From: Crocosphaera sp. | Lineage (GTDB): Bacteria; Cyanobacteriota; Cyanobacteriia; Cyanobacteriales; Microcystaceae | Reading direction: 5' to 3' | Assembly (NCBI GenBank): GCA_030065735.1 | Contig: JASJDD010000027.1 | Coordinates: forward strand, 1 to 35,439 | Length of the DNA: 35,439 bases | The notes under the pieces: model-generated | The model's input: the letters and a program-made list of their open reading frames with translations, nothing else | What the model was told of the DNA's origin: nothing | The model's database searches: none | In this document: piece by piece, positions 1 to 35,439 of the stretch | Layout of the letters: each line of letters begins with the position of its first letter | Position numbering within the stretch: position 1 is the first letter of the stretch | Position numbers and translations under genes: made by a program

Positions 1-218
1 CATCTGTATCCACTGAGAGTCCCTGTTCGGTTCCTGAAAGGGTCGTATTACTGGTGAGAAATTTGAGACGATTCCCTTCAAAATTATCGGCTTTTACCTG
101 ACCATCTACCCTTAAGTTCGCCGTCTCATCTCCCTCTTTAGCAATGGTGACATCTGTATCCACTGAGAGTCCCTGTTCGGTTCCTGAAAGGGTCGTATTA
201 CTGGTGAGAAATTTGAGA
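1..218. repeat. 150-bp direct repeat inside the DUF6519 gene
   Basis: Bases 1-68 and 151-218 are identical, giving a 150-bp period, which is 50 codons in frame. The repeat probably continues beyond the left edge. Perfect identity over 68 bp implies recent duplication or gene conversion. The encoded unit looks like a repeated beta-structured fibre segment. Confidence 0.9.
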
Positions 219-1948
219 CTATCTACGGTTAATTGACCTTGGGGTCTAATGATAACTTGGTTTTGACTCTTGTTATTATTATTATCAGGATCATCAGTAA
301 AAAAGCGAGCAATGGGGAATTGATAACTAAATTCTGTAGGGGATTCTAGAGGGGGATCAAACGGTAAATCAACTTTAAAAGCAGCACCATCACCATTGGG
401 ATGATCGCAGGTTTCAGGATTGATTTCAGTTATCATTCTTGCTTGATTTCCAACAAATATTGTTGTTCCCGAAACAAGTTTCTTTGCTGGACTAAAATTA
501 GTGGCAATAAAAATAGTATCATCATTATCATCTTTTTTTATTTCCAGTTTTTCCTGAGTATTTTGGCTGTCTATTTTAGTTCCGTTAACTACTAAAGTTG
601 CTGATGTTTCTGATGTACCAACACTCAACCTTTTTAAGTTTGTTAAACCTTCTTTGTCACTATTAGCAAGAGTATTCTTTAGTGGTGGAAAGATGGGGCG
701 TTCATCAGTCCAATTTCCAAAAGAATCTCCCAAAAATTGTGCTGTTGCTAATTTTAGATAATAATGTTTAATTCTCTTTAAATCTAATTTTTCATCCTCT
801 TCTTTTGTTATTTGGTTAGCTCTAACTGGGAATAAACAGTAATCTCCGGTTTGATACTGAAAATTCTCAGGATTACCCGAAAATTCTACCTCAATTCCAT
901 CTTCTAGAGTAACTTTTCCAGAGGTAGCATACAGTGGTTTATCGGTTTGATTGGGATCATGATTCCAGAGACGTAGTTTGATTTTTTGGGAAGTTCCGTC
1001 TTCATCTGTAAGAGGAAAATTTTCAGAATTGATAGCATCTCCAATTTTTGTATTGGGAGCGATTATTACTTGGCTTCCTTCGGAGGAAATGGGAATAACA
1101 TTAGTGAGTTGAACTAAGGTTCCCGGTTTATTATTTTTTTCTCTAGATTCATCAATAACTTCTATCCATTCCCCAGGGGAAAAAAATTGAGAAATATCAA
1201 GATTGCGACTATCTATCGTAATCCTATTATTTTCAATATTTTTAACAGCAAAAGCAATAGAACCATTACTACGTGACCATTTAAACTGAGCTTCTTTTGG
1301 TACTCCACCTTTATGAATTTCGATACGATAGAGACGATTTTCGGGAATTGATCTAGTGACTCTAGCTTTTATCAATTCTTTAAGATATTGATCATATTGA
1401 TCATTAAGAGCGTTATTACTTTCACTCAAATCATTCCATTTACTTTCCTTGATCAGTTTAACTTGCCAAATTGTTTTGGTCCGAGTCGCTGTATCTAATC
1501 CATTGAGAGCGACTTCAAATAAATCGGGATCTTCTAGTGCAGTAATATGACGTTCCCAAACATCTAAATAAGCTGCATATTCTGTCCCTTGTTCTAAGTT
1601 TTCTAAATCTTTTAATGCTTGATCTTGAGGATAGTCTGGCTGTTTAGTGTAAGATATATTTTCTTTTAGTTGACATAAAATACCATTGACATAAATATGT
1701 CCTTTGACAATCATAAAGTTTTTATTATTAAGCCCTATAATTGTAAAATTTTTACCATCATTTTTTTCTCCTGGTGCGCCTGATCCTGAATCACCAATCA
1801 AGTTCTTGGCGTAGGTTTGCATTAAATGCTGTTGAATCGCTACTTGTTCATTCCAATCAGCATCTAATTGCAGTCTTCCTTGCTGCATATAAACCCCTGT
1901 ATAACCTTTTTCGGGATCAAATGTAAACCTTGTAAAATCACCTTTCAT
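1..1948 (-). CDS. DUF6519-type CIS-associated protein, C-terminus cut by the window edge
   Basis: The frame is open from an ATG at 1946-1948 to the left edge, giving about 649 residues so far. The N-terminus (MKGDFTRFTF, then GVYMQQGRLQLDADWNEQ) matches what I know of DUF6519 proteins, which are found with phage-tail-like injection systems. A good ribosome binding site (AGGAGA) precedes the ATG, and the gene starts only 10 bp after the stop of the upstream tail-protein-I-like gene, so it is the next gene of the baseplate operon. The middle is beta-rich. The visible C-terminal end has at least one and a half copies of a 50-residue repeat (LKFLTSNTTLSGTEQGLSVD...), which looks like fibre or spike sequence. 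A role as an outer baseplate or fibre-linked component is inference. Recognition of the family is from memory of its N-terminal motif. Confidence 0.8.
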   Translation of the reverse strand, partial: MKGDFTRFTFDPEKGYTGVYMQQGRLQLDADWNEQVAIQQHLMQTYAKNLIGDSGSGAPGEKNDGKNFTIIGLNNKNFMIVKGHIYVNGILCQLKENISYTKQPDYPQDQALKDLENLEQGTEYAAYLDVWERHITALEDPDLFEVALNGLDTATRTKTIWQVKLIKESKWNDLSESNNALNDQYDQYLKELIKARVTRSIPENRLYRIEIHKGGVPKEAQFKWSRSNGSIAFAVKNIENNRITIDSRNLDISQFFSPGEWIEVIDESREKNNKPGTLVQLTNVIPISSEGSQVIIAPNTKIGDAINSENFPLTDEDGTSQKIKLRLWNHDPNQTDKPLYATSGKVTLEDGIEVEFSGNPENFQYQTGDYCLFPVRANQITKEEDEKLDLKRIKHYYLKLATAQFLGDSFGNWTDERPIFPPLKNTLANSDKEGLTNLKRLSVGTSETSATLVVNGTKIDSQNTQEKLEIKKDDNDDTIFIATNFSPAKKLVSGTTIFVGNQARMITEINPETCDHPNGDGAAFKVDLPFDPPLESPTEFSYQFPIARFFTDDPDNNNNKSQNQVIIRPQGQLTVDSLKFLTSNTTLSGTEQGLSVDTDVTIAKEGDETANLRVDGQVKADNFEGNRLKFLTSNTTLSGTEQGLSVDTD

Positions 1949-1958
1949 AATGTTTCTC

Positions 1959-4900
1959 CTAAGTCATATAAAAAATTTCTGCTTTTAAACCAAAGCGAAC
2001 ATATTCATCTAATAATGCTTTGAGGTTGTCTTCCCGTTGGGGTTGTTTCAGTCGGTTGAAGACTCCCATTTCTGAACCATCTTCAGCACCCCGACGAATT
2101 TCTGAGGGACAATTTTGACTAAGTTGAGCATAGGCAGGTTGATTGTAGTCTGTTGTGGTATATTTAGGCTCTACTCTCAAGAGTATGGAATTGATCTCGG
2201 TTACACCCTTTAAACCTTGGTTAAGGACTTCCCATTGTTCTCCTTGATTATGCGATCGCAAGACATCACCGGTAGCTGTCCCGGCCCAAATTGTATTATC
2301 TTGGAGGACAACGGTTAAAACGGTAATTTGTCGATGGGATAAACTTAAGTTCAGTGGTTCCCAGCGATCGCCGTTATTAGAGGAACGAAAAATGCCATTA
2401 GCTGCGGTTCCAGCAAACAGATAATGACAAGTAAATTCGACTTCTCCTGATAAAGCTGGACAGAATGGTGCATCGAGCATTAGGGTTTTGGTTGAGAGGT
2501 CGATTGATTGAATCATTCTTGTTTGATCGCCAATGGTAATGGTGCTACCCTTTTTAAGTTTTGTGGCAATCTGTTCGTCTATAACCACTAACTGACGATC
2601 ATTGACGTAAACCCTCCCTATGATAGTTTGAATTGCTAAGGAGGTAATTCTGCTTGGGGTTAAACCGTCACTAACAGATTGCCAGTGTTTACCGTGATCG
2701 AGAGAACGAAAGACAAATCCTGCGCTTGTAGCAGCAAAAATGCGGTCATGGGAGTCAATCGCCAAAGCTGTGATCTGTTGATGGGTTAAACCCTTATTTA
2801 TCTGATTCCAAGCTTCTTTTGTCTCTGACCAACGAAATATCCCCTCATCAGTCCCTGCAAAGATTCTTCCCTGAGAATCCATGGCCAACGCTGTGATCTG
2901 TCCAGGTAATGGCTGATCATTCATCTTTATCCAGGTTTCTCCTAATTCTTGTAATCGCCAAACATATCTGTTGCTTGTCGCTACTAAGCAAATATCTCTT
3001 TTTTCTGAGTTTTCTGATTCTGTCATGGTGGTCTGTTGAAGAGACATTGTCTCTTGTAATCGTTGAGGATTTGCATAAGTAATGAAGGCAGTAATATCAG
3101 TATTAATTAAGGGGTTAATTTGTTTTTTTTCTCCATTAATTATTTTAATTGTTTTGGGTTCAATTTTTTCCCATTTTTCTGAATTTTTAGTAGGATATCG
3201 ATAAATTTTAGACCCCATTACTCCAGCCAAGAAGATAGTTTTATTATTACTTTTGTGGTAACTTCCTAAAGCAGTAATAAACTCAGTTTTTAGCTTAGTA
3301 CTTTGCCAAGTTTTTTTACTTTCTTGCCATTGTAGAATACCTTGATCGGCAGTTCCTAAAAACATAAATTTCATTATAGAGAGAATATAGCGCATCAAGC
3401 TATAGGGAGCATCCCATTTTTGTAAAAGCATCACCCAAAGTAATGATAAACTAAGGGTTTCAGTACCTCTTAAAAAAGCTAACGTCCAAAATTGGAATGC
3501 TCTCAAACTATAATATATTGATTCTACTAACATTTTTAGTAGAAAAGTTTGCCAATAGTAACTATTTTTAATAGCAAAGGCTGTGATTGGTGCAGATAAA
3601 CTTGGTAATTCTTGTAGAGCTAAATCCGGTTGACAACGATAGCGTGGTGGCGTGTAAGAACCGAGAGGAACATAACAAAAGCGTAAACAACCCTTTTGTT
3701 GATTAATGACTGAAACTACATCATTAAATAGACTATCACTAGCTTCTAAAAGACGAAGATTTATCATTCCTAAAACAGTGCTTCTTTGAATATCTACTTT
3801 TGTTCCCAAGGCGTTTATCGCTAAAAATTCATCTTGTATATCTAAGGAGTAATTGAGAGAATTTTTACTGATAATACTATCGGCGATAACTAATTTAGGA
3901 ATAGAGTCAGCCAGATTAATTGAACCAATAATACTATAATTAATCTTAATTTCTAAGTCACTGTTATCAAAAGTTAAGTCGTTCTGTTCTGAAGGCAAAC
4001 AGTAGGACTCACACAGCCCTTCTTGGTTATTATTTGTCTGATTATTTATGTCTGATTTTTGACGTTGATAAACTTCTTCTTGAAAAGCACACCATAATTT
4101 TTCCCACGCTTCTATCAGATAGTGATTCAATTTTTCTAAGCGTTGTTTCGGCGGAAGCTTATTACTAAATCCTAGCTTAATTATTTTAATAATTAAAGAG
4201 AAAAAATAAATTACGAACAACAAAAAACCACTATTATTATCATTTTCATTATCTTGATCAGGCTCAAGATTATACTGATAATTATCTTCTACAACTGGGT
4301 AATTTTTGATAGCTTCAACTGTCAACCCGCCGAAGATTTTTGGAACAACAGTACAATGATTAATGGTCAGTTTTTTGAGATAACCAGGTTGCACCTTTAA
4401 CTGATCTTCAATGAGTAATCCATCCAGCAAAAGTTCCCCTGGTTGAAATTCTGGTGAACGAGGATCGTTGGGATTAATTTCACCTTGAATTGAGAGACTC
4501 CCTCCCAGGTGGGGTCGATAACCATCAGCAGCTAATAATTGTAATTTTAGTTGGAGTTTTTTACTATTAGGAATAATCAGGTCTAGATTCCCTGTATAGG
4601 TTTGGTTATCTTTAATAAGAATCACGCCTGTTTTGAAATTTTCGCCATTAGTGATGATAAAATCGAGATTTTTTTTATCATTTTCATTCTCTTTTTTAGC
4701 CGTTATACTATCTGATTGAGGTTCAATCGGTACAGTACCAATATGTTGCCAACTTTGTCCTGTTTCACTATTCTTAACATCAGTATTATTAAAAGGTTTC
4801 CATCCTTGTCCTCGTTGATAAGAAGCAAAAAGCATTAATTTTCTTCCTGGGTATTGACTGAGATCAATTTCCCAATCAGACTCTAAAGAAATTACCCGTC

Positions 4901-7409
4901 CTAAAAGATCAACCGCTTTCCCTTTACTTATCTTAATGAGCGCAGATTGAGGATTAGTAATGGTTAGATTATTAGGGAGAACACCATGTTTAAATTGAGA
5001 AGATATTTGTTGAGGTTTAGCTACTAGGTTTCCTCTGGAATCAATTTGCAGTCTAGCTAAACTTAAAGATTGATTTTGATTGCTTGAATCATTGGTTGGG
5101 TAAACTTGAAATTCCCAATCTGGTCCAAAGTTTTGTTGACGATAAGCAATGGCCAGAATCACAGTTTGATTTCGATATTTTCTCAATCCTCTTAATCGAT
5201 AATCTTGTTCTAGAGTAATCGTTTCTCCTTCTTTATCAATTCCTTGTCCTGCTGTTATGGTCACACTGCGATCGCCGATTTCTCCTGTTACTTCTAATCC
5301 TTTAACCACCCCTTCCACAAAATTAGGACGCAAAGGTTTTTCGACTTCCAAGTTTTCAATCGTAATTTCAGGAACTTTTAATTTAGCTAAACGAATATAA
5401 CGATTAATGGGGTAAATTTCCTCATTTTTAGCATCTTCATCTAAGAGAATATATAATTGCCAATTTCCCCCGCTAGGAACCTCAGAATAAGTAATAGCTA
5501 ACCAAATTGTTTGTTTTTGATATTGTCTTAAATCTAAGGAAATATTACGATCAAGAATAATCACCCTTCCTAAATCATCAATAGCTGTTCCAGGAGTAAC
5601 AATAGCTTCGAGAATGTCCGAGGGAGTAATGACTGTCAATCCTTTAACAATACCCGGTTGAAAACGAGAATAATTAGTATTATTTGGTACAGTTTCAATA
5701 TGATCATTGATATCCAAACTAAAGCTAGTTAAACGAATATAAGTATCATCAGGATAATTTTTTTCTTGTTGATAGGAAATAACATTAACCTGATAGCTTG
5801 GTTCAAATTGATTAATCCAATAGGATAAAACGACAAATAAGGGTTGTTGAACGGGGAGCGAAGCTTTAATTTCATCTAAATTAATAACAATATTTTCCTC
5901 AACATTAATAGCAATTCCCTGTTTATTAATGGCTAAACCAGGGGTAATAATAAATTCTCTGCTACCAACACTTGTCTCTGGTGAATCAACAGTTAAACCC
6001 TTAACAATCCCAAATTGAAATGTCAAACGAAGTTCTGATGATATGGGTAAATTACTGACTTTTTGCTTGGGAATTTCTAAACAAGCAAGAGGAATAAATT
6101 TTTGCTCAAGAATAGCTTGCCATGCTATTACTGTACCATTCCAAGTTTGCACAGCATCCAATAAGGGATTAGCCTTACCCGAACGCGCTTTTATAACTTC
6201 CCAATAAAGGGAAGGAAAAAAGGAATCGGAGGGTTTTGGTAAGGTTTCTGAGGGAATCTCAGTCATGGTTTCGGTGCGATTGTAGGGGCCACCACCGAGA
6301 TCGCTACTAAATCCATAGCCATAGTTAACTGTCACTTGACTGGGAGGGTTTGGCTCTAGAAATACCATCTCTCCGTATTCGGGATCAACAGCAACTCTTT
6401 TTACTGACTGAGGTGAATTTCTCAGAGAATTGGATAAATTATTGTCTTGATTGAGTTGATTAATCAACTCTTTTTTACCATTTTGAAAAAGTTTAGTAAT
6501 GAGAATTTCTTCTGGAGAAATTGGTTGAGGTTGACCATTAATAAAAATCTGAAAAACTGGATTTTCTCCTTGATAAACCGGATAATTAGCAGACGTTTCT
6601 AACTGTCCGGGTACGTTAATTGCTTCGGCTAAGTGAGTAATATCGATTTCTGGTTGAGGTAAATTAAACAGAGGAACAGAATCGCCCAAGGGACTAAAGG
6701 TGTAACAACGTCCCTGTAGATCACTGTCTGCTAATTCCACTGGATAAGCGTTGACTCCCACCAAAGGATAACTTTGTAATCTCCAGAGAAATAAACCAAG
6801 TTGGCGAACATCATATCTACCCTGATTGCTATTGGCCTGACCAATTTCAACGGAGTAAGAAACTTGTTGTTCAAAGGGAGAACCAATTAAATTAATGGAC
6901 TGAGATGCTTTGAGATCGACCGTTGTATTCTGAGGACGTAAATGGTTAACATTTTGACTGATAGCCAAACGCTCATAAAACTCTACCACTCTTCCTCGCC
7001 ACCCACTTACATCCCTGGCCAGTTGTTCAAGGACCGGTGCAGTGCCTTTTCTGCGTCGATAGGCGATAGTATTGGCAACGTAGGCGCGGGTTTCTTGTTC
7101 TCCATAACCCCCAGTTTGCTGGAGTTGAGAGGAATTGCTGTTTCTTATCCCCACCCCACTTACCCCCAAAAGATCCCCAATATAGGGAACAACCCAAGGG
7201 TCACAGGTTTCAATAAACCAATTTTCGTAAAGATCCCCGATATTCGTTTCCAGGATGTTTAATTCCCGTTCCATGATGGACAGGAGTTGTTTTAATTCGT
7301 CCTGATTTTGAGATTCTTGATAGTTTCTGGCTAAAAAACGCTCTAACCCCCCTTCTCGGTAGATGGCGGGTAGGAGTTCATAAAGACGGTTGCTGGATTC
7401 GGTATTCAT
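1959..7409 (-). CDS. Giant tail-protein-I-like baseplate protein with repeat, membrane and propeller segments (1816 aa)
   Basis: The N-terminal ~170 residues (RLYELLPAIYRE; DPWVVPYIGDLLGV; YRRRKGTAPVLEQLARDVSG) look like the phage tail protein I / P2 gpI-type domain of eCIS baseplates. Residues ~465-870 hold four ~100-aa repeats, each starting near G(I/V)VKGL.V and containing ITPG.AID..GR-like blocks. A strongly hydrophobic stretch at ~1060-1080 (FLLFVIYFFSLIIKIIKLGF) looks like a transmembrane helix. A second hydrophobic stretch at ~1302-1335 comes from an inserted MITE-like element. Residues ~1350-1748 carry about seven Ycf48/BNR-like blades (FAGT..GIFRS...G..W). The ATG overlaps the stop of the upstream gene by 4 bp (ATGA), so translation is probably coupled. 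The family is far smaller in phages. Membrane anchoring of the baseplate is inference, suggested by thylakoid-anchored CISs known from Anabaena. Confidence 0.85.
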   Translation of the reverse strand: MNTESSNRLYELLPAIYREGGLERFLARNYQESQNQDELKQLLSIMERELNILETNIGDLYENWFIETCDPWVVPYIGDLLGVSGVGIRNSNSSQLQQTGGYGEQETRAYVANTIAYRRRKGTAPVLEQLARDVSGWRGRVVEFYERLAISQNVNHLRPQNTTVDLKASQSINLIGSPFEQQVSYSVEIGQANSNQGRYDVRQLGLFLWRLQSYPLVGVNAYPVELADSDLQGRCYTFSPLGDSVPLFNLPQPEIDITHLAEAINVPGQLETSANYPVYQGENPVFQIFINGQPQPISPEEILITKLFQNGKKELINQLNQDNNLSNSLRNSPQSVKRVAVDPEYGEMVFLEPNPPSQVTVNYGYGFSSDLGGGPYNRTETMTEIPSETLPKPSDSFFPSLYWEVIKARSGKANPLLDAVQTWNGTVIAWQAILEQKFIPLACLEIPKQKVSNLPISSELRLTFQFGIVKGLTVDSPETSVGSREFIITPGLAINKQGIAINVEENIVINLDEIKASLPVQQPLFVVLSYWINQFEPSYQVNVISYQQEKNYPDDTYIRLTSFSLDINDHIETVPNNTNYSRFQPGIVKGLTVITPSDILEAIVTPGTAIDDLGRVIILDRNISLDLRQYQKQTIWLAITYSEVPSGGNWQLYILLDEDAKNEEIYPINRYIRLAKLKVPEITIENLEVEKPLRPNFVEGVVKGLEVTGEIGDRSVTITAGQGIDKEGETITLEQDYRLRGLRKYRNQTVILAIAYRQQNFGPDWEFQVYPTNDSSNQNQSLSLARLQIDSRGNLVAKPQQISSQFKHGVLPNNLTITNPQSALIKISKGKAVDLLGRVISLESDWEIDLSQYPGRKLMLFASYQRGQGWKPFNNTDVKNSETGQSWQHIGTVPIEPQSDSITAKKENENDKKNLDFIITNGENFKTGVILIKDNQTYTGNLDLIIPNSKKLQLKLQLLAADGYRPHLGGSLSIQGEINPNDPRSPEFQPGELLLDGLLIEDQLKVQPGYLKKLTINHCTVVPKIFGGLTVEAIKNYPVVEDNYQYNLEPDQDNENDNNSGFLLFVIYFFSLIIKIIKLGFSNKLPPKQRLEKLNHYLIEAWEKLWCAFQEEVYQRQKSDINNQTNNNQEGLCESYCLPSEQNDLTFDNSDLEIKINYSIIGSINLADSIPKLVIADSIISKNSLNYSLDIQDEFLAINALGTKVDIQRSTVLGMINLRLLEASDSLFNDVVSVINQQKGCLRFCYVPLGSYTPPRYRCQPDLALQELPSLSAPITAFAIKNSYYWQTFLLKMLVESIYYSLRAFQFWTLAFLRGTETLSLSLLWVMLLQKWDAPYSLMRYILSIMKFMFLGTADQGILQWQESKKTWQSTKLKTEFITALGSYHKSNNKTIFLAGVMGSKIYRYPTKNSEKWEKIEPKTIKIINGEKKQINPLINTDITAFITYANPQRLQETMSLQQTTMTESENSEKRDICLVATSNRYVWRLQELGETWIKMNDQPLPGQITALAMDSQGRIFAGTDEGIFRWSETKEAWNQINKGLTHQQITALAIDSHDRIFAATSAGFVFRSLDHGKHWQSVSDGLTPSRITSLAIQTIIGRVYVNDRQLVVIDEQIATKLKKGSTITIGDQTRMIQSIDLSTKTLMLDAPFCPALSGEVEFTCHYLFAGTAANGIFRSSNNGDRWEPLNLSLSHRQITVLTVVLQDNTIWAGTATGDVLRSHNQGEQWEVLNQGLKGVTEINSILLRVEPKYTTTDYNQPAYAQLSQNCPSEIRRGAEDGSEMGVFNRLKQPQREDNLKALLDEYVRFGLKAEIFYMT
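3397..3512. mobile_element. MITE-like element, copy A (100 bp at 3405-3504 plus flanking duplication)
   Basis: The element is bounded by GGGAGCATCCCATTTTTG (3405-3422) and the inverted CAAAATTGGAATGCTCTC (3487-3504); 15 of 18 positions pair. The flanks AAGCTATA (3397-3404) and AAACTATA (3505-3512) look like an 8-bp target-site duplication with one change. It aligns without gaps to the 100-bp copy at 9560-9659, with about 11 differences by eye. Element plus duplication add 108 bp, so the host frame is kept. The read-through peptide contains TLAFLRG and LSLSLLWVMLL. It has no room for a transposase, so it would be mobilised in trans. Confidence 0.8.
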
Positions 7410-10400
7410 AGGTTCTCTACCACGGTTAGCTTAATATTGCTAGGTTGAAGTCTTAACAGTTGACTCGGTTGAACTTGGTTCTTGGCAAAATCCCAAAAGG
7501 CAATGGAAGCATCGAGAAATGGCTGTAAGGTGCGACTAGCATTCAGGCGATGGAAAAAGTCTAAATCCACCGCCTCAACCCCCGTAACCGACTGAATCGC
7601 AGCGATCACTTCCGATTGGGTCACAGGTTGACCAAAGGCGCGTTTTTCAAAGGCAAAGATGTCTAGGAGTTTTTCACGGATACTAGCTTCAACAATGGGG
7701 GTTTGATAGCCTGTTATTAGCTTGACTTTGGCTTCGATGCTGAAGAAAAGTGCCTCAAAAGAGGATATCTGCACCGGTTGTACGGAATCCCTGACTGCAT
7801 TGATCCCATCCACTAAACTCCGATAGAGGGCGGATTCTGAGGGAATTGGTTCCCCCCCAATTCCTGCGATAGTCAGATGCAAAATCTCTGTTGTCCCATT
7901 CCAAAGCGGAGTTGCTTGAGCTTTAGCAATACCGGCAAAGGCCTGAGCAAAATCCTCAAAATCTTGCCGTGAGACAATGCGATCTAGGGTGCGAGTGGTG
8001 GCAGGAACCGTACTACGAGCAGACTCTAGAGATTCCCCATCTGCGCCTCCAGTTGCGGGTAGAGGATTGATGACATCCTGAATATTTGGCGGGCCAGTCT
8101 TTTTCAAGGCAATTTGTTCCGCACCCACATTACCCCCTAATCCCAGGCCACTGCGATAGGTGGCGGTGATGTTTTCCTGGCCACTGGGTAAGCGGGACCC
8201 TCGATAACCATCCCCAAAGGTAATGCTGGTGGTGCCATCGTCTTCAATTCTCAGGATATAGCTGCGATCTTGTTGATTGAGGGGATAGAGGGAGGGAACT
8301 TGTTGCCATTCCACCTCATTGACATACACTTGCAGTGCGCTGTCGCTACCAGTGGGGGTTGCAGAGGCAATATGGGTTAGGGGAAGTTGAGTCAGGGTAA
8401 AGCTTTGATTGCTTAATATTCCGTTGCCACTACCGAGAATTTCGCTGACGGTTTCCCCATGATTGGCTTCGACTACATTGGCATAAATGGTGACAGTAGC
8501 GGGGTCGTAGCTATATTTTAAGGCTTTGTCGAGGAGCAGTACGGGTAGGTCTTCGTTATCCGGTGGAAAGTCGATTAAGGCGATTTCGCTAACTAGGGGA
8601 TCTTCTTCGGCCCCTGGATATAAGTTAATGTCATCGGGGGTTGTGGTTATTAGTTTGCCTGAGAAGTTATTACGATTTAAAACCTCCCATTCGGTTTCAT
8701 GTTCATTAATTATCTTGGGTACTGTTACGACTCTTAAAAGATCATCAAATTGCAGTTCTACAAAATTGAGTCTATCTGAGGAAAATAAAATACCAATACC
8801 ACCTACATAAAGGTGATTTTTTTCAATGAGAATTGCTCGCACATCTGTATTGGTTAATCCTATACTAACAGAGTCCCATTGCCAATTATTTTGGTTTTTG
8901 TTGAGTCGGAATACTCCTCCTGTGGCGGTTCCTACCCAGAAATTTTCTTGTTTTTTATCCAATGTAAAGCAACGAATTTCTAAATCTTCAAGTCCCTGAT
9001 TAACTGGTTCCCAACGTTTATTATTATCAGAATTATTCTGACTCCGAAAAACTCCACTACCTGCTGTACCAACAACGATATAATCCTCAACATAATCCTC
9101 AACATAATCCTCAACTATAGCGATAGCAGTAATATAGAGATTTTCTAACCCGGTATAAATGATAAAAGTCTTTTTTTCTAGTCCTGGTTTAAAGGGAGTA
9201 TTAACAGTTAATTCTTGATCATTCTTGCTAACACTGACCACAGTGCGAATTTGACCATCAGACTCAATCTGATCACCAGGATTTAATTCAGTCAAAAAGT
9301 TGCTGTCTTTTCCAGTGACGGTGACACCATTACTAGAAATTGTTCCACTACCTGGCCGAGTCTTGTTCCAATTTTCCCAAGTCACTCCATTATTAATTGA
9401 ATAAAAGATGCCATTTCCTGCTGTCCCCACCAATAACTTGTCATCTTGACTTAAGATTACTCGAATATCCTGTTTTGTAAGTCCAATATTTACCCAAGTT
9501 TGCTCCTGAGATGAATACTGAAAAACACCAGCGTTTAGGGTTCCAGCAAAGAGAAAATAGGGAGCATACCATTTTTGTAAAAGCATGACCCAAAGTAATA
9601 ATAAGCCAAGGTTTTCAGCACCTCTTAAAAAAGCTAACGTGCAAAATTGGGATGCTTCCAGAAAATATTGCTCCTCCTCTGTATTATTATTTTGACTACT
9701 GGTTAATATTTGTACATTGGGTGGTGTTTTTTGTAGCGTAATGGTTTGCCAAGTTTGACCTTGATCGATTGAAGAAAATAACCCCTCTTTTGTACCTACA
9801 AAAATTTCATCTTCCTTCCTATCAATTAACAAACTTTGAATATCTTGATTAGTTAATCCCTTAATTGTATGTTCCCAAGTTTGTTCTTGATCAAAAGACC
9901 GAAAAACCCCTGACTTTGTACCAGCAAATAAATAGAGACTATCATCAAAACGATGGGAGACTAGGGTTTGCACATTGTTATAAATTAATCCTTGATTACT
10001 GTGTTCCCAGTAAATTTCTGATCCAATATTTTCTGTTTGAACCCACTGCAAAAGTCCATCTTGTGTTGCTGCTAGAAGACGATTTTCTGAGTTAACTATT
10101 AAAGATTGAACCGAGCGATCGCCTAAACCAATATTCACAGATTCCCATAACTCTCCATTAAAACGAAACATACCTTGCTCTTCGGTAGTAGCGAAAAGAT
10201 CGTTATTATTAGTATCTACAAATAGTTTAAGAATTTGAAGACTATTAAGATTGTTATTAACTGCTTCCCAAGTATCATTAGTCTCATTTAAGAGGAATCG
10301 AAAGACCCCACTAACAGCAGTTCCTGCATACAGAAAACGTTTACTCGACTGGGATGAACCTACTATTACTAAACTAACAATATGCTTATCACTTAGATCA

Positions 10401-13400
10401 TAATTCATCTCTTGCCAATCATTTCCATCATATCTAAATACTCCATTTTTCTGCGTTCCTGCAAAAACATCACCCGTATTTTTGTCAGCTACTAATGTTA
10501 AAATATTTTCTGTAGCTAAGGCTGGTTCACTCCAGTTTCTACTATCATTATTAAAGATATTATGGATGAAAATTCCCTGATTTGTTGTCCCTACTATAAG
10601 AGAATTATTGAAAGAATTAAATACTAAAGCTTGAACATTTTGAATTTTATCATTGCTAATCTTTTCCCATGTTCCTGAAGCTAAACTTTCGTTTAAACGA
10701 TACACACCATTTTCTGTACCAACAAAGATTTTATTGGCCTGACCCCCTGTTGTTCCTGGGTTAATATCAGTAGCAAAACTCACATTTAGGGAGATTTCTA
10801 AGATATTACGTTCACTATTAGGTTTCTTATTAACTATTCTAGTTTGTTCAGAGACGGTAACAGTATCACCCAATTCTAAGTTTGCGAATGGTTTTTCTTC
10901 ATCTATTTTTCTTGCTTGTAATCTTGTTTGAATACTATTTAAAGTAGAATTAATTTCTTTAGTATAAATTGCGATTGAAGTAATATTAGTATTATCTAGT
11001 GTTTCTGTTTCTGTGGTTATTTGTTTCCAAGTTTTACCTTGATCATCTGATTGCCATAAGTGATTTTCTATGACTGCAAATATTTTTTTATCTGCTTTTC
11101 TAAAAGCAAGAATTTTAATGTCTTTCTCATCTAAATCTGATGAGAAAATCTGCCAATTACGAGTTTTAAAAATACCTCCAACATTGGCTTTTGCTTGAAT
11201 ATGTTTACCACTAATAATAACCGTTTTTTGCTCTTCTAAACCATGAACATATTGCTCAAGAAAAATATTTTTACCTACTAGGGGATCTTGAAAAATATTT
11301 GTTTTTTGGACAGGGACAGTTAAGCTAATTTCTGCTAAAGGTAAATCTTCACTTTGAGTAAGAACTAAGGTAGTTCTAGGATTAAAGTTTACCGATTTTT
11401 GGGATTCATTATTATCAATATTACGATCGCTAATAATCTGGGTGATCTTTGTATCTAAGGTAAATCCTTGACGCTGTTCTGAAAATACTTTTTCAACTTT
11501 TGCAGGAAAATTATCGGGAATTTCATTCTGAAAATCTTCACTTTCATCAACTAATAATATCCAACTTTCTGCTAATATATTTGGATAAAGTGTATCGAGG
11601 TCAATTTGATTATTTTGGGGATAAAAATTAGGCCATTCTCTTTGTTCTTCTCCCTCAGAATTATTATCGTTCTCAGAATTATTATCGTTATTATCAATAT
11701 CATCAATTTTCTCTTGGGTAAACCCAGAAAATTTTGCACTAGCTAATACTTGTTCTCCTTGATCAATAAGAGCAATTGAAGTTATATTTTTGACAATGGG
11801 ATTATCCTCTGTTTTTTTCCATTTCCAACTATTATTTGATTCTTCTCCACGCCATACTCCTTCATCAGTTCCAGCAAAGACATAATTTTTGTTTTCATGT
11901 TTGAATATTTTTAGCGATCGCACAGATTGATTAGATAAAATCATCACCCAAACTAACCATAAATTAAGGCTTTCAGCTTCTATTAAAAAAGGTTTTAAAA
12001 AAGGCAACATACAAAATTGATATACTCTCTCATCATAAATTTTTTGAAAATCTAGAATATTATTAATTTCAGCACGCCAAACACCATCATTAGTACCAGC
12101 TAAAATATATTTTTTATTATCTTCACCTGTATAATTGGCTAAAGAGTAAACAATTTTTTCTGCTAAAAATCCATTTTGTGGATTCCAGTTTGCTCCGTGA
12201 TCATCTGAGTAATAAACCCCTTGATCAGTTCCTGCAAAAATCCTCACAGAACCACTGATTAAATTTTTTCCTTCTAAAGATGAATCCAGTTCATCATCTA
12301 GTGTAAATGTTTGAGTTATTTGTGTAATTTCTTTTCTGTGCTGACCAACAGTCAAACTATCTCCTTCTTGAAGTGTTCCAGAAAGATTATTGATTGTGAT
12401 AGTTGTTTGGTCAACATTGGTAATATTTCCTGAAGCTTGATTTGAGGTGTTAAAATTTTCTGGTACTTCAAGATCAGACGAAAAAACTTCGTTAATTTCA
12501 ATGATAGTGCTAGTAATTGCATCTATTTTTCTAGTAGTTCCTTCAACTATAATTACATCTCCTTTTTTAAGGCTCTTACTTAATTTTTTAACGGTTATAA
12601 TTTTTCCAGGCTTATCAATTTCAGTAATTTCTCCTGTAATCACATCTGATTTTTTTAATTTTTCGGGTATGTTTAATAACGCATAAATAACTCGATTAGG
12701 TAACCCATTTAACCGTTCATAATTTTGAGGATTATCTAAGTTATTGGGAATTTTAGAAGATGACCAATCCTGTCCCTGATTAATCGTACGATAAATATCA
12801 TCATCTGTACCAGCAAAAATATATGAAGTGTTATCAATCTCGTAAGTTAATAAGGAACGCACCACCACATTAGGAATACCTGTATTTACACTAATAGTTT
12901 TGGGGTCATCGCTGTCATCTTTTTCTAGTCTCAAATTGCCTAAACCAATAGGACTCCAATTTTCTCCATTATCTTTGGAGCTAAATACGCCACCACCGGC
13001 TGTTCCTGCTAATAAATGTCCCTTGGTTTCATTAATAACTAATAACGTTTGGATATTAAGATTAGTGAGGCCGCTATTAATCATTTGCCAAGCATTATTA
13101 ACGCCCTCAGCACGAAAAACACCGCTTCCGTCAGTGCCAGCAAACAACAATGTATTACTAACCGCCAGACATAAAATATCTTGATTCGGTAAACCCAAAC
13201 TATTCCCTTGCCATGCAACTTTTTCGGCTGTTTCTGCTTTTGGATTAGAAGTTACAAATACCCCACCTTTTAATTGAACACCGGGTGATTGGCGTTTCAA
13301 ATCATCAGGAGTATCTTGCCAACGAGGTGCATTATTACCAAATAACCTAGCTGGTTGTCGAAAGGCGAATAATTTGGGGTTACGAAGCTCACTATCAGAC

Positions 13401-14104
13401 TTGAAATTATAATCCTTTAAATCATAATCCCAAGTAATTCGGGTGGCATCTAATTCGGGTAATAATTCAACCGATTTTAAAAGTAAGGCAAATTCCTTAT
13501 CTTCTTTGTCTTCTTTTCCCGTCAAAAGTACCCAATTTCCTGGAGATAATTGAGTTCCTATCCCTGCTAAATAAAGTTCACGAGTGGTGGCAATGATCTC
13601 TTGAGGTTTGCTTAAACGGGGTTGTAGACCGTTCCAATTAGGATTAGCGACTAATTCTTCAGTGGTTTCAAAGAGTTGGGGTAATTCTCCTTCTCCTGGA
13701 ATACTCATCACTTGAGTCCCTTGAGGAATGATAACAGGAGGAGAACCACCGGGTTGGGTTTCCAAGGTAAACGCGAGGTAGGTACTAGCAGAAACCCCCG
13801 GTTTAAGTTCATAGCCGATTAATCGTGCTAATTCGATGATAGATTGACGTTCTGTGGCCGTTGTCAGATAACCTTCATTGGCTATACGTTCTTGATAGAA
13901 AGTGAGAACATCAGCAACGATCGCCCAAGCATCGAGAAGGGCGATGGCTGGATCATCGGGATCACGAGTTTTCAGACTAGGTAGAGTTGAGGATAATTGA
14001 CCTAAGAGATCCTCAAGAAAAGAACCATAGTCACCCACCCGATAACTTAAAGCAGATAAACCAGGACGGTTACTAATTTTTTTGGGTTTAGGGATGTCGT
14101 TCAT
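7406..14104 (-). CDS. Giant baseplate J-like protein with a huge Ycf48/BNR-type propeller insertion (2232 aa)
   Basis: The N-terminus (RDPDDPAIALLDAWAIVADV, ERIANEGYL, LARLIGYELKPGVSAS) and C-terminus (from ~1920: ITFGDGYRGSRLPSG, GGNVGAEQI, NPLPATGGADGESLES) are typical of 'putative baseplate assembly protein' / baseplate J (T4 gp6-like) members of CIS baseplates. Between them, at ~320-1775, lie about nineteen blade-like repeats of the form LFAGT..GVFRS....W and several small beta modules of the form L..GD.I...QTR.I. Two hydrophobic in-frame inserts, at ~692-730 and ~1482-1517, derive from MITE-like DNA. A VEDY triplet repeat is at 9081-9116. Both ends overlap the neighbouring genes by 4 bp. 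Ordinary members are roughly 600-1000 aa, so the propeller block is an exceptional expansion, perhaps a cage or adhesive surface around the baseplate (inference). Confidence 0.9.
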   Translation of the reverse strand: MNDIPKPKKISNRPGLSALSYRVGDYGSFLEDLLGQLSSTLPSLKTRDPDDPAIALLDAWAIVADVLTFYQERIANEGYLTTATERQSIIELARLIGYELKPGVSASTYLAFTLETQPGGSPPVIIPQGTQVMSIPGEGELPQLFETTEELVANPNWNGLQPRLSKPQEIIATTRELYLAGIGTQLSPGNWVLLTGKEDKEDKEFALLLKSVELLPELDATRITWDYDLKDYNFKSDSELRNPKLFAFRQPARLFGNNAPRWQDTPDDLKRQSPGVQLKGGVFVTSNPKAETAEKVAWQGNSLGLPNQDILCLAVSNTLLFAGTDGSGVFRAEGVNNAWQMINSGLTNLNIQTLLVINETKGHLLAGTAGGGVFSSKDNGENWSPIGLGNLRLEKDDSDDPKTISVNTGIPNVVVRSLLTYEIDNTSYIFAGTDDDIYRTINQGQDWSSSKIPNNLDNPQNYERLNGLPNRVIYALLNIPEKLKKSDVITGEITEIDKPGKIITVKKLSKSLKKGDVIIVEGTTRKIDAITSTIIEINEVFSSDLEVPENFNTSNQASGNITNVDQTTITINNLSGTLQEGDSLTVGQHRKEITQITQTFTLDDELDSSLEGKNLISGSVRIFAGTDQGVYYSDDHGANWNPQNGFLAEKIVYSLANYTGEDNKKYILAGTNDGVWRAEINNILDFQKIYDERVYQFCMLPFLKPFLIEAESLNLWLVWVMILSNQSVRSLKIFKHENKNYVFAGTDEGVWRGEESNNSWKWKKTEDNPIVKNITSIALIDQGEQVLASAKFSGFTQEKIDDIDNNDNNSENDNNSEGEEQREWPNFYPQNNQIDLDTLYPNILAESWILLVDESEDFQNEIPDNFPAKVEKVFSEQRQGFTLDTKITQIISDRNIDNNESQKSVNFNPRTTLVLTQSEDLPLAEISLTVPVQKTNIFQDPLVGKNIFLEQYVHGLEEQKTVIISGKHIQAKANVGGIFKTRNWQIFSSDLDEKDIKILAFRKADKKIFAVIENHLWQSDDQGKTWKQITTETETLDNTNITSIAIYTKEINSTLNSIQTRLQARKIDEEKPFANLELGDTVTVSEQTRIVNKKPNSERNILEISLNVSFATDINPGTTGGQANKIFVGTENGVYRLNESLASGTWEKISNDKIQNVQALVFNSFNNSLIVGTTNQGIFIHNIFNNDSRNWSEPALATENILTLVADKNTGDVFAGTQKNGVFRYDGNDWQEMNYDLSDKHIVSLVIVGSSQSSKRFLYAGTAVSGVFRFLLNETNDTWEAVNNNLNSLQILKLFVDTNNNDLFATTEEQGMFRFNGELWESVNIGLGDRSVQSLIVNSENRLLAATQDGLLQWVQTENIGSEIYWEHSNQGLIYNNVQTLVSHRFDDSLYLFAGTKSGVFRSFDQEQTWEHTIKGLTNQDIQSLLIDRKEDEIFVGTKEGLFSSIDQGQTWQTITLQKTPPNVQILTSSQNNNTEEEQYFLEASQFCTLAFLRGAENLGLLLLWVMLLQKWYAPYFLFAGTLNAGVFQYSSQEQTWVNIGLTKQDIRVILSQDDKLLVGTAGNGIFYSINNGVTWENWNKTRPGSGTISSNGVTVTGKDSNFLTELNPGDQIESDGQIRTVVSVSKNDQELTVNTPFKPGLEKKTFIIYTGLENLYITAIAIVEDYVEDYVEDYIVVGTAGSGVFRSQNNSDNNKRWEPVNQGLEDLEIRCFTLDKKQENFWVGTATGGVFRLNKNQNNWQWDSVSIGLTNTDVRAILIEKNHLYVGGIGILFSSDRLNFVELQFDDLLRVVTVPKIINEHETEWEVLNRNNFSGKLITTTPDDINLYPGAEEDPLVSEIALIDFPPDNEDLPVLLLDKALKYSYDPATVTIYANVVEANHGETVSEILGSGNGILSNQSFTLTQLPLTHIASATPTGSDSALQVYVNEVEWQQVPSLYPLNQQDRSYILRIEDDGTTSITFGDGYRGSRLPSGQENITATYRSGLGLGGNVGAEQIALKKTGPPNIQDVINPLPATGGADGESLESARSTVPATTRTLDRIVSRQDFEDFAQAFAGIAKAQATPLWNGTTEILHLTIAGIGGEPIPSESALYRSLVDGINAVRDSVQPVQISSFEALFFSIEAKVKLITGYQTPIVEASIREKLLDIFAFEKRAFGQPVTQSEVIAAIQSVTGVEAVDLDFFHRLNASRTLQPFLDASIAFWDFAKNQVQPSQLLRLQPSNIKLTVVENL
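9081..9116. repeat. Three 12-bp tandem repeats encoding VEDY x3
   Basis: The 12-mer TAATCCTCAACA occurs three times in tandem, with the last base changed in the third copy. It encodes a VEDY-VEDY-VEDY run in the linker before a propeller blade. The length is a multiple of three, so slippage here keeps the frame. Confidence 0.85.
9552..9667. mobile_element. MITE-like element, copy B (100 bp at 9560-9659 with a perfect 8-bp target duplication)
   Basis: The ends are GGGAGCATACCATTTTTG (9560-9577) and the inverted CAAAATTGGGATGCTTCC (9642-9659), pairing at 15 of 18 positions. AGAAAATA lies exactly on both sides (9552-9559 and 9660-9667). Deleting the element and one duplication restores EEQYFLFAGTL, the canonical start of a propeller blade, which is direct evidence of insertion into an existing gene. 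The added 108 bp are 36 codons with no stop, encoding a hydrophobic peptide with LGLLLLWVMLLQKW. An 8-bp duplication is known in several IS families, including ISL3 and IS66; the parent is not determined. Confidence 0.88.
11914..12029. mobile_element. Decayed relative of the 100-bp MITE-like element (copy C)
   Basis: The block TCATCACCCAAA...CTTTCAG...TATTAAAAAA...CAAAATTG follows the same order as copies A and B but is diverged and about 15 bp longer in the middle. One end (CAAAATTGATATACTCTC, 12012-12029) still resembles the terminal repeat. The other end is hardly recognisable and overlaps a HIP1 site at 11914. I see no target duplication. It reads through as QFCMLPFLKP and LNLWLVWVMIL, again just before a FAGT blade motif. 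The boundaries are approximate. Confidence 0.5.
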
Positions 14105-16857
14105 AGTCCACCTTCCATCTCAAACTCAATTTGTCCTTGACTGGGGTTTGCGGGATCATTGTTCAGTTGAGCAATTTCTAGGGGGCCAAAGGTAATTTGA
14201 CCCGTGTTAATCTCCCCTTGGGGTTCTTGTCCCCAACGCTGAAAACGGATCACTTGCACTGATTGCACCCCTTCTACTTCTACGGCGGTTTTAATCACTT
14301 GGCTGAGATAAATTGTCTGGCCAAAGGTGAGTTGATCGCTATGAAAAAAACCTAACTGGCCGTTGGATAACACCCGATTGCTAAACGTCTCTAATAATGC
14401 TCCCTTGACAGTGCTGGGGAAATAGTTGGGCTGCACCTGTACTTTTAGGGAAATCCACAGAGGAATCAAACGGGGGGCTTCAATTTCCAAATCATGACCA
14501 GCTAAGCGGAAAGGTTCGAGAAACCCCCGTAAATCTTGCTTAAAGGCTTCATCGATGGGACGATCTCCTTGGCGATCAACGGTTAAAAACAAAGTATGCC
14601 AACTGCCTGTCCAGCGACGGGTTGCTTTTACCCGTTGCACCCCTGGATAACGTTGGGCAATTTGTTCGTAGTCGGACTCGGTTACGGCCCGTTGGGGAAC
14701 GCGAAAGGCTTGGGGGGCATACAGTCGCACTTGTTCTAGGGATTCGGGGGGAATGCCTCCCTGGGCGGGTAAGGGGTTACGGACTAAGTCAATTCTGTCT
14801 TCTTCTGTGATAATATGGGCGATCGCTTCTGCTCCCACATTCCCCTGAGTCCCATTGCCAGTACGATAGGTCACTTGCAAATAAGTCCCAACTTCGGGGC
14901 GTTTTCCTAAGAAGTCATCCCCAAAACGCAGATAAGCTCTTCCGTCTTCTTCTGTTTCAACCATAAAGTGTCGATCAAAGCGATCGCTGTTGAGTAAATC
15001 GGGCTGATAGATCCAAGTAAATTCTTGGGTGCTGTATTCTTTTAAAGCGATGCTAGGACGAAGGAAACGACGTTTTTGAGCGAGAGCTTCTCTGGCTACT
15101 TCTTGAACTGGATAGTCTTTTGTGGCCAGTGGAGAAGCAAGATTATCTTGTTGTGAGGGTGAGCTAGGGTCAATCCCCTTGGCTAACCATCCTAAAGCTT
15201 CTCTAGCGGGTTGTTTGGGGTCAACTAACACCCATTCCCCTTGCTGATTGCGTGTATAACTTTGTTGGGTTAACGGGCCATATTTGAGATGGGGGCGATA
15301 ACGAGTCAGTGAGGGGACTTTATTAAAGTGTTGCTCATCGAGAATTTTGCTATCAACCGAAGCAGTCTCTTTGGCTGTTTCTAGATTATCTGCGGTAATT
15401 GGCTCTTTTCGGGTGCGTGTTCGACCATGATCCACTAAAACGACATTTCCCTCAGCAATGGCCATTTCGTTGTACAATTTCCCCTCAATTCTTTTAGAAA
15501 TACAGAGTTGGAAGGGTAAGGCATCTTCTGGATACCATTGGATCTCCACTAAACGTTGTTTCTGTTTCCGAGTCTTGTCCTCTGTCTCTTCAGGAATCAG
15601 AGGATCTTCTTTGGGGGTAACTTTCAGTAAGCGGATGGCATGACGATGGCTGAGATCAACCCCTGTGGGTTGCCCGGTGTCTGGATTGAGTTTTTCTTCC
15701 AGGATTAAGACGCGACCGGGTTCTAAACATTGTTGTAGTTTGCCGCCGGAATCTTTTAAAGTTGCTTTCGTCGCCCCTTTGGGTAAGGAACAGTTGTCTT
15801 CCCCCCAGGTGTAAAAATAGAGGGTATTACAGGGTTCAAATAATGTGATGTCGTGTAAGCTTTCAAAAACTTCTATATCTGTATTAAGGGCTTTATCAAT
15901 GAGGATTTGATCGTATTTCTTTTTTGGATCTTGTGGATCTTGGGGACGTAAAACAACCGGTAATTGATTGCTTCTGGTTAAGAAGCGAGTCCCAGGACGA
16001 TGATCTTCTACAGAAGGACCAAGAAGCTTAATGCCGTCGGTTTTCGGGTTAAAAGGTTTCTTTTCATCTGATTTCCCTTTGACTGCGATCGCCACCCAGG
16101 TACGGGCATTACTGCCATCGTGTAGAAAATAGTCTAAGAGTCTGGCATGGCGACGCACCGATACCCTTTTGCGAGCGGTGCCTAGATAAGCTTCTGTGGC
16201 CACTGCATCCTGATAGTAACTGAGTTGATCGCCAACATAAGCTAAAATTTCTACGAGCATGATGCCGATGTCTGCGGGACTCCGTTCTTTCCATTGCGGC
16301 ATCGTCACTGTGAGGCGATCGAGCATCAGTTGCCGAAAACTGGCATAATCCTTGGCTAAATAGTCAATAACAGGGGGTGGCGTTGGCAGTTGGGAAACGG
16401 GTTCGGGAACTTTACAGTCAAACTCCTGGCTAGGTTGCGAGGGGAGGCTAAACTGAATCTGACAAAGTTGGGGATCGAATCCTTGAGGGGGTGGAGGATC
16501 ATCCCTCTCCAGATAGCCTCGTTTTAGCCTTGTTAGGGGAGATTCCACTAACCGTAGATTATAGAAGGGGAAAGGACGATTCGGCGCATCAAGACCAATG
16601 GTAATCAGTTTTCCAAAGGAGTTAACCAACTCAGGGGGAATGATGTTACCTTTGTCGTCAGTGATCTCGATATTGTCGGCTGTGAGGGGTGCTAATGGCG
16701 ATTGAGTCTGTAATAAATGGACGGTTAAAATCTTCTGCGTCTGCTCTGAAGCCACTTCGAGATAGTCAATCCCGTTGACGTATTGGCCGTCAACTCCTGG
16801 TTGAGTGCGGGCTAAGCGTCGGCGTAGTTCGTTTTGGCAAGAGTAACGATTAACCAT
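14101..16857 (-). CDS. Baseplate J-like (gp6-type) CIS baseplate wedge protein (918 aa)
   Basis: This is a typical-length 'putative baseplate assembly protein' of the Afp11/gp6-like group, which forms the baseplate ring that holds the spike and primes sheath contraction. Visible landmarks are an N-terminal beta region; the block at ~160-240 with YLAKDYASFRQLMLDRL, ADIGIMLVEILAYVGDQLSY and ARLLDYFLHDGSNAR; and a C-terminal J-type core from ~635 (YLRFGDDFLGKRPE, TGNGTQGNVGAEAIA, NPLPAQGGIPPESLEQ). The downstream 2232-aa gene repeats the same NPLP.(Q/T)GG..PESLE-type block, so the two are paralogues. It overlaps the downstream gene by 4 bp and lies 3 bp after the gp25-like gene, as expected for one transcript. 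No insert or anomaly is seen in this member. Confidence 0.93.
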   Translation of the reverse strand: MVNRYSCQNELRRRLARTQPGVDGQYVNGIDYLEVASEQTQKILTVHLLQTQSPLAPLTADNIEITDDKGNIIPPELVNSFGKLITIGLDAPNRPFPFYNLRLVESPLTRLKRGYLERDDPPPPQGFDPQLCQIQFSLPSQPSQEFDCKVPEPVSQLPTPPPVIDYLAKDYASFRQLMLDRLTVTMPQWKERSPADIGIMLVEILAYVGDQLSYYQDAVATEAYLGTARKRVSVRRHARLLDYFLHDGSNARTWVAIAVKGKSDEKKPFNPKTDGIKLLGPSVEDHRPGTRFLTRSNQLPVVLRPQDPQDPKKKYDQILIDKALNTDIEVFESLHDITLFEPCNTLYFYTWGEDNCSLPKGATKATLKDSGGKLQQCLEPGRVLILEEKLNPDTGQPTGVDLSHRHAIRLLKVTPKEDPLIPEETEDKTRKQKQRLVEIQWYPEDALPFQLCISKRIEGKLYNEMAIAEGNVVLVDHGRTRTRKEPITADNLETAKETASVDSKILDEQHFNKVPSLTRYRPHLKYGPLTQQSYTRNQQGEWVLVDPKQPAREALGWLAKGIDPSSPSQQDNLASPLATKDYPVQEVAREALAQKRRFLRPSIALKEYSTQEFTWIYQPDLLNSDRFDRHFMVETEEDGRAYLRFGDDFLGKRPEVGTYLQVTYRTGNGTQGNVGAEAIAHIITEEDRIDLVRNPLPAQGGIPPESLEQVRLYAPQAFRVPQRAVTESDYEQIAQRYPGVQRVKATRRWTGSWHTLFLTVDRQGDRPIDEAFKQDLRGFLEPFRLAGHDLEIEAPRLIPLWISLKVQVQPNYFPSTVKGALLETFSNRVLSNGQLGFFHSDQLTFGQTIYLSQVIKTAVEVEGVQSVQVIRFQRWGQEPQGEINTGQITFGPLEIAQLNNDPANPSQGQIEFEMEGGL

Positions 16858-16860
16858 CGG

Positions 16861-17220
16861 TTAGATCTCCCGTGAAAATTGACTCACTTTTCGCTGTTGG
16901 GTTTGGCTGATCACATATTGAATAGTGATGATCAGGCGGGAGTCGTCATTGTTGACATCTACGTCTTCTAAAACAATGATCTCGTCTAACCAACTCTTTA
17001 AAGCCCCTTGAATGAGAAATTGAGTGGTTGTCGCTAGTTCATCGCTGTTGGACGCAAAGATCAGTTGTAAGATACCGCAACCAAAGTCGGGACGATTGAC
17101 TCTCTCTCCTGGATTGGTGAATAGTACCTGTTCAATCATTTGCTCTACATGATCTTCGTAAGGGGTATCCGCCACTCGTCCCCGTTCATCAATTTGGAAA
17201 GGATAGGCAATTTGTTGCAT
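16861..17220 (-). CDS. gp25-like (GPW/gp25) baseplate wedge protein (119 aa)
   Basis: The small protein has the GPW/gp25 family pattern: QIDERGRVADT near the N-terminus, then EQMIEQVLFTNPGERVNRPDFGCGI, given here by its key residues R-V-N-R-P-D-F-G, and a C-terminal beta strand region with VISQTQQRKV. It is the conserved wedge component (Afp9-like) that contacts the first sheath ring. Length is normal for the family. It starts at an ATG 5 bp downstream of the PAAR-like gene's stop and ends 3 bp before the baseplate J start. Confidence 0.93.
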   Translation of the reverse strand: MQQIAYPFQIDERGRVADTPYEDHVEQMIEQVLFTNPGERVNRPDFGCGILQLIFASNSDELATTTQFLIQGALKSWLDEIIVLEDVDVNNDDSRLIITIQYVISQTQQRKVSQFSREI

Positions 17221-17225
17221 AGCGG

Positions 17226-17549
17226 TTAGATTCCTTTAACACGAGGTTGAGCAAAGACAACGGTTAGAGGGGTTCCTGTGGGAAGACAGATGGCTCTGCT
17301 ATCTTGTAATAAAACGGGCATTCCCATCGCTTTAACCCGCAGCGCGGCCACCAGCCAGTTACCAATCAAACAGGGGCCAACATTGGCGGGGGGCGGGGGA
17401 TTAATACAACCCGTGATCGCATAGGGAAAGGGCTGCACGGTAATGGGCATTCCCATCACTTTTACCCTGGGCATGGGGACCGTGGGTTTGGCCTGTCCTA
17501 GATGAGCGCACAATACGACTGAACCAGTATTAAGTAAAAAACCAGGCAT
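17226..17549 (-). CDS. PAAR-like spike tip protein (107 aa)
   Basis: The protein is short, rich in Gly, Pro and Val, and built of near-repeated strands: VKVMGMPITVQ and, later, VKAMGMPVLLQDSRAI. This is the pattern of DUF4280/PAAR-like proteins that cap the needle of contractile systems (Afp10-like). There are few Cys and His: C14, H16, C48, C60 and C88 could be metal ligands, but I cannot confirm this. It lies between the gp5-like spike gene and the gp25-like gene, the expected place. A 76-bp gap separates it from the spike gene. Confidence rests on the repeat pattern, length and synteny. Confidence 0.85.
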   Translation of the reverse strand: MPGFLLNTGSVVLCAHLGQAKPTVPMPRVKVMGMPITVQPFPYAITGCINPPPPANVGPCLIGNWLVAALRVKAMGMPVLLQDSRAICLPTGTPLTVVFAQPRVKGI

Positions 17550-17625
17550 AATATTTGTGATTGGTTATGTTATTGGGTGATTGATTAAGGAACAAACAAG
17601 CTTGATTGCTTTAGCTAAAATCAAG

Positions 17626-18399
17626 TTAAGTCACCTCTAAGGCTCCGTTGTTGACGTTAACACTCCCTAAACCGACGTTAATATTGCCTAAACCACCACT
17701 TTTAACTTCAACCCCTGACGCGGAAGTTTTTACCGTTGCTGAGGTGACACTGGATTCGATATTCGACTTTGTTAATTTAATGGTGGCCGGAGCATTAATT
17801 AATTCAATAGTGCTGGGTGTGAGTTTAATTTCAACGGAGGATTCTTTGAGTTGGATACTGTCTTGAGCGATGGTAATTGTGGAATTTCCTCGGTTCTTTA
17901 ACTCAATAATATCTGCTGTTAATTTAATGGTGGTTTCATTGTTGTTATTAATTTCAATGCCATCGGCATTAAAAACCATTTTTAAAGGGCGTTGCACCGC
18001 CGGGTTTTCTACTTCAATGGTGAGGCCTTTGTTGTCACCTAAGTTACTCCAGGTAAAGGTAATTCCATGATTGCGAAAAACTTGCACCTCTTCTGGTTTA
18101 TCAAGTTTGCTGGCATTTTTTGGTAATTCATTTTCTCCCCAAAAACAACCACTCCAAATGGGATAATCGATATCCCCACCTTCAAACTCTACCCAAATAT
18201 TTGAGCCAACAGGGGGAACGGTAAAAAAGCCAATATCCTTGCCCGCGTAGGGAACACAAGGCATAGCCCAACTTAAACGTCCTTCCCCTAGTATGGCCGG
18301 AACGACGACTTGAATACGACCTAAATTTTTTTCTGAATCTTTGGTACTGGCTACTTTGCCCCGATATTTACCAAAGTATCTTTTTTCTTGCCCATACAT
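17626..18399 (-). CDS. Phage baseplate assembly protein V / gp5-like spike protein (257 aa)
   Basis: The first ~100 residues form an OB-fold domain of the gpV/gp5/VgrG type (KYRGKV, GRIQVVVPA, WAMPCVPYAGKDIGFFTVPP, IWVEFEGGDIDYPIWSGCFW). The rest is a chain of short beta repeats (IEINNN.TTIKLTAD, IELKNRG, VEIKLTPSTIEL) that would form the triple-stranded needle. With the next upstream gene it makes a VgrG split into two proteins, as in many eCIS loci. I use the ATG at 18397-18399. A TTG five codons upstream (18414) is possible; neither has a clear ribosome binding site. Confidence 0.9.
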   Translation of the reverse strand: MYGQEKRYFGKYRGKVASTKDSEKNLGRIQVVVPAILGEGRLSWAMPCVPYAGKDIGFFTVPPVGSNIWVEFEGGDIDYPIWSGCFWGENELPKNASKLDKPEEVQVFRNHGITFTWSNLGDNKGLTIEVENPAVQRPLKMVFNADGIEINNNNETTIKLTADIIELKNRGNSTITIAQDSIQLKESSVEIKLTPSTIELINAPATIKLTKSNIESSVTSATVKTSASGVEVKSGGLGNINVGLGSVNVNNGALEVT

Positions 18400-18420
18400 A
18401 TTGTTTTTATTCAACTATTG

Positions 18421-19566
18421 TTAGACAGGTAAGCTCGAAACGTTTGTATCCAGTCCCTCACGGGTAATGGTAAAACCCTGTTTGTACTCTCCTTTGCGTA
18501 ATTTGTGGACAACTTGTTTGACGTAGTAAAGACCATCGTAACGATAACCAACCCCCCGTAATCCTACTAATTGCCGAATCTCCAGCAAGGCCCCATAGCG
18601 CACGGTGTCTAACTCTCCACTGACATAAACCGCGTTATCAACGGAACGATCAGTCATTGATTGGGCGCGGGTTTCGGCGGTTGAAACGAGATGTCCGGTT
18701 TGCTGAAATTGGGTGATTCGCAGAAAATCCTCATTCTTCTGGTTAAGGGAGGGGTTTTTGGCTAGGGCAGGACGTTGACTCTGCATAATTTTTACCCCTC
18801 TAATTTCATTGGTTTTTCTATCCTGAACTCGCCCTTCTACTAGAGTAGGCTCTAAAGCATTATGTTGAAAGTTAATTGAGTCTACATTGGTAAACGCACC
18901 CATGTTCACGGTGAGAGCTTTTTGGGGTTGTTCTCTCGGCTTTTTGGGAGGACCCCAATAGGCGGTATTTTCACCGGATTTGGGACCGGGTTCGACGTAG
19001 AAAACGTAAGCGTAACGTTGGGCTAACTTTTGGATATAGTGTAAATCGGTGCCGTGTTTGACGGGAATTCTCTGCTTTAGAGAGGGGGCATCTACAGGGG
19101 GTTTAGCTACATCCGCTTTGATGCCATATTTACGGTAGTTGCGGAGTATTTGCTCAACAATGACTTTATCGTTCTCTTTTGGATGTTCTACGGGACTCTC
19201 TTTGCGATCCATCATTACACTCACGTCTTCCCCTTTAATGGTAAAGGTGGAAGCCCCGGGTTCTGCACTGGGAGAGAGTTCTTGATGGGTGATAATGCCA
19301 TCCATTAACAAATAGGCTTTGGCCTGTAAGGTAACGATCAAGATGACTCGGTTTCCTGGGTTTAAATCAGGCTCCTTTACTAAATGATAGTCTTTTTGCT
19401 CCCTTGCCCCTAAACGTCCGATCTGAAAAATGATTTCAAACCCAGAACGTCCTTGATCGCTATGGATCACCTGTACGCTCTGGATGGCATCAATAAAAGC
19501 GCGGGAGACGTTTTTTGGTTTCTGGTTGCCGATGCGGACTGTTAAGGTGATGCCTGAGACTAACAT
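18421..19566 (-). CDS. Phage protein D / gp27-like spike hub protein (381 aa)
   Basis: The sequence resembles phage late control protein D and the N-terminal half of VgrG: IQVIHSDQGRSGFEIIFQIG, KEPDLNPGNRVILIV, LLMDGIITHQEL and KHGTDLHYIQKLAQRYAYVFYV. It should form the trimeric hub that joins the tube to the spike. I place the start at the ATG 19564-19566 because AGGAGAGGAGGA lies immediately before it. The open frame extends 35 residues further upstream, but that part overlaps the LysM-type gene and reads as that gene's shadow. It starts 11 bp after the stop of the upstream gene. Confidence 0.9.
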   Translation of the reverse strand: MLVSGITLTVRIGNQKPKNVSRAFIDAIQSVQVIHSDQGRSGFEIIFQIGRLGAREQKDYHLVKEPDLNPGNRVILIVTLQAKAYLLMDGIITHQELSPSAEPGASTFTIKGEDVSVMMDRKESPVEHPKENDKVIVEQILRNYRKYGIKADVAKPPVDAPSLKQRIPVKHGTDLHYIQKLAQRYAYVFYVEPGPKSGENTAYWGPPKKPREQPQKALTVNMGAFTNVDSINFQHNALEPTLVEGRVQDRKTNEIRGVKIMQSQRPALAKNPSLNQKNEDFLRITQFQQTGHLVSTAETRAQSMTDRSVDNAVYVSGELDTVRYGALLEIRQLVGLRGVGYRYDGLYYVKQVVHKLRKGEYKQGFTITREGLDTNVSSLPV

Positions 19567-19577
19567 TCCTCCTCTCC

Positions 19578-19874
19578 TTAAATTTGAGGCATGGGTATGA
19601 GTAACTGTCGCCCTGATTCTGTGGTCAAATCCTGGGGATTCATGGCATTGTTGGCATCGCAAACCTGCCAAAATTGCTCCGACTCCCCTAAGGTACGGGC
19701 AGTAATATAATCTATGCGATCGCGATCGCTTTGTTCGACCGTTACCTCCCCCAAAATAGCTAAGCGATTACCTTGGGGTAGAAAACGACGACTTACATAG
19801 GCAATGGTTCGCCCTTCTGGGGTCGTCAATTTCTTGATTGGTAATTGATAGTAGCGACTATTGGGTTCAAACAT
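19578..19874 (-). CDS. LysM-type CIS baseplate protein (98 aa)
   Basis: The small protein has a LysM-like ending: RIDYITARTLGESEQFWQVC, NNAMNPQDLT and RQLLIPMP. In eCIS clusters this is the C-terminal part of the Afp7-like protein; here it is separate from the 220-aa protein encoded just upstream. Synteny, tail-hub gene downstream and tube-adaptor gene upstream, supports a role in the tail tube to hub junction. The N-terminus (SRYYQLPIKKL) is typical for these tail LysM proteins. Binding of peptidoglycan is not implied. Confidence 0.85.
   Translation of the reverse strand: MFEPNSRYYQLPIKKLTTPEGRTIAYVSRRFLPQGNRLAILGEVTVEQSDRDRIDYITARTLGESEQFWQVCDANNAMNPQDLTTESGRQLLIPMPQI
19716..19729. repeat. 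Two overlapping HIP1 sites
   Basis: GCGATCGC occurs at 19716-19723 and 19722-19729, sharing two bases. HIP1 is the abundant octamer of many cyanobacterial genomes. Single copies are also seen at 11914, 26898, 30394, 34285, 35158 and other places, which supports the taxonomic call. Confidence 0.9.
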
Positions 19875-19932
19875 ACTAAACTGTTATCAATCGATCATTG
19901 ATAATTAAATGAAAACTACTATGAGATCAGGT

Positions 19933-20595
19933 TTAGCGGAGAAATTGTCGGCTTTGCACCCCTGTAAAATCGGAGGAATAACCTCTGCCCCTTCGTTGTG
20001 CTAAGTTTTCCTTAGCTTCGTGGTAGGCTAGGAATAATTTTGACTCCCGTTGGTTCCAGGGAAGATCGTCGTAGTTGAGGACTCTGAGACTGAGAGAAAC
20101 CTTCGCACGAATTGGGTTTAAGTTTACGTCGTAGGCTTCTTCTGTGATGCTGAAATCCATCAAACGCACCGGAAGCACCCGCCGCGGCCCCCAAACCAGT
20201 AAGGTTGTTGGGGCTTGGGGCGGAATGATTTCTAGCATCCCTTGCTCCGACTGACTCATATTGTCTTTAATTTGAGCGCTGGAGGGATACAGTAGGCTCT
20301 CCAGGGCTGAAAGTTGGGGATAGATCCCTAAACGCAGTGCATTGTACTGCTCAACTCTGGGGAGAGGCCCAGTGGTATCAAACTCCGCTTCTAGGCTAAT
20401 TGTCTCAATCGGCGCTCCTTTCAACCGCAAAGCCTCTGTGCGATCGCCTCCTTCCTGACCACTAGCCTGGATTTCTAACCTCCTAGTCAACCGTTCTGGG
20501 TTGAATTGGAAATATATGGTATCGAGTATGGTATTGGCCGTTGGCTGCAAAATGACCAGCGCACCTTTGCGTAAGTTAGGAAAGTTACTAACCAA
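19933..20595 (-). CDS. CIS tube/adaptor protein (Afp7 N-terminal-like, 220 aa)
   Basis: The sequence pattern (FQFNPERLTRRLEIQ, RLKGAPIETISLEAEFDTTG, LLVWGPRRVLPVRLMDFSIT, VSLSLRVL) is that of the CIS tube protein domain found at the N-terminus of Afp7-like proteins and thought to join tube and baseplate. The LysM part is encoded separately downstream. The first possible start after the in-frame stop TAG is a TTG at 20593-20595, with AGGA about 10 bases ahead; no in-frame ATG exists near it. It is the first gene of the leftward operon and faces the divergent intergenic region. Confidence 0.87.
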   Translation of the reverse strand: MVSNFPNLRKGALVILQPTANTILDTIYFQFNPERLTRRLEIQASGQEGGDRTEALRLKGAPIETISLEAEFDTTGPLPRVEQYNALRLGIYPQLSALESLLYPSSAQIKDNMSQSEQGMLEIIPPQAPTTLLVWGPRRVLPVRLMDFSITEEAYDVNLNPIRAKVSLSLRVLNYDDLPWNQRESKLFLAYHEAKENLAQRRGRGYSSDFTGVQSRQFLR

Positions 20596-20724
20596 GGAAA
20601 AAAGTTCCTGCTGAATCTTGCTTACAGTTTCACCCTAACTCAATCATTTTCTATTAATCTATTCTTTTAATATTTCTTAGTGATTTTTGACATTTGTTTG
20701 CAGAAAAGAAGCCACTGAGAATTT

Positions 20725-20753
20725 ATTGTAGTTTTATTACAAAACCATGTCGT
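20725..20753 (-). promoter_or_regulatory. Candidate sigma70-type promoter for the baseplate operon
   Basis: On the minus strand ACGACA (20748-20753) and TACAAT (20725-20730) are 17 bases apart, matching the -35 at 4 of 6 and the -10 at 5 of 6 positions. Transcription would start near 20718, leaving a leader of about 120 bases before the TTG start. This is a pattern match only. Confidence 0.3.
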
Positions 20754-20838
20754 TATTAACAAAGAATGTTTTAATAGTGGAGTAGCAAAAAGCCCAGAAG
20801 CTCAGTTAGTTTTTTTGTATTTAGGTACAGTTTGACTG

Positions 20839-20868
20839 TTGATTCCAGAACTAATCAGACAGTTTAAT
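20839..20868 (+). promoter_or_regulatory. Candidate promoter for the sheath operon
   Basis: TTGATT (20839-20844) and TTTAAT (20863-20868) are 18 bases apart. They match consensus at 4 and 5 of 6 positions. The leader to the sheath ATG would be about 250 bases. In AT-rich DNA such matches arise by chance, so confidence is low. Confidence 0.22.
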
Positions 20869-20892
20869 TTGTTCTGAGTATTTCTTGATGAT

Positions 20893-20925
20893 GGGTCAAA
20901 GAAATAAAACAATTGGTCAAGAAAA
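20893..20925. promoter_or_regulatory. Pair of GGTCAA-type direct repeats, possible operator
   Basis: GGGTCAAAGAAA and TTGGTCAAGAAA are nearly the same word spaced by about two helical turns, just downstream of the candidate sheath promoter. They could bind a regulator. No family can be named. Confidence 0.2.
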
Positions 20926-20993
20926 AACTAGCAATTGAGTTCAACAAAATTGAATAACTATAGCCCTACGCATTAATGTTAGGACATTTATTT

Positions 20994-21028
20994 GTTCCCT
21001 ATTTCCTATTCTCCGTTTCCTGTTCCCA
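20994..21028. repeat. STRR-like heptamer repeat (five units)
   Basis: Five consecutive heptamers read GTTCCCT, ATTTCCT, ATTCTCC, GTTTCCT, GTTCCCA. Short tandemly repeated heptanucleotides of this pyrimidine-rich kind are common in cyanobacterial intergenic DNA. This one lies about 100 bp ahead of the sheath start. Confidence 0.6.
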
Positions 21029-21128
21029 AAGAGAGTATGTACAAAAAAGCTGAAGTTGAGAAATATGAAAACATCAGCCAAACATAACAAGACTATTTTG
21101 ATTAATAAATTACACGAGGAAGACAATT

Positions 21129-23222
21129 ATGGCTGTCACCCCTACTTATCCAGGTGTTTATGTTGAAGAGATATCCAGTGGAGTCCGCACCATTACTGGA
21201 GTTGCCACTTCAATCACGGCCTTTATGGGTCGAGCGTTGCGTGGACCGATTGACGAACCCACTCTGATTAACAACTTTGGGGAGTTTGAGCTCATTTTTG
21301 GGGGTCAAGATGTGGATTACCCCATGAGCTATACTGTGCGAGATTTTTATGGGAATGGCGGTACTAAAGCCCTCATCGTCAGACTGTTTAAGGATCCAAT
21401 CAAGAAAGCTGTCACAGAAGCTACTGATGCGGTGTTAGCAGCAGTCAATGAGGCTGCAGAGGTCGACGGGGCAACTACAGCGACTGTAGCAACGGCTGCT
21501 CGCACTCAAGCTAATGAATTCACCGCCGAGCCAGAACAGACGGCAGCCAACAATGTCGCTGCAGCCGTTGAAACCGCAGCCGGTGAGGATGGAGCTACCC
21601 TAGATACGGTGAAAGACGCTGCAGAAGATGCCAGAGACACAGCAATTGAGGAGACACCAAGTCCCAAAGCCCAGTTGGTTTTACCTTTAGACGGAATTGA
21701 GTCCGCGCAAGCGGTGTTAACAGCAGTGAATGAAGCCGCAGGAGTTGAAGAACCTCCTCCTACTCCAACGAGTGTAGCAGAGGCCGCTCGCGCTAAAGCT
21801 GATGAATTCACCACCGAGCCAGAACAGACGGTGGCCAACAATGTCGCTACAGCTGTTGAAAACGCAGCCGACGATGAAGAAGCGACTCTAGAGACTGTGA
21901 TAACGGCGGCGGAGAATGCTGTTGAAGAACAAAGCTTGGTTTTAGAGGCAGAAAATCCAGGCAAATGGGGAAACAAACTGGAAGTCATCGTCAACTATGA
22001 CGGGATCGACAAGGAAGTAGCTGATCGCTATAACTTAGAAAAGACTGACTTGTTTAACCTTATCCTCTCAGATGATTCTGGAACAGTGGAAACCCTTCGC
22101 AATCTTTCTGTTATTGAAGGTCCCCGTCGCCTTGATCGGGTTCTCAAAAGCGAATCACAATTACTGCGCGTACCAGAAGACCAGCAAAAGCAACCCATTC
22201 TGTCTTCCATTCGTCCAGCGGAAACACCAACAGATAACAATGATCAGCCCATACCAATTGAAGTCCAGACAGCAAATGAGGGTGTAGATAGTTTTACGCC
22301 CCTCAAATCGGGAGATGTTCTGGGCAGTGAGACAGACAAAACTGGCTTATATGCTTTGGAAAAAGCTGATTTGTTTAATTTACTCTGTATTCCCCCTGAT
22401 GTGCGAGACCTAGATACAGATAAGGGTGTTTATGCTCAAGCTTTGGATTACTGTCTCAAGAGACGTGCCATGCTGATTGTTGATCCTCTTGCCGCTTGGG
22501 GTGCGAATGAAGCAACGGCAGCAGCAGCAGCAAGGGATGGACTTGCAGGTTTGGGACTGACTGGGGATAAGGCCCGTAATGCAGCCCTCTACTTCCCCCG
22601 TGTTATTCAACGTGATCCCCTACGGGAAGATCAAGAAGACACCTTTGTTGCTTGTGGCATTATCGCCGGGATCATGGCAAGAACCGATGCCAACCGAGGG
22701 GTTTGGAAAGCTCCAGCCGGCATTGATGCTACCATATCGGGCATTGAAAGATTACAGGTGAACTTGTCTAACGAAGACAATGGTGTTCTCAACCCCTTGG
22801 GAATTAACTGTTTACGGAATTTCCCCCCCGTTTATGGCAACGTGGTTTGGGGCGCAAGAACTCTGCGGGGTGCAGACCAATTAGCCGACGAATACAAATA
22901 TGTCCCAGTAAGACGGATGTTACTGTTCTTACAAGAAAGCCTCTATCGGGGAACCCAGTGGGTCGTCTTTGAACCCAATGATGAACCCTTGTGGGCCCAG
23001 ATTCGGCTGAATATTGGACAGTTCATGAATGGCTTATTCCGACAGGGAGCTTTCCAGGGTAAATCGCCGAATGAAGCTTACTTCGTTAAATGTGACAGCG
23101 AAACCACCACTCAATATGACATTGATCGAGGAATCGTCAATATTATTGTTGGCTTTGCGCCCCTAAAACCTGCCGAATTCGTGATCCTGAAATTCCAACA
23201 AATCACCAGACAAGCTGCCTAA
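21129..23222 (+). CDS. Contractile tail sheath protein with a duplicated Ala-rich insertion (697 aa)
   Basis: The N-terminus (TPTYPGVYVEEISSGVRTI, GRALRGP, VRDFYGNGGTKALIVRLF) and the C-terminal ~150 residues (QWVVFEPNDEPLWAQIRLNI, FMNGLFRQGAFQG, IVNIIVGFAPLKPAEFVIL) are diagnostic of CIS/phage tail sheath subunits, which form the contracting cylinder. Residues ~91-269 are not normal sheath sequence: an acidic Ala-rich segment made of two related copies lies between the strand ALIVRLF and the conserved LVLEAENPGKWGN motif. The ribosome binding site GAGGAAGA precedes the ATG. It is the first gene of the rightward operon and the only sheath gene in view. Confidence 0.96.
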   Translation: MAVTPTYPGVYVEEISSGVRTITGVATSITAFMGRALRGPIDEPTLINNFGEFELIFGGQDVDYPMSYTVRDFYGNGGTKALIVRLFKDPIKKAVTEATDAVLAAVNEAAEVDGATTATVATAARTQANEFTAEPEQTAANNVAAAVETAAGEDGATLDTVKDAAEDARDTAIEETPSPKAQLVLPLDGIESAQAVLTAVNEAAGVEEPPPTPTSVAEAARAKADEFTTEPEQTVANNVATAVENAADDEEATLETVITAAENAVEEQSLVLEAENPGKWGNKLEVIVNYDGIDKEVADRYNLEKTDLFNLILSDDSGTVETLRNLSVIEGPRRLDRVLKSESQLLRVPEDQQKQPILSSIRPAETPTDNNDQPIPIEVQTANEGVDSFTPLKSGDVLGSETDKTGLYALEKADLFNLLCIPPDVRDLDTDKGVYAQALDYCLKRRAMLIVDPLAAWGANEATAAAAARDGLAGLGLTGDKARNAALYFPRVIQRDPLREDQEDTFVACGIIAGIMARTDANRGVWKAPAGIDATISGIERLQVNLSNEDNGVLNPLGINCLRNFPPVYGNVVWGARTLRGADQLADEYKYVPVRRMLLFLQESLYRGTQWVVFEPNDEPLWAQIRLNIGQFMNGLFRQGAFQGKSPNEAYFVKCDSETTTQYDIDRGIVNIIVGFAPLKPAEFVILKFQQITRQAA
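21399..21935 (+). repeat. Duplicated Ala-rich insertion within the sheath gene
   Basis: Two related segments encode DAVLAAVNEAA...ANEFTAEPEQTAANNVA and AQAVLTAVNEAA...ADEFTTEPEQTVANNVA, about 96 residues (288 bases) apart. The intervening linker contains Pro-rich parts. Base composition is visibly richer in G and C than the neighbouring accessory genes. The insertion sits between conserved sheath motifs and is probably surface exposed. Confidence 0.85.
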
Positions 23223-23235
23223 GGAGTTTTAAATT

Positions 23236-23766
23236 ATGCCTGCACCACAATTTGTCGTCAATACCAATCGCTACGACCCCTATAAAAACTTTAAATTCCG
23301 CGTCAGGTGGGATGGTCGGGTTGTGGCTGGAATCAGTAAGGTGGGTGCTTTAAAGCGAACCACAGAAGTCGTTACCCATCGGGAGGGGAATGACCCCAGT
23401 AGTCCTCGTCACTCCCCCGGACAAACCCAATACGACCCAATTATGTTAGAACGGGGTGTCACTCACGATAAAGACTTTGAACAGTGGTCTAATAAGGTTT
23501 GGAACTACGGAGCCTATCCAGGGGATGAAGTATCCCTACAGGACTTCCGTAAAGATATTATTATCGAACTGATGAACGAAGCCGGTCAAGTAGCGATCGC
23601 CTATAAAGTCTATCGTTGCTGGGTATCGGAGTTTCAGGCCTTACCCGAACTAGACAGCAATGCTAATGCTGTTGCCATCCAGTACATCCAACTTCAGAAT
23701 GAGGGTTGGGAGCGTGACTATGAGACCAACGAACCCACTGAACCGACCTTCCTTGAACCAGCGTAA
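23236..23766 (+). CDS. CIS inner tube protein (T4 gp19-like, 176 aa)
   Basis: The motifs DPYKNFKFRVRWDGRVVAGI, GALKRTTEVVTHREG, PIMLERGVTHDKDFEQW and QNEGWERDYETNEPTEP mark the tail tube family (Hcp/gp19 fold, Afp1/5-like). Stacked hexamers form the inner tube that is driven out on sheath contraction. The length is slightly above the usual ~150 residues. AAGGAG at 23221-23226, overlapping the sheath stop, is a strong ribosome binding site suited to high expression. It is the only tube gene in the window, whereas several eCIS carry two or more. Confidence 0.96.
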   Translation: MPAPQFVVNTNRYDPYKNFKFRVRWDGRVVAGISKVGALKRTTEVVTHREGNDPSSPRHSPGQTQYDPIMLERGVTHDKDFEQWSNKVWNYGAYPGDEVSLQDFRKDIIIELMNEAGQVAIAYKVYRCWVSEFQALPELDSNANAVAIQYIQLQNEGWERDYETNEPTEPTFLEPA

Positions 23767-23779
23767 CTCAAGTTAACTG

Positions 23780-24520
23780 ATGCGTACCTTATCCCCCCAT
23801 GACATTCTCCAAATTTGGGACTTTGGCCAGGGTCAAACCAATGTTGAAAGAGCTTTGACCCTATTAGCCTTTGCCTTCCCCGATCACACCAAGGAGCAAT
23901 TAGCCGAGTTGACCATTGGACAGCGAGATTACTATTTGTTACAGTTACGGGAACTGACTTTAGGGGCGCAGTTAAATGGGTTTACAGAATGTCCCCAATG
24001 TGGGGAGCGTTTAGAATTTGAGTTAAATGCCCCCGATCTACGGGTAGGCGAGCCTGGGAGAGTCAAAGTCTCGACTCAAGGATTACAAGTGGGTGGATTT
24101 GAAGTGCAGTTTCGTTTACCCAATAGTTGGGATTTAGCAGCGATCGCCAACTGTCAAGATCGAGTGATTGCTGATGGGTTATTGTTGCAAAGATGTATTG
24201 TCCAAGCAAATCTTAATGGTTCTGCCATTTCTGTACAGGAACTCCCTTTAGAGGTTATAACCCAACTAACCAATACCATGGCCGAAGCTGATCCCCAGGC
24301 AGAAATCCTGCTCAGTCTCAACTGTGCTGCCTGTCAGTATGAATGGCAGTCATTGTTTGATATTGTCTCCTTTTTTTGGACTGAATTGAACACCCAGGGG
24401 AAACGCTTACTACAAGAGGTACATATCCTCGCCCAATATTACGGGTGGCGCGAGGCTGACATTCTGTCTATGAGTACAAAACGACGACAGCTTTATTTGG
24501 AGATGGTAACTGATAGCTAA
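23780..24520 (+). CDS. T4-type baseplate hub assembly chaperone-like protein with two Cys pairs (246 aa)
   Basis: The sequence (LSPHDILQIWDFGQGQTNVE, RALTLLAFAFP, QLRELTLGAQLNGFTECPQC, YYGWREADILSMSTKRRQLY) resembles the T4 family baseplate hub assembly chaperone proteins present in many eCIS clusters. Two Cys pairs, C71/C74 and C182/C185, could together bind one zinc. The C-terminal helix with W..(A/E)..IL.(M/L)...RR.LYLE is the most conserved part of this group. It starts 13 bp after the tube gene stop. Function as an assembly factor rather than a structural part is inferred from family and position. Confidence 0.8.
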   Translation: MRTLSPHDILQIWDFGQGQTNVERALTLLAFAFPDHTKEQLAELTIGQRDYYLLQLRELTLGAQLNGFTECPQCGERLEFELNAPDLRVGEPGRVKVSTQGLQVGGFEVQFRLPNSWDLAAIANCQDRVIADGLLLQRCIVQANLNGSAISVQELPLEVITQLTNTMAEADPQAEILLSLNCAACQYEWQSLFDIVSFFWTELNTQGKRLLQEVHILAQYYGWREADILSMSTKRRQLYLEMVTDS

Positions 24521-24613
24521 TGACGTTCTCCCACGCACATCGAACCCAGATTATTTAGAACACATTGGTACAAACCATGAGTAAATTTCCCACTGTTTCC
24601 CGACATTGAAAAT

Positions 24614-26887
24614 ATGGATACCTTTCTGAATCGATTAGTTATGCGTACCCTTGAATTAGGAGGAGGTATTAGACCCCTAATTAATCCTCTGTTTGCTCCT
24701 AATTTAGTGTTGATGGGGAATCAATCTGATGGCGACTGGTTAGGGGAGTCGACCTCAGAACTGATGGATACGCCCTTTCCCAGTTCCCCCTCACCACTCA
24801 CTCCAGAAACTATTTTTAAGGAGTCCTTATTAGAAGGAAATCAAACCAATGAATCACTATCCAATATTAACACAGATAGTCTAAATAGTATTGATAAATC
24901 CTCAAATTTACATCCATCTGCTCCAAACATAGAACCGAATATCCAATTAAATTCAGAAGATAAAATAGCAGCTAAACAAGAGGAAAATATTAACAATACT
25001 ATTCCAATAGACAATGTTTCCTTCTCTACCTCCACCAATGAATTTAATGATTCATTATCAACTATTGATACAGATAAGATAGATAAATCCTCAAATTTAC
25101 ATCCATCTGCTTCAAACATAGAACCTAATATTCAATTAAATTCAGAAGATAAAATAGCAGCTAAACAAGAGGAAAATATTAAGAATACTATTCAAAGAGA
25201 AAATGTATCATCCTCGACATCGATAAATCAATTTAATGATTCATTATCAACTATTAATACAGATAAGATAGATAAATCCTCAAATTTACATCCATCTGCT
25301 CCAAAAATAGAACCTAATATCCAATTAAATTCAGCCGATAAAATAGCAGCCAAACAAGAGGAAACTGTTAACAACAAGATTCAAAAAGAAAATGTCTCAT
25401 CCTCGACATCGATAAATCAATTTAATGATTCATTATCAACTATTAGTACAGATAAGATAGATAAATCTTCAAATTTGTATCCATCTCAGACAAAAATAGA
25501 ACCTAGTATTCAATTAAATTCAGCCGATAAAATAGCAGCCAAACAAGAGCAAAATATTAACAACAATATTCCCAAAGAAAATGTTTCTTTCTCTACATCG
25601 AGAAATCAATTTAATGATTCATTATCAACTATTGATACAGATAAGATAGATAAATCCTCAAATTTACATCCATCTGCTTCAAACATAGAACCGAATATCC
25701 AATTAAATTCAGAAGATAAAATAGCAGCTAAACAAGAGGAAAATATTAACAATACTATTCCAATAGACAATGTTTCTTTCTCTACATCGAGAAATCAATT
25801 TAATGATTCATTATCAAATATTAGTACAGATAAGATAGATAAATCCTCAAATTTACATCCATCTACTCCAAAAATAGAACCTAATATCCAATTAAATTCA
25901 GCAGAAAAAATAGCAGCCAAACAAGAGGAAAATGTTAACAACAATATTCCAAAAGAAAATGTTACCTTCTCTAACTCCACCCATCAATTTCAGGATTCAT
26001 TATCAACTATTAATACAGAGAAGATAGATAAATCTTCAAATTTACATCCATCTACTCCAAAAATAGAACCTAGTATTCAATTAAATTCAGAAGATAAAAT
26101 AGCAGCCAAACAACAGGAAACTTTTAACAACACTATTCAAAGAGAAAATGAAACATTTTCTACATCAAAAAATCAACCTCATGAATCACTATCAAGTATT
26201 AATACAAATAGTCTAGATAGTTTAGATAAATCCTCAAATTTACATCCATCAGACACTCAAATTAATACGACTAATTCCCAAATAGAACCGAGGAAACAAT
26301 TAAAGTCAGGAGAGAAAATAGCAGCCAAACAACAGGAAACTTTTAACAACAGTATTCCAAGAGAAAATGTTTCATTTTCTCCACCCAAAAATCAATCTTA
26401 TGATTCACTATCAACTATTAACACAAATAGTCTAGATAGTTTAGATAAATCCTCAAATTTACATCCATCAGACACTCAGATTAATACGACTAATTCAACA
26501 ATAGAACCGAGGAGACAATTAAATTTAGGAGAGAAAATAACAGCCAAACAAGAAGAGACTGTTAACAATATTACTCAAAGAAAAAATGTTTCATTCTCTG
26601 CATTCAGAAATCAACCTCAAACCCCAGTGGAATATTCCTTAGTTGAGCCTCGTTTAGAGCAAGTATTTTCTTGGCAAAATTCCCCTCGTACCCACCACCG
26701 AGTCAAGAAAACCGTAGGAAGGTTGTCTGTTTCATCTCCTCCTACCGTAGAAGTAAAAATTGGCCGAATTGAGGTCCGGAGAGTCACACCGCCTTCTCCA
26801 CCGCCCTCCCGTTCTCGGCCAGGACCAGCAAAACCTCAGTTATCCCTAGAGAATTATTTAAAACAAAGGAATGGGGAAGAAATATGA
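24614..26887 (+). CDS. Repeat-rich, probably disordered CIS-associated protein (757 aa)
   Basis: I do not know a named function. The N-terminus (FLNRLVMRTLELGGGIRPLI) and the C-terminus (VEVKIGRIEVRRVTPP, a Pro/Arg-rich linker, then LSLENYLKQRN) look like the conserved ends of a protein often encoded next to the eCIS cap gene. Between them lie nine Ser/Asn/Lys-rich repeats of ~63-73 residues (DKSSNLHPS, IEPNIQLNS.DKIAAKQE, NQFNDSLSTI). It overlaps the cap gene by 4 bp (ATGA). No clear ribosome binding site precedes the ATG; a mini-ORF at 24577-24609 ends 4 bases ahead and could couple translation. Because no other tape-measure candidate is seen, length control is one idea, but the sequence is not the usual coiled coil. 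Confidence 0.75.
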   Translation: MDTFLNRLVMRTLELGGGIRPLINPLFAPNLVLMGNQSDGDWLGESTSELMDTPFPSSPSPLTPETIFKESLLEGNQTNESLSNINTDSLNSIDKSSNLHPSAPNIEPNIQLNSEDKIAAKQEENINNTIPIDNVSFSTSTNEFNDSLSTIDTDKIDKSSNLHPSASNIEPNIQLNSEDKIAAKQEENIKNTIQRENVSSSTSINQFNDSLSTINTDKIDKSSNLHPSAPKIEPNIQLNSADKIAAKQEETVNNKIQKENVSSSTSINQFNDSLSTISTDKIDKSSNLYPSQTKIEPSIQLNSADKIAAKQEQNINNNIPKENVSFSTSRNQFNDSLSTIDTDKIDKSSNLHPSASNIEPNIQLNSEDKIAAKQEENINNTIPIDNVSFSTSRNQFNDSLSNISTDKIDKSSNLHPSTPKIEPNIQLNSAEKIAAKQEENVNNNIPKENVTFSNSTHQFQDSLSTINTEKIDKSSNLHPSTPKIEPSIQLNSEDKIAAKQQETFNNTIQRENETFSTSKNQPHESLSSINTNSLDSLDKSSNLHPSDTQINTTNSQIEPRKQLKSGEKIAAKQQETFNNSIPRENVSFSPPKNQSYDSLSTINTNSLDSLDKSSNLHPSDTQINTTNSTIEPRRQLNLGEKITAKQEETVNNITQRKNVSFSAFRNQPQTPVEYSLVEPRLEQVFSWQNSPRTHHRVKKTVGRLSVSSPPTVEVKIGRIEVRRVTPPSPPPSRSRPGPAKPQLSLENYLKQRNGEEI
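24869..26619 (+). repeat. Nine-unit tandem repeat array, core period 189 bp
   Basis: The landmark GATAAATC(C/T)TCAAATTT recurs at 24893, 25082, 25271, 25460, 25649, 25838 and 26027, exactly 189 bp apart, and again near 26225 and 26444 in two longer end units with a 10-residue insert (TQINTTNS). Stretches of units 1 and 5 match almost exactly over about 120 bases, suggesting recent exchange between units. All units keep the reading frame. Confidence 0.95.
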
Positions 26888-28305
26888 GCAATTTTTTAGC
26901 GATCGCAACAGTAACCGCAACCCTCAGTAAATTTTTACAGGGGGAAGTCGGTTTAGTTGTGCCTGGTGCGAGAGTAACGACCCTCAGGCCCGATGGTACA
27001 GAAGGGGTAATTCCCGATCCCCAGGTGAATATTTATGCTTATCAGGTCACACCCAATGGCGCGCTACGGAATGCTGATTTGGCAACTCGTCGTGCTGATG
27101 GAAGTTTGCTCCAGCGGCCTCAAGCAGCCTTAGATATTTATTATTTGTTAAGTTTTTATGGCAATGAGGCCAGATTAGAACCGCAACGAATGCTAGGAAG
27201 CATTGTACAAACCCTACACGCTCGACCCTTACTCACCCGAAGGATGATTCAGGAGACAATTGAAGATCCCAATTTTAGCTTTTTGAGCGACTCTGATCTG
27301 ACAGAACAGATAGAAAAGGTAAGATTTACCCCCATTATCCTCAATTTAGAAGAACTATCTAAGCTCTGGTCTGTATTCTTTCAAGTTCGCTATACCATCT
27401 CCGTGGTTTATCAGGCCAGTGTGGTATTAATCGAAAGCGATGAAACCCCTCGTAAATCTTTGCCAGTCCGCGATCGCAACCTCTACATTTTACCTTTTCG
27501 TCAACCTGTAATTGAGCAGATACAATCTAGCATTATGGAAGAACGAGAAGGTGAATTTGTGCCGCGTCAACCCCTAGAATTTGGGGCTAATCAGCCGATT
27601 CTTCCTAACAGTATCTTAAAGATTTTGGGCAGACAACTACAAGGGCGAGGTCAAGAAATTGCAATGCTGAGTGGGGGAGAAAACCAAGAACGACTAGGAG
27701 AAGAGACCCTAGTACGACTTGGCGATACAGAAGTGGAACCCACTCAGATCAATGCAAGAGAAATTGAGGTGGTACTAACGGACTTTTCGGCAGATGCTTT
27801 AAGAGGAGGGTTGCAAGGGATTCAGGTCGTACAACCCCTGATGATGGGTACGCCACCGATTCGCCATAGTGGGTTAGAGTCCAATGTAGCTGCGATCGTG
27901 CTGCGACCAACGATGAAGATGAACATAGAAGAGGATGAGGTCAATATCACCGATCAAAGAGATAGAAACGGTATCACCTATTACACTGGTACCATCACCC
28001 TCAAGGATTTTGTTCCTCCTATTGATGAAGAGCAGCGAGTCTTATTGCTCCTGAATGAATTTCAATCTACCGCTACGGCCACCGCCCGAGGCTATCAGTT
28101 TAAAGCCCCCAGACGGAATGGCATTCCAGAAAATGACTCCCAGGAGAGTACCGATGAGATCACCTTCGAGTTTCAAGATGTAGCAGCAGGGACTTATCTG
28201 GTGCGGGTACAGGTAGACGGAGCAGAGAGTTTGCTCAGCTTTGGGACTGAGCCGACTCAGCCAGACAATCCCCAGTATATTCAACCAAGGGTAACACTGC
28301 CATGA
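26884..28305 (+). CDS. DUF4255/Pvc16-like tail terminator (cap) protein (473 aa)
   Basis: The N-terminal ~190 residues (MSNFLAIATVTATL, PQVNIYAYQVTPNGALRNAD, PQAALDIYYLLSFYGNEARL, EPQRMLGSIVQTLHARP) are typical of DUF4255 (Pvc16 N-terminal domain; Afp16-like), which caps the distal end of tube and sheath. The rest, from ~280, appears to be Ig/TIG-like beta sandwich (VEPTQINAREIEVVLTDF, then LVRVQVDGAESLLSF near the end). It overlaps genes on both sides by 4 bp, so it is coupled to the repeat protein and the ATPase. A C-terminal extension of this kind is common in eCIS cap proteins. Confidence 0.92.
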   Translation: MSNFLAIATVTATLSKFLQGEVGLVVPGARVTTLRPDGTEGVIPDPQVNIYAYQVTPNGALRNADLATRRADGSLLQRPQAALDIYYLLSFYGNEARLEPQRMLGSIVQTLHARPLLTRRMIQETIEDPNFSFLSDSDLTEQIEKVRFTPIILNLEELSKLWSVFFQVRYTISVVYQASVVLIESDETPRKSLPVRDRNLYILPFRQPVIEQIQSSIMEEREGEFVPRQPLEFGANQPILPNSILKILGRQLQGRGQEIAMLSGGENQERLGEETLVRLGDTEVEPTQINAREIEVVLTDFSADALRGGLQGIQVVQPLMMGTPPIRHSGLESNVAAIVLRPTMKMNIEEDEVNITDQRDRNGITYYTGTITLKDFVPPIDEEQRVLLLLNEFQSTATATARGYQFKAPRRNGIPENDSQESTDEITFEFQDVAAGTYLVRVQVDGAESLLSFGTEPTQPDNPQYIQPRVTLP

Positions 28306-30296
28306 ACAGCTTAGATTTCCAGCACTGGCAAGCAGCGAACCGGGACTATCTCATGGCATCCCTGGAGATGGTTAAAAGTACATTGACAAGGTATGTAGCA
28401 CCAGAGCAGGAAAAACCAGAAACAACAATCCAGCAACAGCACCTAGAGGCATCTCTCCAGCAAGCAGCGCAAGCTTTGCCTAGTCCATCTGCCCTGGAAA
28501 ATCTCTGTGGTGTTTTTCAACTGTCATCCTTTGAGCGAGATGTACTATTACTCTGTGTGGGATTGGAACTGGATTCTAGTTTTATTCCTCTTTGTTGTGG
28601 AGGTACAGGGGATAGTAAACGGCCCTATGCTACGTTTAGTCTAGCATTGTCCGCCTTCCCAGAAGCCCACTGGAATGCCTTAGCCCCCACTGCCCCCTTA
28701 CGTTATTGGCGATTGTTGGAGGTGACGAATCAGGAGGTATTAGCCCTCAGTCCCTTGCGCATTGATGAGCGCATTCTGCACTATTTGACTGGAACCTTCT
28801 ACCTGGACACCCGTTTGCGGGGGCTGGTGGAAAGGGTTCCGATGCCGGAGACGTTGCCACCGTCTCAGCAAAAGCTGGTAAATTACCTGATTGAACTTTG
28901 GGGAAGGCGAAGATTAGACGACCCTTGGAACGTGGTGCAATTGTGTGGCAAAGATGCTATTGCTCAAAAGGAGATTGCCGCCCTAGCTTGTCGTCAATGC
29001 GGTTTGGAGTTACAGGTATTGCGGGCGACAGAATTATCACCCAGTTTAGTAGAACGAGAAGCTTTGATTCGGCTATGGGAACGGGAAGCTCTTTTGAGTA
29101 ACAGTGCTTTACTGCTGGACTGCGAGGGGCTAGATTCCTCAGAAACAGCACGAGCAGTGTGGTTAGTGGAGCGGTTGGATGGCCCGTTACTGGTGGCCAG
29201 TCGGGAGCCTTTACCTATCAAAGAGCGGGTTTTGGTGCGACTGGATGTAGCCAAACCTAGTACAGCAGAACAGGAAAATATCTGGCAGAAAGAGTTAGGG
29301 AGCTTTGCAGAAGAGATCAATGGACAGATTCAACCGTTGGTCATGCAGTTTAACCTCAATCCCCAAGGCATTCGGGCTGCTTGTTTAGATTTTAAAGTGC
29401 AAAATCCCTCATGGGCTAATTCAAGGCTTGAGAGTGAGATGATCAATTCTTTGTGGGATGCCTGTCGGTCCCAGTCTCGTCCGCCACTAGAGCAACTGGC
29501 ACAGCGTATTCAACCCGCAGCAACCTGGGAAGAACTGGTGTTGCCAGACCAACAAAAGCAGATATTACGGGAAATCGCAGCTCATGTTCGTCAGAGAGGA
29601 AAGGTTTATCAAACTTGGGACTTCGCTAGCAAGGGAGCAAGGGGACTGGGCATTAGTGCGCTGTTTGCTGGTCTGAGTGGAACCGGCAAGACAATGGCAG
29701 CAGAGGTGTTAGCTCAGGAGTTGCGACTGGATTTGTACCGGATTGATTTGAGTTCCGTGGTGAGTAAGTATATCGGGGAAACGGAGAAAAATTTGCGACG
29801 GGTGTTTGATGCAGCAGAAAGCGGAGGCGCGATTTTGTTGTTTGATGAGGCCGACGCTTTGTTTGGTAAGCGCAGTGAAATCAAGGATAGCCACGATCGC
29901 TATGCTAACATTGAGGTGAGCTATTTACTGCAACGAATGGAAGCTTATCGAGGGCTGGCAGTTTTGACCACGAATTTGAAAGAGGCACTGGATACAGCCT
30001 TTTTGCGACGGATTCGGTTTGTGGTACAGTTTCCCTTTCCCGATGCTGCTCAGCGCAGGGAAATCTGGCGACGGATTTTTCCTGAGAATACCCCTAGAGA
30101 GGGATTGGATCTCGAAAGGTTAAGACGGCTCAATGTGGCGGGAGGGAATATTCGCAATATCGCCCTGAATGCAGCCTTTTTAGCAGCAGATGGGGGGGAA
30201 GCGGTGCAGATGAAGCATTTGCTGGCAGCAGCACGGAGTGAGTATATGAAGTTAGAAAAATCATTAACCGATACGGAGGTGGGAGATTGGGTATGA
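28302..30296 (+). CDS. AAA+ ATPase of the CIS (Afp15-like, 664 aa)
   Basis: This is an AAA+ ATPase with an N-terminal ~400-residue non-catalytic region followed by one ATPase module. The Walker A motif GLSGTGKT is at ~457-464, Walker B ILLFDEAD at ~511-518, sensor/arginine-finger-like TTN and FLRRIRF soon after, and the winged part ends with RSEYMKLEKSL. Proteins of this type are universal in eCIS loci (Afp15) and are thought to help assembly; they are not the sheath-recycling ClpV of T6SS. The start overlaps the cap gene by 4 bp and the stop overlaps the following short ORF by 4 bp. Confidence 0.95.
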   Translation: MNSLDFQHWQAANRDYLMASLEMVKSTLTRYVAPEQEKPETTIQQQHLEASLQQAAQALPSPSALENLCGVFQLSSFERDVLLLCVGLELDSSFIPLCCGGTGDSKRPYATFSLALSAFPEAHWNALAPTAPLRYWRLLEVTNQEVLALSPLRIDERILHYLTGTFYLDTRLRGLVERVPMPETLPPSQQKLVNYLIELWGRRRLDDPWNVVQLCGKDAIAQKEIAALACRQCGLELQVLRATELSPSLVEREALIRLWEREALLSNSALLLDCEGLDSSETARAVWLVERLDGPLLVASREPLPIKERVLVRLDVAKPSTAEQENIWQKELGSFAEEINGQIQPLVMQFNLNPQGIRAACLDFKVQNPSWANSRLESEMINSLWDACRSQSRPPLEQLAQRIQPAATWEELVLPDQQKQILREIAAHVRQRGKVYQTWDFASKGARGLGISALFAGLSGTGKTMAAEVLAQELRLDLYRIDLSSVVSKYIGETEKNLRRVFDAAESGGAILLFDEADALFGKRSEIKDSHDRYANIEVSYLLQRMEAYRGLAVLTTNLKEALDTAFLRRIRFVVQFPFPDAAQRREIWRRIFPENTPREGLDLERLRRLNVAGGNIRNIALNAAFLAADGGEAVQMKHLLAAARSEYMKLEKSLTDTEVGDWV

Positions 30297-30502
30297 GTAG
30301 CAACTTATCGGCACATCAAACCAAAAATGTAACGCCAAAACCGACCATTTCTCTGTCGCAACCAGGGATTTTATTGCTTATTGTAAACCAAGTGCGATCG
30401 CTAGTAGGTTGGGTTGAGAAACGAAACCCAACACACCAACCCCCAAAGAAGCGATCCCTACGAAATGTCAGATTAGAGTTAAGGCAATGGCACAAAAAAT
30501 GA
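30293..30502 (+). pseudogene. Truncated effector leader, duplicate of the 680-aa effector's N-terminus (69 aa)
   Basis: The first ~24 residues (SAHQTKN.TPKP...SLSQPGIL) repeat the N-terminus of the effector at 31178. At DNA level 30311-30372 matches 31193-31254 with about nine differences in 62 bp. After the shared GIL the similarity stops and the frame runs through a HIP1 site and a palindromic repeat, then ends. The ATG overlaps the ATPase stop (ATGA), the normal junction for the first cargo gene, so this was probably once the start of a full effector. It could still be translated as a short peptide. Whether it is a remnant or a functional leader is not known. Confidence 0.65.
30404..30438. 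repeat. Cyanobacterial palindromic repeat (REP/MITE-like)
   Basis: GTAGGTTGGGTTGAG-AAACG-AAACCCAACACACC folds with the stem GTTGGGTT/AACCCAAC. Palindromes built on this 'GGTTGGGTT...AACCCAACA' core are very common in cyanobacterial genomes. It lies just downstream of the point where the truncated leader stops matching the full effector. Confidence 0.7.
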
Positions 30503-30520
30503 AATTGAGGCTTAAAAGCT

Positions 30521-31153
30521 ATGATTCAAACCCTACCAGCCAAAGAAATTACTTTACATGAATTAAGAGAACAATTCGGTCTTCAGTTCGTTGAAGATGA
30601 GCAATTCTTTCGAGAATGGCAAGACGATCTGCCCGAAATTGCTGAAGCAGAAAAACAAAGATTAGACCGAGTTAAAGCAAGCTATTCTAATTTAGTAGAA
30701 GATCCGCCCCTGTTAGAGAATACGGTCAAAATGGTCGTCCTATCCCCCCTGTTGGATTTAGCAGGCTTCTACCTGCCTCCCTTTCGCATCTGCTCAGAAA
30801 AGTCTATCATAATTTCCCTCGAAGATGAAGGAGTTATAATCAAGGGACAGATGGATGTTTTAGCAGTGTGCCATCAATTTTGGGTGGTGGTCATTGAGTC
30901 GAAACAAGCAGCTTTTTCCCTGGAAGTTGGGAAGGCGCAGTTATTAACCTATATGTTAGCAAATCCTCATTCCGACCAACCGAGCTATGGCTTGATGCTC
31001 AATGGTAGCAATTTTCGGTTTCTCAAATTGATAAAAGGAGAAAGATGTCAGTATGCAGTCTCCAGACTCTTCGATCTCTTTAATCCAGGTAATGATTTGT
31101 ATCATGTGTTACGTGTCTTAAAGCGTTTAGCTCAATTAGCAATCAACCCGTAA
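30521..31153 (+). CDS. Small PD-(D/E)XK-like protein related to HsdR N-terminal type endonucleases (210 aa)
   Basis: The motif GQMDVLA at ~108-114, followed by VVVIESKQAAFSLEVGKAQL at ~122-141, fits the D...ExK core of the PD-(D/E)XK nuclease fold seen in type I restriction R-subunit N-terminal domains. The C-terminal part predicts phage-like helices only. The protein is a stand-alone domain, with no helicase and no HsdM/HsdS near it. It lies between the truncated and full effector leaders and has no CIS family feature, so it may be a passenger gene common in cyanobacteria or an inserted unit. Catalytic activity is not shown: the E-S-K spacing is right, but I cannot align it. Confidence 0.65.
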   Translation: MIQTLPAKEITLHELREQFGLQFVEDEQFFREWQDDLPEIAEAEKQRLDRVKASYSNLVEDPPLLENTVKMVVLSPLLDLAGFYLPPFRICSEKSIIISLEDEGVIIKGQMDVLAVCHQFWVVVIESKQAAFSLEVGKAQLLTYMLANPHSDQPSYGLMLNGSNFRFLKLIKGERCQYAVSRLFDLFNPGNDLYHVLRVLKRLAQLAINP

Positions 31154-31177
31154 TCACCAGAACCCAGAGGCGAAAAA

Positions 31178-33220
31178 ATGGATGGTAAATCAGCACATCA
31201 AACCAAAAATACAACGCCAAAACCCCTAATGTCCTTGTCGCAACCAGGGATTTTACAGCGCACCTGTAAATGTGGTGGTTTAGCAGGGTTGACGGGGGAA
31301 TGTGAGGAATGCAGCAGTAAGCGGTTGAGTGGGCAGGGAGGCATAAATCTACCGAATGAGCAACCCACAGAGTCAATACAGCGATCGCCCTTGGGGGGAT
31401 ATAATTTCGGGAAGTTGGCGATCCAACCCAAAGAACGATTGGGGATACAAACTAAATTGGCGATCGGGCAACCTGGGGATAAGTATGAACAGGAAGCAGA
31501 CCGGGTGGCAGAACAGGTGATGCGGATGCCTGACCCGAATCTTTTAGGCCAACCTAAGATCGCAATAACAAAACCTTTAATACTTGCTATCCAAAGAACA
31601 GAAGCGAGTGATCTCATAGACCGCTATACCAGATACCTGGATCTCAAGGAAGATGAGTTGGGTGCAGAATTACTCAGACAGGCACAGAGAGGGAATTATC
31701 AAATCGTAGATCAAGTTCTTAACGAACTTGGCTCAACAAACCGCGACGACGTATCCTATGAGATAATGCGACAGTCAAGCGATACGGTATTACAGCAGTT
31801 TGTTCAATCCTCCGATGGACGACAGATGTTGGATAGGCTATACGATGAACTCTCTGCAGGGAGTTTTAGCGAAGAGGAAAGGCTACAGGCCAACCGCATT
31901 ATTAATGCAAAAGAATCACAAATTAGTCCCTCTGAACAACCCGAAAGCCTTGCCGAGATCAAGATTTTCCCCTTTAAATTACCTGGGATTACCGTCTTCA
32001 ATGATGCACCCATTACGGCTGAAAGGCGTTCGCAGGGCCGCATCTGGGTCAGGATGCCTATCCGTGTTCTAGGTACTGAAAGATTCCGTAGAGAAACCCG
32101 TACCCTACCTACAGAGGTTTTCCTCTCTGGGATCGAACTTCCCGAGAACGAGATAATTGGCGTTCGTATGTACGATCTCGGTGGGGAATTACATACACGA
32201 CCAGCTCTTTATCTTGTGCAGCTTGCCAATGAAACAAATACACAGGTTCTACAGTCAATGGGTGAGACCGCTGCTATTGGTCTGACTTTGGGGAGTGGTG
32301 CATTGGTGGCTGGTGCTACAAGGGGATCAATGGCAGTTCGTGGCTTGGTGAGATTAGGCATTAGTGCAGAAAGAGCAGCTAGTGCCGTTCTCTGGGCTGA
32401 TCGCGCCGCATTTGCCATTGGCTTAATAACGACAGCCATCAGGGATCATCGGGGATGGATTATTGAACATTTTGGTGATGCTGGTCGGCAGTTTCTGGAC
32501 TATGTAGATTTGACACACAGAATGGTTGCCATTTATGGCATGGCAAGATTTGTACTCGAAATGGGGGGACTGCTGAATAGCTTTCGCTCCGCAAGCAGGA
32601 ACTGGCGTAGAGCATCTGCCGAGGCAGAGCGGGAACTTAGCAGCACACAGCGACAAGCAGTTCAAGATATCAATAGGCATACAGATGAATTTCTCGACAA
32701 CGCTAATCAGATTGAAAGAGCTAGCAGTCGAGGACCAGATAGGACGGGTACTGGTGAGCAGGTAGTTCCAAGTGAAGCAATCCAGGAGGGTGCAGCACTC
32801 CAACAACAGAGGAGAACCTTATTAGGAACTTTAGAAGCTAGAATAGTGCAAATTAGACAAGCCCGTGGCGATATTAATGTTTTTAGAGGAATTTTTCGAA
32901 GATTAGCGTCAGATGGCAATACTCCTCAGTCACTAGATGACGTTTCACCAACGTTACAGGAACTACTCACTCCCCACTATCGGGTAAGAACTATAACGGG
33001 TGGTGGAAGAAGTGGAACAGGAATATCGACTTACATCGAATCTTTAGACGGACAATTTTCTATCCGAATCACGCATAATCAAGTAGGTGCTACGCCGATA
33101 GGTCGTCCACCTGGACCACGCATTCATATTTATGAAGGACCGGTTCGTAGTCATGGTAGCCATGTTCGCTTACCAGAAGGAACTACACTCACTGATATTC
33201 TAAATGCTTTAGGCATATAG
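31178..33220 (+). CDS. Candidate CIS effector with eCIS leader and membrane-active middle region (680 aa)
   Basis: The N-terminus has four cysteines (C30, C32, C42, C45; TCKCGG...ECEEC) and then GDKYEQEADRVAEQVMRMP at ~100-118, the leader pattern that precedes DUF4157 in eCIS cargo proteins. The HExxH peptidase core of DUF4157 is absent. Residues ~315-470 form a conserved-looking module ending in hydrophobic helices (IGLTLGSGALVAGATRG, AVLWADRAAFAIGLITTAI). The last ~170 residues are different in character, with a basic/Gly region and a His-containing end (RIHIYEGPVRSHGSHVRLP), as expected for a swappable toxin tip. AGAGG precedes the ATG. The position after the ATPase gene and a likely immunity gene downstream support a cargo role; toxic activity is inference. 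Confidence 0.75.
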   Translation: MDGKSAHQTKNTTPKPLMSLSQPGILQRTCKCGGLAGLTGECEECSSKRLSGQGGINLPNEQPTESIQRSPLGGYNFGKLAIQPKERLGIQTKLAIGQPGDKYEQEADRVAEQVMRMPDPNLLGQPKIAITKPLILAIQRTEASDLIDRYTRYLDLKEDELGAELLRQAQRGNYQIVDQVLNELGSTNRDDVSYEIMRQSSDTVLQQFVQSSDGRQMLDRLYDELSAGSFSEEERLQANRIINAKESQISPSEQPESLAEIKIFPFKLPGITVFNDAPITAERRSQGRIWVRMPIRVLGTERFRRETRTLPTEVFLSGIELPENEIIGVRMYDLGGELHTRPALYLVQLANETNTQVLQSMGETAAIGLTLGSGALVAGATRGSMAVRGLVRLGISAERAASAVLWADRAAFAIGLITTAIRDHRGWIIEHFGDAGRQFLDYVDLTHRMVAIYGMARFVLEMGGLLNSFRSASRNWRRASAEAERELSSTQRQAVQDINRHTDEFLDNANQIERASSRGPDRTGTGEQVVPSEAIQEGAALQQQRRTLLGTLEARIVQIRQARGDINVFRGIFRRLASDGNTPQSLDDVSPTLQELLTPHYRVRTITGGGRSGTGISTYIESLDGQFSIRITHNQVGATPIGRPPGPRIHIYEGPVRSHGSHVRLPEGTTLTDILNALGI

Positions 33221-33254
33221 ATACACAAAAACTAAACCTTATGGAATAGGAAAA

Positions 33255-33824
33255 ATGAACAGAGTAAGCGAAACTACAAATTTGTCTCTAATTGTTCACA
33301 AAGCTAGTCGGAATATTTTATTTGGCTCAAAAGAGATAAACTATAAAGGCATGGATCGCCCAAAATTAGGTGAGTATAATGACTTGCCTCAGGCTCTCAT
33401 ACTAGAAGGTTTATCTTTAGATGACATGAATGCTAACCAAAGGAAAATAGCATATAAATCCTTTATTGAAAAGCTATTAAATAGAGGAATTGATCGCTAT
33501 GAGCTAATTACTTCAGAAGATCAAATAGGAGTCGATTGGGAATTTCTTGGCTACGATGTTGGAGAATTAACTAAAAGAGCTTGGTCTGCTATAGCAAATT
33601 GTAATGTATTTGTAAGTTCTGAAGAACAGGAAAAATGGATAAGTTGTCTGAATAGTCAAGGTCTATTCCAAGTTTTAGAGAAAGCAGAAGAATATTTGGA
33701 GCTTTATCTTAGTAGTAATGATCCGGATATGGGTTGGGATGTTAATTCATGGCAAGAAGCACCAAGTTGGTACTGTGTAATCCCTATATACAGGTACATT
33801 TTTTCAATTTCTTGCGACAAATAG
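33255..33824 (+). CDS. Hypothetical protein, candidate immunity protein for the upstream effector (189 aa)
   Basis: I recognise no family. The protein is acidic to neutral and soluble looking (EDQIGVDWEFLGYDVGELTK, EEYLELYLSSNDPDMGWDVN) with no signal peptide. AGGAAAA lies just before the ATG, and the gene begins 34 bp after the effector stop. A single small acidic gene following a polymorphic-toxin-like gene is the usual arrangement of an immunity gene. Its end overlaps the next short ORF. The alternative is an unrelated hypothetical. Confidence 0.6.
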   Translation: MNRVSETTNLSLIVHKASRNILFGSKEINYKGMDRPKLGEYNDLPQALILEGLSLDDMNANQRKIAYKSFIEKLLNRGIDRYELITSEDQIGVDWEFLGYDVGELTKRAWSAIANCNVFVSSEEQEKWISCLNSQGLFQVLEKAEEYLELYLSSNDPDMGWDVNSWQEAPSWYCVIPIYRYIFSISCDK

Positions 33825-34081
33825 CAGAGGAAATTGAAATAGCTGGTGCAACAGAGTGGATACTTTTTGAAACCTATGGCGAAACTTCTAGAACAATTAA
33901 TGAATTAGACGAATTACAAAACGTTAAACAAAGACTAAATCAATCCTATTACCGCCTAAATACCTTAACTTTAAGAATTTTAGAAGCCCAACCCATTGCC
34001 TCAGATGTTATGGTGAATTTATTAACCCAAGCCATTAATGACGGGTTCGTCAATTTGCAAGCTTGCCATGCTAGTATTTAA
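33812..34081 (+). CDS. Small helical hypothetical protein, start uncertain (~89 aa)
   Basis: The frame is open from an ATG at 33749, but that start would overlap the preceding gene by 76 bp; a TTG at 33812 gives RQIAEEIEIAGATEWILFET and a 13-bp overlap. There is no clear ribosome binding site for either. The sequence (TSRTINELDELQNVKQRLNQ, LTLRILEAQPIASDVMVNLL) predicts helices, perhaps a coiled coil. It may be intact, or the 3' end of a larger gene whose 5' end was replaced by the upstream gene. Function unknown. Confidence 0.45.
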   Translation: MRQIAEEIEIAGATEWILFETYGETSRTINELDELQNVKQRLNQSYYRLNTLTLRILEAQPIASDVMVNLLTQAINDGFVNLQACHASI

Positions 34082-34107
34082 GAAATCAAAAAAGGTTGGA
34101 ATTTACC

Positions 34108-34284
34108 ATGAGTAAACAGCATTCCTATCCCGACGAAGAAACCCAAAAACGTTGTCTTGAAAAACTAAGACAAACTAATCGTCAACTCGAATTATACAAC
34201 TTATTTCTGGATGAGGCGATAGCCAGTATTGATACTGAACTGCGCCAACAAAAACGAGAAAGATTATTACAACGGCGTTACTAA
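34108..34284 (+). CDS. Very small coiled-coil-like hypothetical protein (58 aa)
   Basis: The ATG at 34108-34110 begins SKQHSYPDEETQKRCLEKLR, continuing as a highly charged helix to QQKRERLLQRRY. AAAGG lies 12 bases ahead. A TTG four codons upstream is less likely. It follows the previous small gene by 26 bp and probably forms a pair with it. Too short to assign; possible partner or regulator of the neighbouring protein. Confidence 0.5.
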   Translation: MSKQHSYPDEETQKRCLEKLRQTNRQLELYNLFLDEAIASIDTELRQQKRERLLQRRY

Positions 34285-34825
34285 GCGATCGCCCACAAAC
34301 AAAACACCATCAACCCATTGCCACCAGCGTTTAGGGTAAAATAACGGATGATCAAATTGCCAAAAAAAAGCAAATATTGCCCTAAATATCCAAAGAACCT
34401 TAACCTTATTAACCACTGACCCCTTTCATTCTCAATTAAGAACTCATAAACACCCTTCAACAAAAACCGTTAGAACCAGACAAATCAATACTGATTCTAT
34501 TAAAGTGAGAAACCAAGATATCGAAAAATGATGAATTATCAAACTTATAAAATAGTAAGCCAATTATATAAAATCAACTATAATTAATCAATTAAGAAAT
34601 AATAAAATTAATAAAAAGTTATACAAACCATTGATTTAGTAAAGAGAATTGTTAACTTGCAAGACAATTTCTTAAAAATCTGAAAAAAGACTTAAAAGTT
34701 TGCAGTATTGAGTCAGACTCTTTCTAGACTTAAAGAACAAAAGACAACAAAAATAAATGATTAACTATTTATCTTCACAATAGTTAATTATCTGGCTCAC
34801 TATACTCACACAATCGATAAAAATT
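34285..34825. other. AT-rich intergenic region after the CIS cargo genes
   Basis: No gene-like frame is convincing. The stretch starts with a HIP1 site, becomes very AT-rich from about 34500, and contains a perfect 9-bp inverted repeat at 34761-34787 and a TATACT at 34801-34806 that could be a -10 box for the next gene. I see no GC-rich hairpin with a T-run that would be a clear terminator. Confidence 0.6.
34761..34787. promoter_or_regulatory. Perfect 9-bp inverted repeat upstream of the oxidoreductase gene
   Basis: TTAACTATT and AATAGTTAA pair perfectly around a 9-base spacer. The centre is about 50 bases before the ATG at 34826 and overlaps where a -35 would lie relative to TATACT at 34801. 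It could be an operator for a dimeric regulator or a weak hairpin. Confidence 0.35.
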
Positions 34826-35439
34826 ATGGGAAGATTCAGGAAACATCAGGAGAAATTTGGGGAATTATTATCACATAAAAAAACCCAGGAAAAAAAACCG
34901 TTAAAACAAATTTTGACAAGTTTATTTTTGGGAATCATTAGCTTACAATCAACTTTACCTGTCTTAGCTAACTCTCGTAGTCCCCAAGAAACGGTCAATT
35001 GTGATATGTTAATCGTTGGAGCAGGGTTAGCCGGTTCAGCAGCAGCTTATGAAGGGTTATTAACAGGAAAAACCGTTTGTTTAACCGAAATTACCGATTG
35101 GGTTGGGGGACAAATTTCTGCACAAGGAAACTCAGCTTTAGACGAAGGAAAACAACAGCGATCGCAACAACATTTTCCCAGAGGATACAATACGTTAAGA
35201 AAGAATATTGCTCATCTCTACAATCGACAAAACCCTGGAGAATGTTGGGTCAGTGAAAGTTGTTTTCTTCCCTATCATGGTCATCAGTTATTGTATCAAC
35301 AATTAAAAGAAGCTCAACAATGGGGAAAAGGTACCTTAAAATGGTTTCCTTCTACGGTGATTAAAGAAGTCGAATTGAGTGAAGATGGAAAGTTAATTAA
35401 AAGTGCGATCGCTATTCAACACAGTCCCAAAAGTGGAAC
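34826..35439 (+). CDS. Exported FAD-dependent oxidoreductase, C-terminus beyond the window
   Basis: The frame from the ATG at 34826-34828 is open to the right edge (about 204 residues seen). A basic start and the hydrophobic stretch LTSLFLGIISLQSTLPVLA, with likely cleavage after VLA, form a signal peptide. Then CDMLIVGAGLAGSAAAYEGL and CLTE mark the Rossmann FAD-binding site (GxGxxG-like, GAGLAGS), followed by DWVGGQISAQG, typical of FAD-dependent oxidoreductases of the FAD_oxidored group. The substrate is unknown. It is separated from the CIS genes by more than 500 bp of AT-rich DNA and probably marks the flank of the cluster. Confidence 0.85.
   Translation, partial: MGRFRKHQEKFGELLSHKKTQEKKPLKQILTSLFLGIISLQSTLPVLANSRSPQETVNCDMLIVGAGLAGSAAAYEGLLTGKTVCLTEITDWVGGQISAQGNSALDEGKQQRSQQHFPRGYNTLRKNIAHLYNRQNPGECWVSESCFLPYHGHQLLYQQLKEAQQWGKGTLKWFPSTVIKEVELSEDGKLIKSAIAIQHSPKSG

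Follow-up and report, generated by a model that had tools for sequence, protein, structure and literature searches.

An open-frame 100-bp element, probably an ISKra4-type MITE, in CIS genes of Crocosphaera

The window analysed here, 35,439 nucleotides of a Crocosphaera sp. contig, carries on its minus strand a gene of 2232 aa (7406..14104) encoding BNR/propeller-like repeats and a baseplate J domain. The gene matches TIGR02243, the profile of a putative baseplate assembly protein, at 280.7 bits (cut-off 155.8) and stays open across a 100-bp element with inverted ends (e1, 9560..9659). How such an element came to lie inside a reading frame, and whether the peptide that it adds is put to use by the host protein, are the questions raised by this locus. 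A first-pass annotation had regarded e1 as a mobile MITE-like element domesticated in frame, adding a hydrophobic segment that might have been kept as a membrane anchor. The mobile nature of e1 is borne out below by empty sites, by other copies and by insertion sequences sharing its ends, while domestication and anchoring are not.

Three insertions in two adjacent CIS genes

Element e1 is read on the minus strand in the frame here called A1, as (E) followed by 32 residues. It is bounded by the terminal inverted repeats GGGAGCATACCATTTTTG (9560..9577, plus strand) and GGAAGCATCCCAATTTTG (9642..9659, minus strand), which mismatch at 3 of 18 positions, and is flanked by two copies of a perfect 8-bp target-site duplication, AGAAAATA (9552..9559 and 9660..9667). 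The imperfect ends, the perfect duplication and the gain of 108 bp (36 codons, from 100 + 8) without a stop were thereby confirmed as first annotated, and excision of e1 with one duplication gives EEEQYFLFAGTLNAG, restoring the blade motif as claimed. When the whole window was scanned for perfect 8-bp repeats spaced by 60-300 bp and enclosing 18-bp inverted ends of at most three mismatches, e1 was the single place found, and the same architecture appeared in 0 of 200 simulated windows with the dinucleotide transition frequencies of the real one. Short length (100 bp), 18-bp inverted ends and the lack of a transposase gene are features expected of a MITE, as are dispersed multiple copies, empty sites and a duplication of fixed length. 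The latter is 8 bp and matches at 7 or more of 8 positions in 29 of the 60 copies examined, as counted by hand with one-base slides included.

The window holds three insertions in two adjacent CIS genes rather than one element. The neighbouring gene, of 1816 aa (1959..7409, minus strand), encodes propeller-like repeats on the C-terminal side and scores 61 bits against CIS13_fam, far under the cut-off of 370. An end-pattern search of the window's own genome revealed in it a second 100-bp copy, e2 (3405..3504, minus strand), with the orientation and frame of e1 and likewise a 32-residue peptide. It is identical to e1 at 89 of 100 positions, and its flanks AAGCTATA and AAACTATA retain a duplication match of 7/8. 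The third, e3 (about 11936..12027, minus strand), is an old and diverged copy in the 2232-aa gene, again in the e1 frame, with an internal 12-bp insertion and the peptide QFCMLPFLKPFLIEAESLNLWLVWVMIL. It was found by an A1-peptide profile at E 1e-6; its DNA score is 79.3, while 1000 shuffles of the stretch never exceeded 36.8, and its peptide score is 64, while the highest of 2000 shuffles was 49. One peptide frame is thus shared by e1, e2 and e3. Elsewhere in the window's genome a 2068-aa gene (G000:C268, L256 2514-8717) carries an old A1-type copy (E 0.002) and matches TIGR02243 weakly (18.6 bits against the cut-off of 155.8); this locus is possibly a second CIS-like cluster.

The history of insertion can be followed in orthologues. 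The e1 site is empty in all three orthologues of the 2232-aa gene examined (L248, L250 and L253), where the alignment is good on both sides and a gap falls over e1. The e3 peptide is also absent from these three, in a surrounding stretch that aligns poorly. Conversely, L248 has a copy of its own (residues 529-556) opposite a gap in the other three proteins, and L250 and L253 share a copy at residues 966-991 and 1002-1029 that L248 lacks. Insertions in CIS genes are found at differing sites in different species, and further CIS genes of the genus have copies. No clean empty site was found for e2, since the four orthologues of its gene hold a different stretch there. Beyond the CIS genes, an insert at residues 67-100 of a second host gene (G018:C1) is missing from a Pseudanabaena plasmid homologue. 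For a CHASE2 host (insert at 78-111) the matches in all 18 plasmid records start at residue 96 or later and so yield no empty site, and for the G064 host the matches are partial in 28 of 29 records.

One could suppose that e1 is not mobile and represents an ancestral segment or an internal gene repeat that relatives have lost, and the propeller-like part flanking e1 is indeed itself repetitive. This reading is scarcely credible: the same 100 bp occur in unrelated genes and at sites outside genes, with different 8-bp duplications, and insertion sequences have the element's ends, so that the dispersed copies and shared ends already contradict it. The first-pass annotation had reasoned that a segment carried by all homologues, without copies elsewhere, would speak against mobility; instead, orthologues are empty, and copies lie elsewhere in e1's own genome and in other cyanobacterial genomes. 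That e1 is a mobile MITE-like element is thus supported.

Ends shared with ISKra4-family insertion sequences

A transposase with matching ends had also been proposed as a check, and insertion sequences of full length that share the element's ends were found. The clearest lies in the same genus (L322 242-2051): 1810 bp with perfect 18-bp ends shared with the MITE, around a transposase that matches NF033572 (ISKra4) at 253.9 bits, above the cut-off of 205. No duplication was found at its flanks. A longer element of 2944 bp (L126 207-3150, in G018) shares these perfect 18-bp ends and is flanked by the 8-bp duplication AAGTTTTT, which is also perfect; its ISKra4 transposase reaches 201 bits, just below the cut-off, and it also contains an IS630-like insert. 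Another match to this transposase, 80% identical, is enclosed by ends with one mismatch each and without a duplication (L323). The 100-bp element thus has 18-bp ends identical to those of ISKra4-family insertion sequences and an 8-bp duplication like that of L126, and differs from them in having no transposase and in its stop-free frames.

Since full-length ISKra4-family insertion sequences share its ends, the 100-bp element can be assigned to the ISKra4-type MITEs. We consider it very probable that it is a non-autonomous element of this type, kept in genes as a tolerated passenger. From the shared ends and the 8-bp duplication we infer mobilisation by an ISKra4 transposase, which would act on GGGAGCATCCCA(T/A)TTTTG ends and so move the MITE. 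At E 1e-10 no ISKra4 transposase was detected in the window's own assembly, which is 79.7% complete, and among nine genomes of the genus only G007 gave a match at this threshold. The exact 21-base end was not found in the viral contigs searched.

Several observations concern the relatives of these elements. The 1810-bp element carries a passenger ORF of 142 aa (L322 1556-1981) without an NCBIfam match, and a piece of a similar ORF is present in L069. Two 2944-bp copies with differing flanks reside in G018 (L126 and L127); the IS630-like insert is seen in L126 and the length is equal in L127, and it seems that the element moved or underwent recombination once the IS630-like sequence had interrupted it. 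Sister MITE forms of 98, 99, 100, 132 and 143 bp (L072, L073, L079, L061, L144, L130-L138) have the same ends and other interiors, several of them with perfect 8-bp duplications. With the 8-bp duplication added, the forms of 98, 99, 132 and 143 bp give lengths that three does not divide, and they therefore shift the frame.

An IS4-family partner was considered, given that an IS4 transposase lies beside the ends at L069 and L075, but was rejected: full IS4 copies (L082, L083) have ends of their own, TGACAACTTAAG, and the two kinds of element at L069 and L075 are merely in or beside each other. The IS4-family element of L083 (G000:C142), with an open transposase frame and TGACAACTTAAG ends, sits between the two halves of an integrase-like gene and is unrelated to the MITE.

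Reading frames, host proteins and the fate of the peptide

The 100-bp length has a simple consequence. As 100 + 8 = 108 bp, or 36 codons, insertion never shifts the downstream frame. In 11 of the 15 tabulated e1-type copies of 100 bp, each strand has one frame without stops, called A1 for the strand read at e1 and B1 for the opposite one, and in some copies a second opposite-strand frame, B2, is open too.

Whether a gene survives insertion was assessed by excising the element in silico from the 60 copies examined. Among the 29 with a duplication of at least 7/8, 13 lie within genes of at least 150 aa, and all 13 of these young in-gene copies leave the gene open, ten through A1, three through B2 and none through B1. 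Under random orientation and phase the chance of this outcome is 1.6e-6. One more young copy, G305:C215, which is not among the 13, may break a 143-aa frame. From the uniformly open genes it follows that gene-breaking insertions seem mostly to be lost. The idea that all in-gene copies share one orientation had to be abandoned, since B2 is used in G002:C61, G018:C1b, G305:C292, G296 and G194, and B1 in G003:C84. RNA structure predictions for three copies gave hairpins from the inverted ends on both strands and nothing to explain a frame preference.

The bias towards A1 recurs in searches across genomes. Searched against 50 genomes of the family at E 0.01, the A1 peptide matched 39 times, in 18 of the genomes, and 25 of these matches fall in stop-free frames 235-2237 aa long, whereas the B1 peptide matched 41 times, also in 18 genomes, with a single match in a frame of this kind (288 aa). 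At E 0.001, a sample of 388 genomes from the order yielded 46 A1 matches, spread over 25 genomes, and 25 of these matches lie in frames of at least 235 aa; B1 matched in 25 genomes, with no stop-free frame that long, and B2 gave 34 matches in 20 genomes, two in long frames (624 and 765 aa). The independent in-gene A1 insertions of the family set number 22 (19 at E 0.001) when the orthologous pairs G064/G060 and G004/G003:C149 are counted once each and G067:C75, one of the 25 with its insert at residue 5 of the open frame, is excluded. G068:C334 (152 aa) was left out of the in-gene counts, and e3 falls below the threshold of these peptide searches.

The proteins that receive the element are diverse. 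In a Pfam scan of 28 hosts, A1 and B taken together, 10 had no match at E 0.001, and the others included WD40 repeats, STAND/AAA ATPases, TPR, mCpol, CHASE2, an Eco57I-type methylase, alpha/beta hydrolases, FGE-sulfatase/GUN4, a phage-tail/CIS protein and CIS baseplate proteins. The NACHT and CHAT hosts come from other families of the order. On plasmid p1FD4 of Microcystis aeruginosa FD4 one host is annotated as a single gene for a SAV_2336 N-terminal domain-related protein, with an ISKra4 transposase gene within the same 8-kb stretch. PDB searches with two host proteins matched only conserved domains away from the insert. It should be kept in mind that cyanobacterial proteins in public records can include transposon peptides.

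The membrane anchor would require a hydrophobic helix of some 19 residues, for which a hydropathy of 1.6 is the usual transmembrane threshold. On this simple scale the highest 19-residue mean is 1.56 in the e1 segment and 1.32 in the e2 peptide, and neither reaches that value. The e1 peptide does contain a hydrophobic run, but with 11 residues it falls short of a clear membrane helix. Charged residues lie inside, and 18-residue stretches have a low helical moment (0.09-0.30). Within the 2232-aa protein no other 19-residue stretch is more hydrophobic than the e1 peptide, by a narrow margin (1.56, with the next at 1.53), and the common frame and orientation of the three copies in the window, with those in other CIS genes of the genus, could be taken to favour a hydrophobic peptide kept for tethering the CIS baseplate to a membrane. 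The same peptide is, however, inserted in WD40, ATPase, methylase, mCpol and other non-CIS proteins, CIS insertions occupy different sites in different species, and in the G004/G003 CIS pair the insert has a dN of 0.21 against 0.09 for the host (p 0.004, Fisher test for non-synonymous changes). A domesticated anchor is therefore very improbable, and the thylakoid-anchor reading of e1, as judged from its sequence, is not supported. An AlphaFold2 model of 236 residues around e1, made without an alignment, had a mean pLDDT of 44 and was not used.

In Anabaena, as described in the parts of the source drawn on here, two features are held responsible for anchoring in the thylakoid, a Cis13 helix and a Cis12 extension that touches the membrane, perhaps via an amphipathic helix; Cis12 has no predicted transmembrane domain, and the Cis13 helix is given as restricted to filamentous cyanobacteria (PMC8894136). 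The Cis12 extension is a published observation that speaks for an anchoring role of the inserted peptide. A separate stretch of the 1816-aa protein, residues 1058-1083 (4161-4238, minus strand), is strongly hydrophobic, with a 19-residue hydropathy of up to 2.25, and is a better candidate for a membrane segment than the MITE peptide; it gave no match to the A1-peptide profile.

Selection on the peptide itself was sought in copies whose length is exactly 100 bp, namely 18 A1 copies in genes, 5 B copies in genes and 16 others. The 18 in-gene A1 copies have accumulated 87, 82 and 91 changes at codon positions 1, 2 and 3, and their dN/dS-like ratio of 0.72 is close to the 0.80 of the 16 copies outside genes. 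Neither measure gives a clear signal of purifying selection on the peptide. The hosts of both insert-sharing ortholog pairs are under purifying selection, with dN/dS of about 0.37 (G064/G060) and 0.30 (G004/G003). In the latter, the insert evolves faster than its host as given above, while the synonymous/non-synonymous comparison alone gives p 0.13. In G064/G060 the insert is at least as conserved as the host, on three changes only (one non-synonymous and two synonymous). Without clear codon constraint on the peptide, and with an insert that outpaces its host in one CIS pair, the term "domesticated" is not supported. Most likely the peptide is neutral or mildly costly to the host protein and is a tolerated passenger.

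Pure tolerance does not obviously predict so strong a preference for A1 over B1, as this antisense frame is also free of stops in most of the copies concerned. Among the 13 young in-gene copies, B1 is open 12 times and never used (chance about 8e-4, by our own arithmetic and post hoc). Together with the 22 in-gene A1 insertions against one of B1 in the family set and two of B2 in the order sample, and with old copies that still look hydrophobic by eye, this could point to an exaptation at the protein level, with the A1 peptide serving as a module that is generally useful or packs well, such as a buried helix or strand, and being positively selected wherever it is inserted. We consider this improbable, as the codon positions give no clear signal, the insert of the G004/G003 pair is relaxed, and B2 is used in three of the six young in-gene copies where it is open, so that A1 is not the sole frame kept. 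A broader proposal, also rather unlikely, is that the ISKra4 MITE is a spreading transposon-derived peptide module, from which protein-level selection picks the hydrophobic A1 frame and for which CIS baseplate propellers are a favoured landing place. If true, the MITE would supply ready-made inserts for modular cyanobacterial proteins.

For the tolerated passenger, the following course of events is very probable. Each insertion adds 36 codons and leaves the downstream frame intact, and about a third to a half of in-gene insertions read through as an extra peptide of some 36 residues, because each strand usually offers one stop-free frame and one of the strands sometimes offers two. Insertions that broke the gene were mostly lost, and readable ones persisted, often in large modular proteins such as propellers, AAA/STAND-type ATPases and CIS baseplate proteins. 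The two adjacent CIS genes of the window have retained three such insertions.

Comparison with known systems

Short elements with open frames have been described in other bacteria. The Correia element of 107 bp, ERIC and the Yersinia YPAL are open-frame MITEs that can be set beside the 100-bp element by description, and in-frame gene fusions are reported for several of them; MITEb and MITEe of Anabaena PCC 7120, likewise compared by description, provide a cyanobacterial precedent (parts of PMC2229807 and PMC10969869). In the portions consulted, the 2024 review regards in-frame MITE fusions as not unusual, with Rickettsia as the extreme case, and similar protein evolution in other prokaryotes as conceivable (PMC10969869). 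In the literature on cyanobacterial MITEs, ISKra4 MITEs and Crocosphaera MITEs, judged mostly from titles, no description of the 100-bp element was recognised.

The closest likeness is to the Rickettsia palindromic elements (RPE-1 to RPE-3) and those of Wolbachia. In the passages used here these are 100-150 bp long, have inverted ends and an open frame and lie in frame in many unrelated genes, and the one host enzyme tested, Gmk, is still active (PMC10969869, PMC2229807, PMC3767692). In-frame insertion in many unrelated protein genes is equally found for the 100-bp MITE, which by its behaviour may be said to work like an RPE. The relevant part of PMC2229807 gives the RPE duplication as '?' and names no transposase; here, in contrast, 8 bp are duplicated, and there are insertion sequences of full length that share the ends. 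Frame-keeping repeats within genes are known best from Rickettsia. In the present case inverted ends, target-site duplication, a probable family of transposases, empty sites and numerous independent insertions can all be seen at once, and for this reason the question of whether such peptides are neutral or useful can be tested in cyanobacteria.
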